From: Haloplasma contractile SSD-17B
GTDB taxonomy: Bacteria; Bacillota_I; Bacilli_A; Haloplasmatales; Haloplasmataceae
Reading direction: 5' to 3'
Length of the DNA stretch: 64,000 nucleotides
Assembly (NCBI RefSeq): GCF_000215935.2
Contig: NZ_AFNU02000002.1
Span: forward strand, 186,001-250,000
The position numbers and the translations under genes were made by a program. Under the pieces are notes generated by a model. It made no database searches. It was not told where the DNA came from and was given only the letters and a program-made list of their open reading frames with translations. This document shows positions 1 through 64,000 of this stretch, piece by piece (the first letter of the stretch is position 1; every line of letters begins with the position of its first letter).

Positions 1-2
1 GG

Positions 3-284
3 ATTGTCTTAAAATCAATATGGATTAAAAAATATGTAATACTGCATACGATCATGTTCTTATTAATGGGATGGAGTATACTTGTTATTGGACCGGGTAA
101 TATATATGATCTTCTTGGTGGATTAAACGGATTTGTTTTTTTACTAGCAGGTGGATTATCCTATAGTATTGGTGTCATATTCTTTTTATTTCCACTATTT
201 AAATTCCATCATGCGATCTGGCATCTATTCGTTTTATTTGGTGCCATATTACATATGTTCGCTGTATTGTTATATATTTTATAA
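3..284 (+). CDS. Hemolysin III / TrhA family membrane protein, C-terminal part (5' end outside window)
   Basis: The open frame runs in from the window edge, so the N-terminus is missing. The visible 93 residues are strongly hydrophobic and form about three membrane segments. They carry the family signature LLAGGLSYSIGVIFF followed by HHAIWHLFVLFGAILHM, where the His residues of the HAIWHLFV motif are the conserved metal-site residues of the PAQR/HlyIII superfamily. TrhA-type proteins are seven-helix membrane proteins linked to membrane-energetics homeostasis; actual hemolysis is not implied. A hairpin terminator follows immediately. Family assignment is confident; function beyond family is inference. 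Confidence 0.88.
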   Translation: MVLKSIWIKKYVILHTIMFLLMGWSILVIGPGNIYDLLGGLNGFVFLLAGGLSYSIGVIFFLFPLFKFHHAIWHLFVLFGAILHMFAVLLYIL

Positions 285-288
285 AATT

Positions 289-313
289 AAAAGCCCTTTC
301 CGGGCTTTTTTTA
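289..313 (+). terminator. Rho-independent terminator after the hemolysin III gene
   Basis: AAAGCCC and GGGCTTT form a 7-bp stem with a 5-nt loop, followed by a T-run. It begins within five bases of the stop codon. Confidence 0.85.
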
Positions 314-382
314 TATTACGCTTATAATATTTCTCTCAATTACAAAAAATAATATGATTAATAAATTAAAAGGGGATTTCAT

Positions 383-679
383 ATGGATAAAGACATCTGT
401 CAACTTTGTACGCGTAAAGAATTGCTACTAACCAAACACCATCTTGTTCCAAAAGAAGAAGGCGGAACACATTCAGAAATCGCACTTCTCTGTATTCCCT
501 GTCATAGAACAATACATTCTTTTTATTCAAATAAAGAATTAGCCCTACACTTAAATACCCTTGATTTATTAAAAGATGATCCTAAGATTAATAAATATCT
601 AAGATGGATTAAAAAACAGCCTCTTAAATCGAAAATTAGGATTCGTTCTCCTCATCATCGAAATAAGAGACGTCACTAA
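383..679 (+). CDS. Small HNH endonuclease family protein
   Basis: A 98-residue protein with a treble-clef HNH core. C6/C9 and C37/C40 form two Cys pairs that would bind structural zinc, H19-H20 sit in TKHHLVPKEEGG, and H41/H45 lie in CHRTIHSF. The C-terminal 35 residues are very basic (KIRIRSPHHRNKRRH) and could bind nucleic acid. The start is supported by AGGGGAT about 6 bases upstream of the ATG. It stands alone between a terminator and a convergent M23 peptidase gene. Related proteins occur as stand-alone chromosomal genes in Bacilli. The substrate is unknown, and no restriction or phage partner is nearby. Confidence 0.8.
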   Translation: MDKDICQLCTRKELLLTKHHLVPKEEGGTHSEIALLCIPCHRTIHSFYSNKELALHLNTLDLLKDDPKINKYLRWIKKQPLKSKIRIRSPHHRNKRRH

Positions 680-684
680 TAATT

Positions 685-1671
685 CTATTTTAATGATACT
701 CTTTCCCATTTATTAATATAGTGATACGGATTGAAGCTCCACTCTTTTCTACCATCAAATTTATAAAAACCAAAGTGAAGATGCGGAGGAAACTTTCCAC
801 TCGTTCCTTCCTTTCCATATCCTGTAGAGCCTACATAGCCAATTACCTGTCCAGGTTCAACAATGTCTCCTTCTTCCAAACCTTTTGCATATCCATTCAA
901 ATGTGCATAATATTCATAAGTATTATACATGTCCCGAATTCCAAGACGATAGCCCCCGAATTCATTCCAACCAATGATTTCAACAACTCCATATGCAGTT
1001 GATACAACTGGTGTTCCATAATGTGAGAAAATATCGACACCTTCATGGATACGATAGCCTCCCCAAGACCTACCAGTTCCGTAATTGTTTGTATAATCAC
1101 CGGCATAATGTTTAGGAATTGGAAATACACGTTTCCCTAATTCAACTGTATCATATTGTTCAAATAATTTTGCAATTGTAAAAATAATGTTTACCCCTTT
1201 TTCTACTTTATAATAGTTTAAAAGTGCTGCTTCGATTTCTTTTTTACCTTTACCATATGAGGATATATAATTAAGCATTGCTTGAAGACGGTCATAGGTA
1301 TTTAAACGTTCAGCTAGACCATCTCCATCTCCATCTACACCCATACCCTGAAATAAATAAATAGTGTCTAAGTTTTGATCATCTTCACGAGGATTTGCAT
1401 AACCACTCCATAAAACAGGATCAAAACAAATCGATATGATTTCTTCGTCTTTCTTACAATACTTTCGATAATTTTTTGTGTTTCTTTCGTATTGATCAAT
1501 GGCTCCGATTATGTACCATGGTATGTCTGTATACCTAGCATACTGTTTATAAATATACATCCTTTCAGGTACTTGATTGTCATCCTTTTTTGCTGCATTC
1601 ACACCTGTTGTAATTGTGCATATAGAAATAGGGAACACTAATAGTAATACTAATAATTTTTTTATTTTCAT
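685..1671 (-). CDS. Exported M23 (LytM-type) metallopeptidase with N-terminal lysozyme-like region
   Basis: A 328-residue protein with a cleavable-looking signal peptide (residues 1-26, ending VNA). Residues about 35-160 resemble the catalytically dead lysozyme/transglycosylase-like module seen N-terminal to M23 domains in Bacillus (KQYARYTDIPWYIIGAIDQYER). Residues about 185-325 are the M23 domain. Zinc ligands are H209 and D213 (HEGVD) and H299 (HLH), with H257 and H297 as the other catalytic histidines, so the enzyme should be active. The expected role is cleavage of peptidoglycan stem-peptide cross-links outside the membrane. The start is supported by GGAGTGAG upstream. It is convergent with the HNH gene, with only five bases between stops. 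Confidence 0.9.
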   Translation of the reverse strand: MKIKKLLVLLLVFPISICTITTGVNAAKKDDNQVPERMYIYKQYARYTDIPWYIIGAIDQYERNTKNYRKYCKKDEEIISICFDPVLWSGYANPREDDQNLDTIYLFQGMGVDGDGDGLAERLNTYDRLQAMLNYISSYGKGKKEIEAALLNYYKVEKGVNIIFTIAKLFEQYDTVELGKRVFPIPKHYAGDYTNNYGTGRSWGGYRIHEGVDIFSHYGTPVVSTAYGVVEIIGWNEFGGYRLGIRDMYNTYEYYAHLNGYAKGLEEGDIVEPGQVIGYVGSTGYGKEGTSGKFPPHLHFGFYKFDGRKEWSFNPYHYINKWERVSLK

Positions 1672-1810
1672 ATCATATTCTCACTCCATAAACCTTTTTT
1701 AATACTATTCTCTAATTTATTGTTTGAAAAATAGATAATTTTATAGCATAATTTTTGGTTTGGAAATTAATACTTATTTTTTTATGCTGATATTTTTAAA
1801 ATACCTATAA

Positions 1811-1846
1811 AAAATTAAAAAGCACACCACTTTTTGGGTGCGCTTT
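1811..1846 (-). terminator. Terminator of the YjcZ-like gene
   Basis: On the minus strand AAGCGCACC pairs with GGTGTGCTT (one G-T pair), followed by a T-rich tract. Confidence 0.75.
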
Positions 1847-1853
1847 CTATCTT

Positions 1854-1964
1854 TTACTTTATACATCCATTAGAAACTGCTGCAATAACAATTAAAATAA
1901 ATAATACTAGAACAATGGCATATGAATTCCCATACTCACTTCTTGGTCTACAATTATAATCCAC
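1854..1964 (-). CDS. YjcZ-type mini membrane protein (36 aa, GTG start)
   Basis: A 36-codon gene starting with GTG, 7 bases after a full AGGAGG. The product has a short polar N-terminus (VDYNCRPRSEYGNSYAIV) followed by one membrane helix (LVLFILIVIAAV) and a short tail ending NGCIK. This organisation of polar head, YG-type residues and a single VLFILLVI helix is that of the YjcZ family, which is annotated in Bacillus as sporulation-associated and is common in tiny membrane proteins of Firmicutes. A terminator follows directly. Coding status rests on the strong ribosome site, the terminator and the family-like helix; function is unknown. Confidence 0.75.
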   Translation of the reverse strand: MDYNCRPRSEYGNSYAIVLVLFILIVIAAVSNGCIK

Positions 1965-2092
1965 AACATTACCTCCTTATAAGTTTCTAGAATTAACCCA
2001 TAAGTTATTAATACTTACTCTCATTTTACAATATGTAAATAGTAGGACAAATGTACCAGGTTTGGCAAAATTAATTTTTATAGTAATGTTGT

Positions 2093-3220
2093 TTAGAATG
2101 GCCTCTGACTATTTCCTCTCATATCAATTTCAATAAGTTTTTCAATTGAGTTATTTCGTATTCCAACCAAATAACGACTCATGTTACATACCTTACAACT
2201 ATGATTTGGTATTATTTTTATTTGATCACCTACCACCAAATTCGTCATGTTATTTGCTTTTATTACACCTACTTCTTCTGATAAGTTGACAATCTCAAGT
2301 TCAGGATGATCGACAACATACCCAAATCCATTTATATTTTTATTACCATGCGCTCCCTTGTCAAGACCTAATGTTTTGCTTCCACAATCAATTATAAACG
2401 TATCGTTTTCTTTCTTGGATATAATTGTACAAAGCACGGTCAATGCACAATCCGTAAGAGACACGACACCTAGAGATACTTGAATCATATCATTAAACAC
2501 ATAATTACCAGGTCTTAAGGCATTATAAAAATCTGATTTTAAATCCTCTTTGAATGTTGGAGTAGAGCCTGTTGCAATCAATTCTGGTTCTATACCGTAC
2601 GCTCTTAGCGCTTTTACGGCTCTTTTCATTGTTTCATGAACAGACTTAGCAATTGTTATTACACTACTATATCGGTCTTCCTTGTATACCTGTCCTGGAT
2701 GTGTTGTAATCCCTCTAAACGTTAGCGATTTAAAATTAATTTTTATATAATTTACTACTGGGACGATGTCACTTGGTGAAATTCCAAAACGATTTAATCC
2801 AGTATTTATTATAATCACGTAATGCATAACTATATTTTTTTTGCAAAAATAGTCATTATAAAATTTAGCTGTCTCTAATGAATCTATACTTAATGTGATC
2901 CTAATACGTTTCGAACAGTCCTGTATTAAATGCATATTTTTCTTCCCTAAGAAAGGGTATGCTAATGTTACATTCTTTTTTAGTTTACTAATACGAACTG
3001 CTTCATCCACAGTACCAACCAAGAACTCATTTACACCCATAAGCACTTGCATTTTTGCTATATCAGACGATTTATGGGTTTTAATCATCGGTATTAATTC
3101 TATACTTGCTTGATCACATAACTGCTGATACTGCTTCAGATTTCTCTCTAGTATAACTAAATCAACTAATAATGCTGGCGTTCGTAGTTCACTAACATTA
3201 CCTAAGTTCATAAACATCAT
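2093..3220 (-). CDS. D-threonine aldolase / D-serine dehydratase-like PLP enzyme (alanine racemase-type fold)
   Basis: A 375-residue fold-type III PLP enzyme of the D-threonine aldolase/DSD1-like group. The N-terminal TIM barrel starts with the conserved TPALLVDL and carries the probable Schiff-base lysine K47 in MIKTHKS. The C-terminal domain holds PNHSC (H340 and C342), the zinc site typical of this group. It probably acts on D-beta-hydroxy-amino acids (D-Thr to Gly plus acetaldehyde, or D-Ser to pyruvate); the two activities cannot be told apart from sequence. The second ATG pair (MMFM) leaves a few residues of uncertainty in the start. It is a single gene with no neighbouring pathway genes and belongs in the cytoplasm. 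Confidence 0.85.
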   Translation of the reverse strand: MMFMNLGNVSELRTPALLVDLVILERNLKQYQQLCDQASIELIPMIKTHKSSDIAKMQVLMGVNEFLVGTVDEAVRISKLKKNVTLAYPFLGKKNMHLIQDCSKRIRITLSIDSLETAKFYNDYFCKKNIVMHYVIIINTGLNRFGISPSDIVPVVNYIKINFKSLTFRGITTHPGQVYKEDRYSSVITIAKSVHETMKRAVKALRAYGIEPELIATGSTPTFKEDLKSDFYNALRPGNYVFNDMIQVSLGVVSLTDCALTVLCTIISKKENDTFIIDCGSKTLGLDKGAHGNKNINGFGYVVDHPELEIVNLSEEVGVIKANNMTNLVVGDQIKIIPNHSCKVCNMSRYLVGIRNNSIEKLIEIDMRGNSQRPF

Positions 3221-3311
3221 TTCCCTTATTAATAGTAATTGTGATACTCATATATATTTTAAAGTTAACTTCAGGTTATCTAACGATTCTTTGCTCGTCA
3301 TTTATTTATAT

Positions 3312-3348
3312 AAAAAAACGGAAGAGTTTATTCCTTCTTCCGATGTTT
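3312..3348 (-). terminator. Terminator originally serving dgkB
   Basis: On the minus strand CGGAAGA and TCTTCCG form a 7-bp stem followed by seven Ts. It now lies beyond the inserted 192-bp element, about 250 bases after the dgkB stop. Confidence 0.85.
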
Positions 3349-3405
3349 TTTAACCAAGCTATATTATGTTATACTCACCTGTACAAGAATTAAATTCTTA
3401 TCCTT

Positions 3406-3613
3406 TTTCTGAACGCTCTGATAGTGAAACGCGTTGTTATTAAAAGACAAATAAACAGAGCGTCTGTTCTTCATAGTAAGAGTTTAGAAAAATTAGTAAA
3501 GCATTTATGACAGATTTTTCACTTTAAACACGATTAATTTATGCATTTTTTATAAAAAATTGAAAGTAAATGTGTCCTATAGTAACATGAACAGCTAACA
3601 GAGCCTTTCTGAA
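3406..3613. mobile_element. MITE-like element, copy A, with 8-bp target duplications
   Basis: The element spans 3414-3605 (192 bp) and is flanked on both sides by TTTCTGAA (3406-3413 and 3606-3613), a perfect 8-bp target duplication. Its ends are inverted: the left end reads CGCTCTGATAG and the right end, reverse-complemented, GGCTCTGTTAG. A third inverted copy of the end motif (CAGAGCG, 3456-3462) can pair with the left end to form a subterminal hairpin. There is no open frame of note, so it is non-autonomous. A second copy lies at 12452-12642. The insertion sits in the last codons of dgkB and supplies its present stop codon. 8-bp duplications are made by several DDE families (for example ISL3, IS256, IS1595); the parent is not in the window. 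Confidence 0.85.
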
Positions 3614-4512
3614 AAGTGTTTATTATCCGTTCTAGGAACGTATATTTCTAGATGTCTCTTCAAATTTTTAAACTCACCTTTTAGCATACCTCCATATTCA
3701 CCATCTAAGTTCAGCTTAACATCTCGTTCTACTGAAATACTTATACTATTAGCCTTGAGGTATTTAATCTTAGCATGTTTTAGATGTTTGCCACTTAGTG
3801 TCTGAATACCTAACCCTAATAGCTTAGGAAGAATCATCTTTTCTATAATGATGAGGTCAAATTGACCATCATCTAATTTTGACTTAGAGGCAAGACGTTC
3901 AAAACCACCCACTGAATTTGTATTGCATACTAAAAATAAAACAATGTCCCCATCATAAACATGGCCATCATATTCAATATGTGCATTCATTGGAGTCATA
4001 AACGGTAACTTTCTTATTCCTCTAAAATAATAAGCAAGCGAACCTAAAACCGTTTTTAATTTGCTAGGCACCTCGTAAGTAACCTCTGACAATGCACCAC
4101 CGGCTGCTATATTCACAAAGTACTTATCATCTGCTTTTCCTATATCTAGTTCTCGACTAAAACCATTTACTATAATATCGCAAGCAGCTTTTACATTTCT
4201 TGGTATTTCTAGTGCTCTGGCAAAATCATTAGTAGTACCTGACGGTATTAATCCTAATCTAGGACGGTATTCCTTCTCAGCTAGCCCATTTACAACTTCA
4301 AAGATCGTACCGTCTCCACCAGCTGCAATTACTAAATCATAACGTTGTTTTACCGCCGTCTCTGCAGCATGTTTTGCACACCCTGGCCCTTTTGTAGCAT
4401 GTACACTTGCCTCATATCCCGCATCTTCTAAACGCTCTAGTATATAAGGTAACCGTTTTTTGATTAACTCTTTACCCGATGTTGGATTATAAATCAAACG
4501 CGCTCTTTTCAT
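3595..4512 (-). CDS. dgkB: Diacylglycerol kinase DgkB, C-terminus altered by element insertion
   Basis: A 305-residue soluble lipid kinase close to Bacillus DgkB along its whole length. The N-terminus is KRARLIYNPTSGKE, the nucleotide-binding GGDGT lies at residues 65-69 (AAGGDGTIFEVVNGL), followed by PSGTTNDFARAL, VPSKLKTVLGSLAYY, VGGFERLASKSKLDDGQFDL and LNLDGEYGGML. It phosphorylates diacylglycerol to phosphatidic acid, recycling diacylglycerol from lipoteichoic acid synthesis at the membrane. GGGGA precedes the ATG. The last residues RLC and the stop codon are encoded by the end of an inserted 192-bp element. Removing the element and one target copy restores a frame ending in KG and then TAA, so the enzyme should remain functional. 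Confidence 0.93.
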   Translation of the reverse strand: MKRARLIYNPTSGKELIKKRLPYILERLEDAGYEASVHATKGPGCAKHAAETAVKQRYDLVIAAGGDGTIFEVVNGLAEKEYRPRLGLIPSGTTNDFARALEIPRNVKAACDIIVNGFSRELDIGKADDKYFVNIAAGGALSEVTYEVPSKLKTVLGSLAYYFRGIRKLPFMTPMNAHIEYDGHVYDGDIVLFLVCNTNSVGGFERLASKSKLDDGQFDLIIIEKMILPKLLGLGIQTLSGKHLKHAKIKYLKANSISISVERDVKLNLDGEYGGMLKGEFKNLKRHLEIYVPRTDNKHFSERLC

Positions 4513-4750
4513 TTCATATTCCCCTACCTTAACGTTATACTACTACAATTATTAGTGTTGATTTTATTATAAAATAATCTACTTTAAGTTGTTCAAAATT
4601 ACTGACTATAGAGAGATAAATTCACAATTTATTCGGTAAAATTATGTTTTTATCTATATATATTATAAACTATTTAATTGTTAATTTCTACCTTTTAATT
4701 ATTCTATTCTATATATATTATGGATTCTGAAAAATAAGATTATGTCAAAT

Positions 4751-4777
4751 AAAAAAAGGCCAATAAAAATTGACCTT
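4751..4777 (-). terminator. Terminator after the small zinc-ribbon gene
   Basis: On the minus strand AAGGTCAA pairs with TTGGCCTT (one G-T pair), followed by seven Ts. Confidence 0.8.
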
Positions 4778-4782
4778 CATAC

Positions 4783-5001
4783 TCATTTACTTTTGCTTCG
4801 AGTTCTTTTTCTAAACTTACTACATCCACAATTCTTGACGATTTTATAAACTAAACTTGGCTCGTTGACCTCAATGGTTTTTCCACAATCACATTCACAT
4901 AAGTAATGACTACTCTCATGCTTACTTATACTAGATGATTTTTTTTGTCCTACGTATTCAACAACTTTTAAATCTCCAAATGTTTCTCCGGCTGAAATCA
5001 T
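4783..5001 (-). CDS. Small Cys-rich zinc-ribbon-like protein (72 aa)
   Basis: The start is set at the ATG at 5001 because AGGAG lies 8 bases upstream; an upstream in-frame TTG has no ribosome site. Residues 1-60 read as the small domain found at the N-terminus of many phage-type AP2/HNH proteins: GETFGDLKVVEYVG, then C35-x-C37-x-C39 (LCECDCGK) and C58-G-C60. These five cysteines probably bind zinc. The tail is strongly basic (KFRKRTRSKSK), suggesting nucleic acid binding. No phage genes surround it, so it is a stand-alone remnant or a host-adapted version. Function is unknown. Confidence 0.65.
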   Translation of the reverse strand: MISAGETFGDLKVVEYVGQKKSSSISKHESSHYLCECDCGKTIEVNEPSLVYKIVKNCGCSKFRKRTRSKSK

Positions 5002-5137
5002 GTAATCAACTCCTGAACATATTATATGCAAAGGAGTTTAAGTTATACGAACGATCTGTTTACAAATATTTCTACTTCACAGCGTCTTTACTTATTACGA
5101 TAAGAATCGGTGTCTTTGTAGCCCAGCCCATTAAGTT

Positions 5138-5917
5138 CTAAGCAGTATTGGGATACTTCATAAAGTTCAACGTTATTTTATTGAACCGTTTAGGTTGGTC
5201 GATATTACAAACATGCCCACTGTCTTTAATGCAAGCTAGCTTTAATTCTGATTGTTTCTTAACCAATTCTTTAATCGATGTTAGAAAGAGATGGTCCTCT
5301 TCCCCCATTACGAAGAGTGTCGGTACACCTTTTGAGTCTAGTTGTAGATTACGCAAGTATGGATTTAATGATTTCGTTAAAGTAAACCAGCGAATAAATT
5401 GCTTTTGACACATGCGTTTAGCTTGTTCTACAAATGCATGCCTTGATTCGTTATGTGCCTGCTTAGGCATTATAATCCAAGCAAATAATTTATACAGCCA
5501 GATATATGGTAAAATATATTTAAAAAGATGACCTAAAGCAATCAAAAACTTAGTACGTATATCGAGTTGGATGACTGCGCCACCTAATATCATAGATTGT
5601 ACGCGATCTGAGTGATAACGAGTGATCGTTTGAACAACAATAGTACCTAGTGAGATGCCGACAAAATGACTTTTCTCTATTTCAAGATGGTTTAATACCT
5701 CGACTACATCTTCGGATACCTGTACAAACGTATCTCCTTTTTTCCAACCTACCTTTTCAGAGCCCCCATGACCACGCAAGTCAATGCATAGGACATTAAA
5801 GTCCTTTCGATAGGTTTTAATTTGCTTATACCATATAATAGAGCTTCCACCTGCGCCATGGATAAGCGTTACCCACTCATTAGAATGTTCATTTTTGTAT
5901 ACGCTATAGTGTAACAT
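5138..5917 (-). CDS. Alpha/beta hydrolase
   Basis: With the start set at the ATG at 5917 (GAGGG lies 5 bases upstream; a more upstream ATG at 5938 has none) the protein has 259 residues. The oxyanion-hole motif HGAGGSS is at about residue 20, the nucleophile elbow GISLG carries S89, the acid is D208 in MGEEDHLF and the base is H235 in DSGHVCNID. A helical lid rich in aromatic residues lies between about 115 and 175. This is a complete alpha/beta-hydrolase catalytic set of the esterase/epoxide-hydrolase-like type; the substrate is unknown. It is a single cytoplasmic gene with no signal peptide. Confidence 0.85.
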   Translation of the reverse strand: MLHYSVYKNEHSNEWVTLIHGAGGSSIIWYKQIKTYRKDFNVLCIDLRGHGGSEKVGWKKGDTFVQVSEDVVEVLNHLEIEKSHFVGISLGTIVVQTITRYHSDRVQSMILGGAVIQLDIRTKFLIALGHLFKYILPYIWLYKLFAWIIMPKQAHNESRHAFVEQAKRMCQKQFIRWFTLTKSLNPYLRNLQLDSKGVPTLFVMGEEDHLFLTSIKELVKKQSELKLACIKDSGHVCNIDQPKRFNKITLNFMKYPNTA

Positions 5918-6205
5918 CATATCCCTCACATTCTTCATAGTATTTATACATTAGTACGTTTAGTAATAAACTTATATAAAGCTAATCAATAGCATTAATA
6001 TGACTGGTTACCTACTTATATTTTTATACAATTAAACTATAACTCTAAATTGCCTTTATGTCAATGCATATAACTAAGTTGAATTACTATGCTATTCATT
6101 TTTATACATTTCAACTAATTTTTAGACTCTCTACTATATTCGGTAAAAAATATGGTAAAATATGATATACTAATTAAAGAGAATATAACTGGAAGGAGCT
6201 TTTTA

Positions 6206-7450
6206 ATGACCCAAAATAAGTTAGAAAAATATGCACGACTATTAGTAAAGACAGGTATTAATATCCAAAAAGGACAAACACTTGTAATTAATTCTCCTAT
6301 TGAAACTGCTGAGTTTGCTAGAATGATTGCTGAACACGCATACGATGTAGGAGCAAGGGAAGTTGTAATGCGATGGTCAGATGAATTATCAACTAAGATG
6401 AAGTACTTACACGCTGACGATGAAGTATTTGATGAATTTCCTGATTGGGCAAAGGAATTCTCGTTATCATATTCCAGAAAGGGAGCTGCTTTTCTAAGCA
6501 TATCTGCCTCTGATCCTGAGTTGATGAAGGATGTAGATCCAAATAGAATGGCTAGACAGCAGAAAGTAGCTAGCAGCGCATTAAAAGAGTACCGTGAGCG
6601 TATGATGTCTAACAAAAACACATGGTGTATTGCATCTGTTCCTACTGCTGCATGGGCTAAGAAAGTTTTTCCAGATGTTAGTGAGGATGAGGCGGTTGAA
6701 CGATTATGGGATGCGATCTTTAAAGCAATCCGCGTTGACAAAGAGAACCCTGTTGCCGCATGGGAAGAACATAAAAGGAACTTAAAAAATAGTATGGAAT
6801 TCTTAAATAATCATAATTTAAAGTCACTTCAATTCAGAAACGACCTAGGAACTGACTTAGAGGTTGAACTACCTGAGGGTTACTTGTTCGTGGGTGGTTC
6901 TGAATTTACTCCTAAGGATAGTGAATTCCCAGAGACAGAATTTATTGCAAATATGCCTACCGAAGAAGTATTTTCAATGCCAAAGAAGACAGGTGTTAAT
7001 GGAATTGTTTATAGTTCAAAACCATTAAATTATAGAGGAACCTTAATTGATCAGTTTTCGCTAACATTTAAAAACGGTGAAGTAGTAGACTATAGCGCAG
7101 AGATTGGTTATGAATCACTTAAAAGTTTAATTGAAACTGATGAAGGTTCACGTTACTTAGGTGAAGTTGCACTTGTTCCATATGATTCTCCAATATCTAA
7201 ATCTGGAGTACTATTTTATAACACACTATACGATGAAAATGCATCATGTCATCTTGCAATTGGTAAAGCCTATCCTGTTTGTATAAAAGGTGGAGAGAAC
7301 ATGACAAGTGAGGAATTAGAACAGCACGGTGTTAATGAATCGATTACACATGTTGATTTCATGTTTGGGACAAAGGATTTACAAATTACCGGTGTTACAC
7401 ACGATGGTGAAGAAATTGTGATCTTTAAAGATGGTAATTTTGCTTATTAA
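6206..7450 (+). CDS. Aminopeptidase, family M29 (AmpS/PepS type)
   Basis: The ATG at 6206 is chosen because GGAAGGAG lies just upstream; it gives 414 residues, the usual M29 length. The predicted dinuclear metal ligands are E253 (PTEEVF), E320 (LGEVALVP), H349 (ASCHLAIG) and H382/D384 (THVDFMFG), matching the spacing in thermophilic AmpT and AmpS. The enzyme removes N-terminal residues from peptides in the cytoplasm and would use the products of the Opp peptide importer encoded further along. It is transcribed alone and convergent with the C26 amidohydrolase gene, with a shared terminator. Confidence 0.93.
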   Translation: MTQNKLEKYARLLVKTGINIQKGQTLVINSPIETAEFARMIAEHAYDVGAREVVMRWSDELSTKMKYLHADDEVFDEFPDWAKEFSLSYSRKGAAFLSISASDPELMKDVDPNRMARQQKVASSALKEYRERMMSNKNTWCIASVPTAAWAKKVFPDVSEDEAVERLWDAIFKAIRVDKENPVAAWEEHKRNLKNSMEFLNNHNLKSLQFRNDLGTDLEVELPEGYLFVGGSEFTPKDSEFPETEFIANMPTEEVFSMPKKTGVNGIVYSSKPLNYRGTLIDQFSLTFKNGEVVDYSAEIGYESLKSLIETDEGSRYLGEVALVPYDSPISKSGVLFYNTLYDENASCHLAIGKAYPVCIKGGENMTSEELEQHGVNESITHVDFMFGTKDLQITGVTHDGEEIVIFKDGNFAY

Positions 7451-7458
7451 ATAATAAA

Positions 7459-7508
7459 CAAAAAACACGTTAATCAGTTTTATCTAACTGATTAACGTGT
7501 TTTTTATT
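7459..7508. terminator. Bidirectional terminator between convergent genes
   Basis: A perfect 20-bp stem (AAAAAACACGTTAATCAGTT and its complement) with a 6-nt loop is flanked by A and T runs, so it works in both directions. Confidence 0.9.
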
Positions 7509-7515
7509 TACATGA

Positions 7516-8238
7516 TTACTTACATGCCTCTACAAAGCGTTTAAATAGGTTTAAATGTTTTTCATAATAATCCACCATCTTCTCAGGGTGCCACTGGACT
7601 CCTACTACATAGGTGTCTACAGTACTTTCAATTGCCTCTATTACACCATCACTAGATCTTGCTACGCACTCTAACCCATTCCCTAACTTGTCAATAACTT
7701 GATGATGAAAACTATTTGTACTTAACATATTCCCTTCACAGATTGAATGTAGAATTGTGTTCTCTTTAATCTTTATATCGTGTATTGGTAAATGATAAGC
7801 TAGCTCCGTTTTATCCTGTTCATGATTTATTGACCCGTCCCAATCCGGATCATATGAAATATCTTGATGAATAGTTCCACCATATGCTACATTTAATACT
7901 TGATGACCTCTACAAATTGCAAATATGGGTAGACCATGCTTTCTAGCGGTTTCAATTACAGCTAAGTCAAATAAATCTTGTTCTTCATTTATTCTTCCGT
8001 TTAATGGTTTAATCTCCTGATTAAAGAACTTAGGATGTAAATCGATACCTCCCGGTAATAATAATCCGTCTAATTTGCTTACTACTGGCTCAATTACCGA
8101 TTGATCATTAATTAACGGTAATAATATAGGGGCACCACCCGCTTTATGAATAGAATTAACATAATCATAATAAATAGCTGAATGAATCTTACCCTTAAAG
8201 TCTTTATTACTTGTTAAAATACCAATTAACGGCTTCAT
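7516..8238 (-). CDS. Class I glutamine amidotransferase-like hydrolase (peptidase C26, PuuD-like)
   Basis: The ATG at 8238 has GGGAGG 8 bases upstream; an in-frame ATG 21 bases earlier lacks a site. The 240-residue protein has the glutaminase fold with nucleophile C109 in FAICRGHQVLN and H217/E219 in GVQWHPEK, a full catalytic triad. The LLPGGIDLHPKFF and NSFHHQVI segments are typical of the gamma-glutamyl-GABA hydrolase (PuuD/YvdE) group, which releases glutamate from gamma-glutamyl compounds. The physiological substrate is inferred only; no putrescine genes are nearby. A membrane gamma-glutamyl transferase is encoded at 43959-45860. Confidence 0.88.
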   Translation of the reverse strand: MKPLIGILTSNKDFKGKIHSAIYYDYVNSIHKAGGAPILLPLINDQSVIEPVVSKLDGLLLPGGIDLHPKFFNQEIKPLNGRINEEQDLFDLAVIETARKHGLPIFAICRGHQVLNVAYGGTIHQDISYDPDWDGSINHEQDKTELAYHLPIHDIKIKENTILHSICEGNMLSTNSFHHQVIDKLGNGLECVARSSDGVIEAIESTVDTYVVGVQWHPEKMVDYYEKHLNLFKRFVEACK

Positions 8239-8615
8239 ACAAAAAACCTCCCTTTTCATTCTATAGATCTAACCATACAAACATATTCCTATTAATTACT
8301 ATATGCACCTACAAAAAGGTTGAACCATATAGACAGTCAGATATTTTGTGCTTATAATTATTACTATATTTATGAAATAAATTGTTTTAGCTAATTCTTA
8401 TTTGTTCATTAATACAACCCTATTTCAACTATTATATTAGTGGTAGCAATCCAATCATTCTATTGCACACCTGTAACATACTGTTTAAAATGGTTGGTCT
8501 AAGTAAATTTCTAAACAAAGACTAGGCGTGAATTCACAAACATTTCCTCGAAGCATAATCTCTATATTTTTTATAATTTCAACTATCTAAACTTTTTCTT
8601 CTTGTTATCTTTTAT
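8239..8615 (-). other. Intergenic region without a recognisable gene
   Basis: About 375 bases, very AT-rich. It holds the upstream region of the C26 gene on the minus strand. One minus-strand stretch stays open for roughly 30 codons around 8500-8580 (NIEIMLRGNVCEFTPSL) but has no start, no ribosome site and stops soon after, so at most it is the trace of a lost gene. Confidence 0.4.
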
Positions 8616-9155
8616 TTAACTCCTATTTCGTCTTTTCTCCATTACAACCGCCCGTAGATCTTCATCCACATATTCTCCACATTTATTAAAATTTACCTTA
8701 CTAAAAAGTCTTATCGCAGGTAGATTTGATTCTAACGTTTCAATATATATGCGGTTAATGTTCATCTTATTAAATAGATAGTCCGTTATAAACAGAAGTG
8801 CTTTTGTTCCAATTCCACGGTTATGGTAATTTTTTTCACCTAGAATAATTCCCATTTCACCTTCACCAATCTCTTTCTTCTGATTGAAAAAGTTGATAAA
8901 GCCAATCGGAACATCATCATTATTAGTAATTATAAAGTACTCATATGCACGACTCGATACACATTCTGTTATGATTTCTTCTTCAAATCGTTTACAAAAC
9001 CCTTCAGCTTCTTTTAATAAAGAATTCACATCATTAGGATACGGCCTAGGATCATACTTGTTTAACTCAGGATCGATCCACCATCTAAATAAATGATTAA
9101 CATCAGAATCCTTTATATCTCTAATTTTTATTAAATCATCTGAATAATACTGCAT
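8616..9155 (-). CDS. GNAT family N-acetyltransferase (RimJ/RimL-like)
   Basis: A 179-residue single GNAT domain. The acetyl-CoA pyrophosphate loop is seen in IILGEKNYHNRGIGTKAL, and the following beta-alpha unit is RIYIETLESNLPAIRLFSKVNF, typical of the RimJ/RimL (COG1670) group that acetylates protein N-termini or small amines. The N-terminal IRDIKDSDVNHLFRWW also fits this group. GGTGGGG precedes the ATG. It is probably its own transcription unit, followed by the opposite end of the esterase gene on the same strand. The substrate cannot be predicted. Confidence 0.88.
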   Translation of the reverse strand: MQYYSDDLIKIRDIKDSDVNHLFRWWIDPELNKYDPRPYPNDVNSLLKEAEGFCKRFEEEIITECVSSRAYEYFIITNNDDVPIGFINFFNQKKEIGEGEMGIILGEKNYHNRGIGTKALLFITDYLFNKMNINRIYIETLESNLPAIRLFSKVNFNKCGEYVDEDLRAVVMEKRRNRS

Positions 9156-9206
9156 ACTTCCCCACCTTATTCTTATCTTTTCTTTATTAATTGCTTATAC
9201 TTAAAA

Positions 9207-10010
9207 CTATTTCTTAATTGGTTCCCTCAATAATGGCATCCACTCTAACACTTTTCTAATATACTCATCCCAAAAATTCCAATCGTGTATACCTGGCCCT
9301 TCAACGTAGTGAATACCAAGTCCAATCTGTTCTGCCTGTTTTTTAAACTTGATATTATTCCTGTATAAAAAATCCTCTGTACCACATGCTTGGTATAATT
9401 TTGGAATCGATTTTCCATCTTTAATTAGTTGCTCAGCTAAATGAAGTAGGTCATGTTTACTACCCCGCACCTTGTTTAAATCTCCAAAAACATTCTCTAA
9501 TTTCATGTCTTTTCGTTCTTCTTTTAATACTGCTTCAGAAATTTCGACAACGCCTGATAAGCTTGCTGCAGCATGGTAACGCTCAGGATATCGCATTGCA
9601 ATCTTAAATGCTCCATAGCCTCCCATTGACAAACCTGCAATAAATGTATCTTCCTTCTTCGCTGATACGGGAAACATAGCTTGTACGAATGCGGGTAGCT
9701 CCTCGGTTAGATAGGTAAAGTAATCTCCACCATGTACCATATCGGTATAAAAACTATTTCCCGCTGCTGGCATGATCACCGCTATTTTATTGTTTTCAGC
9801 ATAGCGTTCTATTCCCGTAAATCGTTGCCAATCACTTTCATCACCCGTATACCCATGTAATAGGTATAGTGTTTGAAACTTAACATTTCCCCTGCTTTCT
9901 TTAGATCGATTACTCATTACGTCCTCAAAGTTTAGGGATGGTATGATTACATTAATTTTAACCATTGTTTTTAAACTCTTAGATAAAAATGTACATTTCA
10001 TTAATGCCAT
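9207..10010 (-). CDS. Tributyrin-type esterase (EstA / esterase D family)
   Basis: The ATG at 10010 has AAAGGAG 9 bases upstream; upstream in-frame codons lack a site. The 267-residue protein has the putative-esterase fold: N-terminal strands, LLHGYTGDESDW with the oxyanion-hole Gly, the nucleophile elbow GLSMGG (S128) and GIHDWNFWDEYI with the catalytic His. The nearest described relatives are lactococcal tributyrin esterase EstA and S-formylglutathione hydrolase-like proteins. It should hydrolyse short-chain acyl esters in the cytoplasm. A convergent or antisense partner is absent. Confidence 0.88.
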   Translation of the reverse strand: MALMKCTFLSKSLKTMVKINVIIPSLNFEDVMSNRSKESRGNVKFQTLYLLHGYTGDESDWQRFTGIERYAENNKIAVIMPAAGNSFYTDMVHGGDYFTYLTEELPAFVQAMFPVSAKKEDTFIAGLSMGGYGAFKIAMRYPERYHAAASLSGVVEISEAVLKEERKDMKLENVFGDLNKVRGSKHDLLHLAEQLIKDGKSIPKLYQACGTEDFLYRNNIKFKKQAEQIGLGIHYVEGPGIHDWNFWDEYIRKVLEWMPLLREPIKK

Positions 10011-10112
10011 GTTTAGAATCTCCTTTGTGTTGGTGTTAATTCTATTATAATACACTTGTAATTTTTTACAATATATAGAACCTAATAACTATTCGATCGT
10101 ATTAATTTAAAT

Positions 10113-10156
10113 AAAAAAAAGCACCCAAGATGATTGCTATACCGTCTTGGGTGTTT
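10113..10156 (-). terminator. Terminator after the 103-aa gene
   Basis: On the minus strand ACACCCAAGA pairs with TCTTGGGTGC around a 14-nt loop, followed by eight Ts. Confidence 0.85.
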
Positions 10157-10167
10157 AAACTTTACTA

Positions 10168-10479
10168 CTATTTAATCATTAGTTCTATCATTACAATTTG
10201 GTCATTTAAAGTCTTAAAGTGAGAATTGTCTTCTTCAATCATTTGATCAAATATTGCTTTCACTTCATCTCGATCATCAACAATGTTTGCTACTGCATCT
10301 ACAGTATTTTTGTCTTGAATCAACGTTACTGTTACATTACTGTCTTCTTTAATATCTTCTATTTTATTAGAAGTTACCAGTGTTAATACATACACCTTAT
10401 TATTTTCTCTTTTTGTTGTATAGTTCATCGTACGCAATTTTTCACCGGCTTTTAGCTTTAGTAATCCAAAATCTTTCAT
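10168..10479 (-). CDS. Small split-barrel-like protein, paralogue of the gene at 12644
   Basis: A 103-residue soluble protein. It aligns along its full length with the 102-residue product of 12644-12952: both share a KLRTM-NYTT / KERIM-HYTT block near residue 18, an acidic I-DI-ED block near 45, VTVT / VMVT strands and a C-terminal block (F--MIEED--HFKTLND / F--MLEEK--YFKELND). The strand-rich pattern with a late amphipathic helix resembles the FMN-binding split barrel of pyridoxamine-phosphate-oxidase-like proteins, but no flavin-binding motif can be named, so this is a guess. GGGGAGATGAG precedes the ATG. Confidence 0.7.
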   Translation of the reverse strand: MKDFGLLKLKAGEKLRTMNYTTKRENNKVYVLTLVTSNKIEDIKEDSNVTVTLIQDKNTVDAVANIVDDRDEVKAIFDQMIEEDNSHFKTLNDQIVMIELMIK

Positions 10480-10929
10480 ATTCTCATCTCCCCTTTATAA
10501 GTATATTTACTTTTATGTTACGACTATAAGGTTTATATATCAATTAATATGCTTGCTCGACTTCTTTTAGTATTAAATAAATAAAATTAACTATAAAAAA
10601 ATATCGTTCCTCATACAAGAAGGTTGCTGTAAAATGGTACTTTTTTACCTATAGTTGTAATGGGAGTTCATAATTGACTATATAACTAAGGTCTATTGAT
10701 AAAGGACTTAAAGTATCTGCCTAAACACTGCCCTTATAATTAAATGATGGTAGTCAAAATTTTTCCATGTATACAAAACTAAATGAAGTAATGGGTTTAT
10801 CATCTTTATATTCAATCTCTATCATTTCATGATGTAAATACACGTATTGTCATTAGAAGTTACTCTTAATTTATGGTAGATACTAAATCTATAAATACTT
10901 TTATTAGTTACGACTATAACTGTGGAATT
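10480..10929 (-). other. Non-coding stretch bracketed by a direct repeat, with traces of a decayed ORF
   Basis: The segment is flanked by two copies of GTTACGACTATAA (10517-10529 and 10907-10919), each preceded by TACTTTTAT, about 390 bases apart. The first copy is the leader of the 103-aa gene. On the minus strand, short open stretches in different frames (for example VIVVTNKSIYRFS and EIEYKDDKPITSFSF) look like a broken small protein gene, but nothing intact is present. Confidence 0.4.
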
Positions 10930-10973
10930 AAAAAGGGGTAACTTGATTGCATTAACAACCTAGATGCCCCTTC
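10930..10973 (-). terminator. Terminator after the Asn/Gly-repeat gene
   Basis: On the minus strand AAGGGG and CCCCTT pair around a 28-nt loop, followed by five Ts. It is weaker than the other terminators here because the loop is long. Confidence 0.55.
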
Positions 10974-10981
10974 TTTAATTG

Positions 10982-11446
10982 TTAACTGTTCGTTTCTGCC
11001 GGAAAGCTAATGTTACTTAATAATCCAGATATAAATTGAATGATGTCATTTACTTGCTCTGTTGTTATTTCCTCATCTGAAAATAATCTCAAACAAGGTA
11101 ATTCTAAAGTCAGTGGTATTCCTAATAAAACAATTTGTACTGGCTCTGGTATGGATACACACAGTAAATCATCAAGTTGACAACATCCATTTCCATTGCC
11201 GTCGCCATTGCCATTTCTATTGCCGTTCCCATTGTTGTTCCCATTGCCGTTTCCGTTGCCATTGTCGTTGCCATTTTCATTTCCGTTTACGTTGTCGGCA
11301 CGTTCCTCATCGTTTTGGTTATTTAAAAACACAGGATTAACATTGATATTATTTTGAATCATACTATCTGCCCCACCGGTATTGTTTTGCCTCTGGCGAG
11401 GGTTATTAATATTGCCATTATTATTTTCGCCTCGAACTAATGCCAT
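10982..11446 (-). CDS. Asn/Gly-repeat protein with conserved-looking C-terminal domain
   Basis: The ATG at 11446 follows AGGAGGTATACA, so the protein has 154 residues and begins MALVRGENNNG. Residues about 45-95 are almost pure Asn-Gly dipeptides (with Glu, Asp, Arg) encoded by hexamer repeats, a flexible low-complexity linker. The C-terminal 60 residues are hydrophobic and structured: CCQLDDLLCVSIPEPVQIVL, PLTLELPCLRLF and EEITTEQVNDIIQFISGLL. Three cysteines lie in this part. There is no signal peptide. Such compositions occur in spore-coat or exosporium and surface-associated proteins, but the family is not recognised. Confidence 0.7.
   Translation of the reverse strand: MALVRGENNNGNINNPRQRQNNTGGADSMIQNNINVNPVFLNNQNDEERADNVNGNENGNDNGNGNGNGNNNGNGNRNGNGDGNGNGCCQLDDLLCVSIPEPVQIVLLGIPLTLELPCLRLFSDEEITTEQVNDIIQFISGLLSNISFPAETNS
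11180..11300 (-). repeat. Hexamer-based tandem repeat coding for Asn-Gly runs
   Basis: Successive variants of the hexamer GGCAAT / GGAAAC (minus strand) run for about 120 bases inside the Asn/Gly-repeat gene. Such arrays tend to change length by slippage. Confidence 0.8.
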
Positions 11447-11672
11447 TGTATACCTCCTATTCATTTTTAGATTAAGCAGTCGAATGATGGATGAGTTTGA
11501 TCCCTGCTTTATTAGTAATGTATGTAGTAAATCATCATTTTGAATAACCACATATATTAGGTGATTCGTTTCTTTAGAGTCAAATATAAGTTATAAGTCA
11601 CGCAATTTTTAATATATGTGCTTTTATGTGTAGTGACAGGACTAGCTAAAGGATCATACTATTAAATAATAA

Positions 11673-11703
11673 AAACTCTAGAACCATTTAGATTCTAGAG
11701 TTT
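11673..11703 (-). terminator. Terminator after the cueP-like gene
   Basis: A perfect 11-bp stem (AAACTCTAGAA and TTCTAGAGTTT) with a 9-nt loop is followed by Ts on the minus strand. Confidence 0.85.
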
Positions 11704-11718
11704 AATGTGAAAATCAAT

Positions 11719-12309
11719 CTATTCACTCATTTTTAAAGTTGTTAAACACGTATTATCTCCGCTATAAGTACTTATTTCTTGCGTTGCAGTTAAACCTTGA
11801 TGGTTGACAGTAATGGTTACATCCATGTTTTTAGGTAACCAGATACCAATGAATCCATTATCCATTGTTGTATATTGATCATTAATAAGAATTGTGCCAG
11901 TTGAATCTTTAATCTCAACATTAACCGTCTCATTCTGCAATTCTCCACGACATGTTACTAAATTATGATTCGCACATGGATGCGTATTATTTATATACGG
12001 TGCAAAAGACAAGTAAAATTGATCCTCAGGTGTATCATATTTAAATTCATTGTCCGCATCAATTAGTGTTAACGTTTCGCTTGTAATGCTTGCATAAAAC
12101 CCTGACTTTTCTGATATAGTCTGGTCTAATGTAGATACCATTTCTTCCACTGATAAATCATTAAGGTTATGTTTGGTTAAAAACTGGAGTTTTTCCTCAC
12201 TAATTGTTTCCGATTTATTTGATAAGATGTTTGGTAGTGTGACGAACAGTACGCTTCCTAAGATTCCAATTATCACTAGTATTATTAACTTATTTTTAAA
12301 AAGTTCCAT
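11719..12309 (-). CDS. cueP: CueP-family copper-binding protein, membrane-anchored
   Basis: A 196-residue protein with one N-terminal membrane segment (residues 8-28). The body matches the CueP family: FYLSFAPYINNTHPC-ANHNLVTCRGEL, then GFIGIWLP and a final CLTTL. The three conserved cysteines of the family are present as C112, C120 and C188, with H115 between the first pair. In Salmonella CueP binds periplasmic copper and passes it to superoxide dismutase; in a Gram-positive cell the anchored form would act on the outer face of the membrane. No copper ATPase or CsoR is visible nearby, so regulation is unknown. Confidence 0.85.
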   Translation of the reverse strand: MELFKNKLIILVIIGILGSVLFVTLPNILSNKSETISEEKLQFLTKHNLNDLSVEEMVSTLDQTISEKSGFYASITSETLTLIDADNEFKYDTPEDQFYLSFAPYINNTHPCANHNLVTCRGELQNETVNVEIKDSTGTILINDQYTTMDNGFIGIWLPKNMDVTITVNHQGLTATQEISTYSGDNTCLTTLKMSE

Positions 12310-12397
12310 ATAGACCCTCTCCTATTATTGTATTTTACATTACTCTAATTTTAATCGATTAATGTGATGTATTTGTGAACTTTTTTAAATTTTTATA

Positions 12398-12440
12398 AAA
12401 AAAAGAACAGATAACATTAGTGTTAACTGTTCTTTATAAT
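12398..12440 (-). terminator. Terminator originally serving the 102-aa gene
   Basis: A 9-bp stem (AAAGAACAG / CTGTTCTTT) extended by TAACA / TGTTA across an A-A mismatch is followed by eight Ts on the minus strand. It is separated from its gene by the second 191-bp element. Confidence 0.85.
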
Positions 12441-12443
12441 TTT

Positions 12444-12650
12444 TTTATTTTCGCTCTGTTAGTGTAACGTGTTGTTAATAAACATCTTATAAACAGAACG
12501 TCTACACCTAATAGTAAGGGCATTATTGATTAGTTAAGCATTTCAGACAGATTTTTCACTTTAGATTTATTCCAGGTTAACATTCTATATGAAAAATTGA
12601 GAATAAATGCGTCTTAAAGCAACAATGTCCGCTAACATAGCCTTTATTTT
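12444..12650. mobile_element. MITE-like element, copy B, with 8-bp target duplications
   Basis: The element spans 12452-12642 (191 bp), flanked by TTTATTTT on both sides (12444-12451 and 12643-12650), a perfect 8-bp target duplication. Ends: left CGCTCTGTTAG, right (reverse complement) GGCTATGTTAG; the similarity of the two ends continues imperfectly for about 25 bases. It aligns end to end with copy A at 3414-3605 with a single-base length difference; by hand about two thirds of positions are identical, including GACAGATTTTTCACTTTA and AAAAATTGA blocks. No coding capacity. It lies directly after the stop codon of the 102-aa gene, between that gene and its terminator. Confidence 0.85.
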
Positions 12651-12952
12651 AAATTAATTTCTAAAACAATTAAATTATCGTTTAACTCTTTAAAGTATGT
12701 ATTCTTCTCTTCTAGCATTTTATTAAACAAGGATTTAACACTATCTATATTTTTATCTATTGTAATAGTTGCTGGCACCTGTTCTGTACCCTTCATACCA
12801 AATGTAACCATAACAGTTTCATCATCTTCAATATCATGAATTAAATCTGTGTCGTTAAGTGATAAGGCTCGTATCTTCTCATCTTCTGTTGTATAGTGCA
12901 TGATCCGTTCTTTTCCATTTGCTAAAATTTTAAATATACCTTTTTTATCCAT
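12644..12952 (-). CDS. Small split-barrel-like protein, paralogue of the gene at 10168
   Basis: A 102-residue soluble protein beginning MDKKGIFKILANGKERIM. It aligns over its full length with the 103-residue product of 10168-10479 with only two short gaps, so the two arose by duplication. It is strand-rich with a C-terminal helix (SLFNKMLEEKNTYFKELND). AGGAGG lies 8 bases before the ATG. The TAA stop lies inside the 8-bp target duplication of the inserted element, so the insertion just spared the coding sequence. Function is unknown; a split-barrel flavin-type fold is a possibility only. Confidence 0.7.
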   Translation of the reverse strand: MDKKGIFKILANGKERIMHYTTEDEKIRALSLNDTDLIHDIEDDETVMVTFGMKGTEQVPATITIDKNIDSVKSLFNKMLEEKNTYFKELNDNLIVLEINLK

Positions 12953-13202
12953 TTAATAATCCTCCTAGTTATATTAATCGTTTATGTATAATTCTCTACT
13001 TAATTATACGCTCATAAATAGTATATGTATAATCTTTTGCATTTTACAATATAAATGAAATTCTTTAAAATATATCCTTTCTATTTATAATACCATTCAT
13101 CTCTTATAATAATAAAATAGTGTGTTAATGCAGATACTATTTCTGATTTATAATTTATAAAACGATTAATAATTACTAACGTATTTTTTTAGGAGGCATA
13201 AC

Positions 13203-14828
13203 ATGCATAAGGATGTACAACGTGAAGAAATAGAACGTGTTTATGGTGAAATTAGTCCCTTTGAGTTAAAAGATTATTTAATAAATCTCGCGAGCAGAGA
13301 AGGTGAAACAAGTGCACATGCACTACTCGACGCAGGGCGGGGTAATCCAAACTGGACAGCCGCAACGCCTAGAGAGGCATTCTTTACTTTCGGACATTTC
13401 GCAGTGCAGGAATGTCGACGTGTTTGGAATGAGGGTGACCTTGCAGGAATGCCCGAACGCAGTCAAATATCAAAGCGTTTTTTTAACTATATTAATAAAA
13501 ACAAGACTCAACCTGGTACTGATTTACTAGAGAGCATAATAAATTATGGAATTGAGAAGAAAGGCTTCGATCCTGATGAGTGGATTTATGAGTTAGCAGA
13601 TGCTGTAATAGGTGATAACTATCCTAACCCTGATCGAATGTTAACCCATATCGAAGAAGTAGTTCATGACTATCTCATACAAGAAATGTGTTATAACAAG
13701 GCTCCAGATGGCAAGTTCCATTTATTTGCAGTAGAAGGTGCTACTGCAGCCATGTGTTATATTTTTGATTCACTGATCGCAAATGAATTACTTGAACCGG
13801 GAGATAAAATCGCGTTAATGGTTCCCATCTTCACCCCATATTTAGAAATTCCCATACTCCCCCGTTATGATCTAGATATTGTATATATTAGTTCAGATGA
13901 AGAACGTGAAGATGGCACTCATACCTGGCAATATTCAATGAAAGAACTTGAAAAAATAAAGGACCCAGACATTAAAGCACTATTTGTCGTTAATCCAGGC
14001 AATCCATCCTCTGTCGCTATAAAACCTAGCTCAATACGTCAATTAATAAAAATTGTGGAGGAAAACAATCCAAATTTAATGATTATATCAGATGATGTTT
14101 ACGGCACATTTGTTGATGATTTTTGTTCTTTGGCGGGTGATTTACCATTTAATACAATTGGTGTCTATTCATTTTCTAAATATTTTGGAGTAACTGGTTG
14201 GAGATTAGGAACTATAGCCATACATGAAGAAAATATATTTGATAAACGAATTGAAGAATTACCTGAAGATAAGAAAAAATTGGTCAACGACCGTTATGAG
14301 TCGTTATCTTCTAAACCTGAATTAATACCTTTTATTGATCGAATAGTTGCAGATAGCAGGCAAGTAGCACTTAACCACACCGCCGGATTATCCACACCAC
14401 AACAAGTTCAAATGGCATTCTTCTCGATTTTTGCAGTTTTAGATCATAATCACACCTATAAAAAGTTAACAAAGGAAATTTGTCATAAGAGACAAAAGTT
14501 ATTGTTTGAAGGTTTAGGTTTAGACTTGACAATAGACCCTCATGATGCAGCATATTATACCGAATTTAATTTACTAGAATGGGCTTATTTTAATTATGGC
14601 AAGGAATTTGCCAACTTCTTGCAAGGCAACTATAAACCTGTTGATGTGCTAATTAAATTAGCAGAACGCTATTCAATTGTTTTGATGAGTGGCGGTGCAT
14701 TTTATGGCCCCGAATGGTCAATACGTATTTCATTAGCAAACTTAACGGATGAAGCATATTCTAAAATTGGACAATACATAGATCAAATTTTAGATGATTA
14801 TGTAAGTGCATGGGAAAAAAGTAAATAA
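13203..14828 (+). CDS. asdA: Aspartate 4-decarboxylase / bifunctional aspartate aminotransferase
   Basis: A 541-residue PLP enzyme of fold type I, the length and sequence of AsdA/AspD. The N-terminus has the family-specific long extension (ALLDAGRGNPNW, PREAFF-FG-FA, DLAGMPE). The Schiff-base lysine is K326 in YSFSKYFGVTGWRLG, with R334 near it and NPGNPSS before. It converts L-aspartate to L-alanine plus CO2 and also transaminates. Coupled to an aspartate:alanine exchanger (AspT), it generates a proton gradient and consumes acid in other bacteria; no aspT is seen in this window. AGGAGG is placed ideally before the ATG. It is a single-gene unit. Confidence 0.95.
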   Translation: MHKDVQREEIERVYGEISPFELKDYLINLASREGETSAHALLDAGRGNPNWTAATPREAFFTFGHFAVQECRRVWNEGDLAGMPERSQISKRFFNYINKNKTQPGTDLLESIINYGIEKKGFDPDEWIYELADAVIGDNYPNPDRMLTHIEEVVHDYLIQEMCYNKAPDGKFHLFAVEGATAAMCYIFDSLIANELLEPGDKIALMVPIFTPYLEIPILPRYDLDIVYISSDEEREDGTHTWQYSMKELEKIKDPDIKALFVVNPGNPSSVAIKPSSIRQLIKIVEENNPNLMIISDDVYGTFVDDFCSLAGDLPFNTIGVYSFSKYFGVTGWRLGTIAIHEENIFDKRIEELPEDKKKLVNDRYESLSSKPELIPFIDRIVADSRQVALNHTAGLSTPQQVQMAFFSIFAVLDHNHTYKKLTKEICHKRQKLLFEGLGLDLTIDPHDAAYYTEFNLLEWAYFNYGKEFANFLQGNYKPVDVLIKLAERYSIVLMSGGAFYGPEWSIRISLANLTDEAYSKIGQYIDQILDDYVSAWEKSK

Positions 14829-14931
14829 ATTAAACCCTAGGTTAACCTTATACTATATAACATCTGCCAAAAGAGGGATTAAAATTAAACTCTTACCACA
14901 CTTAGTAAAACAAGTCTTCGTTAAAAATAAG

Positions 14932-14959
14932 AAAAGACACCAAAACTTGGTGTCTTTTC
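14932..14959. terminator. Bidirectional terminator between asdA and the YjcZ-like gene
   Basis: A perfect 11-bp stem, AAAAGACACCA and TGGTGTCTTTT, with a 6-nt loop lies between convergent genes. Confidence 0.85.
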
Positions 14960-14967
14960 TAGCTTTA

Positions 14968-15141
14968 TTAGTGATGAGGTGTGAACCCGTAATGACCACA
15001 GCCTATTAATGCGAATAGTATAAATATAACTATTATTACTGCAACAAATCCTCCGCCGTAGCCACAGCCACCATATCCATATCCGGGTCCATAGCCTGGT
15101 CCGGGTCCATAACCACATCCGTGATATCCATAACCATACAT
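14968..15141 (-). CDS. YjcZ family mini-protein, Gly/Tyr-rich (57 aa)
   Basis: A 57-codon gene beginning [16 protein letters not shown], followed by more Gly-Tyr repeats and a single membrane helix ([16 protein letters not shown]) with a short tail [11 protein letters not shown]. This Gly/Tyr head plus one FAxIVxxFILLxIxG helix is the hallmark of the YjcZ family, linked to sporulation or membrane stress in Bacilli. AAGGGG precedes the ATG. It is convergent with asdA and shares its terminator. Cysteine pairs in the head (GCG, GGCGYG) may be modified or bind metal, but this is speculation. Confidence 0.85.
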
Positions 15142-15919
15142 ATCTATTACCCCTTTTTAGTTATATTCACTATATCATATGCATAGAAATGAATTTAAGT
15201 TAGTACATATATACCGCTTTGTAATCACTTTTTAAGTTATTAGCTGAGTCTTAAAACTTTTAGGTTTTATATTAGTTGTTTCTAATTTGTCGTTCTCTAC
15301 TAATAAGTGTATCTAATATCGTTGCTGCTTCCTACACGGCCATCTTGCAACTTATTTCTTGATTACGTTACTCGTCTTTAATCAGTGCATAATCTATAAG
15401 AAGTATTTTATCTTTATACATATCAATAAACTCTTTAGTCAACGACCGAAGTCTCATTTTACTAAACTCACTAGTTTCAAAGGCAACAATCTTCCTATCT
15501 ACATAACAGCAAATGTTATTGTTCTGTAATAACTTCTAGCGTCATTTCTTCATCAAAACCAGTTGTTTAGTTCAATAAAGTTCTGATTTATAGACTTCGT
15601 TGTATGCATTGTATAGTGTTTCTTTTCTTCTTAGGATTACATTGTCATATCCAGTGTGAATTAATTTTGCTAATTATGATTCCATCTATCAAATTCTTGG
15701 GTACTTATATTATGTTTTTAGTAAGGTTAATCATTTCAAGGTATATTTTACTAAAACTAATTTTATTTTCTTCGTGGTGAAGACTTCTCTCCCCTTTATT
15801 ATATAGTATAGACTAACTCTTTTATTGTTATTAATATGGAATACATATACTTTAATATCTTTCTTTCACTAAAATATTATTTTCATATCTTAAATCTTCA
15901 ATAAATTAATTAATGCTAA
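15142..15919 (-). other. Long non-coding stretch with a decayed minus-strand ORF
   Basis: About 780 bases without an intact gene. On the minus strand between roughly 15370 and 15790, coding-like stretches survive in more than one frame and are broken by stops, for example RRKETLYNAYNEVYKSEL and CCYVDRKIVAFETSEF followed by KEFIDMYKDKILLIDYALI. The last stretch is open for about 50 codons but has no start. The family is not recognised. Confidence 0.45.
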
Positions 15920-15948
15920 TTGAAAAGACTAATTAATTAGGTTATGAT
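15920..15948 (+). promoter_or_regulatory. Promoter of the busR-like gene
   Basis: TTGAAA at 15920-15925 and TATGAT at 15943-15948 are separated by exactly 17 bases. Transcription would start near 15955, leaving a very short leader before the ribosome site at AGAGGTG. Confidence 0.7.
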
Positions 15949-15966
15949 TGTACAGAGGTGAACAGT

Positions 15967-16602
15967 ATGAGTAAATCCATTAAGGAAGCCAAATATCAAG
16001 AAATTGCACTAAGGATTGCAAAAAGAATCAACAATGGTGAGTTAAGAGTCGGAGAGAAATTAAGAGGAAGATCCATTCTTTCAAGTGAATATAACGTCTC
16101 AAGTGAAACTATTCGAAAAGCCATTCGATTATTAGCGAATCACGGTGTAGTCGAAGTTAAAGAACGTAGTGGCATCTTTGTCATATCAATTGCAGCTGCA
16201 CAAGCTTATATCAAAAAACATCTCCAAGAGAAACGCGATAAAGATCTTTATAATGAAATAATGGTATTGTTTGAACAACAGAAAGAAACACAAAAAGATA
16301 TATCAGACAAAGTAAGAAAATTTGCAACGATCAGTGGTCAACGAGAGTTTAATCACTTTCCATTTCAGTATTTTCATATAACTATTCAGGCTTTGTGTCC
16401 CTACATAAATACATCAATCAAATCGATTCCACTATGGGAGCATACAAAAGGAACCATTATTGCAATCGAAAAAGATGGCAACTTCATTCCTTCTCCTAAT
16501 CCTAATACGAAACTATCAGAAAATAATATATTGTACGTGCTCGGGGATGAAAACGTTTATAAAAATACCCTTTTTTTTCTTACTAAACCTGACCTTTCTT
16601 AG
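15967..16602 (+). CDS. busR: BusR-like GntR/RCK_C regulator of osmolyte uptake
   Basis: The ATG at 15967 follows AGAGGTG; a GTG nine bases earlier overlaps that site and is rejected. The 211-residue protein has an N-terminal GntR winged helix (residues 5-75, LSSEYNVSSETIRKAIRLLANHGVV), a charged coiled coil (76-125) and a C-terminal RCK_C/TrkA-C domain (about 130-205, GTIIAIEKDGNFIPSP). This exact three-part layout and length is BusR, which in Lactococcus and Streptococcus represses the betaine transporter genes when bound to c-di-AMP through the RCK_C domain. The betaine transporter operon lies immediately downstream in the same orientation, behind repeats that look like its operator. Confidence 0.88.
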   Translation: MSKSIKEAKYQEIALRIAKRINNGELRVGEKLRGRSILSSEYNVSSETIRKAIRLLANHGVVEVKERSGIFVISIAAAQAYIKKHLQEKRDKDLYNEIMVLFEQQKETQKDISDKVRKFATISGQREFNHFPFQYFHITIQALCPYINTSIKSIPLWEHTKGTIIAIEKDGNFIPSPNPNTKLSENNILYVLGDENVYKNTLFFLTKPDLS

Positions 16603-16640
16603 AACTATTATCTATATAGATAATAGTTCTTTTAGTTTTG
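16601..16640 (+). terminator. Terminator after busR
   Basis: A perfect 30-nt palindrome (15-bp arms starting AGAACTATTATC) overlaps the busR stop codon and is followed by a T-rich tract. It separates busR from the transporter operon. Confidence 0.85.
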
Positions 16641-16812
16641 AACGTGTTAATCCCTTATAATTTAGTATGCGTTTTCACCTACCTATAAGTTAAAAATAGA
16701 GATCAATTTTATAAGAATTTAAGTTTATTTTACATAAGCATTTATGAATAGCAAATAATAAATATGATTAATTTAGACTTTATATGGATATAAAGTCTGT
16801 ATTTTCACTTCC

Positions 16813-16841
16813 TTTACAAACTGACAACCTTGTGTTAGATT
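16813..16841 (+). promoter_or_regulatory. Candidate promoter of the betaine transporter operon
   Basis: TTTACA (16813-16818) and TAGATT (16836-16841) are 17 bases apart. Both lie within or beside the first operator-like repeat, so a repressor bound there would block RNA polymerase. Confidence 0.5.
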
Positions 16842-16891
16842 ATGGGTTGTAAACAATCTGACAACCTTAAAGAGAAATATAGGTTGTAAAT
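16821..16891 (+). promoter_or_regulatory. Two bipartite inverted repeats, candidate BusR operators
   Basis: Half-sites ACAACCT and (A/G)GGTTGT occur as an inverted pair at 16824-16830 and 16844-16850 and again at 16861-16867 and 16881-16887. In both pairs the gap is 13 bases, and the whole unit repeats with a 37-base period. The extended arms CTGACAACCTT are identical in both units. BusR is known to bind long bipartite sites through its coiled-coil spacer, and the transporter start codon lies 31 bases downstream. Confidence 0.75.
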
Positions 16892-16921
16892 AGAACTTGC
16901 TAAAAAATGAGGAGGATACTA

Positions 16922-17902
16922 ATGAAAAAACATTTAAGTAAAATTTTATCTATTGTTGCAGCATTTGCGATCATGTTCACATTGGCAGCATGTGGTGAAC
17001 AGGAAGAAAAAATCGTTATTGGTGAAGGAGATTGGGATTCTGCAGCCTTTCATGACCAAGTGACAAAGTTTATAATTGAAGAAGGATATGGTGTTCAAGT
17101 AGAAATTAAACTTGCAGATACAGCCGTACAGAATGCTTCATTAAAAACCGGTGATATTGATTTAGTTACTGAATGGTGGGTTGACAATATCCCATCTTAT
17201 AATGAAGATATTGAAGCAGGAGAGTATACAAGTGTATCTACTAACTTCGATGATAATGAACAAGGAATTTATGTCCCTACATATATGGTAGAAGGAGACG
17301 ATGCTATTGCTCCTAATCTTAAGACAGTTCAAGACTTAAAAGATTATGCTCACTTATTCCCTAACCCTGAAGGTGGAGACAAGGGAATTATCTATGGTGG
17401 ACCTGAAGGATGGTCAGCTACAGCGTTTTTACATAATAAGATGGAAGCATATGGACTAAATGAATACTACACGTTTAGAACAATTGATTCTAGTGCAACA
17501 TTATCTGCAACGCTTGCTAGTGCTTATGAAAAAGGAGAGCCTTGGGTCGGTTACAATTGGAAGCCAACATGGGTAATGGGGCTTTATGATATGACACTTC
17601 TAGAAGATACACCTTACAATGAAGAAGACTTTAAACAAGGAAAGGGTGCTTTCTCTACATCTGATGTAAATGTTGTTATTACTGATGGATTTGAAGAACG
17701 TTTCCCTGAAGTTACTGAGTTTTTAAGTAATTATGAAACATCTGCTGATATTACCAGTCAAGCACTTGCATATATGAGAGAAAATGATGTTGAGGCTGAT
17801 GCAGCTGCTAAATGGTTCCTAGAGAACAAACAAGATGTTTGGTCTGACTGGGTTCCAACTGATGTAAAAGATAAAATTCTAGAAGCTCTAGATAACGAAT
17901 AA
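16922..17902 (+). CDS. opuAC: Glycine betaine/proline betaine-binding lipoprotein
   Basis: The ATG at 16922 follows GAGGAGGATACT. The 326-residue protein has a lipoprotein signal with lipobox LAAC (C24), so it is anchored outside the membrane. The mature part is an OpuAC/ProX-type type II binding protein: VIGEGDWDSAAFHDQV, VTEWWVDNIP, GGPEGWSATAFLH and WVGYNWKPTWVMG supply the tryptophans expected for an aromatic cage binding quaternary amines. It delivers betaine to the permease and ATPase encoded directly downstream. A stable hairpin between this gene and the permease gene suggests that the binding protein is made in excess. Confidence 0.9.
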   Translation: MKKHLSKILSIVAAFAIMFTLAACGEQEEKIVIGEGDWDSAAFHDQVTKFIIEEGYGVQVEIKLADTAVQNASLKTGDIDLVTEWWVDNIPSYNEDIEAGEYTSVSTNFDDNEQGIYVPTYMVEGDDAIAPNLKTVQDLKDYAHLFPNPEGGDKGIIYGGPEGWSATAFLHNKMEAYGLNEYYTFRTIDSSATLSATLASAYEKGEPWVGYNWKPTWVMGLYDMTLLEDTPYNEEDFKQGKGAFSTSDVNVVITDGFEERFPEVTEFLSNYETSADITSQALAYMRENDVEADAAAKWFLENKQDVWSDWVPTDVKDKILEALDNE

Positions 17903-17922
17903 TTATTTAAATATAATACACT

Positions 17923-17946
17923 AATGTTGCGCTACGGCGCAACATT
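17923..17946 (+). promoter_or_regulatory. Intercistronic hairpin with TACG tetraloop
   Basis: A perfect 10-bp stem (AATGTTGCGC / GCGCAACATT) is closed by TACG, a UNCG-type, very stable tetraloop in RNA. No T-run follows, so it is more likely an mRNA-stabilising or partial-termination element setting a high ratio of binding protein to permease. Confidence 0.75.
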
Positions 17947-17969
17947 TATTTGCAGAAGGAGGAAATAGT

Positions 17970-18851
17970 TTGTTTGAATGGCTAAAAGAAAAAGCAGTTT
18001 TTCCTGATAATTTAAACTTTGAGATAGCAGATGCTATTGATTATATAGTAGACTTAATCCTAAAATATTTTAGTGGATTTTTTGATATTATACGTGACAT
18101 TATATTAGATGTTTTTGAGTTTTTTCAATTAATTTTTGAAATTATACCCTGGTGGTTATATATTATTCTGTTACTATATGCAGGATATAAACTCTACTCT
18201 ATTGGATTTGGAATTTTACTAGCAGCTATGTTATTTTCAATAGGCGCATTTGGATTATGGGAACAGATGATTTATACACTTGTCATTGTTTTTATAAGTG
18301 TACTCATTTCTCTGATAATAGGTATACCTCTCGGTATTTTCATGGCTAAATCATCTATAATGGAAAGTATAATGAAGCCAATACTAGATGGAATGCAAAC
18401 CATGCCAAGTTTTGTATATTTAATTCCCGCAGTTATGCTCTTTGGATTAGGAAAAGTGCCAGCTGTCTTTGCTACGACAATCTATGCAGTACCGCCACTT
18501 ATTCGCTTAACTTACCTTGGAATTCAAAATGTCGACACTGAGGTTATAGAAGCAGGACGCTCATTTGGGTCAACAGCATGGCAAATGTTATATAAAATAG
18601 AACTTCCACAATCATTATCGACTATAATGACAGGTGTCAATCAAACAACAATGATGGCAATGGCAATGGTTGTTATATCTTCAATGATTGGTGCAGATGG
18701 AATTGGTAAAGAAGTCCTACTTGCAATAAGACGTCTTGAGATCGGCACAGGATTCCAAGCTGGTTTTGCAATTGTCTTCCTAGCGATCATACTAGACCGA
18801 GTTTTACAAGGAACTGCTAACAAATTTGAAAATACGGAGGGGATGGAATAA
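17970..18851 (+). CDS. opuAB: Betaine ABC transporter permease (ProW/OpuAB type), TTG start
   Basis: The start is TTG at 17970, 8 bases after AAGGAGG; no ATG is nearby. The 293-residue protein has an N-terminal extension, about six membrane helices and the BPD_transp_1 EAA region (EAGRSFGSTAWQMLYKIELPQSL). MQTMPSFVYLIPAVMLFGLG and MVVISSMIGADGIGKEVL are highly characteristic of ProW/OpuAB permeases. It forms the membrane channel of the betaine importer. Its stop codon abuts the ATPase ATG, indicating translational coupling. Confidence 0.92.
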   Translation: MFEWLKEKAVFPDNLNFEIADAIDYIVDLILKYFSGFFDIIRDIILDVFEFFQLIFEIIPWWLYIILLLYAGYKLYSIGFGILLAAMLFSIGAFGLWEQMIYTLVIVFISVLISLIIGIPLGIFMAKSSIMESIMKPILDGMQTMPSFVYLIPAVMLFGLGKVPAVFATTIYAVPPLIRLTYLGIQNVDTEVIEAGRSFGSTAWQMLYKIELPQSLSTIMTGVNQTTMMAMAMVVISSMIGADGIGKEVLLAIRRLEIGTGFQAGFAIVFLAIILDRVLQGTANKFENTEGME

Positions 18852-20027
18852 ATGGCTAAAGGTATAGAACTTAAAGATCTTAGTGTCATTTTTGGAAAAC
18901 CTCGGCAAAGAGAAGTTGCTTTAGATATGCTTGCAGAAGATTACTCTTCTGCAGAAATCCGTGAAGAGACTGGTGCTACAGTAGCTGTCCGTAATGTAAG
19001 TTTTGATATAAAAGAAAGTGAACTGTTTGTTATCGTTGGTCTATCAGGGAGTGGGAAAAGTTCTCTGATACGAACACTTAATTTATTAAATAAACCTGCA
19101 ACAGGAACTATAAAAGTTGGTGGAAAAGAACTTAGTGAATTAACGAGTGAAGAACTACGTGAATACCGTCGTACTGATGTCTCAATGGTTTTTCAACATT
19201 TTGGACTACTTAGCCACCGTACTGTGCTTAAAAATGTAGAGTACCCACTAGAGGTTCAGGGGATCGACTCTAAAACTTGTCGAGCTAAAGCATTAGATGC
19301 AATTGAAAAAGTTGGCCTTAAAGGCTGGGAACATCAGCTACCAAATCAATTATCAGGTGGTATGAAACAAAGAGTTGGTATTGCGCGTGCTCTCACAAAC
19401 GAGCCAGAAATTCTTCTCATGGATGAGCCATATAGTGCACTTGATCCACTTATTCGTCGTGAAATGCAGACTGAATTATTGAATCTAGAAGATGATATGG
19501 ATCAGACAATTGTCTTTATCACACATGATATGAATGAAGCATTTAAAATTGGTGACCGCATCGCACTTATGAAAGATGGTGAGATTGTTCAGTTAGGAGC
19601 TCCAAATGAATTCTTTGAAAATCCTGCTAATGATTATGTTCGTAATTTTATTGCAGATGTTGATAAAACTCAAATACTGAAAGTCCGTAACGTTATGAGA
19701 AAGCCGGATTATATTGCAAAAGCAAATGATACGGTTGTTAATACAATCAAAAATCTAAAAGATCATGATTTAGAGTTTTGCTTTGTAACGGATGAAAATA
19801 ATAAATACTTAGGATATGTATCTCTTGAATATATACAGGCATCTGATGCAAAAAATATCTCTTCTGTAATAAAGAAAGATCATTTTACAATTAATAGAAA
19901 TGCATACCTAAAGGAAATTTGGACTTTACTAAACGAGTCAAATTATGATGTGGCTGTGGTTGATGTTAAAGGTCGCCTTCGTGGTGTTCTAGACCACAGT
20001 GAAATTACACAGGTATTAGCAAAATAA
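18852..20027 (+). CDS. opuAA: Betaine ABC transporter ATPase with C-terminal CBS pair
   Basis: A 391-residue ATPase. Walker A GLSGSGKSS at 63-71, signature LSGGMKQR, Walker B ILLMDEPYSALDP and the H-loop ITHD are intact. The long N-terminal region (residues 20-45) and the PLIRREMQTELL segment are typical of the glycine-betaine ATPases. Residues about 275-391 form two CBS domains; in lactococcal OpuA these sense ionic strength and bind c-di-AMP. Together with the BusR-like regulator this implies control at both the transcriptional and protein level. A terminator follows. Confidence 0.93.
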   Translation: MAKGIELKDLSVIFGKPRQREVALDMLAEDYSSAEIREETGATVAVRNVSFDIKESELFVIVGLSGSGKSSLIRTLNLLNKPATGTIKVGGKELSELTSEELREYRRTDVSMVFQHFGLLSHRTVLKNVEYPLEVQGIDSKTCRAKALDAIEKVGLKGWEHQLPNQLSGGMKQRVGIARALTNEPEILLMDEPYSALDPLIRREMQTELLNLEDDMDQTIVFITHDMNEAFKIGDRIALMKDGEIVQLGAPNEFFENPANDYVRNFIADVDKTQILKVRNVMRKPDYIAKANDTVVNTIKNLKDHDLEFCFVTDENNKYLGYVSLEYIQASDAKNISSVIKKDHFTINRNAYLKEIWTLLNESNYDVAVVDVKGRLRGVLDHSEITQVLAK

Positions 20028-20032
20028 ATTTT

Positions 20033-20076
20033 TTTAAAAAAGCGAGATTAAATTAATTAATTTCGCTTTTTTTTTG
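20033..20076 (+). terminator. Terminator of the betaine operon
   Basis: AAAAGCGAGATTAA pairs with TTAATTTCGCTTTT (one G-T pair), followed by nine Ts. Confidence 0.85.
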
Positions 20077-20567
20077 ATTTGTTTTACATCATTTAATACT
20101 TTAGTTTAAAATCTTGATTATGCTATATGCTCTACTAATCTAGTTGATATATAATAAAAGTACAGTGCATTCAATTATTACCACTAAGTACGATATACGC
20201 TCAGTTAGTCAACCGGCTCGACATAATGTAATTAAAGGTTCTCATGAAATGTTTACCGATTCTAAAGATACTAAGAAATGTGATTGACACAGATTCCTCT
20301 GTCTCGTTATTTCGTTATTTTTAAATTAAAGGACAACAGAACATCAGAACAGACTAAAATTAATTGCTGTTTTGATTCTTTTCTCCCCTATTCATCTAAG
20401 GCGATATAATGAAAAATTTTAATAAATTCAACTATTATATCAAACAAATCATTTTGTAAATGTATCTAATATGCTATATAAAAAACATTAATGGCAATTA
20501 TAACATGACATTCATAGTGTATAGTATAGGGTATTTTACCTAAAACAACGATTATAAATCTTAATAG
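20077..20567 (+). other. Long intergenic region upstream of the LysM-SpoIID gene
   Basis: About 490 bases without an open frame, terminator or recognisable RNA. It should contain the promoter of the LysM-SpoIID gene, but no single -35/-10 pair stands out among many AT-rich candidates. Confidence 0.4.
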
Positions 20568-20578
20568 GAGGTTCATAT

Positions 20579-22351
20579 ATGAGTAACGAAACAGGCGAGA
20601 GGTCAATCTATACTGTTCAAATTGGTGATTCATTATGGGATATTGCTAATAAATTTAATACAACAGTAGAACGTTTAAAAGAGATTAATAACTTATCTAC
20701 TGAAAGGCTGCAACCTGGTATGACACTTTCAATCCCTTCACCAAAACAAGACTTAAATTCAAATACTAGTTATAGTGTTCAACCTGGTGATTCATTATGG
20801 TCTATTGCCAATAAGTTTAATGTGACTACCTATGATATAAAACGTGTTAACAATATTAAGTCTGACAATTTAAAACGAGGTCAAACGTTAATTATACCTA
20901 TATCGCTAGAACCCGATATTAAAACATTTTATCGAGTCAAGCAGGGTGATTCCTTATGGAACATTTCTAGACAGTTTAATATTTCACCTGAACAGCTAAA
21001 AGATGCAAATGATCTCAACTCTAATTCACTAATGCCTGGTCAAACACTTATTATTCCAACAACATCTGAATCGAATACTGAGACGTATGTTGTTAGAGAC
21101 GGCGACTCATTATGGTCTATTGCTTCTAGATTTGATATGACTGTTGAAGACCTAAAAGAACTGAATAACTTAGTTAATAATGATCTGAACCCTGGAGAGG
21201 TTCTAAAAATCAAATCAGATTCCTCTACTCTAATATATACGGTAAAACAAGGTGATTCATTATGGTCTATTGCTAATTATTATGGAATGTCAGTTAAAGA
21301 ACTTAAGGCGCTTAATAATATTGATACCGACAACTTGGAAGTAGGACAGACGCTAACGGTTATTAAGAGGCAGGCATCTCCTGAAATCACTACTATTATA
21401 TATACTGTAGATGAAGGCGATTCTTTATGGGAAATCGCAAATCGGTTTGGATCAACAGTAGAACATATTAAATCCTTAAACTCACTAACAAGTAATTCAT
21501 TACAAATAGGACAAAAACTTACATTGTCAAAAAATGTAAAACCAACAGATGCGAATATAATGGTAAGAGTTAAACGATACAATGGAAATATCGATAGAGT
21601 TTCCTTAGAAGAGTATGTGACAGGGGTTGTTAGTTCTGAATTATCAGCTGGATTTAATCATGAGGCATATAAAGCTCAAGCCTTAGCTGCTAGAACATAT
21701 GCAGTCAAGCGTATTCGTGAAGGAAAAGTATTATCTGACACCGCTAGTCACCAGGTTTATAAAGATCAACAACAATTAAAAGACTGGTGGGGAGATGAAT
21801 TTGAAGATATTTACAAAAAAATAAGACTAGCCGTAAGTGAAACAAAGGGTGAAGTAATCACTTATAATGATGATCTTATTGATGCATTATTCTTCTCTAC
21901 CAGTAATGGAAGAACAGAGAATCCTAAAAATGTATGGGGGGGCGAATTACCCTACTTAAGAAGTGTTGATAGTAGATGGGATACAAAGTCACCTCATTAC
22001 TATGATGCTAAAGTATTATCTTATAGTCAGTTCAGAAGCCGTTTAGGGCTATCATCAAACTCTTCCCTATATGCTAATATAGTATCTCGTACAAGTGGTG
22101 GTAGTGTGGATAGAATTAATATATCTGGTAGTACATTCACAGGTGAACAGGTCAGAAAGCGATTAGCATTAAAATCAACTGATTTTGATATTAAATTTGC
22201 AAATGGTAATGCTAAAATACGACAACGTGGCTGGGGACACCAAGTCGGTTTAAGTCAATATGGCTCGCACTACATGGGTGAAGAAGGCTATAATTACAGA
22301 CAAATTATTAATCATTACTATCCGGGCGTTGCCGTTACAAAACTTATCTAA
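20579..22351 (+). CDS. Six-LysM protein with C-terminal SpoIID peptidoglycan-lytic domain
   Basis: A 590-residue protein. Six LysM domains occupy about 10-53, 64-107, 117-160, 169-211, 219-262 and 274-316, each starting with a (Y/V)xVxxGDSLWxIA motif. Residues about 325-590 are a SpoIID/LytB domain: SLEEYVTGVVSSEL with the catalytic Glu E354, YKAQALAARTYAVKR, FFSTSNGRTEN and GWGHQVGLSQYG. SpoIID is a lytic transglycosylase acting on peptidoglycan stripped of stem peptides during engulfment. AGGAGG sits just before the ATG, so the absence of a signal peptide is real. That suggests a spore-coat or mother-cell role (like SafA, also LysM without signal) or release by lysis. Confidence 0.9.
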   Translation: MSNETGERSIYTVQIGDSLWDIANKFNTTVERLKEINNLSTERLQPGMTLSIPSPKQDLNSNTSYSVQPGDSLWSIANKFNVTTYDIKRVNNIKSDNLKRGQTLIIPISLEPDIKTFYRVKQGDSLWNISRQFNISPEQLKDANDLNSNSLMPGQTLIIPTTSESNTETYVVRDGDSLWSIASRFDMTVEDLKELNNLVNNDLNPGEVLKIKSDSSTLIYTVKQGDSLWSIANYYGMSVKELKALNNIDTDNLEVGQTLTVIKRQASPEITTIIYTVDEGDSLWEIANRFGSTVEHIKSLNSLTSNSLQIGQKLTLSKNVKPTDANIMVRVKRYNGNIDRVSLEEYVTGVVSSELSAGFNHEAYKAQALAARTYAVKRIREGKVLSDTASHQVYKDQQQLKDWWGDEFEDIYKKIRLAVSETKGEVITYNDDLIDALFFSTSNGRTENPKNVWGGELPYLRSVDSRWDTKSPHYYDAKVLSYSQFRSRLGLSSNSSLYANIVSRTSGGSVDRINISGSTFTGEQVRKRLALKSTDFDIKFANGNAKIRQRGWGHQVGLSQYGSHYMGEEGYNYRQIINHYYPGVAVTKLI

Positions 22352-22392
22352 AAAAATAACCTTGTCAGTGAAATACTGACAAGGTTATTTAT
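22352..22392. terminator. Bidirectional terminator after the LysM-SpoIID gene
   Basis: A perfect 16-bp stem, AAATAACCTTGTCAGT and its complement, with a 5-nt loop. Confidence 0.9.
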
Positions 22393-22463
22393 ATGTTAAG
22401 GATAATATATTATTCAAAATAGGTAGAGTAAACATCAACCATCTGCTCTAGTTATTGTAAAAT

Positions 22464-22835
22464 CTAGAAAAAATAAAGAATAAAACAAATCAGCAACTGA
22501 ATAATACCTACAAGAATTATGGGAAAGACAGATATCACTTCATCGTTTTCATGTTTTTTTAAGTAATATTCAAAATAACTATCCATTTTAACTTTCTTAC
22601 TACTGAACATATATTTAAAAAACTTAGTTGTTCCATATATTGCCATATCAAACAAACCCTCAGAACTAGCGTATGTTAATATAGCTGCTCCAAAAAGTAG
22701 AATACCCGATGTAAATGTAGCATTAATATATGCTACAGGAAAATCAAATGCGTCAGCATAAAATAATACGAGTACATCCAAGACAATACTTATAAATAAA
22801 GTGATTAAAAAGCTCTTTAGGTTAAATTTAAACAT
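22464..22835 (-). CDS. Small membrane protein resembling DUF3899
   Basis: A 123-residue protein with three or four hydrophobic segments (about 10-28, 36-60, 100-122) and a basic/acidic cytoplasmic stretch between them (KKVKMDSYFEYYLKKHENDE). The INATFTSGILLFGAAILTYASSEGLFDMAIYGTTKFFKYMF segment fits the DUF3899 pattern of Firmicutes, whose role is unknown. The ribosome site is weak (GTGGTG). It sits between the LysM-SpoIID gene (convergent) and the end of the opp operon (same strand) and is probably independent. Confidence 0.6.
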   Translation of the reverse strand: MFKFNLKSFLITLFISIVLDVLVLFYADAFDFPVAYINATFTSGILLFGAAILTYASSEGLFDMAIYGTTKFFKYMFSSKKVKMDSYFEYYLKKHENDEVISVFPIILVGIIQLLICFILYFF

Positions 22836-22865
22836 TGAATGTCACCACTTTCATTGTTATAAATG

Positions 22866-22902
22866 AATAAATAGATATGGATAAAATCCATATCTATTTA
22901 TA
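22866..22902 (-). terminator. Terminator of the opp operon
   Basis: A perfect 15-bp stem (TAAATAGATATGGAT) with a 3-nt loop lies just after the oppF stop. Confidence 0.85.
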
Positions 22903-22906
22903 GTAT

Positions 22907-24040
22907 TTATTTAAGTTGTTTTTTAAATTCCTCTATTTCTTTAGGTGAAGCAGAAACTAAATGTCCAGGTTTAATTTCTACTAATGATGGTTGATTCTCT
23001 TCATCATATTGGTGAATTGCAGGATTATAAGATTCACGCTTTCTACCTCTTTCGTACCTAGGATCTGGTAGAGGTACAGCAGAAAGTAATGATTTTGTAT
23101 ACGGGTGTAATGGATTTTCAAATAGTTCATCAGCATCTGCCATTTCAACTATTTTCCCAAAATACATAACCGCAATACGATCTGAGAAATACTTTACTAC
23201 TGATAAGTCATGGGCAATAAATAGAACCGTCAATCCAAACTTTTCCTTTAGGTCATTTAACAAGTTAATAACCTGTGCTTGTATTGAAACGTCTAACGCA
23301 CTAATCGGCTCATCAGCGATTAATATTTTAGGATTAATGACCAATGCTCTTGCAACACCAATACGTTGACGCTGACCACCTGAGAACTCATGCGGATAAC
23401 GGAAACGGTGTTCCGGTAAAAGTCCAACAACCTTTAAAATATCAGACACTTTCTTAGTAATCACATCTTCATCCTTTTCACCATTAATTCGTAATCCTTC
23501 AGCAATAATCTCTTTAACTGTCATACGTGGGTTTAACGATGCAATAGGATCTTGGAAAATCATTTGAATACGATCATAATAGTCTTTATTCTCATTATTC
23601 AGTTTCTTAGATTTTTTTATCTCATGTTTACAATGAGATATTGTTTCTCTCTTATGTTCCTTTATTTCTTCTATTTGAATTCTAGCTTCCTCAGCTGTAA
23701 TCTCATTAGAACTTACTTGCTCTTTTAGTTCAATGATTTTACGTTTTGATTCCGCTTTAACCTCTGCAATTTGATTAATAAATGTTTTAGCACCTTGGGC
23801 AATTTTTACGCCATCAAGATAAACTTCACCGTCTGTTATATCATATAAATTGATAATTGAGCGTCCAGTTGTGGTCTTACCACATCCAGATTCACCTACT
23901 AAACCAAATGTTTCACCTTCATAAATCGAAAAATTAACTCCATCTACCGCTTTAACTGTTAACTTCTTCTTTCCAGAGCCCACCTCAAAATGTTGCTTTA
24001 AATTATTAACTTCTAAAATCGGAGTTTTAGTATTATCCAT
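22907..24040 (-). CDS. oppF: Oligopeptide ABC transporter ATPase OppF with helical insertion
   Basis: A 377-residue ATPase of the OppF/DppF type: Walker A GESGCGKTT at 49-57, Q-loop at Q163, signature FSGGQRQR, Walker B ILIADEPISALDVSIQ, and the C-terminal peptide-transport extension (HPYTKSLLSAVPLPDP). Between strand DGEVYLDGVKI and the Q-loop there is an extra segment of about 70 residues (82-155), charged and probably a helical hairpin, where usual OppF proteins have about 25 residues. AGGAGG overlaps the end of oppD. It powers peptide uptake together with OppD. Confidence 0.92.
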   Translation of the reverse strand: MDNTKTPILEVNNLKQHFEVGSGKKKLTVKAVDGVNFSIYEGETFGLVGESGCGKTTTGRSIINLYDITDGEVYLDGVKIAQGAKTFINQIAEVKAESKRKIIELKEQVSSNEITAEEARIQIEEIKEHKRETISHCKHEIKKSKKLNNENKDYYDRIQMIFQDPIASLNPRMTVKEIIAEGLRINGEKDEDVITKKVSDILKVVGLLPEHRFRYPHEFSGGQRQRIGVARALVINPKILIADEPISALDVSIQAQVINLLNDLKEKFGLTVLFIAHDLSVVKYFSDRIAVMYFGKIVEMADADELFENPLHPYTKSLLSAVPLPDPRYERGRKRESYNPAIHQYDEENQPSLVEIKPGHLVSASPKEIEEFKKQLK

Positions 24041-24042
24041 AA

Positions 24043-25074
24043 TTACCTCCTCATTTCCATTCGTTGAATTCTATTTCTTAATGTTTCTGGCATTTCAGCT
24101 TTTGGTGCATACTCATGCAATAACCATGTAGCTGCGTAATGTGTGTCAGAAACTTTAAACATAGGTGGTTGTTCTTCAAAGTCTATAGCTAAAGCATATT
24201 TATTACGAGCTGCAAATGCATCTCCTTTAGGTGGGTAGTGCATATCTGGTGGAGTTCCTGGGATAGCGAATAATTTATCATTCGAATCTAGGTCAGGCAT
24301 TGAAGATAATAGTGCCCATGTATATGGGTGTTTAGGTGTGTAGAATAATTCATCCACTCGACCATATTCAACTATTTTACCCGCATACATAACAGCAACA
24401 CGATCTGCCATATTAGCTACAACTCCAAGGTCATGGGTGATAAATATAACAGAGATACCGCGTTCTTCTTTAAGACGGTTAATTAATTCTAAAATTTGAG
24501 ACTGAATTGTAACGTCTAACGCTGTTGTTGGCTCATCACAAATAAGTAATTCAGCATCATTCGCTAATGCAATTGCTATTACAATACGTTGTCTCATTCC
24601 ACCCGAGAATTGGAATGGATATTGATAGAAACGTTTTTCTGGTTCAGGAATACCTACTTCTTTCATCAAGTTTAATGCGCGTTCCCTAGCCTCTTCTTTA
24701 GTCATACCTAGTTTTAAATATAAAGCCTCAGAAATTTGTTTCCCAACCTTCATGATTGGATTTAAACTTGACATAGGGTCCTGGAAAATCATTGAGATTT
24801 TTGTCCCACGTATTTTATGAAACTCATCTTCAGGAATACTCATTAAGTCTTTATCATCAAATATTATAGATCCACCTTCATGGATAGAGTTACCAGCTAA
24901 TATTCCTGTAATCGCACGACTCGTAACACTCTTTCCACTACCACTTTCGCCTACGATTGCTAAAGTTTCTCCTCTAGTTAACTTAAAATCTACACCACGA
25001 ACCGCTTTAACAGTCCCATGCATTGTTTTAAAAGATATATGTAAATCATTTACACTTAATATAGTATCAGCCAT
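24043..25074 (-). CDS. oppD: Oligopeptide ABC transporter ATPase OppD
   Basis: A 343-residue ATPase: Walker A GESGSGKSVTSRA, signature FSGGMRQRIVIAIAL, Walker B LLICDEPTTALDVTIQ, H-loop ITHD, and the C-terminal oligopeptide/dipeptide extension (KHPYTWALLSSMPDLD, PGTPPDMHYPPKGDAFAAR). That extension normally carries cysteines of an Fe-S cluster in some OppD proteins, but here the FAARNKYALAIDF stretch has no Cys, so no cluster is expected. Its ATG overlaps the oppC stop by one base (TAATG), and GAGGAA in the end of oppC is the ribosome site. Confidence 0.94.
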   Translation of the reverse strand: MADTILSVNDLHISFKTMHGTVKAVRGVDFKLTRGETLAIVGESGSGKSVTSRAITGILAGNSIHEGGSIIFDDKDLMSIPEDEFHKIRGTKISMIFQDPMSSLNPIMKVGKQISEALYLKLGMTKEEARERALNLMKEVGIPEPEKRFYQYPFQFSGGMRQRIVIAIALANDAELLICDEPTTALDVTIQSQILELINRLKEERGISVIFITHDLGVVANMADRVAVMYAGKIVEYGRVDELFYTPKHPYTWALLSSMPDLDSNDKLFAIPGTPPDMHYPPKGDAFAARNKYALAIDFEEQPPMFKVSDTHYAATWLLHEYAPKAEMPETLRNRIQRMEMRR

Positions 25075-26585
25075 TATTCCTCAACTCCTCTTAATGATGG
25101 ATTAAATGCATCTCTCAACCCATTACCAAACATGTTGAATGATAGCATTAAAAGAGAGATGAATATTGATGGGAATAGTAAAAGATGGAAACTATGGTCC
25201 ATTTCAGTTTGACCTACACTTACTATTCTTCCCACACTTGTCATTGATTGATAGTTAATAATTCCTAAGAATGAGAAATTAGCCTCAGTAAAGATGACAA
25301 CAGGAATCATTAATACAGTTCTAGTGATAATGGTTCCAACGCCATTAGGGAATATGTGTCGAGCCATAATACGGGCATCACTTGCTCCTAAACTTCTAGC
25401 TGCAAGAACATATTCTCGACCTTTATATCTAAAGAATTGAGCTCTTACTACTCGAGATACAGGAATCCATCGTGTAATTGTAAAGGCAAGAATAACGACC
25501 CATAATGGACTACCAAACCGGAGCACTAATAATGTAATAACTGCTAAGAATGGCACACTAGAGACAATTTCAAGAATACGTTGTACGATTAAGTCTAGTG
25601 TTCCACCATAGTACCCCGAAATTGCACCAACAAAGATTCCTATAAAGATATTTATAAACGCAACAGAGAACGCTACCATAAATGACGTTCTTGCACCTAA
25701 CCAAATCATTGTAAATAAGTCTTTCCCTTTATCGTCAGTTCCTAACCAAAAATATGGCATCTCGCCTTCCTCAAAACCAATGTACTGATAGTAATCGACA
25801 TTAACATTGTGTAAGATATCTGCAAAATACTCAGGATCTCCTATAACTGTTGACATATCAACTTCTTGATCGAATTTTTCCTTAGCCTTGACATATTCTG
25901 TCTCAACACCTTCAGAATTTAAGGCAATATATCTAACCATTTGTTGTTCCTTTGTTTCTTCAGATATTATTATATTTTTATCTACTTTTTCATATTGTTC
26001 TGGTGTTAGTGTAAGATACATATTTTCACCATATGTATTTATAAAACCTTTGTATAAGTAATAATCTACTTTTACATCAGCTAACGTAGTTTGCTTGAAT
26101 GGAATTGATTGACCATTACTATTAATACATTTGTCTCCTTCATTTATTGGATCAATTGTATCGGTCCCCTGATTATCTATATTACCATCACATTTAAATT
26201 TCGTATATTCATTCGTCATTTCAATAACAGTTCCATCAGGTAAATTTGGATTGAAAAATGGTGTTACGTTACGGTCTCTAAGAACTTTAGTCCCGTCAAA
26301 TATCCCATAATCTTCTAATACAGGTACTCGAGGTGGTAAATACTGAAGACGATTATCATAATCATCGTACGTATACTCATTAAAATATGGCCCAATAACA
26401 GCTAAAATCATCAATGTAATTAAGATTACAAAAGCAACTACTGAAACTCTATTCTTTCTAAAACGGATCCATGCATCTTTAAAGTAACCAATAGGCTCCG
26501 ATTCAATCTGCTCATCATAAATAACTTCATCTAATTGAACATATTCAAATTTACTTTTATCTAATGTCACATTATCCTTAGCCAC
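25074..26585 (-). CDS. oppC: Oligopeptide ABC transporter permease OppC with large extracytoplasmic insertion
   Basis: The GTG at 26585 is chosen as start (GGTGGTGG five bases upstream, overlapping the oppB stop); a GTG 12 bases earlier is possible. The 503-residue protein has the OppC N-terminal domain (WIRFRKNRVSVVAFVILITL) with TM1. It then has about 210 extracytoplasmic residues including two cysteines (KCDG, KCIN) before WLGTDDKGKDLFTMIWLGARTSF, and finally the BPD_transp_1 domain with EYVLAARSLGASDARIMARHIFPN. Typical OppC proteins have about 300-340 residues with a short loop there. The insertion would face the binding protein. Confidence 0.92.
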   Translation of the reverse strand: MAKDNVTLDKSKFEYVQLDEVIYDEQIESEPIGYFKDAWIRFRKNRVSVVAFVILITLMILAVIGPYFNEYTYDDYDNRLQYLPPRVPVLEDYGIFDGTKVLRDRNVTPFFNPNLPDGTVIEMTNEYTKFKCDGNIDNQGTDTIDPINEGDKCINSNGQSIPFKQTTLADVKVDYYLYKGFINTYGENMYLTLTPEQYEKVDKNIIISEETKEQQMVRYIALNSEGVETEYVKAKEKFDQEVDMSTVIGDPEYFADILHNVNVDYYQYIGFEEGEMPYFWLGTDDKGKDLFTMIWLGARTSFMVAFSVAFINIFIGIFVGAISGYYGGTLDLIVQRILEIVSSVPFLAVITLLVLRFGSPLWVVILAFTITRWIPVSRVVRAQFFRYKGREYVLAARSLGASDARIMARHIFPNGVGTIITRTVLMIPVVIFTEANFSFLGIINYQSMTSVGRIVSVGQTEMDHSFHLLLFPSIFISLLMLSFNMFGNGLRDAFNPSLRGVEE

Positions 26586-27537
26586 GTTTACCACCACCTA
26601 CTCGAATTCTTGGGTCAATGATACTATATGAAATATCCACCAGTAGAATTGATACTAAACCGATAACTGTATAAAAAAGTATAACTACCATTATAAGTGA
26701 ATAATCACGGTCATTAAAGGACTCTAAATAGATTCCACCAATTCCTGGAATTCTAAAAATACGTTCAATGATTAGCGAACCACCAAAAATAGCGATTAGT
26801 CCACCAATAATCATCGGTGCCAATGGAACCAATGAATTTCTCATAGCATGTCTAATAGTAGCTTGTCTACGAGTTAAACCTTTAGTTCTACATAATAACA
26901 TAAATTCTGATGTCAAAACCTCTGTTAATTCAGCTCGGGAATAACGTGTATAAGTTGCTACCGAACCGAAAGATAATGATAAAATAGGTAGAATCATTGA
27001 TCTAAGTTTAAGCAATGGATTTCCAACCGTATCTATATCTGCTGCTAACATCGGTGGCAATATCTCCCACTCATATGCAAAATAATATTGCAGTAAAGAC
27101 GCTACCACAAATCCTGGAACACTAATGAAGAAAATAACACCTAAAGAAATAATATGGTCTGATATTTTATTCTTCTTTAACGCAGCAAACATTCCAAGTG
27201 CAAAACCAATTGGAACGGACACAAAAAAAGGTAAAATATTTACTTGTACAGAGATTGGAATTCGGTCCCCTAACACTTCAATTGCATCTTTATGGTGATT
27301 ATCCGACCATCCGAAGTCACCATTAACAAAAATATTTCTTACCCAATAGAAAAATTGAGTCGGAATAGGTTTATCATACCCTTCACGTTTTCTAATTAAT
27401 TCTTGTAATTCAGGGTCTGTACCTATAACTGGTGGTTCATATGTTGGCATTAATTTAATCATTACAAACACAATCATGGCTATGATCGTTGCAGTAATGA
27501 CCATTAAACCAAGTCGTTTTAATATGTAATTTAACAT
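26578..27537 (-). CDS. oppB: Oligopeptide ABC transporter permease OppB
   Basis: A 319-residue permease with the OppB N-terminal signature (MLNYILKRLGLMVITATIIAMIVF), the extracytoplasmic segment with PTQFFYWVRNIFVNGDFGWS, and the BPD_transp_1 region TRYSRAELTEVLTSEFMLLCRTKGLTRRQATIRHAMRNSLVPL. Six membrane helices are expected. AGGAGGG lies a little far (about 12 bases) from the ATG. The gene overlaps oppC by a few bases. A partial terminator lies between it and oppA, which should lower permease levels relative to the binding protein. Confidence 0.94.
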   Translation of the reverse strand: MLNYILKRLGLMVITATIIAMIVFVMIKLMPTYEPPVIGTDPELQELIRKREGYDKPIPTQFFYWVRNIFVNGDFGWSDNHHKDAIEVLGDRIPISVQVNILPFFVSVPIGFALGMFAALKKNKISDHIISLGVIFFISVPGFVVASLLQYYFAYEWEILPPMLAADIDTVGNPLLKLRSMILPILSLSFGSVATYTRYSRAELTEVLTSEFMLLCRTKGLTRRQATIRHAMRNSLVPLAPMIIGGLIAIFGGSLIIERIFRIPGIGGIYLESFNDRDYSLIMVVILFYTVIGLVSILLVDISYSIIDPRIRVGGGKRG

Positions 27538-27565
27538 TTTAACATAACCCTCCTATTAGTTATAT

Positions 27566-27603
27566 AAAATTGCAACCCCCACTATAACAAGGGTTGCAAT
27601 TTT
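27566..27603 (-). terminator. Intercistronic hairpin/terminator between oppA and oppB
   Basis: A 13-bp stem, AAAATTGCAACCC and GGGTTGCAATTTT, with a 12-nt loop is followed by a short T-run on the minus strand. It is probably leaky, since oppBCDF depend on read-through or a further promoter. Confidence 0.75.
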
Positions 27604-27641
27604 GATATAATTAAATATTTCTATTTATTGAAACCTGTTTA

Positions 27642-30600
27642 TTATTCTCCCTTTATCTCTTGGTCAGATTGGTTCAGATACATATATTTCATTCCGCCCC
27701 ATCCCATCCAAGGATGATATTCAGGATTTTCAAATACAACTCGGTCGCTATATGCAGCAGTATTTACACTAGTGAATAGTGGAATCGCGATTACCTCATC
27801 AATTAATGCTTTTTCCATTGCAGCACATATGTTTAATAAGTCTTCTTCGAATCCAGGATATGGATCATACAGGTCTCCACCAGATTGAGTAGCTTCAAAC
27901 CATTCATTGAAAGTTCTGGTTTCAGTGGTAATGTCTTTACCAGCATTGTAATTTGGAAGATCTACTGTAATATCCCATGCACCTGGAGTCCATCCATTTT
28001 CATGCATATATGCAAAGTTTTCATTCCATACCCATCCCATTAATGCAATCGGGTCAAACTTAACACCAGTCCATCCATAGAAGACAATATCAAAGTTATT
28101 ATCTGCTACAGCACCATTTAATGCTTCAGAAGAATAAGGTTGTATTTTAAATTCAAACTTATCTGCATTTGAACCACCTGGAAGTGCATCTAATGCTTCT
28201 TCAATCTTACTCTTAACCCATTCATTTGAAGTCCAGTTAGATTCAGCATCTAACATAGAAAGTTCTACATACACTTCATCACCATCGGTGATGTCACCAG
28301 CAGCTACTGCTTCAGCGTAGGCTTCTTCAAATAATTGTTTTGCTAGTGTAGGGTTATATCCAGTTGTTTCAGGACTTTTACCATCAAACACAGATTTTCC
28401 TTGATCCGTACTTCTATATGATTGTGTCTCTGTGTAGTGGATTACATATTCTGGTGACAATAATCCTTGTTGTGCAATTGATGGAGAATTAACTGTAGCA
28501 GACATCTCTTCACGATCTACAGCATAGTAGATTGCTTGACGGAATTTATCATATTTCATCATTGGGTTTGTATTTCCATCTCCACGCTCACCAATGTTTG
28601 TTGCCCATCTAAATGTAGTTGTTACAGGTGATAACTTAATGTTTGGATGATCTTTAAAGTCAGGATAATACTTTCCTCCTGCTCCTACAACATCTAAACG
28701 ACCTTTTTTAAATTCTTCAATTCGGTTTCCTTGGTCTTCGATTAAGTCAACACGTACAAAATCAAAGTTGTATTCGTCAGCTTCGATAAAATGTTCGTTC
28801 TTTTCGAAATATAAATTGACATCATCTTGCCAACTGTTAAGTTTAAATTCACCATAAGCTAAGATTTCGTTAACATTAGTCCCATACGTTGTTTTTGTTC
28901 TAGTATCGTTCATACCAGCTTCATATAATTCTTCATGAACAGGACCTGTGATACCACTTGCTAATTGCTCTCTAAAGTCCCAACTAGTCATTGCACTTTC
29001 TAATGTAAATTCAAACGTTAGATTGTCTATTTTCTTAATCCCTACATTAGCAAAGTCAAACGTAGCTGGCCAATCTACTTTAGTTCTAGCAGTTTCACCA
29101 TTATCTGTATCAACTTTAGTATCAACACAGTCTTCTTCTACAATTGAAGTATCTAATGACGTTTCAGTAGTTGTAGCTCCTGCATCGTCTGTAGTTTCAA
29201 CAGTAACGTCACATCCCTTATATCCCGTTCCTTGTTTATAGTAAGTTTCAGCATTTACTACAGGTATGTCAGAATATAAAACTGATGCTCTACCATTTAA
29301 TAATTTAGGATCTAATAGCATCTTGTATGCATACATGAAGTCGTCTACATCAATAGTAGGATCTGTATTCGTCCATGTACCATCAGCCCATCTAGGATCA
29401 TCTTGCCATCTTAAGTCATCTCTTAATTTAACCTGCCATACTGTACCTGCTTTATCTGCATCATCAGCATGCACATCTATTGGCATTTCAGCTGCCATTG
29501 TTGGTAAATAATTGAATTCAAGTGCAGCAGCATTTGAGAAGTCACCTTCAGAAACTCCAGAAGCAGCCCAGTCAAAGTCACCTTCGAATAATCCAGCTGT
29601 CATGTAATCAATCATGTCGCCTTCACGAGCATCAGTAGTAAACTGAGGGTTAATATTATCTATATTTGTAGTAGTCGTTCTGTAAGTAAACGTACTATCA
29701 GTACCTACAACGATAGCAACAAACGACTTTGTTTGACTTTCGCTTCCTGTTGCAACTGTTGCTGTTAATGTAACAGCTGTATTTTCATTAGGACGTGTAA
29801 CTACACCAGTATCTCCAGATGAAGAAATTGAGATCACATCTGTGTTATTACTTGCCCAAGTTATATCTGTATCATAGTGACCAGTAGTTGGTAACGTAAT
29901 GTCACTCATTACGATATCTAATCCCCATAACTGTAACAATGTTATTGCTTCAGCAACTTTTCCTGCATCATCCGCTGGAGTTTGCTTAACAACTAATTCG
30001 AATTCTTTTGTTACTTGTTCTTCAGCGACACCATCAGCCAATACAATTGTAAGTGTTGCTACTAGTCGAACATTTTTATCAGCATTACTTGGTCTGTTAA
30101 CTGTAACTGATAATCCTTCATTTGTAGGAGAACCTAATGATACTACAGACTCATCATAATTATTGTAGTAAGCTTTATCATCGTCAGAAGCATCATCCGC
30201 TGGCTCTGTTAAGTCAGTCTTAGGAACAATTGCCCAAGTGATCGATATCTGATCATATAGATGAGATTTTACAGGAGCTACGAAATTAGGCTCAATAACT
30301 TCATCAAAATCATGAAGTGGTAAGTCTAATACTTTCTTAGCCTCTGCTAATTTTAAAGCCTCTCCTTCAGGAAATGCTAAAACTTTAACTGTAAAAGTAT
30401 CACTCTCACTAATGATTCCTATATTACCAGTTACTGTTAAAGTAACTTCTACATCGTCTTGACCCTCTTCAGGTCTATGAACGATTGCTAAATTATTTTC
30501 CTCATCAATTTCAAGCACAGTCTCATCACTTGAAGTCCATGCAAACGTCGTACCATTTTCGTCAGACGCAGGAAGTGTGAAATCTTCTAACACTCCACTT

Positions 30601-30746
30601 AAGTCACCTAGATCAATATTATCTAAAGCGGCTTGTATTGTTTCTGACTTATTATCAGTAGTGTCTTCTGGTTTATCCTTGCACGCTGCAAGAGTCAACG
30701 AGAAGAGTAACATAAAAACTAATGAAAACAACTTAAACTTCTTCAT
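27642..30746 (-). CDS. oppA: Peptide-binding lipoprotein OppA with N-terminal atrophied Ig-like repeats
   Basis: A 1034-residue lipoprotein (lipobox LAAC, C22). Residues about 35-128, 135-255 and 258-350 are three degenerate bacterial Ig-like modules: each starts with a helical stretch (QAALDNIDL, AEAKKVLDL, AEAITLLQL) followed by LP- and ITWA-/FAWTSS-type strands, the pattern of the atrophied Ig (aBig) domain. Residues 350-1034 are an SBP_bac_5 peptide-binding domain (KLRDDLRWQDDPRWADG, ETTGYNPTLAKQLFEEA). Common OppA proteins have 540-600 residues, so the Ig stalk and some binding-domain loops are additions. GAGGAGA precedes the ATG. It is the first gene of the opp operon. Confidence 0.92.
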   Translation of the reverse strand: MKKFKLFSLVFMLLFSLTLAACKDKPEDTTDNKSETIQAALDNIDLGDLSGVLEDFTLPASDENGTTFAWTSSDETVLEIDEENNLAIVHRPEEGQDDVEVTLTVTGNIGIISESDTFTVKVLAFPEGEALKLAEAKKVLDLPLHDFDEVIEPNFVAPVKSHLYDQISITWAIVPKTDLTEPADDASDDDKAYYNNYDESVVSLGSPTNEGLSVTVNRPSNADKNVRLVATLTIVLADGVAEEQVTKEFELVVKQTPADDAGKVAEAITLLQLWGLDIVMSDITLPTTGHYDTDITWASNNTDVISISSSGDTGVVTRPNENTAVTLTATVATGSESQTKSFVAIVVGTDSTFTYRTTTTNIDNINPQFTTDAREGDMIDYMTAGLFEGDFDWAASGVSEGDFSNAAALEFNYLPTMAAEMPIDVHADDADKAGTVWQVKLRDDLRWQDDPRWADGTWTNTDPTIDVDDFMYAYKMLLDPKLLNGRASVLYSDIPVVNAETYYKQGTGYKGCDVTVETTDDAGATTTETSLDTSIVEEDCVDTKVDTDNGETARTKVDWPATFDFANVGIKKIDNLTFEFTLESAMTSWDFREQLASGITGPVHEELYEAGMNDTRTKTTYGTNVNEILAYGEFKLNSWQDDVNLYFEKNEHFIEADEYNFDFVRVDLIEDQGNRIEEFKKGRLDVVGAGGKYYPDFKDHPNIKLSPVTTTFRWATNIGERGDGNTNPMMKYDKFRQAIYYAVDREEMSATVNSPSIAQQGLLSPEYVIHYTETQSYRSTDQGKSVFDGKSPETTGYNPTLAKQLFEEAYAEAVAAGDITDGDEVYVELSMLDAESNWTSNEWVKSKIEEALDALPGGSNADKFEFKIQPYSSEALNGAVADNNFDIVFYGWTGVKFDPIALMGWVWNENFAYMHENGWTPGAWDITVDLPNYNAGKDITTETRTFNEWFEATQSGGDLYDPYPGFEEDLLNICAAMEKALIDEVIAIPLFTSVNTAAYSDRVVFENPEYHPWMGWGGMKYMYLNQSDQEIKGE

Positions 30747-30795
30747 ACAATCTCCTCTTTCTTTGTTTTTTTGTTGTGGTATTTGCAGGTAAAAT

Positions 30796-30831
30796 CTATC
30801 TACAAATTACCAATCTATATTTGCACAACAT
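30796..30831 (-). CDS. Possible 11-codon leader ORF upstream of oppA
   Basis: ATG at 30831 follows GGGGGGAGAG with 8 bases of spacing, the strongest ribosome site in this leader, and encodes MLCKYRLVICR followed by TAG. It ends about 50 bases before the oppA start. The G-rich tract is conspicuous in an otherwise AT-rich leader. Its position fits a translated leader peptide controlling oppA, but there is no conservation evidence here. Confidence 0.4.
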   Translation of the reverse strand: MLCKYRLVICR

Positions 30832-30910
30832 CCTATTGTCTCTCCCCCCACGGGATCACGCTAGAATATTGGAAATACCATAATATGGTTGTAAAAATAG
30901 GTAATTAAAA

Positions 30911-31133
30911 AGATAACGTGTTCTTAGTAATTGTTAGTCTTCTTCTTCTAATTACATAGAAATTGTTATCTTATTGATCATAGGTGTAACTATTATATTT
31001 TGCTGTCTGGCATCTATGATTCTAATGATGTCTAAAATCAATATTGTGTTAGGTACTTTTAGTATTACATGATGTTGTATTACAATGTAAATTGGAATTA
31101 TATGCTAGAATTATCATAATTTTCCAACATCAT
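30911..31133 (-). promoter_or_regulatory. Structured 5' leader of oppA
   Basis: Two inverted repeats lie in the predicted leader: ATGATGTTG (31069-31077) with CAACATCAT (31125-31133), and around 30914-30972 GATAAC...GTTATC with inner partial pairing and a short T-run after the distal arm. The second could act as a terminator or antiterminator in a leader of about 400 bases. No known riboswitch or T-box signature was recognised. Confidence 0.4.
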
Positions 31134-31152
31134 TTTTTGTTTTATTGTTATT

Positions 31153-31181
31153 ATTATACTAGTTTTTAGTACCTTAGTCAA
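31153..31181 (-). promoter_or_regulatory. Promoter of the oppABCDF operon
   Basis: On the minus strand TTGACT (31176-31181) and TATAAT (31153-31158) are separated by exactly 17 bases. It is the best promoter match in the region and predicts a start near 31146, giving a leader of about 400 bases. Confidence 0.75.
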
Positions 31182-31322
31182 TATTAAAAATGCATTTGAA
31201 ACCGTTTAATTGCATAAATATAAACTTTAATGCCATAATAGTTAAGTTAGGGTTTCTTGATATGCTAACTATGTCTATACTTTTAAGCATTCCCTTTTTT
31301 AAAAGTTGATTAATAATTCATT

Positions 31323-32570
31323 TTAATTTTTTTTATGATTATTTTTCATTGCACGAATTCTACTGGCAATTGGTGGGTGTGTATACTTTAGCCAAACATA
31401 AAATGGATGCGGTTTTAGGTTTGAATAATTTTCACGTGCTAATACTTTTAGACTAGCTTTCATTTCTATCTCATATCCATGAATTGCTGCATAATGATCT
31501 GCTTCGTATTCAAACTTTCTAGACAGACTATTTGTAATAATTCCTACCAATATAGAAACAGGTGATATCAAAATCATAAATATGATTAAGCCAAATCCAA
31601 AATTGGGTGATGCAAATCCAAACGCGTTACTTAGATATTCTGATTTTACTGCGAACAATAATATGCCTAAGTACATAGTAATCGTTACAGTCGATAACAA
31701 TAAATTTTTTATTAGATGGTTTTTCTTCCCATGACCTATTTCATGTGCTAGAATACTGACAATTTGATTCTCTGTCATTTTATCAAGGAGTGTATCATAT
31801 AATACAACCTGTTTATATTTACCCATTCCAGTAAAAAATGCATTCAGTTTTGTAGATCGTTTAGATGCATCAATAACGCTAATTTTTGTGACTTCATAAC
31901 CAACACTCTCTGCAAATTCTATAATTTTATCTTTAAGGTCCCCATCTTCTAAAGCACTCAATTTATTAAACAGTGGAATAAATTTAACATATACCATATT
32001 TACTAAGATTATTAATGTTATTATCACTCCCCATGCCAGTGCAAATAAATTAAATATATTTTTTACATTATAATAGAAATAACTTAAAAGAAGCACTAAT
32101 CCTCCACCGATTAACATGGTTAAAATTAGACTTTTTAGTTTATCCAGCACAAAAGTCAGTATAGTTGATTTATTGAAACCAAATCGCTCTTCTATATAAA
32201 AACGCTTGTAATAAGAAAATAGAATACCAATTATAAAATCAATTATAAAATATATTCCTATAAATAAAAGCGTATTTATATATACAGAATCTGTAGTATT
32301 TTTTATCAAATTATAAACCCATATAAATCCATTGAATAGGAACATTAAAACTATTATTAAAAAACTTATAGTTTTGGCAATCAAGTTAACTCTAAAGTTT
32401 TCCATACTGTAACGTAACCATTTTCGATAATCATTTTGATCATAAACGTCATTTACTTCTTCCGGAATAGGTGCAGTTCTATTTTTATAGTTTAGAATTG
32501 ATAACGAAACTTCAAAAAGAAACGTTAAACTTAGAATCACTAAAATAATCGAATATATATATCTATCCAT
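31323..32570 (-). CDS. M48 family (Ste24/CAAX-prenyl-protease-like) membrane metalloprotease
   Basis: A 415-residue protein with about six membrane helices and a cytoplasmic-facing zinc site: HEIGH at 276-280 (ILAHEIGHGKKNH), with E354 in SRKFEYEADHYA as the third ligand. The YKRFYIEERFGFNKST and NAFFTGMGKYKQVVLYDTLL segments are typical of the Ste24 branch rather than HtpX. In bacteria these proteases are thought to clear misfolded membrane proteins; no prenylated substrate is expected. GAGGAAG precedes the ATG. It is a single gene. Confidence 0.92.
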   Translation of the reverse strand: MDRYIYSIILVILSLTFLFEVSLSILNYKNRTAPIPEEVNDVYDQNDYRKWLRYSMENFRVNLIAKTISFLIIVLMFLFNGFIWVYNLIKNTTDSVYINTLLFIGIYFIIDFIIGILFSYYKRFYIEERFGFNKSTILTFVLDKLKSLILTMLIGGGLVLLLSYFYYNVKNIFNLFALAWGVIITLIILVNMVYVKFIPLFNKLSALEDGDLKDKIIEFAESVGYEVTKISVIDASKRSTKLNAFFTGMGKYKQVVLYDTLLDKMTENQIVSILAHEIGHGKKNHLIKNLLLSTVTITMYLGILLFAVKSEYLSNAFGFASPNFGFGLIIFMILISPVSILVGIITNSLSRKFEYEADHYAAIHGYEIEMKASLKVLARENYSNLKPHPFYVWLKYTHPPIASRIRAMKNNHKKN

Positions 32571-32720
32571 GTTTCACTTCCTCTACTAAAATACAGCACT
32601 TTATATTAGTTTACCATATTTTTCTATCCTCTTTAAGACTGTTTAAAAAAAGTCCTTTTTATAACTTTATGATTTAAATGACTTATATATTATTTTTTTC
32701 TGCATAAGATTGTTATTTTA

Positions 32721-32763
32721 ATTAAAAAAATGATAGAAAAGTTATTTTTCTATCATTTTTTCT
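32721..32763 (-). terminator. Terminator after the 123-aa membrane protein gene
   Basis: AAAATGATAGAAAA pairs with TTTTCTATCATTTT, with T-runs outside the stem. Confidence 0.85.
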
Positions 32764-32772
32764 GTATTCAAT

Positions 32773-33144
32773 TTACCGTAAGTACGGTAGTAGGTAACTT
32801 AGTCCTACGCCTAAAACTAAAATGAATATGCCACTAAAAACGAGTTTCATCCCTACATTAAAACCATGAGACCGATCTGTATAATCGTAATTTCCTTTTC
32901 GCTGTTTTTCGCTTCTCATCTCTACAAACGTATCGTACTCAATATAACTGTTACCCGTTTTCCCACCAAAGTCTCTATACGAGTTTTGAGAATTCATTGA
33001 TATCCCTACTACACAAATAACAATCCCTGATAACATAAAAAGATTTTCAAAATGATAACCTAAAATATAGCCACCGGCTAAAGAAAAAATTAAAGCAACT
33101 ATAAATGAAAGTATATAAGCACCAAATCGTTCAAAGAAATACAT
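32773..33144 (-). CDS. Small membrane protein of unknown family
   Basis: A 123-residue protein with two N-terminal hydrophobic helices (about 8-28, 34-50), a polar middle (residues 52-92, YRDFGGKTGNSYIEYDTFVEMRSEKQRK) and one C-terminal helix (about 98-119). Its overall layout resembles the DUF3899-like protein at 22464, but sequence similarity is weak. AGGAGTG lies before the ATG. It is divergent from the ykpA-like gene. Function is unknown. Confidence 0.65.
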   Translation of the reverse strand: MYFFERFGAYILSFIVALIFSLAGGYILGYHFENLFMLSGIVICVVGISMNSQNSYRDFGGKTGNSYIEYDTFVEMRSEKQRKGNYDYTDRSHGFNVGMKLVFSGIFILVLGVGLSYLLPYLR

Positions 33145-33440
33145 CGTTTAACACACTCCTAATTAGATTTTTTACTAATTATACTATATTAATAAACACT
33201 AGTATTTTCTACTATTTGGAATATTTGGTCATATAGTATAATTTAAGCAGGAAGAATTAGAATATATTCAAGATTTTTAAATCAAACTATTTACGTTGAA
33301 ATAAACAATTTATTTATGTCTTATCTTTTACTTATAATGAAAATTTTAAATCCTTCAAACTTGACTGCTTTTATATTAGTGAATTATTCAACTGTATTTC
33401 CATAATATATTTTTTACTTTAACATATGACTTCTTCTATT
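33145..33440. other. Intergenic region between divergent genes
   Basis: About 300 AT-rich bases holding promoters for both flanking genes. Only the ykpA-side promoter is clear; nothing else was recognised. Confidence 0.4.
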
Positions 33441-33444
33441 TTTA

Positions 33445-33453
33445 TGCTATAAT
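33445..33453 (+). promoter_or_regulatory. Extended -10 promoter of the ykpA-like gene
   Basis: TGCTATAAT forms an extended -10 (TG-n-TATAAT) about 40 bases before the start codon. The -35 region is weak, as is usual for this promoter type. Confidence 0.6.
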
Positions 33454-33494
33454 AGGTCGGTATAAAATTTATTAAGTAAAGGATGGTTATAACT

Positions 33495-35081
33495 TTGATT
33501 ACAGTGACAAACTTAAGTCTATTATTTGCTTCACGCAAACTATTCGAAGACGTTAATATAAAATTTACTCCTGGAAACTGTTATGGAGTCATCGGTGCTA
33601 ACGGTGCTGGTAAAAGTACATTTTTAAAAATACTATCTGGTGAAATTGAATCGACTAGCGGAACTGTTAGTATTACACCGGGAGAGCGGATGTCCGTACT
33701 AAAACAGGACCATTATCAATATGATGAGTACCCAGTGATGGAAACCATTATCATGGGAAATCCTCGTTTATATGAAATTATGAAAGAAAAAGATGCCATT
33801 TATTCTAAAACAGAATTTAGTGAAGAGGATGGGATCAAGGCAGCTGAACTTGAAGGGGAATTTGCCGAACTAAATGGTTGGGAAGCTGAATATGAGGCAG
33901 CGACTATATTACAAGGTCTTGGAATTGATGCTACTCTACATGAAAAAAATATGAAAGATCTGACTGGTAATGAAAAAATTAAAGTTTTACTTGCTCAGGC
34001 TCTATTTGGAAAACCAGATATCTTATTAATGGACGAGCCCACTAACCACCTTGATTTTAAATCTATCAAGTGGCTAGAAGAATTTTTAATTAACTTTGAT
34101 GGTATCGTCATTGTTGTATCACATGATCGTCACTTCTTAAATAATGTCTGTACGCATATGTGCGATGTAGACTTTGGAAAAATTAAGTTATACGTTGGGA
34201 ACTATGACTTCTGGTATGAATCGAGTCAGCTTGCGCTTCAAATGATGAAAGATCAAAACAAGAAAAAAGAAGAAAAAGTTAAAGAACTACAGGCCTTTAT
34301 TGCACGTTTTAGTGCTAATGCTTCTAAATCAAAACAGGCGACATCTAGAAAAAAACTTTTAGACAAAATAACACTTGATGATATACAACCATCAAGTAGA
34401 CGATACCCATTTATGGGATTCAAGCCAGAACGTGAAGTAGGAAATGATATTCTAATGGTTGATGGAATCTCAAAAACCATTGATGGAGAAACAATCTTAA
34501 ATAACATAAGTTTTTCTATATCAAAAAATGATAAAATTGCTTTTGTTGGCGACAATGAAATAGCAATTACAACTCTGTTCAAAATTCTTATGGGTGAAAT
34601 AGAAGCGGATGAAGGCTCTGTTAAGTGGGGAGTAACGATTACAAAGGATTATTTACCAAAGGATAATGCCGCATACTTTGATCATTCTGACTTATCTCTT
34701 GTAGATTGGTTGCGTCAATACTCCCCAGATCCTCATGAAACATTTATTCGTGGTTTCTTAGGTCGTATGTTATTCTCAGGTGAAGAGGCACTTAAATCCG
34801 TTAATGTTTTATCAGGAGGAGAGCGTGTTCGCTGTATGTTCTCTAAGATGATGTTAAGCAATGCAAATGTTCTGATTTTCGACCAACCGACGAACCATCT
34901 GGACCTTGAGTCTATTACTGCACTTAATAACGGACTTCGTGATTATAAGAGTAATATCTTATTCACTTCACATGACTACCAACTCGTTCAGTCAGTCGCT
35001 AACCGAATTATTGAAATTAAGCCTACAGGTCTAATTGACAAACGCATGTCTTATGATGACTATTTAGAATCTGTAAAATAG
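33495..35081 (+). CDS. ykpA: ABC-F ATPase, YkpA/YbiT type, with natural Q in the second Walker B
   Basis: The start is TTG at 33495 (AAAGGATGG upstream; the product MITVTNLSLLFASRKLFEDV aligns with YkpA). The 528-residue protein has two ABC domains. NBD1 is intact (GANGAGKST, LLMDEPTNHLD with E181). The linker RFSANASKSKQATSRKK and SSRRYP are YkpA/YbiT hallmarks. NBD2 has the degenerate P-loop DNEIAITTLF that is normal for this subfamily, but Walker B reads FDQPTNHLDL: the catalytic Glu is replaced by Q464 (codon CAA at 34884-34886). ABC-F proteins act on the ribosome E site. It is a single gene with its own terminator. Confidence 0.92.
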   Translation: MITVTNLSLLFASRKLFEDVNIKFTPGNCYGVIGANGAGKSTFLKILSGEIESTSGTVSITPGERMSVLKQDHYQYDEYPVMETIIMGNPRLYEIMKEKDAIYSKTEFSEEDGIKAAELEGEFAELNGWEAEYEAATILQGLGIDATLHEKNMKDLTGNEKIKVLLAQALFGKPDILLMDEPTNHLDFKSIKWLEEFLINFDGIVIVVSHDRHFLNNVCTHMCDVDFGKIKLYVGNYDFWYESSQLALQMMKDQNKKKEEKVKELQAFIARFSANASKSKQATSRKKLLDKITLDDIQPSSRRYPFMGFKPEREVGNDILMVDGISKTIDGETILNNISFSISKNDKIAFVGDNEIAITTLFKILMGEIEADEGSVKWGVTITKDYLPKDNAAYFDHSDLSLVDWLRQYSPDPHETFIRGFLGRMLFSGEEALKSVNVLSGGERVRCMFSKMMLSNANVLIFDQPTNHLDLESITALNNGLRDYKSNILFTSHDYQLVQSVANRIIEIKPTGLIDKRMSYDDYLESVK

Positions 35082-35096
35082 GTTTGTTTAAAAAGC

Positions 35097-35132
35097 AAAA
35101 GTAGCCCTCTTATATGAAGGCTACTTTTTTTA
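35097..35132 (+). terminator. Terminator of the ykpA-like gene
   Basis: AAAAGTAGCC and GGCTACTTTT form a 10-bp stem followed by a T-run. Confidence 0.9.
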
Positions 35133-35361
35133 TTTTAGTCTATGATCTGTGTATTGATGAATTAATTTATTATGTTCTCGATTTGTAAAGAAAAGCTTAG
35201 GTGTACTAATCGCTGAATAAGTCATTAGATAATACCCTTATTTATAAATTTGTAATTTTTATGATTTTAGAAAAATCCTAAAGGAGCATTTTTGTTTAAT
35301 TATCAATATTTATATCTCAGTTCACAATTTCTTAAAACGTATACACGTAAGCTTATATTAC

Positions 35362-36330
35362 TTACTTTTCACTACCTTCTGAGGTAATGCCATAATATCT
35401 GATATGTAGTTCTTCAAACGTATACTCATAAGATTCTTCATATTCTAACATTTCGATCCATTCTTGTTTTAATTCTTCATAAGACTTTCCATATGTATCA
35501 GAATAGTCTTCCACTAGATAATCTGACATGTAAACTAACATAAATTTTTCTAATCCATATTCCTCAATTAAAAACTTAGTAAATGAATTGCTTAAGTTAT
35601 AGAAGGCATACATATGATCAAAATAGTAATCCATACTAGGGAGTTGTAATCCAATCACATCGATTAATGCTTGATGTTCTTCGTTTAAAAACTGTTTAGC
35701 AAGACTGTGAACAGGAGCTCCTAATCGATGAGCACCTGGATAACCCATCATCTCTGTCATGTAAGTTGCTAACCCTTCCTTTAAACTATATGCATAGTTA
35801 TTAGTCTTATTATTAGGCGCAATAAGATGAGTGATTTCATGCGTTAAAGGAGACAAATCTAAATTTACTAAATAACTTGGCAATTCTAGCATTGCTTCGC
35901 CATAAGCTCCACCAGTCATTCTAGGCTTACCTGTAGTTGTGCTAACAGTAATAATAATTTCTCGATCTTCATTACCTCTATATTGTTTTTCCCAATCTGG
36001 TTTTTTAAGAAACTCACTTATACACTTAACATTTTTATCGATTTCATTTAGGAATTCCTCAGGAGACTTATATGCTGTGTCTGTTTCAGCATAGGTATCC
36101 CATACTGTTTTATACATTTTAGCATGTCGTGAATAATACCAATCCCCGTCTACATAAAATGTATTCTCATCATAATTCTCACATTGAAATGGTTCTGATT
36201 GTTTTAATTCAGTGCTTTTTAGTTGGTCGTTCATGTCCTTGTTGTTGTCTTTAAAAACAGTAACCCTAACAATGAAACCTATTACACAAATCATACCAAG
36301 AAAAGTTATAATTTGAACTATTTTTTTCAT
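35362..36330 (-). CDS. Membrane-anchored gluzincin-type metallopeptidase
   Basis: A 322-residue protein with an N-terminal signal-anchor (residues 5-26). The body carries HEITH (H164, E165, H168) followed 16 residues later by E185 in SLKEGLATYMTE, the HExxH plus downstream Glu arrangement of gluzincins. LDLSPLTHEITHLIAP and the downstream YNLSNSFTKFLIEEYGLEKF segment resemble the basic protease-like, M1-related families of exported peptidases. It should be active outside the membrane. The exact MEROPS family cannot be fixed by eye. It is a single gene. Confidence 0.75.
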   Translation of the reverse strand: MKKIVQIITFLGMICVIGFIVRVTVFKDNNKDMNDQLKSTELKQSEPFQCENYDENTFYVDGDWYYSRHAKMYKTVWDTYAETDTAYKSPEEFLNEIDKNVKCISEFLKKPDWEKQYRGNEDREIIITVSTTTGKPRMTGGAYGEAMLELPSYLVNLDLSPLTHEITHLIAPNNKTNNYAYSLKEGLATYMTEMMGYPGAHRLGAPVHSLAKQFLNEEHQALIDVIGLQLPSMDYYFDHMYAFYNLSNSFTKFLIEEYGLEKFMLVYMSDYLVEDYSDTYGKSYEELKQEWIEMLEYEESYEYTFEELHIRYYGITSEGSEK

Positions 36331-36493
36331 TAACTAATTCTCCTCTCTTTCATTTTTACTATATTAAAAAAGTAAATTTATGGCAATATTTTTGAATATT
36401 GACTTTGTTTTCAGTTTTCAATATAGATAAATATTATAATATTCAAGTTTTAAATAAAAATCATAACCTCATAATTTGATTGATTAATATAAA

Positions 36494-36521
36494 TAAAAAC
36501 CGATGTTATTTAAACATCGGG
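36494..36521 (-). terminator. Terminator after the AbrB-family gene
   Basis: CCGATGTT and AACATCGG form an 8-bp stem followed by Ts on the minus strand. Confidence 0.8.
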
Positions 36522-36549
36522 ACGGACATGTGTCTATTCAATTTTATAA

Positions 36550-37665
36550 TTAAGTAGTTAGCGAGTACACGAACTGAATAATAAACGGATAAAAGGTTAC
36601 AACACACACACTTCTAAGTATTTGAAGTGTTGATACAGAAGTTACTTTCGCACCAAAATCACCCGCCATCAAACTAATAGTAGAAGCTCCACCTGGTGTA
36701 CAACTAAAAAGAGCCGTAATAAGATCTACTTTACACTTTTTATATAAAATAATGGCAAGTAGCATGTTTATGATAAAGTAGCCCACCATCATTAATAGGG
36801 CAGGAACAATGAGGTTCCTCATTTCAACAACTGCTGTTAGTGTCACACTTGTCCCTATTAATGCTCCTGCAAAAACCTGCGCGATGTTCTTTGTAGGTTT
36901 TGGGATATAAGCAGTTTTCCACACTATATTTTGAAATGCACACCCGATCATCGCAAACATCAAAACCCCCGCAGGTATGCGGGTAATATAGCCTATTAAT
37001 CCAAAAATGGCTCCAAAAAAAACGGTATAACCAATATTTTTTAGTGTTTGAAACAAGTTAGTTACATGTATATTTTCGACCGTTATTATTGAATTTAACT
37101 CAGTCTTATTAATATATTTAGTGCCTGCATCTTCTTCAAGGTACTCTAATTCTAATTTATCTTTTTCTTTTTTTAGAATAAATTTATTTATAATACGTTT
37201 TAATAAAAAGGGAAATAAACTAATAACGGTGACTAATCTTGTGACTTGCAACACAGAAACAACTGCTGTATCTGCATTCATATCATCACTCATTAAGGTT
37301 GTGTGGACAATGCCACCTGGTGCTGTTGCAAACAAAGTGGTTGTTAAACTATACCCAGTTATATAATGCATAATGATTCCCATACTAATACACGCCATAA
37401 ATAGTATAGAAATAGTAAGTATAGCGGGTCTTATAATACGTAGTAACTCTTTTATATCTTCTCGTTCGATTCTAGAACCGATGAATATACCAGATATAAC
37501 TTGTGTAAATAGTTTTATTTCTACAGGCATGATTGCATTAGCTGTCATAATATTAAATATTGATACAGCAATAAGTGCTCCTATTAATGGTCCTGCAGGT
37601 ATTTTAAACCTTGCTGCTATAAAACCGCCAAGTACAGCGACTACTAATGTTATGATAATGTACAT
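36550..37665 (-). CDS. AbrB-family membrane protein (putative transporter with duplicated domain)
   Basis: A 371-residue protein with about ten membrane helices arranged as two homologous halves. Each half has the AbrB duplication-domain signature: GFIAARFKIPAGPLIGAL and YITRIPAGVLMFAMIG at the start, TLFATAPGGIVHTTLMSDDM and ALFSCTPGGASTISLMAGDF near the end. The family (PF05145, not the AbrB regulator) was once labelled ammonia monooxygenase; its substrate is unsettled. A hydrophilic loop with KKEKDKLELEYLEE separates the halves. It appears to be a single transcription unit. Confidence 0.85.
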   Translation of the reverse strand: MYIIITLVVAVLGGFIAARFKIPAGPLIGALIAVSIFNIMTANAIMPVEIKLFTQVISGIFIGSRIEREDIKELLRIIRPAILTISILFMACISMGIIMHYITGYSLTTTLFATAPGGIVHTTLMSDDMNADTAVVSVLQVTRLVTVISLFPFLLKRIINKFILKKEKDKLELEYLEEDAGTKYINKTELNSIITVENIHVTNLFQTLKNIGYTVFFGAIFGLIGYITRIPAGVLMFAMIGCAFQNIVWKTAYIPKPTKNIAQVFAGALIGTSVTLTAVVEMRNLIVPALLMMVGYFIINMLLAIILYKKCKVDLITALFSCTPGGASTISLMAGDFGAKVTSVSTLQILRSVCVVTFYPFIIQFVYSLTT

Positions 37666-37963
37666 GAATATCCTCCCAATTGCGCTTCTTATCTTAGGTT
37701 GATCCTATAACATGAAGTATAAAATCAAATCAGTTAAATTTTATTATAACACAAAGTTTATATTATAGTTTATTCCATTAAGATATAAAATACTTATTGT
37801 TTAGCGGTCAATACAATCTTTAAAATCATGTCTTTTATACTCTATCTCTTATAAGCAACTAGGTCTGTGTTTCATTATATAAGGTGCAGAATTTAGTACG
37901 TGCTCACATGTGATGTACCTAATACATATTATAATTTGAGATAATGTAGAGAGGATAATAGAT

Positions 37964-38428
37964 ATGGATCAAACTAATTATAACCAAATTATAAATGAAT
38001 TAAACAAAGATATTTCAATTGAATATGCACAAGCTATTCAATATATTCAACATGCAAACACAATTGTTGGTGCACCGTATATAGCAGTAATTGAGGAATT
38101 ATATGAGCATGCAAATGACTCATTTGAACACGCAAAGATTCTAAATGGAATTGTTCATTTTTTAGGAGGTACACCGACAGCTACTGTAACTAGGGTTCTT
38201 ACATCAGAAGACACAGTAGAAATGTTAAAACAAGATTTAATGTATGAATACGAAACCTTAAGACGTTATCTACAACGGATTCGTCAACTAGAAGCGTTAG
38301 GTCTGTTTGATTCTGCTCAAAAAATACGGAATATTGTCACTGAAGAACAAGAACATGTAAATGAACTAGAAGTTGCGCTTGGTATCGATCGAACAAAGGT
38401 ACAATCAAAGAATTTATACTTTGAATAG
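37964..38428 (+). CDS. Ferritin-like domain protein (bacterioferritin/Dps-like)
   Basis: A 154-residue four-helix bundle. Likely metal ligands lie in helix A (ISIEYAQAIQYIQH), helix B (ELYEHANDSFEHAK, an ExxH motif), helix C (LMYEYETLRRY) and helix D (VTEEQEHVNEL, a second ExxH motif), so a dinuclear iron site is likely intact. It belongs to the ferritin-like proteins often annotated as bacterioferritin or DUF892-like; no haem-binding Met can be assigned. It probably stores or detoxifies iron. TATAAT at 37930-37935 may be its -10 element. It is convergent with exoA, with a shared terminator. Confidence 0.85.
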   Translation: MDQTNYNQIINELNKDISIEYAQAIQYIQHANTIVGAPYIAVIEELYEHANDSFEHAKILNGIVHFLGGTPTATVTRVLTSEDTVEMLKQDLMYEYETLRRYLQRIRQLEALGLFDSAQKIRNIVTEEQEHVNELEVALGIDRTKVQSKNLYFE

Positions 38429-38454
38429 TAATTATCGACTAACTACTTTACCCC

Positions 38455-38510
38455 TGGCAATCAAAAAAAACAGTCTGCGATTTTATTCACAGACTGTTTT
38501 TTGATTGCCA
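38455..38510. terminator. Bidirectional terminator between the ferritin-like gene and exoA
   Basis: A long palindrome: TGGCAATCAAAAAA...CAGTCTG pairs with CAGACTGTTTTTTGATTGCCA around a short AT loop. Confidence 0.88.
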
Positions 38511-38518
38511 GAAAATAG

Positions 38519-39274
38519 CTAGCTAACTTCAATATCTAATGAAATTGGACAATGATCACTTCCTTCTGTTTGAGTATGTATGATACTATCGTTTAATTGT
38601 CCTCTTAATTTATTGGATATTACAAAATAATCGATTCGCCAACCAATATTACGTTTCCGTGCGTTAAACATATAACTCCACCATGAGTATTCAACTTTTT
38701 CCGGATGAAGATAACGATAGCTATCTGTAAAACCTTCATCTAATAAAGATTGATACTTTCTACGTTCTTCAATTGTAAAGCCTGCATTTTTCTCATTGTT
38801 TTTAGGATTTGTTAAGTCAATTTCTCTATGAGCAACATTTAAATCTCCACACATAATGACAGGTTTTAAAGAGTCAAGTTTCTTTAAATAAGCTCTAAAA
38901 TCATCTTCAAATTCCATACGATAATCCAAACGTGCTAAGCTACGTTGAGAGTTAGGAACATACGCTGTTACAAAAAAGAAGTTTTTAAACTCTAAAGTGA
39001 TTATACGGCCTTCATCATTATATTTAGACCCATCAATTCCATAAACAACATTTAATGGTTTTTGTTTTGAGTAGATCAGTGTTCCTGAGTATCCTTTTTT
39101 ATCAGCACAGTTCCAAAATTCATGATAACCTTCAAAGTCAAAAGTCTTTTGTTCTTCCTGCATCTTAGTTTCTTGAATAGCAAACAAATCTGCATTCATT
39201 TCATTAAAAAACTCCTTAAACCCTTTTTTCATACAAGCCCTTAAACCATTCACATTCCATGATACTAATTTCAT
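38519..39274 (-). CDS. exoA: Exodeoxyribonuclease III / AP endonuclease
   Basis: The ATG at 39274 follows AAGGAG; a GTG nine bases earlier lies inside that site and is rejected. The 251-residue product is the usual length of Bacillus ExoA. Catalytic residues are visible: N7 and N9 (SWNVNGLRA), E35 (AIQETKMQ), the GDLNVAHREIDL motif, and the final GSDHCPI with the active-site Asp-His pair. It nicks DNA at abasic sites and degrades 3' ends in base-excision repair in the cytoplasm. Confidence 0.95.
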   Translation of the reverse strand: MKLVSWNVNGLRACMKKGFKEFFNEMNADLFAIQETKMQEEQKTFDFEGYHEFWNCADKKGYSGTLIYSKQKPLNVVYGIDGSKYNDEGRIITLEFKNFFFVTAYVPNSQRSLARLDYRMEFEDDFRAYLKKLDSLKPVIMCGDLNVAHREIDLTNPKNNEKNAGFTIEERRKYQSLLDEGFTDSYRYLHPEKVEYSWWSYMFNARKRNIGWRIDYFVISNKLRGQLNDSIIHTQTEGSDHCPISLDIEVS

Positions 39275-39439
39275 TGTATTCACTCCTTACATGATGCTAT
39301 TTCTGTGTTGTCTTTATTTTTTTACTCTTTTTATTCTATTTCTATATAATTCATCATAGCATACATATAAAATTAAGTCTAAAAATTTGATTCGTTAGTA
39401 TTGGGTGCTTTAGAGAAGGGTAATGGTGGTGTATAGTAA

Positions 39440-40582
39440 TTAAAATCTTTTGCTCGATTTAATTAATTTAAACAGCTGAGTTACAGCCTCCTTAACCATC
39501 TTTGTCGCTTGACATTTATCCATCGCTTCTGTTAATGTCATAGGCTCATTAATAATTGAAAAGATTGCAGTTAGACCTTGATTATTTAATCGATAAGCAT
39601 CCTCACTAACGGAGCCCGCGATTCCAATAACCGGCACATTGTATTTCTTGGCTAATTTCGCTACGCCCATAGGAGCTTTACCCATAGATGACTGTACATC
39701 CATTTTTCCTTCACCTGTAAGAACAAAATCAGCACCTTTTATTTTTTCTTCCAACTGAATCTGGTCAACAATAATCTGTATTCCTGGCAATAACTCACCG
39801 TTAAGAAACACAAGAAGACCTCCTCCTAACCCGCCTGCTGCACCCGTTCCTGGTATCTTTATTAGTTCGATCCCCATTTTATTCTTAATAACACTAGCTA
39901 AGTTTTTGAGACCAAAGTCAAGTTCCTTTATCATCATAGAGTCTGCTCCTTTTTGATGTCCATAAATATATGCGGCTCCATCTGGTCCGCAAAAAGGATT
40001 TTCCACATCGCACGCTATACGAAATCTACACTTATTCAACTCTTTCATTCGCTTAGTGTCATCTATATATGCAATTTTACTTAATGACTGACCAGTACCA
40101 TCTAGCTCCTTATGATTAGAATCTAAGAACTTATATCCTAATGCGTTAAGCATCCCAATACCAGCATCATTTGTGGCACTACCACCGATTCCAATTATGA
40201 TGTCTCTAGAGCCACGCTTTACTGCATCTTTAATTAGTTCACCAACTCCGTATGTAGTCGTTTTTAACGGATTTCGTTCTGACCCTTTAAGTAAGGTCAA
40301 ACCCGCTGCACTGGCCATCTCAATTACAGCAGTACCCTCACTTAAAATACCATACTTAGCTTCTATAGGTCTCATTAACGGGCCATTTACAGTTTTTGTA
40401 ACTAACGTTCCACCGCCTCCACTAATTAAGGTATCCACTGTTCCTTCCCCACCATCAGCTAATGGTACTTTAATAATAGTTGATTTTTCATATACTTCTT
40501 TTATCCCTAATTCTACTGCATCGTTAACTTCATTCGACGTCATACACCCTTTAAAAGAATCAATTGCAACTACTACTTTCAT
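39440..40582 (-). CDS. Glycerate 2-kinase (GlxK/GarK family)
   Basis: A 380-residue protein of the bacterial glycerate kinase I family. It has the N-terminal VVAIDSFKGCMTSNEVNDAV, PLADGGEGTVDTLI, IGIGGSATNDAGIGMLNALGY, the GTGAAGGLGGGL loop and VLTGEGKMDVQSSMGKAPMGVA, all characteristic. It phosphorylates D-glycerate to 2-phosphoglycerate, feeding glycolysis. CGAGGTGG precedes the ATG. No glyoxylate or tartronate genes are adjacent, so the source of glycerate is not apparent. Confidence 0.93.
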   Translation of the reverse strand: MKVVVAIDSFKGCMTSNEVNDAVELGIKEVYEKSTIIKVPLADGGEGTVDTLISGGGGTLVTKTVNGPLMRPIEAKYGILSEGTAVIEMASAAGLTLLKGSERNPLKTTTYGVGELIKDAVKRGSRDIIIGIGGSATNDAGIGMLNALGYKFLDSNHKELDGTGQSLSKIAYIDDTKRMKELNKCRFRIACDVENPFCGPDGAAYIYGHQKGADSMMIKELDFGLKNLASVIKNKMGIELIKIPGTGAAGGLGGGLLVFLNGELLPGIQIIVDQIQLEEKIKGADFVLTGEGKMDVQSSMGKAPMGVAKLAKKYNVPVIGIAGSVSEDAYRLNNQGLTAIFSIINEPMTLTEAMDKCQATKMVKEAVTQLFKLIKSSKRF

Positions 40583-40772
40583 ATAACCACCTCGATACTA
40601 TCTAATTTCATATCATATATATATTATATTCTATTTTGTCATATTAAATTTAAATATAATATTGTGAGTCCTTTTTATACTTGTTATGTATCATAGTTAC
40701 ACTCTACGCATAAATTAAATTAGGAGTCTATCATCTAGTAGAAATTTTTTATGGAATAATTTGTAAAATACA

Positions 40773-40801
40773 TTGAGATTTAGTTTAAACTATGCTAATC
40801 T
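40773..40801 (+). promoter_or_regulatory. Promoter for the hflX leader transcript
   Basis: TTGAGA (40773-40778) and TAATCT (40796-40801) are 17 bases apart. The predicted start near 40808 leaves about 28 bases before the leader ORF. Confidence 0.6.
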
Positions 40802-40835
40802 TGAATTATAAAATAAAGAAATGGAGGGCTAACTC

Positions 40836-40898
40836 ATGTGGTTTGTATCAATGAACTTCCGACCTGGAAGAATCCGATTAACAGCTATTGTAAAATAA
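40836..40898 (+). CDS. 20-codon leader peptide ahead of hflX
   Basis: ATG at 40836 is preceded by ATGGAGGG with good spacing and opens a 20-codon frame, MWFVSMNFRPGRIRLTAIVK, ending in TAA. The Arg-Ile-Arg stretch near the end is a basic-x-basic motif of the kind at which macrolides arrest ribosomes. A hairpin (40914-40934) and an intrinsic terminator (40999-41026) follow before hflX at 41241. Regulated leader peptides of this type are known for hflX-like and ABC-F resistance genes in Firmicutes. Coding is supported by the ribosome site and position only. Confidence 0.65.
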   Translation: MWFVSMNFRPGRIRLTAIVK

Positions 40899-40913
40899 TT
40901 GAATAGTAATTAA

Positions 40914-40934
40914 ACTCTACCTGTGGTGTAGAGT
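40914..40934 (+). promoter_or_regulatory. Leader hairpin upstream of hflX
   Basis: ACTCTAC and GTAGAGT form a 7-bp stem 15 bases after the leader-peptide stop. Part of its 3' arm (GTAGA) can alternatively pair with TCTAC at 40948-40952, so it may be a switching structure. Confidence 0.5.
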
Positions 40935-40998
40935 AATCGGGATTGGTCTACCTATTTTGAGGATGCCTTTATCTATTTTTTCGCATACCTAAAAGTTT

Positions 40999-41026
40999 AG
41001 AGGACAAAATCTGTCCTCTTTTGTAT
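40999..41026 (+). terminator. Attenuator-type terminator in the hflX leader
   Basis: AGAGGACA and TGTCCTCT form a perfect 8-bp stem with a 5-nt loop, followed by TTTTGTATT. It lies between the leader ORF and hflX, where a constitutive terminator would make no sense unless regulated or followed by another promoter. Confidence 0.7.
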
Positions 41027-41240
41027 TGCTTAAAATTAGAACTGATAATAATCTCTATTGTACATACTAGATAATGAATATACAATTAAACATTAAAAAA
41101 TTAGTTATAAAGGTAAAAATTCCGTTTACTTAAGCGCATAAATTACTTTTCTCTAATATTGTAATTCATGTGCTATTCTCTCCAGGTAAGTGTAAGTCTA
41201 TCGTTTGTTAAACACTATAGAACTAATGGAGGAATGTAAT

Positions 41241-42506
41241 ATGAATAATTATGATCAAAATTCAAGGGTCGTTATTGTAGGTGTAAACACCAATCAAGAT
41301 GACTTTGACTATCAAATGGAAGAATTAAAAAATTTAGCTGTTGCTAACGACTATCATGTAGTCGAAACAATGACACAGAATTTATATAAAATTAATAATA
41401 AGTACTATATGGGTAAAGGAAAACTTGAAGAACTTGCTAATCTCGTATCCCATATACAAGTTCCAATTGTAATTTTCAATGATGAATTATCCCCATCTCA
41501 GGTTAGAATTATTAGCGAATACTTGAGCTGTAAAATCATGGATCGCACTAAATTAATACTTGATATATTTAACAGTCGAGCAAAAACGAAAGAGGCTAAA
41601 ATTCAAACCGAAATCGCGCTACTAGAATATCGACTTCCTCGTTTAGTAGGTGAAGGAGATGCTTTAGACAGGCAAAGAGGTGGTGGTGTCCATAATAAAG
41701 GAGCCGGGGAGACAAAATTAGAAACAGATCGTCGAAAAATTTCACAACGAATTAAGTCATTAAATATTGAACTATCTGATATTAAAACAAAACGAGAAAC
41801 AACTCGAAAGCGTCGTCAAAAAAGTGATTTACCAATTATTTCTTTAATTGGCTATACAAATGCTGGGAAGTCAACCATCATGAACGCTCTACTTGAATTA
41901 TATCATCATAACGATAACAAAGAAGTATTCGAAAAAAACATGTTATTTGCTACTCTGAATACATCTATACGAAATATCAAGTTACACGATAATAAGGAAT
42001 TTCTACTCACTGATACCGTTGGTTTTATAAAGAAACTACCCCACCAAGTCGTTAATGCCTTTAGGTCAACACTAGAGGAGGTTTTACATTCTGATTTGAT
42101 ACTACATGTCGTTGACTGTTCAGATCCTAATCACAAAGAGCATATGGAGACAACACAAAACGTATTAAATGAGTTAGGGTATACAGATGTGCCTATTATT
42201 ATGGTTTATAATAAAGTTGATTTATTAGAGGCTAATAACTCTTCTAACTCTAGTAACGGGGTCTATATATCTGCTAAATACAAAAGAGGTTTTGATCACT
42301 TAGTAGAATTAATAGAGGAACATGCTCTTAAAACTTACATTCGCTGTGAAATGCTCATTCCATTTCAGGATGGGGAGCTTGTACACTACTTCAATGAACA
42401 TGCAAACGTACTCACTACTTCATACGACTATAATGGAACGATGTTATATTTAGAATGTAAACAGAGTGATTATGAGAAATATCGTGATTATGTAGTTGAA
42501 GCCTAA
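41241..42506 (+). CDS. hflX: Ribosome-associated GTPase HflX
   Basis: The ATG at 41241 has GGAGG upstream; a TTG 36 bases earlier has no site. The 421-residue protein has the HflX N-terminal domain (VNTNQDDFDYQMEELKNLA), the glycine-rich DRQRGGGVHNKGAGETKLE linker, and a G domain with GYTNAGKST (G1), TDTVGFI (G3) and NKVD (G4). HflX splits stalled 70S ribosomes, and in some Firmicutes and mycobacteria confers macrolide/lincosamide resistance. The upstream leader ORF and terminator suggest induction by ribosome stalling. A shared terminator separates it from the convergent methyltransferase gene. Confidence 0.94.
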   Translation: MNNYDQNSRVVIVGVNTNQDDFDYQMEELKNLAVANDYHVVETMTQNLYKINNKYYMGKGKLEELANLVSHIQVPIVIFNDELSPSQVRIISEYLSCKIMDRTKLILDIFNSRAKTKEAKIQTEIALLEYRLPRLVGEGDALDRQRGGGVHNKGAGETKLETDRRKISQRIKSLNIELSDIKTKRETTRKRRQKSDLPIISLIGYTNAGKSTIMNALLELYHHNDNKEVFEKNMLFATLNTSIRNIKLHDNKEFLLTDTVGFIKKLPHQVVNAFRSTLEEVLHSDLILHVVDCSDPNHKEHMETTQNVLNELGYTDVPIIMVYNKVDLLEANNSSNSSNGVYISAKYKRGFDHLVELIEEHALKTYIRCEMLIPFQDGELVHYFNEHANVLTTSYDYNGTMLYLECKQSDYEKYRDYVVEA

Positions 42507-42560
42507 TAAAAGCAATCTCTAAGGCATTGATTAGAAAGCCACTTACCATTATATCAAATA

Positions 42561-42600
42561 TAAAAAACCACGATTTTGAAAATCGTGGTTTTTATTTTTT
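42561..42600. terminator. Bidirectional terminator between hflX and the methyltransferase gene
   Basis: AAAACCACGATTTT and AAAATCGTGGTTTT pair around a 1-base centre, with A and T runs outside. Confidence 0.88.
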
Positions 42601-42612
42601 AAATTGAAGTAG

Positions 42613-43746
42613 TTAATCTCTAGGAGGTCTCGGTCCATAATACTGGTAATAACGAACCTTAATTCGCCCATTGAATAACTTACGCTCGCGATCTGCTTTC
42701 TTTTTGTATAGATATTCAAAACCATCAAGAGATGTAATTATATATTTAGACCATGTGTCAAGTTTATTAAATATCTTCCCCATATCGCGCGTGATTTGTT
42801 CCACTTCTTCTTTATCTTTCAATCGTTCTCCGTACGGTGGATTCGAAATTAGGACTGCATAGTCCTCCGAATAATCAATATCTTTAAAATCACTCACAGA
42901 GAAGGTAATACAATCATCAACTGCTGCTTCAAATGCATTTTCCTGTGCACTTTCGATTGCTTTCGGGTCTATATCTGAAGCATATATTTTTATCTCCGAA
43001 TCTTGATCAATAGCTTGTTTTGCTTTTTTAATTTCCGACTTCCATATTCCATCCATAATCTCCCAATGTGTCGAAGCAAAATCCCTTAATAGTCCAGGCG
43101 CTATATTTCTTGCAATCATAGCAGCCTCTATCGGAATTGTTCCCGAACCACAGAATACATCATATAAAACACGATCTTTGTTCCAAAAACTTAAATTTAT
43201 TAATGCAGCAGCAAGTGTTTCTTTAATGGGTGCTTCAACATTTTGTTGTCTATATCCTCGTTTATGTAATCCAACACCACTTGTATCAATTGTCAAAGTA
43301 GCTAAATCTTTTAATAAGGACACTTGAATCGTAAACTCTGCTCCTGTTTCTTCAAACCACTCAACATTATATTTTTTCTTTAAGTTCTCTACAACAGATT
43401 TCTTTACAATCGCTTGACAGTCAGAAATACTGAATAATTTTGATTTTACCGACTTACCATTCACCGTAAACTTCCCATCAACCGGTATAAAGTCTCCCCA
43501 TGGTAGAGTTTTTGTTTGTTCAAATAGCTCATCGAATGTATATGCTTTGAACTCTCCTATTTTCAAGAGTACTCTGTCTGCACTTCTTAGCCATAAATTT
43601 GCCTTTGCTATTCCCGCTAGATCACTAAAAAAGGTAATCTTTCCATCTTCAACTGACTTAACGCGAAATCCCAAATCTTTAACTTCTCTTTTTACTACCG
43701 ACTCTAGTCCGAATGTTGTTGTTGCGATTAACTCTATCTGCTTCAT
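42613..43746 (-). CDS. ypsC: THUMP-domain 23S rRNA (guanine-N2) methyltransferase, YpsC/RlmL type
   Basis: The ATG at 43746 gives MKQIELIATTTFGLESVV, which aligns with the YpsC start; AAGGAG is about 12 bases away, so an in-frame GTG nine bases earlier remains possible. The 377-residue protein has an N-terminal ferredoxin-like and THUMP region (residues 1-160) and a Rossmann methyltransferase domain: SAM motif YDVFCGSGTIPIEAAMIARN, then KIYASDIDPKAIESA and the catalytic NPPYGERL. It methylates a guanine in 23S rRNA by analogy with RlmL. It is a single-gene unit. Confidence 0.92.
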   Translation of the reverse strand: MKQIELIATTTFGLESVVKREVKDLGFRVKSVEDGKITFFSDLAGIAKANLWLRSADRVLLKIGEFKAYTFDELFEQTKTLPWGDFIPVDGKFTVNGKSVKSKLFSISDCQAIVKKSVVENLKKKYNVEWFEETGAEFTIQVSLLKDLATLTIDTSGVGLHKRGYRQQNVEAPIKETLAAALINLSFWNKDRVLYDVFCGSGTIPIEAAMIARNIAPGLLRDFASTHWEIMDGIWKSEIKKAKQAIDQDSEIKIYASDIDPKAIESAQENAFEAAVDDCITFSVSDFKDIDYSEDYAVLISNPPYGERLKDKEEVEQITRDMGKIFNKLDTWSKYIITSLDGFEYLYKKKADRERKLFNGRIKVRYYQYYGPRPPRD

Positions 43747-43891
43747 TAAAATCACAATCTCCTTGTTTATTTTGTCATTACTTATTTTAACAGTAGTTTG
43801 TATGAATTTCAATCGTCCTATTAATATTGTATTATAGTTTGCCTAATTCATACCCTTAAAAAGTCATAGTATTTGTTGTTTTTACAATCTA

Positions 43892-43916
43892 AAGCCTCCT
43901 AAATTTAGGAGGCTTC
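43892..43916 (-). terminator. Possible terminator after the GGT gene
   Basis: AAGCCTCC and GGAGGCTT form a short palindromic hairpin 40 bases after the stop. The T-run is poor, so termination may be partial. Confidence 0.5.
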
Positions 43917-43958
43917 GGCTTCAATTCGTTTATATTAATGTATTAACTAATTCTTATA

Positions 43959-45860
43959 TTAACGCCCAGCTGCCCACGATTCTTCTCTAGGGTCAGCTCC
44001 ACCTATCAATGTACCTGTCTCTTGGTCTTTGATAATGGCACACACACCACCGAGCCTAATTCCCCAATGTTCTTTTTCTAGAGTTTTGTATCCATATGAT
44101 TCCATATCATCTTTAAATCTATCATATAATGGTTGTTCTAGCTGTATCGTGCCAGGATTATAGTCATGCGGTGCGAATGAATCTGGCCAGTTTAACGATC
44201 TAAAGCGAGGTGCCTCGATTGCATCTTGGATGTCCATGCCAAATACCACATGGTTCAAAAAGACTTGCACCATTGCTTGTGTCTGCATATCACCACCAGG
44301 AGTTCCGAACGACATATAAAATTCTCCATTCTTAAAGACCATACTTGGATTTGGAGTAATTCTAGGACGCTTCCCAGGTTCTAGCGAATTTACATGTTCT
44401 TCATCCAGTCTAAACTGAGTCATTCTAATTCCTAAAGTTAACCCCGTGCCAGGTACCATTGGCGACTCAGGAAAATCACTTGGAGTTAGTGAGACCGCAT
44501 TCCCTTCCTTATCAACTATTGTTAAATAACTCGTATCTTTTCCTATTCTTAAGTCTTCACCATTACTTCTGTTTATATACTGGTCGTGATTCACTGTTGT
44601 TATGATGCGATTAGTATCACTCAACTCATCAAATAGAAATGGATTTCCTGGTTCAGGCATCTTTTTAAATGCTTTATTTGGCGTCATCTGCTCTCTTCTT
44701 TTTTCAGCATACTCTTTACTTAGTAATCCATCTATTGGCACTTCTACAAAATCAGGATCAGCAAAATATGCTTCTCTATCTGCCATAGTAAGTTCAATTG
44801 CTTGTAATACTGTATGCATATACTCTTTGCTATTGTGACCCATTGACTTTAAATCATATCCTTCTAACATCTGAAGGACCATTGGTACAACCGCTCCCTG
44901 AGTCCACGTATCGTTAGAGTAAATCGTATATTCATTAAATTCTCCACTTAATGGTTCTTCCCATTTACCCTGATAGTTCGCTAAATCTTCTTTAGTGAAC
45001 AAGCCACCTTCGTCTTCATGGAATTCTATTATTTTATCAGCAAGTTCACCCTTATAAAAATAATCTCGCACGGCTTGTAATCCACCTTCTCGATCTTTAC
45101 CATTGTCTAAAGCAACTTGTTCAGCTAGACTCATTGCTTCAAACGTACCAGCTAGGTCCGGTAATGTAAACCGATCTTTATAATGAAGCGGGCGCCACCA
45201 CTGTCCATCTAAATATACCTCTCCATTATAAGGCATTATGATACTCATTCCTAGGCGTTCTATTAATGAGAAACTTAAATCATTCATCATCATTGAGTGA
45301 ACAGGAAAACCTTCTTTTGCAATTTTGATAGCAGGTGCTGATATCTCCGAAAAACTCATTGTTCCATACTCTTTTAGTAAGGTTATGATGGTATCAGGAG
45401 ATGCTGGTAATAACTGAGCCAGTATATTTAGTTTAGGAACCGTGTCATGTCCCTCTGACTTAAATAACTCGATCGTTGCTTCCTCAGGTGCAGTACCAAC
45501 GCCACTATAGCTTCTAACTGCACCCGTCTTTGCATCATAGATTAATAACGGAGAAACACTAGGAAAGCTTGCTGCTTCTCCATACGTTACATTTAGAACA
45601 AGTAGGGAAGCTGCTGCCGCATCAAAAGCATTCCCACCATTCTCCATTATTTCCATTGCTGCTTCAGTAGCCCATGGTGTTCCGGTTGATGCCATATAAT
45701 TATCACTTGTAACAGAAGCACGCTCGACTTGATAAGGATCATTAAACTCCATCAGATCTCTAGGTCCTTTTGGTAAAAATAGATAAATAATAACTAAAAT
45801 CAATGTAATACTTATTAATCCTATACCAGTAAACTTTAAAATTTTTCCTAACCGTTTCAT
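43959..45860 (-). CDS. Membrane-anchored gamma-glutamyltransferase family protein
   Basis: The ATG at 45860 follows GGGAGAGG. The 633-residue protein has one N-terminal membrane segment (residues about 11-29) with the body outside. The GGT fold is clear: STGTPWATEAAMEIMENGGNAFDAAAAS, then the autoprocessing/catalytic Thr T443 in KDTSYLTIVDKEGNAVSLT, MVPGTGLTLGIRM and MSFGTPGGDMQTQAMVQVFLN. It would cleave gamma-glutamyl bonds (glutathione, polyglutamate or peptides) outside the membrane. The usual TTHLSV around the Thr is TSYLTI here, within family variation. An anchor instead of a cleavable signal is less common. Confidence 0.88.
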   Translation of the reverse strand: MKRLGKILKFTGIGLISITLILVIIYLFLPKGPRDLMEFNDPYQVERASVTSDNYMASTGTPWATEAAMEIMENGGNAFDAAAASLLVLNVTYGEAASFPSVSPLLIYDAKTGAVRSYSGVGTAPEEATIELFKSEGHDTVPKLNILAQLLPASPDTIITLLKEYGTMSFSEISAPAIKIAKEGFPVHSMMMNDLSFSLIERLGMSIIMPYNGEVYLDGQWWRPLHYKDRFTLPDLAGTFEAMSLAEQVALDNGKDREGGLQAVRDYFYKGELADKIIEFHEDEGGLFTKEDLANYQGKWEEPLSGEFNEYTIYSNDTWTQGAVVPMVLQMLEGYDLKSMGHNSKEYMHTVLQAIELTMADREAYFADPDFVEVPIDGLLSKEYAEKRREQMTPNKAFKKMPEPGNPFLFDELSDTNRIITTVNHDQYINRSNGEDLRIGKDTSYLTIVDKEGNAVSLTPSDFPESPMVPGTGLTLGIRMTQFRLDEEHVNSLEPGKRPRITPNPSMVFKNGEFYMSFGTPGGDMQTQAMVQVFLNHVVFGMDIQDAIEAPRFRSLNWPDSFAPHDYNPGTIQLEQPLYDRFKDDMESYGYKTLEKEHWGIRLGGVCAIIKDQETGTLIGGADPREESWAAGR

Positions 45861-45890
45861 GTTCCTCTCCCTTTCAATATAATACATATT

Positions 45891-45919
45891 ATTTTACTAT
45901 AATCTAAATTAATTGTAAA
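45891..45919 (-). promoter_or_regulatory. Promoter of the GGT gene
   Basis: On the minus strand TTTACA (45914-45919) and TAAAAT (45891-45896) are exactly 17 bases apart, 30 bases upstream of the start codon. Confidence 0.65.
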
Positions 45920-46018
45920 AACAACACTATCTTAAACTAGTATACATCTATAGTTTAAATAATTTAATAGGTCATAAAAAAAATTTATATAAATTTGATT
46001 TCCATTTATGTATTTAAA

Positions 46019-46483
46019 TTAAACGTATCTACAAATTCCCGACTTAATCATTTGTAAAATGTCTATTTGAGTTGCTCATTTAGTGTCACAGACTTCATAA
46101 AGGTGAAATTGTATTGTTCTTAAATCAATATCCTCCCTAAATAACCATACATCTAGAAAGTCAGGAAAATGCACATGTTCTTGTTTCATACTATAGAACA
46201 TCCTACCATTATTTATATCTAGTCAAATTTCAATCTCTTCATCTTCAATAACTTCTCTCAATATGATTTTAGAACTGCTATCTCCTTTTTAAAGTGGCAC
46301 CTCCTGATGTTTCCCACATGTTAGGTAATGATTTATTTGGTGTACGCTTCGTAATTAAAAACTCACCCTCCTCATTTAAAATCCACACATGTATTGATAG
46401 TGTATTCATTCTCTTATTTCAACACTCACTATTGTTCTGCCTGTCTTACTACCATTTTCATCTAGTTCATCCCAATATCACAT
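46019..46483 (-). pseudogene. Decayed NUDIX hydrolase gene
   Basis: On the minus strand, fragments in shifted frames reconstruct a NUDIX hydrolase of the isopentenyl-diphosphate-isomerase-like type. They include WDELDENGSKTGRTIVS, then HVWILNEEGEFLITKRTPNK with SLPNMWETSGGA, then SKIILREVIEDEEIEI (remains of the Nudix box), and HFPDFLDVWLFREDIDLR with YEVCDTK and a final QIDILQMIKSG. The second codon is TGA, several other stops and at least two frameshifts interrupt it, and the Nudix-box RELxEE residues are changed. It is not translatable. Confidence 0.8.
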
Positions 46484-46510
46484 AACAAATAACTTCTTAG
46501 TTCACACTCA

Positions 46511-47350
46511 TTATTTTTTCATCCTTTTTATTACTACCCATTCAATTAATGACCAGGGAAATACAAGTTTAATTAGTAACATTGTTTTAACACCCTTCCC
46601 TATCTGATAACGAAACTTTGGTTTTTTAGACTTACAGATTTTTTCAATTAACTGAACTACCTTCATTGGATTGTCAGCCGTATTTGCTGTCTGTTTTGCT
46701 GAGTTATATATAAACTTCATGTATGGTTCATAATCTTGCTCTTGATTAAATTCTACCTTTGTTAAACTTTTTTCCCATATATTCGTTTTGAAAGAACCTG
46801 CCTCAATTAGGCTGACCTTTATATTAAAAGGCGCTAACTCTAATCGCAATGACTCACTGAATCCTGACAATGCAAATTTAGATGTAGTGTAGGCTGCCAT
46901 TCCAGGAAATCCAAATCGTCCACTAATACTGCCAATGTTTATTATTTTTCCTTTACGATTTCTACGCATCATTCCAATAAATGCTTTAGAAACTGCTACT
47001 ACACTCAGAACATTTGTATTTAGTTGATCTTCCCATTCACGAGTGTTTGCAAACTCAGTCATCCCCCCTAGGCAATATCCTGCATTATTAATTAACAGAT
47101 CGAGTCGGCCAAACTCATTTATTATATATTGCTTCAGACCTAAAATTTGGGTATGATTTTTAACATCAAGCTTATGAACCTCTATATTTTTTTCGACTCT
47201 TTTATACTTAGCTTCACTAAGTAGTAGTTCTTTTTTATTCATATTACGCATTGTAGCAATGACATAGTACCCTTTTTCTGCCAGATGAAGAGCTGTCATA
47301 AAACCAAAACCACTACTTGTACCCGTTATTAATACAATTTCCTTATCCAT
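46511..47350 (-). CDS. Short-chain dehydrogenase/reductase
   Basis: A 279-residue classical SDR. The NAD(P)-binding TGTSSGFG motif is at 9-16, NNAGY follows near residue 88, S141 lies in NIGSISGRFG, and the catalytic pair is Y154/K158 in AAYTTSKFALSGF. The C-terminal extension after residue 230 (KPKFRYQIGKGVKTMLLIKL) is typical of the SDR subgroup annotated as retinol- or oxidoreductase-like. Substrate is unknown. GGGG lies before the ATG. It is a separate unit after a hairpin downstream of the GGDEF gene. Confidence 0.88.
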   Translation of the reverse strand: MDKEIVLITGTSSGFGFMTALHLAEKGYYVIATMRNMNKKELLLSEAKYKRVEKNIEVHKLDVKNHTQILGLKQYIINEFGRLDLLINNAGYCLGGMTEFANTREWEDQLNTNVLSVVAVSKAFIGMMRRNRKGKIINIGSISGRFGFPGMAAYTTSKFALSGFSESLRLELAPFNIKVSLIEAGSFKTNIWEKSLTKVEFNQEQDYEPYMKFIYNSAKQTANTADNPMKVVQLIEKICKSKKPKFRYQIGKGVKTMLLIKLVFPWSLIEWVVIKRMKK

Positions 47351-47383
47351 TGCTTATACCCCTTTTACATTTTGATTTCTATA

Positions 47384-47425
47384 AATAGAGTGCTCCTATA
47401 GTAAATACGCTAGGAGCACTCTATT
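47384..47425. terminator. Strong palindrome between the GGDEF and SDR genes
   Basis: A perfect 15-bp stem (AATAGAGTGCTCCTA / TAGGAGCACTCTATT) with a 12-nt loop and a short T-rich tail in each direction. It is a likely terminator or processing hairpin. Confidence 0.65.
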
Positions 47426-47604
47426 TCTATTATAATTAAATTATTGTCGCTATCATCAAAGTAATATCCTAACGGTGGTAACATAATACTGAACAGTTAT
47501 TGACTTAAAAAACATATTTAACTAGGTTTTTATGTCTAGTCTACAAACTACAATTAAGGTAGTGTGTTCTTTTACCCATTTATTTTAACAACTCCATAAA
47601 AGGG

Positions 47605-47640
47605 AGTATAATCAACAGCGCTCTTCTAACGCTTTGATTA
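47605..47640 (-). terminator. Hairpin after the GGDEF gene stop
   Basis: On the minus strand TAATCAAAGCG pairs with CGCTGTTGATTA (one bulge) directly after the stop, followed by TATACTCCCTTTT. It is a plausible but imperfect terminator. Confidence 0.5.
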
Positions 47641-47645
47641 TTAGG

Positions 47646-49262
47646 CTAATGATCTAGTTGGTTAAACGCAACCGGTTTGGCTATATATGAACCCTGTACA
47701 TAACCTACACCTTTTTCTAGCATTATGTTTAATTGTTTTTCTGATTCTACTCCATCCGCAATAAATACTTTTTCATACTTTCTGGCTATTTTAAATATAG
47801 TATCGAATATAATTGAACTCGAGTAGTCTTGATCAATTGTTTTAACAAAGTATGGATTAATCTTAATTGCAGTATTATTCATATGACCTAACACTTCAAT
47901 TGTAGAACTGTTAATTGCGAACTGGTCGATAACAATCTCACAGCCTAATTCTCTTAATTTTCTAAAATTTTTATTTACTTGTTCGAAATCTTCTTTCAGT
48001 ATAAATTCTACCATTTGAATCGTCAAGTGACTTCCGTGTAACTTATATTTATTTAACTGATTCATTACAAATTTATAAAAATGGTCTAACGCTAAATGTT
48101 TAGGAGAGATATTTACACAGACCTTTATATTTTTCCCTTGTTTCTTTAAAGATGAAATGTCTTTTAATGCTTTCTCAATCATCCATTCATTGAAGTTTAC
48201 AATTAACCCTTCCTCGTACAAAGTATGTAGGAATTCTTGAGAGTTAAGCGTACCCTTTTTCGGGTGATTCCAAATCGGAGTTATTTCAAACGCTTCAACT
48301 TTATTAGAGTTAAGGTCATGAATTGCTTGATACTTAAGATCAAATTCATCATTTCTTAATGATTCTAATAATCGTTTATGAACTCGAGTCGTTTCTAGAT
48401 ATAACTCACCAATCGTTTCATCATAGAAAATATATTGGGCTTTTCCTTTTTTCTTAGCAATATACATTGCTTGATCCGCTTTCTTAATCATATCATCAAT
48501 ACTTTGTGCTTGGTCTGGATAAATACAGATACCGGCACTTGCAGTTAGCATCGCATCATCCATTACAGTACGGTCATTTGATTCTATAATCGCGGTTAAC
48601 ACGTTTTCCACTATCTCTGTTGTAGTATTAGTTGAAACATGATTTTCATTAAAAACAATAAATTCATCCCCGGCAACTCTTGATAAGTGATATCCTTTAG
48701 GTAATATTCTACTTATATCTAGACTTAGATTCCTTAGGGCTTGATCACCTGCCTTATGTCCATACATATCATTTAATTTTTTAAAGTTATCAAGGTCAAA
48801 AAATACAACAGCCATTCTCGCATTTGATATCTGTTCAAAATAATTGTGCATAAGATGTTTAATTCCTTGACGGTTATAGGTATCCGTTAAGCTATCTTTA
48901 TATGCAAGTTTATTTAATGATAACTCTTTTTGCTTTAAATCATCTATATCCATATGTGTGCCTTTTATAAGTAACGCACAATCAGCATCTTTTTTTATGA
49001 CCATGCAAGTAGTTTTATACCATTTATATACTGTTCCTCGCTTTAATCGATATTCATACTCAAAGCTAGGTTGATTCCCTAGTATATACATAGAGAACTC
49101 TTTAATAAAATCCAAATAATCTTCAGGGTGTATGGCGTGTATAATAAACGCATCAAAGTCATTTAATTGGAAATACTCACCACAGTGCCATCTCCATACT
49201 ATAACTCCGGAATGCGTTAGAACTTCATTAACATTGTTTTCATTATTGATCTCTTTAATCAT
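47646..49262 (-). CDS. PAS-GGDEF protein with degenerate EAL domain
   Basis: A 538-residue soluble protein. Residues about 15-115 form a PAS-like sensor (HPEDYLDFIKEF, EYEYRLKRGTVYKWYKT), 120-285 a GGDEF domain with AGDEF at 197-201 and intact FFDLDNFKKLND, so diguanylate cyclase activity is plausible. Residues 300-538 are an EAL domain whose key residues are changed: the EAL motif reads EIT (E326), DDFG reads DQFA (446-449), and KID reads KIN. It is therefore probably a c-di-GMP binder or a catalytically dead phosphodiesterase. No RxxD inhibitory site was noted. It is a single gene. Confidence 0.88.
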   Translation of the reverse strand: MIKEINNENNVNEVLTHSGVIVWRWHCGEYFQLNDFDAFIIHAIHPEDYLDFIKEFSMYILGNQPSFEYEYRLKRGTVYKWYKTTCMVIKKDADCALLIKGTHMDIDDLKQKELSLNKLAYKDSLTDTYNRQGIKHLMHNYFEQISNARMAVVFFDLDNFKKLNDMYGHKAGDQALRNLSLDISRILPKGYHLSRVAGDEFIVFNENHVSTNTTTEIVENVLTAIIESNDRTVMDDAMLTASAGICIYPDQAQSIDDMIKKADQAMYIAKKKGKAQYIFYDETIGELYLETTRVHKRLLESLRNDEFDLKYQAIHDLNSNKVEAFEITPIWNHPKKGTLNSQEFLHTLYEEGLIVNFNEWMIEKALKDISSLKKQGKNIKVCVNISPKHLALDHFYKFVMNQLNKYKLHGSHLTIQMVEFILKEDFEQVNKNFRKLRELGCEIVIDQFAINSSTIEVLGHMNNTAIKINPYFVKTIDQDYSSSIIFDTIFKIARKYEKVFIADGVESEKQLNIMLEKGVGYVQGSYIAKPVAFNQLDH

Positions 49263-49564
49263 ACCAGCCTACCCCCTTATGTAATCGCTTTTTTGTTAAT
49301 TATATCATAAATATTCTGCTATGGATATGTATATGAATATAAAAAGTCGCACTTAATAAAGTACGACTTCCAATTTTTGGTTTTTAACACTAAATAGTTA
49401 TATTATGAGTAAAATACGATTGCTTCGTATATGAAGAATTTAAAATCATAATATACAATATTCCTGAGCGACGTAAAACATTTTAGACTTATAAGGCATT
49501 CAAAATACAAAGAGTCTAATGATGATGTACCTTTATTGGTATTGAACCCTTATCGTTTAATGGA
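49263..49564 (-). other. Intergenic region between the PfkB kinase and GGDEF genes
   Basis: About 300 bases. Apart from a hairpin at 49344-49369 and a small hairpin near 49418-49434, nothing recognisable; the promoter of the GGDEF gene must lie here. Confidence 0.4.
49344..49369 (-). terminator. Possible terminator downstream of the PfkB kinase gene
   Basis: On the minus strand AAGTCGTACTT pairs with AAGTGCGACTT (one G-T), followed by Ts. It lies about 200 bases after the stop, so assignment to this operon is tentative. Confidence 0.55.
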
Positions 49565-50458
49565 CTAATTATCATAATATTTTTTATATTCTACCTCTAA
49601 TAAATCTTCTGTTAAACGGTCTGAAACTAGTTCGTTTGAGGTAATACATAATCCAGCTGTGATTGTTCCAAATTGTAAACATTTCTGTATAGAATTTTTT
49701 CTGATAAATCCATATAAAAATCCTGCGAAAAAATTATCTCCAGCACCATTTGTATCCACACACTCATATTTTTCTATAACAGGAAGGTTATACCACGTTG
49801 AATCTTTAGTTAATGCGGTGACCCCCTCCTTGCCATGTGTGCAAATCACAAGTTTTTTACCTTGATTTATCAAAGTTTTCATTACATCTTTATAATCCTC
49901 TAAATTGTCAGAACTCATAAATAAATAGTCTGATGCATCAATAAAGTCCTTGTGATATGGGTTTTTACCATCATAATCATGGATATCGCACCATATTTCC
50001 TTCTGTTCTTTCTTAATCAATGGTATATAATTACGACAGTAGTTCATGATGTTTAACACGATATACTGACTATGTTTTATTTCATTTATCATTTTATTAT
50101 AATCAACTTCTGGGTTAAAAGAAGATGAATTAGTAAAAATTGAAATTCGATTCCCAGCTTCGTTCATTAAATTGACATGTCTTTCGGTTCCTTCAGGATC
50201 CGATTCAGACAGAAAATTAACATGGTGTTCACTTAAGTATCGCGATATTTTTTCACCATATGCATCGTCTCCAATCAATCCTTGTAAGGTAACATTAACC
50301 CCTAATTGATTAAGACTCAGTGCCTTTCCTGCACCGGTTGAGCCTATTGTTTCATGAGTCCTTTTAGCATGTATTGTAGCCGGTTGTTGTTTAGGAAAAT
50401 CCTTTAAATGGATGATGGTATCATAAGATACGCCACCTAGAACTAAGACTTTACTCAT
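49565..50458 (-). CDS. PfkB-family (ribokinase-like) carbohydrate kinase
   Basis: A 297-residue kinase of the ribokinase superfamily. The N-terminal substrate region is VLGGVSYDTIIHLKDFP with GSTGAGKALSLNQLG, and the C-terminal catalytic motif is DTNGAGDNFFAG with the base D241 and the anion-hole GAG. THGKEGVTAL is the second PfkB signature region. The substrate (sugar or nucleoside) cannot be read from sequence. It overlaps the upstream nucleotidyltransferase-like gene by 8 bases, so the two proteins are translationally coupled and probably work together. Confidence 0.88.
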   Translation of the reverse strand: MSKVLVLGGVSYDTIIHLKDFPKQQPATIHAKRTHETIGSTGAGKALSLNQLGVNVTLQGLIGDDAYGEKISRYLSEHHVNFLSESDPEGTERHVNLMNEAGNRISIFTNSSSFNPEVDYNKMINEIKHSQYIVLNIMNYCRNYIPLIKKEQKEIWCDIHDYDGKNPYHKDFIDASDYLFMSSDNLEDYKDVMKTLINQGKKLVICTHGKEGVTALTKDSTWYNLPVIEKYECVDTNGAGDNFFAGFLYGFIRKNSIQKCLQFGTITAGLCITSNELVSDRLTEDLLEVEYKKYYDN

Positions 50459-51215
50459 TTATCTCACCTTCACTTATTAACGCTTCTATTCTGGATTTAA
50501 TGCCCTGATTAATCGCAAACTGTTCATCTAAAAATTCTAGACAATTTTTTGCTCCTTTAACAATTTCATCATACCCCAATAAAAGATTAGATATCGTTTT
50601 ACTACTTTCAGGATACCTTTGTTCAAATCGTCTATTTAGCACGAATAAATCACCTTTACTATCCGTCGGTTGTTCAATAGTAGTCATTAAATGTAAAATA
50701 CGATCAAATGCATATACTTGTATAAAGTAATAGGCAGACAAATTTTCTCCCCTATGGTATCTTCCTAATCCTATATACAAATTGGTTAATGCTTCATTGA
50801 TAAAAAAGTCTATATTTTCTTTTTTCTTATACTCGGTCATTGTACCATCGCACAACGACGCATCAAATTCTTCTCTTTTCCATACAATTCGTCCTCTAGA
50901 GAATTCTATATTTTCTAACTCCTGAGGCTCAAATATTGCAAATTCGCAAAAGATATTATCTTCATATAAAGCCTTATATCCATCCTTGGTATTTCTAAAG
51001 GTAAAAACGAGTGGGTGGATGTTTTCTAGCCAGTTTAAATGGTTAAGAAATCTGTTTTTAGTGCCTTCTTTACAAATTACGAAGAAGTCTAAATCAGAGT
51101 ATTGATCCATTCGGTCCAGCTCACACCCTACTGAGCCAAGCGCTAATAGAGCTAGTGCATCATCTATACGACTTAACTCCTCACCTATAGTATTCAATCG
51201 CTCTAACTGTTTCAT
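50451..51215 (-). CDS. Nucleotidyltransferase-like protein (aminoglycoside-adenylyltransferase fold)
   Basis: A 254-residue protein. The N-terminal domain holds the minimal nucleotidyltransferase motif: G27-S28 in ALGSVGCELDRMDQYSDLDF with D41 and D43 as metal ligands, so the fold is probably active. The C-terminal part is helical (NEALTNLYIGLGRYHRGENL, RFEQRYPE). Similar proteins lie in operons with small-molecule kinases and are annotated as nucleotidyltransferases of unknown substrate. It is first in a two-gene operon overlapping a PfkB kinase; modification of a phosphorylated sugar or nucleoside by the pair is possible but unproven. Confidence 0.8.
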   Translation of the reverse strand: MKQLERLNTIGEELSRIDDALALLALGSVGCELDRMDQYSDLDFFVICKEGTKNRFLNHLNWLENIHPLVFTFRNTKDGYKALYEDNIFCEFAIFEPQELENIEFSRGRIVWKREEFDASLCDGTMTEYKKKENIDFFINEALTNLYIGLGRYHRGENLSAYYFIQVYAFDRILHLMTTIEQPTDSKGDLFVLNRRFEQRYPESSKTISNLLLGYDEIVKGAKNCLEFLDEQFAINQGIKSRIEALISEGEINE

Positions 51216-51385
51216 ATATAAAAAGCCCCTTTCTAAAAGAACTGATCTATTCCTACTCTAATTTTATGTTAAATTTTGGTAGTATGTAAAGTCTTTTACG
51301 AAAGAGTTAACCCGTTACATTGCGGAATAAGTTAAACAAACCATTTTTTAATTAACAATCTACTCTCTTCTTAGTGTTGATTTTT

Positions 51386-53281
51386 TTATATAACTGACTC
51401 TAACGCTTCATATAAACTGTCAATCTCATCTTGTGTATGTTCTTTTTTATAATGTAACTCCTGAAGATAGTTTAAATTACTTCCATTTATATTCATCTCT
51501 TCTATTATATTCGAAAGATCCTTTTCTCTTTTTTCAATTTCTGATTGAATTCTTTGTAGCGTTTTTTCCTTGTCTTGTTCGCTTAAAACTTTCTTATTTC
51601 TATTTGCTTTATTCTTATTTACTTCGTTCTTCTTTTTAGACGTATTCTCTTCTTGTTTAAACTTAATAGATTCTTTCTTTTTTTCCTGTAAATAGTATTC
51701 ATAATTACCGTTATAGACCATTAACTTATTTGATGTTAATTCTACCATTCTGTTTGATAGTCTGTTAATAAAATAACGGTCATGTGATATTACAATTATT
51801 GTGCCATCAAATGCTAGTAAACTCTCTTCTAAAATCTCTCTTGATTCAATATCTAAATGGTTCGTTGGTTCATCTAGTAATAGGACATTCACTTTTTCAT
51901 CCATAAGCATTAATAATTTAAGACGACTTTTTTCTCCACCTGATAAAATATTAATCTTTTTAAATACATCTTCCTTTCTGAATAAGATACCTGCAAGCGA
52001 ATATCTAGCTTCCCCGTTGGTACAATTGAAATACTGCCTATAGGTCTCTAGTATTGTGAGGTTTTCATCCTTAAAAACAACCTCCTGTGGTAAATAGCCT
52101 ACCTTTAATCTAGAGCCTCTCTTAACCGTACCATGATCCGGTTTGACTTCTTCCCTAATAATATTTAATAGTGTCGTTTTTCCTGTACCATTTTCCCCTA
52201 TAATAGTTAAGCAGTCTTGGTAAAAAACCTCAAGATTTAAATGGTCAAATAAGTTCCTACCATTATACGATTTACTTATGTTATTAAGTTCATACACCCT
52301 TTTTCCTGAGCGATTCTGTTCTTCAAAGTTCAACTTAATGGTTGCACCTGTCGTTGGCTTTTCAACTCTGTCTATTTTAGATAATCGTTTTTCAAGTTCT
52401 TTTGCTTTTTTATACATCTTCTCACTGTCGCGCATATTTCCCCATATGCGGTACCGTTTAATTTGGTCTTCCATGTTCTTTATCTTCTTCTGCTGATTCT
52501 TAAACTCCTTCATCGCTTCCTCAAATCGTCTCTCTTTTTCAACCTTATAAAAGCTATAATTTCCTTTATATACTTCAATCCCGTCTGGATGTAATTCAAT
52601 TATTTTAGTAACAACACGGTCTAGAAAATAACGGTCATGTGAAATAAGAACTACTGCTCCGTCATATTTTTGTAGATAGTCTTCTAGCCAATTAACCATT
52701 TTTATATCTAGGTGATTGGTAGGTTCATCTAATAGCAATACATCTGGTTCTTCTAATAATACCTTACCAAGCATGACTCTTGTTTTTTCACCACCACTCA
52801 ATCGATCAAATGATAATTCAGTTAGATGTTCTAAGTTTAATCCAGTTATAATCTTGCCTAATTTCTCTTCAGTATCATAGCCTCCTGATAACTCAAACTT
52901 CGTTTGTAATTCACTGTATACGTTTAGTATGCGTTCTAATTCATCACCAGTTACATCTGCCATCTCTAGTTCTAATGCGGTTAATTTCTTTCTCATAATT
53001 TGAATAGCAGAGAATGCCTTTGTTAATAAGTCCATTGTTGTTTCATGATTTTTATATTCTGGTATTTGATTTAAATAACTAAGTTTGATACCTTTTCTTA
53101 AAAATAATTCCCCCTCATCATAATGATCACCAAGTAATAGTTTCATAAGAGTCGTTTTACCTATCCCATTTCGCCCAATTAATCCCACTCGTTCACCTGA
53201 GTGAATCTCAAATGATACATTCTCAAAGAGTAAGTTACCTCCGAATGATTTCTTCAATTTGTGTGCTCCTATTTCAATCAT
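51386..53281 (-). CDS. ydiF: ABC-F ATPase, YdiF/YheS-like, with C-terminal coiled coil
   Basis: A 631-residue protein with two intact ABC domains: GRNGIGKTT and GENGTGKTT Walker A motifs, LSGGEKTR and LSGGEKSR signatures, and DEPTNHLDI twice with both catalytic Glu residues. The interdomain linker (about 240-320) is basic and helical, as in ribosome-acting ABC-F proteins. Residues about 530-631 form a lysine-rich linker and coiled coil, the C-terminal extension of YdiF/Uup-type members. Length and layout fit Bacillus YdiF. ABC-F proteins adjust translation or protect ribosomes from antibiotics. GGAGG precedes the ATG; the leader is structured. Confidence 0.88.
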   Translation of the reverse strand: MIEIGAHKLKKSFGGNLLFENVSFEIHSGERVGLIGRNGIGKTTLMKLLLGDHYDEGELFLRKGIKLSYLNQIPEYKNHETTMDLLTKAFSAIQIMRKKLTALELEMADVTGDELERILNVYSELQTKFELSGGYDTEEKLGKIITGLNLEHLTELSFDRLSGGEKTRVMLGKVLLEEPDVLLLDEPTNHLDIKMVNWLEDYLQKYDGAVVLISHDRYFLDRVVTKIIELHPDGIEVYKGNYSFYKVEKERRFEEAMKEFKNQQKKIKNMEDQIKRYRIWGNMRDSEKMYKKAKELEKRLSKIDRVEKPTTGATIKLNFEEQNRSGKRVYELNNISKSYNGRNLFDHLNLEVFYQDCLTIIGENGTGKTTLLNIIREEVKPDHGTVKRGSRLKVGYLPQEVVFKDENLTILETYRQYFNCTNGEARYSLAGILFRKEDVFKKINILSGGEKSRLKLLMLMDEKVNVLLLDEPTNHLDIESREILEESLLAFDGTIIVISHDRYFINRLSNRMVELTSNKLMVYNGNYEYYLQEKKKESIKFKQEENTSKKKNEVNKNKANRNKKVLSEQDKEKTLQRIQSEIEKREKDLSNIIEEMNINGSNLNYLQELHYKKEHTQDEIDSLYEALESVI

Positions 53282-53563
53282 ATTACATCCTCCATTAACT
53301 TCGTTTACTTACTGTTAAAGTTACAAAACGGTTAACTTGATACCGATCTATGTCCTAATTTTTATAAGTGCTCAATATGAGTTGCTAATTTAATTGATAA
53401 CCTTTTTTCATAATCAAGCACTCATTATTTTATCTTGTTTTTTTAACTTATATTCATTTATAGGGTCGATACTCTACATCTTATATACCAATTTTAACCA
53501 GTTATACTGTCTTTATTATAACCGATTATTAATTACTTTACTAGATACTTAATAAGCATAATC
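53282..53563 (-). other. Leader region of the ydiF-like gene with overlapping inverted repeats
   Basis: On the minus strand ATGAGTGCT, ACTCAT and AGCACT occur within 70 bases (about 53371-53435) and can pair in alternative ways. A short frame MKKGYQLN lies between them but lacks a ribosome site. It may be a regulatory leader; otherwise the region is plain AT-rich spacer. Confidence 0.35.
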
Positions 53564-53600
53564 AAAAGAAGCCAGTATCACCCAACTACTGACTTCTTTT
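53564..53600 (-). terminator. Terminator of the giant repeat-protein gene
   Basis: AAAAGAAGTCAGTA pairs with TACTGGCTTCTTTT (one G-T pair) on the minus strand. Confidence 0.85.
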
Positions 53601-53625
53601 AATAGTCTTCATTTAGTTTTATTAA

Positions 53626-56600
53626 TTACCATGCACTTGCATAATTAGTGAGCACATATTCTATACCCTGTTTTGTTAAGAATGTTGTTCGGTCTCCATT
53701 TTCATAGTGATGATCAGCTAATAAAGTATTTTCATCAATAACACTGTGGATTTCATTCGTTAAACCATTTCTAACAATCATTGAATTTAAAACTAGATCC
53801 TGCTCTGTTTCCGTTAAATTCATGATGCTCGTTATATCAAAGGATACTGTAGTGAAGGTTCCTGAGCCTGATGTGAGTGTATTTGCCGCAAGAATGAAGT
53901 TTTTAATTTCTTCCTTCTCAGTAATATCATTTTGGTAAATTAAGTCCTGTTTCGCAAGTTCTGGAATATCTATATAACTATTTCCTTTTAACATGTTATC
54001 ATACGTGGCATGAATTGATGCACTCAACAACATTGTGTCTAGATCCGATTTACTCATAGTAGTAATCAATGTAGCATCCATTGCGCCTTCAAAATCTGTT
54101 ATATTTAATAATTTTAGTGATGTTAAAAGTTTACTTAGCTCGTCTCGTTCAACTTGCTTTTCTGTAATTTGGTTAACCTCAATAGATTCCCTAAAATGAG
54201 TCGGAATTATTAGTGTAGAAGCACCTACAGAAGTTTGCTCATCTAATGCGTGATCAAGTATTAAATCTGATATGGTAGCCTGTATCGATACAGAGTTAAG
54301 TAAGATATCATAGTTTGCATTTAATACGTTATTTGGGCTCACATCATTTATATGTTCCATATCTATATATCCCATCTCAATAAATGCATTAATCGTCGCT
54401 TTGATTTCTTGCTTCACTACAAACTGCGTTCCCGATACGTCTTTTTGTATATATGTATCAGAAGCTTCTAAATATGTAGGTATAATTAAGACCGTATCAT
54501 TTAGCTCTAATAGTTTCTTAGAGATAGTAGCATGCATCGTTGCAGATGATAATAATGTTGTTTGGTTTGTGTCTTGATCAAGTGTGTTTAGACTAACATC
54601 ACCTGTAAAGCTGTTAATACTTGTAAACCCTAATAGGTTAAGACCATCTAATAGATTCTGTAACTCATCTTTAATTATGAATTCAGTCTGCCCTACTATA
54701 CGTTTAGTTTCTATACCTGATATATCTGATTCTGGAATTAGTAGTACATCATCACCTAGTGAAATTAATTGATCTGATATTGTAGCGTGAAAAATTGCTG
54801 ATTCTAATAAGGCATTTAGATTATTTGATAGGCTACTTACTCCTAATGTTTCTATGTCATTAAAGTCACTGAGTTCTAACACTAGTACTGCCTCTAATAC
54901 TTCCGTTATTTCATCTTTAGAGATATATTCAATCTGATCTTGGTATCTAACTAATTCTCCATTTATAGTTTGTTCTGGTACTAGAAGCACATTTGATGTG
55001 CTATCCGTTAAATCAAGTAGCATTGTTGATAATGTTGCATGTGTTATTGCTGAATTTAACACAGTCTCCGTTTTTTCATCATCGAGAACTTTCGCGTCGT
55101 CATCTGTTGATAAATTATGAATAATGGAAGCGTCGAAAGCCATTGTCTTTATATCAGTAAATCCTAGTTGAGATGCTGATTTAAATAATTGTTTAGTCTC
55201 TTCTTTAGACACAATTTGTCTTTCAATCTCTTTTACATACACACTTGTTAATGAGTTTGACGGAATAGTTAGTATACCTCCTCCATCTTCTACTATTGTA
55301 TTTCCTATAGTAGCATGAATAATAGTTGAAGCAAATAACTGATCAATTTCAGAGTCATTTAATTTAAATGCCTTTGATAAATTAAATCCTGTATCTTCAC
55401 AAGCTACGTTTCCATCTTCACATGCTAAATGATCAAAGACAAAACGTACAGACTTTGCAAGGGATGTTAATTCATCTTTCTGTATAAAGCCCTCTTCATC
55501 ATAAACAGAATCTACAACTAAGATTGTGTTATTACCAAGATTTAAATCCGTAATAAGTGATGATAGGGTTGCAATCATCACTTTTGAATTAAATAAAATA
55601 TCGATTGATTCATCCGTAAGGTCCGCAATTAGATTTAAGTCTAAACTATCAAAATCAAGAGTACTAGATATCTTCGTTAGTTCATTTACAGCAAGTAATA
55701 TTCGTCTCAATTCTCCCTCTTGTGTTAGGTTTCCTTCTGAATCCAGACTATCATACCAGTTAATGTTTTCTGGTACTACCAGTGCATCAAAAGCTTCTAT
55801 ATTCGCATCACCCGAAAAAATAGTCACCAATGAATGGGACATTATCTTAGATTCTAGTATAACGGTTGCATCGATATCTGACAATGTAGATACAATAAAA
55901 GCCGGGTCTCCAGATTTTAATTCATCGAGTGTCATATTGGTATCCGCCACAGCACCAGCAACCAACCCAATAGCCTGTATTTCTTTTTTCCAGTCTAGTC
56001 CTTCTGGTACTGTAATGATTGTCTGTAAATTACCATTTGTATTTTCTAATAAAGGATCGATCACTTCATATGCTGTTAGCGTAATAACTTGCGATTTAGA
56101 TAATTCATTAAAAAGTTCTCTTACCTGATCTCCTTCGAACGTTACTGTTTCAAGGGAAGCTCCCTCTTGATCCAATCCTGCTGTATTCAATAATTCAAAT
56201 GTAACAGTTGCTACTTTTCCAAACTGTTCTATTTCAGTTTCCCAATCAACCTTATATAATTTCTCTTCAGGTATATTAAAATCGCCTTTAAATTCTCCCG
56301 CTGCTAGTTCTATACCAAGTGGTAACGCAGCAGGAAATAGATCTGATCCTGATAAAATAGTAAATCCTTCTTTTATTTCCGGTCCAGTAATATCACTTAT
56401 ATTCGCTGTATCTTTATAGTCAGACTGCAAATACAGATTTTTAAGCTCAGCTGCATAAGTCAACTCTTTCCTAGGAGCAATTCTATACCCATTGTATTTA
56501 AATGAATAGGCATAATCAAATAGAACGTTATTTAATGAGACATTTTGGTCAAGTGTTTGATCTTTAATTGATAGTAGTTCTACAGTTTTTATTACATAAT

Positions 56601-57243
56601 TAGAGTTATAAGATTGCACTGCTACATCTAATTCTTCTACTTGTTTATCAGGAGGTAGTAAAGTGGATATGCTACCCGATATGCTCATAACCCCACCTAG
56701 TATAATGATTGTAAAATAAACACTTAATGATCCCCTTATAAAACCTAATAATGTTCCTATACCACGCCGCTTAGGCTCTTTCTGATCTTCTTTTGAGTTA
56801 AAAAAGATTAATCGAACAATAAAAAAGATCAGTTTATAAATAATACTAATAATTGTAAAATATAAAATTGTATACACTATTTTTACAAGCAATAATGATA
56901 GATTTGAAAGAAACGTAAGAAACTCCTCATTATTTCTAAACGATGCTCCATAAGTATCACCTAGTATGATGTCTAGGAGTTTAGGCATTGCCTGTTTAAA
57001 ACTCGTTGCATTTACTAATTCTGAATTTATGGTTTCAAATAATAGGGTTAATCCTGGGATCTTCATGTCCCATATTCCTTGTACCACAAAATCAATTGTT
57101 AGAAAAAATATAATGTAAAATATACTCATAACGATTAGTGAGTATAGTGACTTTTTATACCCTCTCATAAAACCGATCAGAGCACCTATTCCAAGCATAG
57201 AAATGAATATAATATACAAGTATAAATTGAAGTTATTAATCAT
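53626..57243 (-). CDS. Giant membrane protein: CvpA-like N-terminus plus about eight extracytoplasmic repeats
   Basis: A 1205-residue protein. The first ~205 residues hold four or five membrane helices and resemble CvpA-type proteins (GFMRGYKKSLYSLIV, RRGIGTLLGFIRGSLSVYFTI). After residue ~220 the protein is soluble, acidic and rich in Thr/Ser/Leu, with about eight degenerate repeats of 80-95 residues. Each repeat reads roughly LLxSaxxHATIsxxLL, then a VLLIP-like strand, a (K/S)DEL helix and a LGFxDI-like segment. Only two Cys pairs are present, in DHLACEDGNVACEDTG. AAAGGGG is about 11 bases from the ATG. Function is unknown; a surface stalk or adhesin is a guess. It is a single gene with its own terminator. 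Confidence 0.85.
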   Translation of the reverse strand: MINNFNLYLYIIFISMLGIGALIGFMRGYKKSLYSLIVMSIFYIIFFLTIDFVVQGIWDMKIPGLTLLFETINSELVNATSFKQAMPKLLDIILGDTYGASFRNNEEFLTFLSNLSLLLVKIVYTILYFTIISIIYKLIFFIVRLIFFNSKEDQKEPKRRGIGTLLGFIRGSLSVYFTIIILGGVMSISGSISTLLPPDKQVEELDVAVQSYNSNYVIKTVELLSIKDQTLDQNVSLNNVLFDYAYSFKYNGYRIAPRKELTYAAELKNLYLQSDYKDTANISDITGPEIKEGFTILSGSDLFPAALPLGIELAAGEFKGDFNIPEEKLYKVDWETEIEQFGKVATVTFELLNTAGLDQEGASLETVTFEGDQVRELFNELSKSQVITLTAYEVIDPLLENTNGNLQTIITVPEGLDWKKEIQAIGLVAGAVADTNMTLDELKSGDPAFIVSTLSDIDATVILESKIMSHSLVTIFSGDANIEAFDALVVPENINWYDSLDSEGNLTQEGELRRILLAVNELTKISSTLDFDSLDLNLIADLTDESIDILFNSKVMIATLSSLITDLNLGNNTILVVDSVYDEEGFIQKDELTSLAKSVRFVFDHLACEDGNVACEDTGFNLSKAFKLNDSEIDQLFASTIIHATIGNTIVEDGGGILTIPSNSLTSVYVKEIERQIVSKEETKQLFKSASQLGFTDIKTMAFDASIIHNLSTDDDAKVLDDEKTETVLNSAITHATLSTMLLDLTDSTSNVLLVPEQTINGELVRYQDQIEYISKDEITEVLEAVLVLELSDFNDIETLGVSSLSNNLNALLESAIFHATISDQLISLGDDVLLIPESDISGIETKRIVGQTEFIIKDELQNLLDGLNLLGFTSINSFTGDVSLNTLDQDTNQTTLLSSATMHATISKKLLELNDTVLIIPTYLEASDTYIQKDVSGTQFVVKQEIKATINAFIEMGYIDMEHINDVSPNNVLNANYDILLNSVSIQATISDLILDHALDEQTSVGASTLIIPTHFRESIEVNQITEKQVERDELSKLLTSLKLLNITDFEGAMDATLITTMSKSDLDTMLLSASIHATYDNMLKGNSYIDIPELAKQDLIYQNDITEKEEIKNFILAANTLTSGSGTFTTVSFDITSIMNLTETEQDLVLNSMIVRNGLTNEIHSVIDENTLLADHHYENGDRTTFLTKQGIEYVLTNYASAW

Positions 57244-57482
57244 ATGACAGTAATCCCCTTTCGTATTCTCACATATTTAAAGCTTTGTTACGTGTTGTTA
57301 ATTTTAAATTAGTCCTGTATTAAAAATATACTTATCTAACTATTATTATATACAACCGCTGTGTAGAATTCTATTATTATATAGTTAATTATACCATTTT
57401 TCAGCGATATCTTTAATATAATTGCATTATAATTAAAAAAGCACACTCACGAATAGAGAATGTACTTTTCTTACTCTTGTAA

Positions 57483-58274
57483 TCACCTTACATCTTGTAT
57501 AGAAAGATAAGGAAAATTAGCTGCTAAATAATAGGAACAAAACGCAATAACACAAATGTATATGATGTATATAAGGTCATTCATCGAGTAGCCAACCTTA
57601 TAATAGTAAGTTCTTTTGTAATTAGTAAACCGTTTCGCTTCCATTGCAACTGCTATACGGTGGGCACGTCTTATACTTTGAGATAATAGTGGTATAAAAT
57701 ATGCCTTAATTTGTTGATACATCCCTTTAATCCCCTTCGCTTCTTTAACGCCCCGTACTTTTAATGCGTAACGTAAGATTTGTAGTTCTTCAATCATGAT
57801 AGAGACTAGACGTATGGCCGCCATAAAACTATAAGCATATTTTGGTTTAATCTTTAACTGTTGCATAAAGGAGTAAAATAGCATGACTGGTCTTGTCGTT
57901 AATGCAAATAAAACACCTACTAGTGCATAAAGGAGCCCTCTAATACCTACATGTAGTCCTCTAAAGAAACTTTCTTCAGTAATGTGGATTAATCCTATTT
58001 TATACCATGTCGTATCACCCTGTCCAAAAAAGATCATCGATGTTATTGATGATATAAAGATTATGATAAATGGTATTGAGACAAATAACAGTCGTTTATA
58101 GGGGTGCCCAGTATATAATACATATAGTGTTAAAAATCCTATCACTAAGTTAATTAACACATTGATATTGTGAACAAATAGAACCGCAATAAACACAAGT
58201 GTCACTATAATAAACTTAAGACTTGGATTGATTTTGTGAAGCCATGTATACTTAGATGTAAATTCAAGCTGCAT
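57483..58274 (-). CDS. ykoC: ECF transporter transmembrane T component (thiamine precursor uptake)
   Basis: A 263-residue membrane protein of the CbiQ/EcfT family with about five helices and the cytoplasmic coupling motif ALKVRGVKEAKG (the ARG-type motif that contacts the ATPases). It is the third gene of ykoEDC; AGGGGG precedes the ATG, 11 bases after the ykoD stop. It ends in TGA, one of the proofs that TGA is a stop in this genome. With YkoD and YkoE it forms an energy-coupling-factor importer. Confidence 0.92.
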   Translation of the reverse strand: MQLEFTSKYTWLHKINPSLKFIIVTLVFIAVLFVHNINVLINLVIGFLTLYVLYTGHPYKRLLFVSIPFIIIFISSITSMIFFGQGDTTWYKIGLIHITEESFFRGLHVGIRGLLYALVGVLFALTTRPVMLFYSFMQQLKIKPKYAYSFMAAIRLVSIMIEELQILRYALKVRGVKEAKGIKGMYQQIKAYFIPLLSQSIRRAHRIAVAMEAKRFTNYKRTYYYKVGYSMNDLIYIIYICVIAFCSYYLAANFPYLSIQDVR

Positions 58275-58285
58275 AATAAAGCCCC

Positions 58286-59752
58286 CTACTCACTTAAATT
58301 CTCTTTATAGACACTAGGATTAAACGTTTTAATATCATCATTTAACATTCCATCTTTAATGCTCCATACTCTTGTGGAAAAGTATTTAATAATTTGTTTA
58401 TCATGTGTCACCATAATAATGGTCCATCCATCTTCTCTTAAGTCCTCAAGTTGTTCTAATATAGTAAAGGTATTCTTAGCATCTTGACCAAATGTAGGTT
58501 CGTCTAATAGTAGAACTGGTTGTTTATCTACAATAGCCGTTGCTACACTTAGCCTCCTTTTTTGTCCTATCGACAATTGATAAGGATGTTGGTTTTTATG
58601 TTCACTCAGTTTATATAATTGAAGGAGCTCATTTACACGGTTTGATATCACTTTTTCATGTTCTCCATTTAGTCGCATGCTATATGCGACTTCATCAAAG
58701 ACACTATTCGTGACAAACTGAAATTCTGGGTTCTGGAATACAAACGAGAGATACTGGCTAATCTTTTTGATCCTTTTGTGAGGTAGACCGTACAATTCAT
58801 AGTTACCTTTTATTTTTATTAATTTCATGAGCGAATGTAGTAATGTACTCTTGCCTGCTCCGTTTGCACCAATGACAGTAATCCATTCACCTGGATATAC
58901 TTTACTATCCTCTACATTTATTTTCTCTTCTTTTCCCCTATACCCTTTAAAATCACTTAATTCAAGAGATGGAGTTAATGAATGATTAGATTTATAACTT
59001 CGTGCATTTACCCCTCTATATTGGATATACTCATCCCATACTCCAGGATACCAGATACCATGTTCCTTTATTATCTGTTTATGTTGTTCAAAAATATAGT
59101 CCTTATTACCATCTGCTAGAATCTGCCCATTATGATTCATTAATACGACTCGATCTACAAAATTAATAATATGATCAATCTTATGCTCAACTATTACAAG
59201 AGTTTTATCATTACTAATCGTTTTTAATGTGTTCCATACCTCTTCAGTTCCTTTTGGATCTAGCATAGCCGTTGGTTCATCAAGAAACAATACCTCTGGT
59301 TTTAAAGCAAGAACTGATGCAATAGCTAAACGCTGTTTCATGCCTCCTGAAAGAGTATTAATTGCCACATGATTTTGTTTAAATTTTAACCCTACTTGAT
59401 TTAAATAACACTCTATCAAATCAGCCATTTCTTCTCTCTCAGTATTAAGATTTTCTAGTACAAATGCAATCTCTTCATCTACATAAGGCATACAAAATTG
59501 TGTATCCGGATCTTGAAATAAAAATCCCCATGATTCTGGTATTTGTATGTGGTCCGTCTTCATTGGAACTTCAACAGAATTAGGAATTAATCCTGATAAA
59601 ATCTGTAATACGGTTGATTTTCCACACCCAGAAGGACCTAAAATTAGTACCTTTTCACCTTTTTTAATATCAAGGGAAAAATCTTTGAATAACAAAGATT
59701 CTTCCCCAGGAAATTTTAATCGCAAGTTACAAACTTCTGCGATGGTTGACAA
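58286..59752 (-). CDS. ykoD: ECF transporter duplicated ATPase (thiamine precursor uptake)
   Basis: The start is placed at TTG 59752, five bases after GAGGTGG; a GTG at 59761 lies within that site. The 488-residue protein is two fused ATPase domains: first GPSGCGKST, LSGGMKQR, LFLDEPTAMLDP; second GANGAGKST, LSIGQKRR, LLLDEPTFGQD. The second signature is LSIGQ rather than LSGGQ, acceptable in ECF ATPases. It energises uptake of the substrate bound by YkoE. The gene lies 16 bases from ykoE. Confidence 0.92.
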   Translation of the reverse strand: MSTIAEVCNLRLKFPGEESLLFKDFSLDIKKGEKVLILGPSGCGKSTVLQILSGLIPNSVEVPMKTDHIQIPESWGFLFQDPDTQFCMPYVDEEIAFVLENLNTEREEMADLIECYLNQVGLKFKQNHVAINTLSGGMKQRLAIASVLALKPEVLFLDEPTAMLDPKGTEEVWNTLKTISNDKTLVIVEHKIDHIINFVDRVVLMNHNGQILADGNKDYIFEQHKQIIKEHGIWYPGVWDEYIQYRGVNARSYKSNHSLTPSLELSDFKGYRGKEEKINVEDSKVYPGEWITVIGANGAGKSTLLHSLMKLIKIKGNYELYGLPHKRIKKISQYLSFVFQNPEFQFVTNSVFDEVAYSMRLNGEHEKVISNRVNELLQLYKLSEHKNQHPYQLSIGQKRRLSVATAIVDKQPVLLLDEPTFGQDAKNTFTILEQLEDLREDGWTIIMVTHDKQIIKYFSTRVWSIKDGMLNDDIKTFNPSVYKENLSE

Positions 59753-59767
59753 TGAAACCACCTCACT

Positions 59768-60346
59768 TTACTCTAAACCAATATAATCATCGGAAGATAC
59801 AGGTCGCACTAAATTTGTTACTGACGTTTTTTCTAACGATCTTACGAGAACATGAGCAAGCACACCTGATATTAAAATAGCTCCAACAAATCTAGCGGCT
59901 AAATATAAAATTAAGTTCCAAGTAGCTAACTCTCCTATATAGCCATAATAATAGTCAATAGGAATCGATGCAAGTGTAGCCGCAACTGAAGCTAAACATA
60001 CCGTAAGCATATCATATCGCTTATATCTAAACATTAAGAAAACAAGTTCTACTGCTAATCCCTGTAATAGACCATATATAATGGTTGATGCTCCCCAATG
60101 TCCTCCAAAAATAAATTCTCCCTGTGCTGCAGCAAGTTCTGCTATTAAAGCTACACCAGGCTTTCGAATGATCAAATACGCCACAGTTGCAGCCATGAAC
60201 CACATACCATAAATCAGTTGGTCGATGTGAAGTCCAACTGTAGAAACCGTAGCATATAGTGGTCCCCATAGTTTATAGATTAATCCAAAAATCAACGCTA
60301 TAACGATTGTTACTAGAATGTCAGTTAATTTTAACCCTTTTTTCAT
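59768..60346 (-). CDS. ykoE: ECF transporter substrate-binding S component YkoE (hydroxymethylpyrimidine/thiamine)
   Basis: A 192-residue membrane protein with six helices and the YkoE family hallmarks: IFGLIYKLWGPLYATVS, DQLIYGMWFMAATVAYLIIRKPG, AELAAAQGEFIFGGHWGA. YkoE binds the thiamine precursor hydroxymethylpyrimidine and/or thiamine. It is the first gene after the TPP riboswitch. In B. subtilis the order is ykoFEDC; the soluble YkoF is absent here. The ATG has GGAGAG upstream. Confidence 0.92.
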   Translation of the reverse strand: MKKGLKLTDILVTIVIALIFGLIYKLWGPLYATVSTVGLHIDQLIYGMWFMAATVAYLIIRKPGVALIAELAAAQGEFIFGGHWGASTIIYGLLQGLAVELVFLMFRYKRYDMLTVCLASVAATLASIPIDYYYGYIGELATWNLILYLAARFVGAILISGVLAHVLVRSLEKTSVTNLVRPVSSDDYIGLE

Positions 60347-60469
60347 TTTTAATCTCTCCTCTTTTATTTGATTGTTTTCTTATCATACATGATTAGTGTC
60401 GGTATATTCCTAACACCTGCCGTTACTCATTGATAAGATCAGGTTATTGTAACAAATTCTTTTTTTACA

Positions 60470-60513
60470 ACAAAAAAACCACCTTCTTTATACCAAAATA
60501 AAGAAGGTGGTTA
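60470..60513 (-). terminator. Terminator serving as expression platform of the TPP riboswitch
   Basis: On the minus strand AACCACCTTCTTTAT and a complementary arm form a stem of about 14 bp followed by seven Ts, 55 bases downstream of the riboswitch and upstream of ykoE. With TPP bound, transcription should stop here. Confidence 0.85.
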
Positions 60514-60569
60514 TAGTTATAACTAAGCTTTTAATACTAGTAAAGTACATTATTTACTAATTATATACT

Positions 60570-60668
60570 ACGAACTCCACTTTCCTACGCTGGTATAAGC
60601 CAGATCAGGTTCTAAGGGTCTTAAAGTCTCACTTCAATCTCAGCCTTTAAAAGGCACCCCTAGTGGAA
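60570..60668 (-). promoter_or_regulatory. TPP (thiamine pyrophosphate) riboswitch
   Basis: Reading the minus strand: P1 arm CCACT (60662-60666), the box AGGGGTGCC, GGCTGAGA, then GACCCTTAGAACCTGATCTGG, GCCAGCGTAGGAAAGTGG. These are the THI-box elements in the right order, closing with P1 at 60577-60581. In the same strand a terminator and the ykoEDC operon follow, which is the classic context. Confidence 0.95.
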
Positions 60669-60694
60669 AAAAATATGAAATTGTTAACACTTTT

Positions 60695-60722
60695 ATCATA
60701 GCATTATTTGGGTAAAAGTCAA
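60695..60722 (-). promoter_or_regulatory. Promoter of the ykoEDC operon
   Basis: On the minus strand TTGACT (60717-60722) and TATGAT (60695-60700) are 16 bases apart, with a TG extended -10. The start falls about 20 bases before the riboswitch. Confidence 0.7.
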
Positions 60723-60964
60723 GGATTGTGTTCACACAAAGTCATGATTCACCTTTAAAAATTTTAGATTATTTTAAAGAATAGTGTAGATATACTGACG
60801 TTATAAACTCTCATGGTTTATTTACGTTTAACTTTTATAAAATTTTAATCATGTCGAATATAAAACACTGCTATTTATACCTTAAATTTGACTATTTCTA
60901 GAATTATTACGTATATGGCACTGTTATATAATATTAAAATCAATACTTTTTTTAAAGAATTTTA

Positions 60965-61318
60965 TTATATTCGTTGCATATGAGTATCCTTAAAACCTGA
61001 TGGATACTTTAATCCATATCCTAGCGTTCGGTCCATTCCAATATGTGCTGTAAAGATGATACTAACTGCTAGAAGTAATTCATGATTAATTGTAATAGCT
61101 ATAATAGCTAATCCAACAGTGAAAACATAAGTATGAAACATATTATATATAACTGCACCTATTCTAGTGTTAATAATGTATCCTAACATCGATAAATCGG
61201 GAACTAGTAAAAGCACTATAAATAACCACCAGTTATAATTTATATAATTATATAAAACAAGCATTAAGATTAAAATCACTAATCCTTCTATATGTATTAG
61301 TTTCCTATTCATGATCAT
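60965..61318 (-). CDS. DUF4260 family membrane protein
   Basis: A 117-residue protein with about four short helices. It matches the DUF4260 pattern throughout: IHIEGLVILILMLVLYNY, WWLFIVLLLVPDLSMLGY, IYNMFHTYVFTVGLAI, FTAHIGMDRTLGYGLKYPSG and the terminal FKDTHMQRI. The conserved His, Asp and Lys residues of these motifs are kept. Function is unknown. GGGAG lies close upstream of the ATG. It is a single gene between the riboswitch unit and the sugar transporter genes. Confidence 0.88.
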   Translation of the reverse strand: MIMNRKLIHIEGLVILILMLVLYNYINYNWWLFIVLLLVPDLSMLGYIINTRIGAVIYNMFHTYVFTVGLAIIAITINHELLLAVSIIFTAHIGMDRTLGYGLKYPSGFKDTHMQRI

Positions 61319-61462
61319 CGCATCTCCCTTATCAAGATAATTAAATTATATGACAAAGAGGTAAACCTAACAATTAATATGCATTTATTATATAATCAAA
61401 TTTTTGAATAAGGATGGATGTCATTTTTCGGTGTTTCATATACGCTTAATCTAAAATAAGAA

Positions 61463-61494
61463 AAGCAACGAAACGGAAATACGTTTCGTTGCTT
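61463..61494 (-). terminator. Terminator of the sugar ABC permease operon
   Basis: AAGCAACGAAACG and CGTTTCGTTGCTT form a perfect 13-bp stem with a 6-nt loop, followed by T-rich sequence on the minus strand. Confidence 0.85.
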
Positions 61495-61511
61495 GCTTTC
61501 ATTTATAACTA

Positions 61512-62453
61512 TTATCCTTTTTCTGCACCAGCTGTTAATCCATATACGATATACTTCTGCATGAAGATATTAACAATCATAATAGGAATTGCTAATAACA
61601 ATGCACCAGCCATAAATGTAAGTGGATTGTAATAATGTGGTCTTAGAGGATCAGTTGTTCTAAATAGCCAGATTGCCACTGTAATTTTATCAGGATCTGT
61701 TAATAATACTGATGGTAGGATATAGTCCAACCAAGGTGCCATAAATGCGTTTACGGCTAAGAACCCAATAATAGGCATTGACAATGGTATAATAATCTTT
61801 GTTAATTTTTGAATATTTGATGCACCATCTATATCCGCTGCTTCATCAAGTGATTTAGGGATATTACGCATAAATCCTCTGTAGATAAAGACATTATAAG
61901 GAATTGCTCCAGTTCCATAAATAAATACTAAAGCTAGTGGTTGATTTAATAAATCAAATCGTTTGAATAAAAGGAAGAAAGCTAACATCGCCATAAATGA
62001 AGGGAACATTTGAATACCCATCATCCCAAGTAAAATTTGTTTCTTACCTTTAAATCTGAATCTTGTCAATGCATATCCAGTTAAAACCGATACAATCACG
62101 ACAAGTATCGTATTAAGAATTGCAATACTCAGTGTTCTAAAGAATGATCCTACATAGTCAGGTAAAAATAGTCCAGATGTTGATCTTTTAGTAAACAGTT
62201 CAACATAGTGCTCAGCTGACATGTTTCCGAAGTCTGGTAAAAGTCCAATATTAGCAAGTGATTTACCTGGAGTTAAAGATGCAACTAGCATCCATAAAAC
62301 AGGAGTTAATACAACTGCTACCGACAATACAAGCCATAAATGAGTGATTATTTTCATCATTACTCTTTTTGTTTTAGGACTAGTGATTATAGCCTTGACT
62401 GATTTTATCGTATTAGTAATAGTCTTTACTATTTTATTCGTTAAATTATTCAT
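61512..62453 (-). CDS. Maltodextrin-type sugar ABC transporter permease (MalG-like)
   Basis: A 313-residue permease with six helices and the MalG EAA loop SLDEAADIDGASNIQKLTKIIIPLSMPII, plus TPVLWMLVASLTP and the final TAGAEKG, typical of MalG/MdxG. GGAGGATTAAT lies before the ATG, which follows the malF-like stop after one base. It partners the MalF-like protein encoded upstream; the binding protein and the ATPase are outside the window. Specificity for maltodextrin versus another oligosaccharide cannot be fixed. Confidence 0.92.
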   Translation of the reverse strand: MNNLTNKIVKTITNTIKSVKAIITSPKTKRVMMKIITHLWLVLSVAVVLTPVLWMLVASLTPGKSLANIGLLPDFGNMSAEHYVELFTKRSTSGLFLPDYVGSFFRTLSIAILNTILVVIVSVLTGYALTRFRFKGKKQILLGMMGIQMFPSFMAMLAFFLLFKRFDLLNQPLALVFIYGTGAIPYNVFIYRGFMRNIPKSLDEAADIDGASNIQKLTKIIIPLSMPIIGFLAVNAFMAPWLDYILPSVLLTDPDKITVAIWLFRTTDPLRPHYYNPLTFMAGALLLAIPIMIVNIFMQKYIVYGLTAGAEKG

Positions 62454-62454
62454 A

Positions 62455-64000
62455 TTAATCCTCCTCCCAGAAATTCTTAGCTCTTGCTAGGTTAAAGATT
62501 GAGAACCCACCGACTACTAAGAATATGAGAATTGAATACACAGATGCAATATTATAAAACTCAGATCCATCAGTAAATGATAATTTATAAATCCATGATA
62601 TTAAAATGTCTGTTTGTCCTGGCATTGCTCCCGTAATACGCATTGAGTTAGGTATTTGATCAGCAATCCATCCAGGGCTACCACCTGTTAAGAAATAAAT
62701 AGCACCAAAGTTATTAAAATTGAACGAGAATGTCATTATAATAACAGGTAATGTGGCTGCTAGTACTCTTGGTAGCGTAATATTTCTAAATTTTTGAAAC
62801 GCATTTGCACCATCAATATCAGCTGCTTCATATAGAGATTGTGGAATCGTATTAAGTACCCCTACAATTAACATCATAAAATAAGGTGCACCTAACCATA
62901 AGTTTACCAATATTATAACAACTCTAGCTAGTGGACCATTGAACGTATCAGTAAACCAATAAATAATTCCAGTTCCTTCTTGACCAAGTAACCCGATTGT
63001 ACGCAAGAAACTATTAACCGATTCTATAGTTCCTGTTTGATATAGTAACGTATTTATTAAACCGTCTTTATCAAATGCATTTTTAAATACCATTAATGAT
63101 ATCATTGCTGGAATAGCCCACGGTAAAATTAAAAGTAGACGCCATGCTTTTTTCCCAACTGTATGCTTTGATTGAACAACAATTGCTTGGAAAAAACCAA
63201 CAACATAAACGGAAATTGAAGATGCAAAAGCCCAAATAACTGTCCATAAAAAGATCTTAAGAAAAACTTTGTACCAATCTGGGTTTTCAAAAATAAATTT
63301 AAAGGAATCGAAACCTACCCATTCAATTAATCGCACACTTGTTTGAATCTTATACGTATAGTTAGTAAACGCAATAAGAAATGCAAATAAGAACGGAATG
63401 ATTGTAAAGAACATCATCAGTGTAATTGCAGGAATCATGATTATATAAGCAAAAAATGCTTGCCATACTCTAGAAAAATATTCCCCAGCAGATTCTACTT
63501 CACCGGTTATAAGGGTACTTTTTCTTGTCTTATAAGCGTCTATGATTGAGAATATCCAAAATGCTACTAAAAACGTTAATAATACAACCGTAATAATTCC
63601 GTTCCCTAATAAGTCTATTGAGCGGTCAGCAGAGACCCATGTTAAAACAGGGTCAAATGTCTTAATACTTTGCCCTCTATATGAGTCACCTAATACTAAT
63701 GCACCTAATGAAAATAGACCCCACAGTCCTTTTGTTATAAAACCACCATAATCACGGAAGAAATAAATTTGCTCTCCTGATTCAGCAGGGTACGTTTGCA
63801 ATTCACCTTGTAAAGCATATATATAACCGGAAGTACCGATTTCAAAAAGAACGTATAAAAGGAAGATTAGTAATAATGGAACTGCTTTATACCACTGTTT
63901 ATTTCGTAATTGTCCTAAGCCAATTAAAAAGAATGACATTAAAGCAGCAAGATATGCACTAGGATATTCTTTAATATCCTTTTTTAATCGATCAAAAAAA
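62455..64000 (-). CDS. Maltodextrin-type sugar ABC transporter permease (MalF-like), 5' end outside window
   Basis: The frame is open to the window edge: before the ATG at 63939 it continues with FDRLKKDIKEYPSAYLAAL, and that ATG has no ribosome site, so the true start lies beyond 64000. At least 514 residues are visible. The N-terminal part holds extra membrane helices with LIGLGQLRNKQWYKAVPLLL, and a P2-type loop follows. The permease core has TIIPFLFAFLIAFTNYTYK, the LPWAIPAMISLMVFKNAF region and the EAA loop SLYEAADIDGANAFQKFRNITLP. It pairs with the MalG-like protein. Confidence 0.9.
   Translation of the reverse strand, partial: FFDRLKKDIKEYPSAYLAALMSFFLIGLGQLRNKQWYKAVPLLLIFLLYVLFEIGTSGYIYALQGELQTYPAESGEQIYFFRDYGGFITKGLWGLFSLGALVLGDSYRGQSIKTFDPVLTWVSADRSIDLLGNGIITVVLLTFLVAFWIFSIIDAYKTRKSTLITGEVESAGEYFSRVWQAFFAYIIMIPAITLMMFFTIIPFLFAFLIAFTNYTYKIQTSVRLIEWVGFDSFKFIFENPDWYKVFLKIFLWTVIWAFASSISVYVVGFFQAIVVQSKHTVGKKAWRLLLILPWAIPAMISLMVFKNAFDKDGLINTLLYQTGTIESVNSFLRTIGLLGQEGTGIIYWFTDTFNGPLARVVIILVNLWLGAPYFMMLIVGVLNTIPQSLYEAADIDGANAFQKFRNITLPRVLAATLPVIIMTFSFNFNNFGAIYFLTGGSPGWIADQIPNSMRITGAMPGQTDILISWIYKLSFTDGSEFYNIASVYSILIFLVVGGFSIFNLARAKNFWEED

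What the first reader, a model, noticed from the sequence alone, without database searches (positions are those of the whole stretch)
3406..3613. 192-bp transposase-less element with perfect 8-bp target duplication rewrites the end of dgkB
The segment 3414-3605 is bracketed by TTTCTGAA on both sides and has inverted ends (CGCTCTGATAG left; GGCTCTGTTAG right, reverse-complemented). Its right end supplies the present TAG stop of dgkB. Deleting the element and one target copy rejoins the dgkB frame as ...FSEKG then TAA, against the present ...FSERLC. The ancestral stop and the original terminator (3312-3348) sit on the far side. The insertion can therefore be reconstructed base by base.
Basis: seen in the sequence. 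Interest (0 to 1): 0.8.

Follow-up and report, generated by a model that had tools for sequence, protein, structure and literature searches.

The report
Miniature IS1595-type transposon inside dgkB
A 192-base 'jumping' DNA fragment with no transposase of its own, one of about twenty in this genome and related by its ends to the IS1595 family of bacterial transposons, landed on the last codons of a lipid-kinase gene and supplies its stop codon: well documented here, but of a known kind.

Summary
Window 3414-3605 is bracketed by TTTCTGAA, has imperfect inverted ends, and its right end gives dgkB its last residues (RLC) and TAG stop; removing it and one repeat restores ...NKHFSEKG-TAA. The insertion reading is well supported. 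The genome holds about 20 diverged copies (57-92% identical). Of 15 scored end pairs, 8 have perfect duplications of exactly 8 bp; no other register gives any. A second copy lies in the window at 12452-12642 (TSD TTTATTTT). I add the parent: the same ends (GGCTCTGTTAG...TGTTG) bound complete IS1595-family elements with 8-bp duplications in a relative, in Clostridium celatum and in Paenibacillus rhizophilus. In this genome only decayed IS1595 transposases were found, so the family looks stranded. The exact empty site could not be tested (no same-genus genome held); seven relatives lack the element and have unrelated, variable DgkB tails. This is a new MITE family of a known kind. The change to DgkB (KG to RLC) is small and probably neutral. 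A side finding, transposase-less cassettes with the same ends carrying small passenger genes, is of more biological interest.

The parts
3406..3413 (.). left copy of the 8-bp target duplication TTTCTGAA
3414..3605 (+). 192-bp transposase-less element (MITE), oriented as the family consensus CGCTCTGTTAGTGAAACG...GCTAACAGAGCC
   Evidence: aligned end to end with other copies in the genome
3414..3440 (+). left terminal inverted repeat, 27 bp, imperfect (16/27 to the right one)
3579..3605 (-). right terminal inverted repeat GGCTCTGTTAGCTGTTCATGTTACTAT; read in the dgkB frame its first bases encode ...R-L-C-stop
3606..3613 (.). right copy of the 8-bp target duplication TTTCTGAA
3595..4512 (-). dgkB, diacylglycerol kinase (DAGK_cat + YegS_C), 305 aa; last three residues and stop are set by the element
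3398..3400 (-). inferred former dgkB stop codon (TAA), now separated from the gene by the element
3312..3348 (.). hairpin with T-runs on both strands, probably the intrinsic terminator of dgkB
12444..12451 (.). left target duplication TTTATTTT of the second copy
12452..12642 (+). second copy of the family in the window (191 bp)
12643..12650 (.). right target duplication TTTATTTT of the second copy; on the minus strand it contains the stop codon of the ORF 12644-12952

Best explanation
The segment is a miniature inverted-repeat transposable element (MITE), one of about 20 recognisable copies in this genome. Its ends derive from IS1595-family insertion sequences. An IS1595-type transposase, acting in trans, recognised the roughly 27-bp ends (consensus SGCTCTGTTAGYGRA...TGTTGYTA) and inserted the element at an 8-bp staggered cut in an AT-rich site, which duplicated TTTCTGAA. 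Shown: the ends, the family, the 8-bp duplications, and the association of such ends with IS1595 transposases in other genomes. Inferred: that an IS1595 transposase moved this copy. No intact transposase was found in the assembly, so the family is probably no longer self-sufficient here. The insertion fell after the first base of the second-last codon of dgkB's inferred old reading frame, so the element's right end now completes codon R and provides L-C and the TAG stop, replacing an inferred K-G-TAA. dgkB transcripts must cross the element to reach the old terminator. The effect on DgkB function is most likely nil.
For: Copies: ten hits (itself included) over more than 80% of the element, the best other one 86% identical; a profile gives 23 hits at E<1e-6. 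Ends: 55 genome hits of the terminal pattern against 0 for the reversed control. Target duplications: 8/15 perfect at exactly 8 bp, mean 7.2/8, against 2.6-3.9/8 at other shifts. Parent: in this genome an IS1595 transposase fragment lies inside a 913-bp element with such ends and a perfect TSD TTAATAAT; two 1626-bp elements in G039 (tnp 349 aa, PF12762, TSDs AAAAATAA and TTTATTAA) and elements in C. celatum (1679 bp, TSD TTTTATAA) and P. rhizophilus (2296 bp, TSD TTAAGATA) have matching ends. DgkB: orthologues in seven family members end in variable tails (296-305 aa in all) without the element. Literature: IS1595 members have 8-bp TSDs (PMC8101967); an IS1595-derived 165-bp MITE with 25-bp IR and 8-bp DR is known in Haloquadratum walsbyi (PMC3852290); IS1595-family ISApl4 prefers A/T-rich 8-bp sites (PMC12561309).
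Against: No genome close enough to show the exact empty site was available. The terminal repeats of this copy are weak (16/27). The interior of the MITE matches no full-length element beyond about 40 bp at the left and 29 bp at the right, so simple internal deletion of a known parent is not shown. No intact IS1595 transposase was found in this genome.
Confidence: 0.93

Rival explanations
1. The element belongs to another family that makes 8-bp duplications, such as IS6/IS26 (ends GGCTCTGTTGCAAA, recalled from memory) or ISL3.
For: The first nine bases, GGCTCTGTT, resemble IS6-family ends (memory), and the duplication length is the same.
Against: Beyond base nine the ends follow the IS1595-associated pattern (TTAGNGNANNNTGTTGNTA). 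The transposases found between such ends score on PF12762 above its cut-off; the IS240 DDE domain (PF13610, IS6 type) scores below its cut-off.
Confidence: 0.03
2. The repeats are not mobile DNA but dispersed structured RNA or regulatory elements that happen to share ends.
For: Copies are intergenic almost without exception, and RNAalifold proposes a left-end hairpin.
Against: Target duplications of exactly 8 bp. No Rfam match. The consensus fold is only -2.1 kcal/mol with essentially no covariation, and single-copy RNA folding has z = -1.55.
Confidence: 0.02
3. The element is a MITE, but the rewritten end of DgkB was selected (domestication) and not merely tolerated.
For: The copy keeps a perfect duplication and an open, normally terminated dgkB.
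Against: Only a two-residue tail is replaced. Tails of orthologues differ in length and sequence. All other copies examined are intergenic, two of them with a stop codon inside the duplication, which fits purifying selection against harmful sites.
Confidence: 0.03

Closest known systems
IS1595-derived MITE of Haloquadratum walsbyi (ISHwa6-related, 165 bp, 7 copies; PMC3852290)
   Same: Miniature, transposase-less, about 25-bp inverted ends, 8-bp duplications, only the ends resemble the autonomous partner.
   Different: Archaeal host and different sequence; here more copies, strongly diverged, and no intact partner found in the genome.
IS1595 family of insertion sequences (Zn-ribbon + ISXO2-like DDE transposase; PMC8101967)
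   Same: 8-bp duplications; full-length elements with the same terminal motif carry a PF12762 transposase.
   Different: This element has no transposase and only the ends are shared.
Coxiella QMITE1/QMITE2 (PMC5896051)
   Same: MITEs at the 3' ends of genes that supply stop codons or C-terminal residues (e.g. ubiB, enhC).
   Different: Different families and duplication lengths; no IS1595 link is mentioned there.
Mobile insertion cassettes (MICs) of Bacillus cereus (named in PMC3281130)
   Same: The 921-bp lipoprotein cassette and others here have IS-type ends and duplications but passenger genes in place of a transposase.
   Different: The MITE under study carries no gene; which IS family mobilises the B. 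cereus MICs was not checked here.

Membership tests
MITE (miniature inverted-repeat transposable element) | short element without a transposase gene | tested here: met
   192 bp; no ORF of 60 aa or more lies inside it
MITE (miniature inverted-repeat transposable element) | terminal inverted repeats | tested here: met
   imperfect, 16/27 in this copy, 17-19/27 in other MITE copies
MITE (miniature inverted-repeat transposable element) | multiple dispersed copies | tested here: met
   23 profile hits at E<1e-6, 28 at E<=0.01
MITE (miniature inverted-repeat transposable element) | target-site duplication of family-specific length | tested here: met
   8 bp, 8/15 perfect, none longer
IS1595-derived (non-autonomous member) | 8-bp target duplication, AT-rich | tested here: met
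   literature PMC8101967, PMC12561309
IS1595-derived (non-autonomous member) | ends shared with elements that encode an IS1595 (PF12762) transposase | tested here: met
   elements in G000, G039, C. celatum and P. rhizophilus
IS1595-derived (non-autonomous member) | intact autonomous partner in the same genome | tested here: not met
   only truncated or decayed PF12762 genes, no PF12760 Zn ribbon; not a requirement for a MITE, and the assembly is in 34 contigs
IS1595-derived (non-autonomous member) | mobilised by an IS1595 transposase | not testable with these tools
   needs an experiment
IS6/IS26 | DDE transposase of IS6 type between ends of this kind | tested here: not met
   PF13610 scores below its cut-off, PF12762 above

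The most novel reading that the evidence does not exclude
The genome carries a whole stranded mobile economy of the IS1595 type: about twenty MITEs plus gene cassettes (a lipoprotein, small membrane proteins) that keep perfect 8-bp duplications, although every IS1595 transposase found is broken. Past or transient transposases, possibly arriving by horizontal transfer, would have moved both the MITEs and single host-useful genes as cassettes.
Probability: 0.35. Interest if true: 0.45.

Novelty: new member of a known kind. Interest (0 to 1): 0.27.

Why it matters
It gives a base-by-base example of a bacterial MITE that alters the end of a conserved protein. It also links a large repeat family, for which I found no earlier description, to IS1595 elements across several Bacillota. 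The terminal motif found here can be used to annotate such MITEs and passenger cassettes in other genomes.

Tried and rejected
Rfam scan of 3000-4000: nothing. Conserved RNA structure: weak, no covariation; RNA fold z = -1.55; single-strand DNA fold z = -2.0, expected from the inverted ends. Plasmid records: no match. Terminal pattern in viral contigs: 4 hits, not followed up. Literature on this organism's transposons: nothing relevant (the organism name was a guess, because own-genome records are withheld). Target preference for gene 3' ends or terminators: considered because both window copies sit at stop codons, but across 23 copies the flanks are an ordinary mix of intergenic positions, so it is not claimed.

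Full report
Observation. The sequence is as described. The repeat TTTCTGAA stands at 3406-3413 and 3606-3613, and the 192 bases between them begin CGCTCTGATAG and end CTAACAGAGCC. dgkB (minus, 3595-4512) encodes a diacylglycerol kinase with the DAGK_cat and YegS_C domains. Its last residues, ERLC, and its TAG stop run into the element. Joining the flanks at one repeat gives ...NKHFSEKG followed by TAA, and the putative terminator hairpin lies about 55 bases beyond.

More than chance. A search of the window's own genome (3.4 Mb, 34 contigs) finds the element again at 70-86% identity in nine other places, including a second copy in the window at 12452-12642 with the perfect duplication TTTATTTT. 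A sequence profile built from twelve copies gives 23 hits at E<1e-6 and 28 at E<=0.01. The 25-base terminal pattern has 55 hits in the genome against none for the reversed control. Among 15 end pairs scored, 8 have identical 8-mers immediately outside the ends, the mean is 7.2 of 8, and shifting the register by one to four bases brings it to 2.6-3.9; no pair has a duplication longer than 8. The pairs were partly found with the help of flank similarity, which inflates the mean; the sharp peak at exactly 8 bp and the complete matches are too strong to come from that alone (chance of a perfect match 1.5e-4 per pair).

What it is. The copies are 57-92% identical to each other, and this one is closest (86-88%) to the copy at C4:99402-99588. 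They carry no transposase and no conserved ORF was seen. Their ends, SGCTCTGTTAGYGRA...TGTTGYTA, also bound longer elements. In this genome, C4:10740-11652 (913 bp, TSD TTAATAAT) contains the C-terminal part of an IS1595-family transposase (PF12762) and a 66-residue membrane-protein-like ORF. C5:48223-49143 (921 bp, TSD TTAGTGTA) contains a 207-residue lipoprotein-like gene and no transposase. In a relative of the same class, two 1626-bp elements with such ends and perfect 8-bp duplications encode a 349-residue IS1595 transposase. Elements of 1679 bp in Clostridium celatum and 2296 bp in Paenibacillus rhizophilus have the same layout. In this genome the IS1595 transposases found are truncated or decayed and the family's N-terminal zinc ribbon is not detected.

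How it works. The most economical account is that an IS1595-type transposase acted in trans on the ends, cut an AT-rich target with an 8-base stagger, and so duplicated TTTCTGAA. That the transposase was of the IS1595 type is inferred from shared ends; that an insertion took place is as good as shown. In dgkB the event exchanged an inferred K-G-stop for R-L-C-stop. Orthologues in seven members of the family end in tails of different length and sequence, without the element, so the exchange is probably neutral. dgkB mRNA would now carry about 190 extra bases before its terminator; no conserved RNA structure was found there.

Placement. All other copies examined lie between genes; only one of 23 sits between divergent genes. 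In two of them (12452-12642 here, and C13:56624) a stop codon lies in or beside the duplication itself. This fits selection against harmful insertions together with an AT-rich target, and I do not claim a preference for stop codons.

What is known. IS1595 members make 8-bp duplications (PMC8101967), and A/T-rich sites are preferred by the IS1595-family element ISApl4 (PMC12561309). A 165-bp IS1595-derived MITE with 25-bp repeats and 8-bp duplications has been described in Haloquadratum walsbyi, and that paper stresses that MITEs often share only their ends with the partner IS (PMC3852290). MITEs that give genes a new stop or a new C-terminus are known in Coxiella (PMC5896051). [quoted passage not shown] the paper itself was not available here. 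The element is therefore a new family of a known kind.

Limits. The exact empty site was not seen, since no same-genus genome is held. The assembly is in 34 contigs, so an intact transposase may be missing. That the passenger genes are mobile rests on their duplications and ends alone.

Noticed in passing
L060 1224-2144 (G000:C5:48223-49143): Transposase-less 921-bp cassette with IS1595-type ends and perfect TSD TTAGTGTA carrying a 207-aa lipoprotein-like gene; a further end (GGCTCTGTTAAAG type) sits just inside its right end, perhaps a nested or composite element.
   Followed up: partly
L059 1241-2153 (G000:C4:10740-11652): 913-bp element, perfect TSD TTAATAAT, with a truncated IS1595 transposase and a small membrane-protein-like ORF (66 aa) as passenger.
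   Followed up: partly
L122, L123, L129, L130, L132, L125, L127, L139, L142, L146: IS1595-type elements in other Bacillota regularly carry one different passenger gene each (small membrane protein, DUF4825 lipoprotein, SnoaL-like protein, methyltransferase, others), with or without a transposase, and mostly with 8-bp duplications.
   Followed up: partly
L086 2030-3517 (G000:C7): IS1595 transposase of about 230 aa without its N-terminal part, with a 191-aa passenger gene, next to an end of a second subtype (GGCTCTGTTAAAGAAGATTGTTGATT); its left end was not found.
   Followed up: partly
window 12643-12952: Second MITE copy is inserted directly behind a 102-aa ORF whose TAA stop lies within the target duplication.
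   Followed up: yes
L065 about 1191-1387 and L085 about 1777-1973 (G000:C2:4190 and C21:10076): The same 197-bp element-like stretch and flanking matches occur near the start of contig 2 and in contig 21, suggesting a duplication or an assembly overlap.
   Followed up: no
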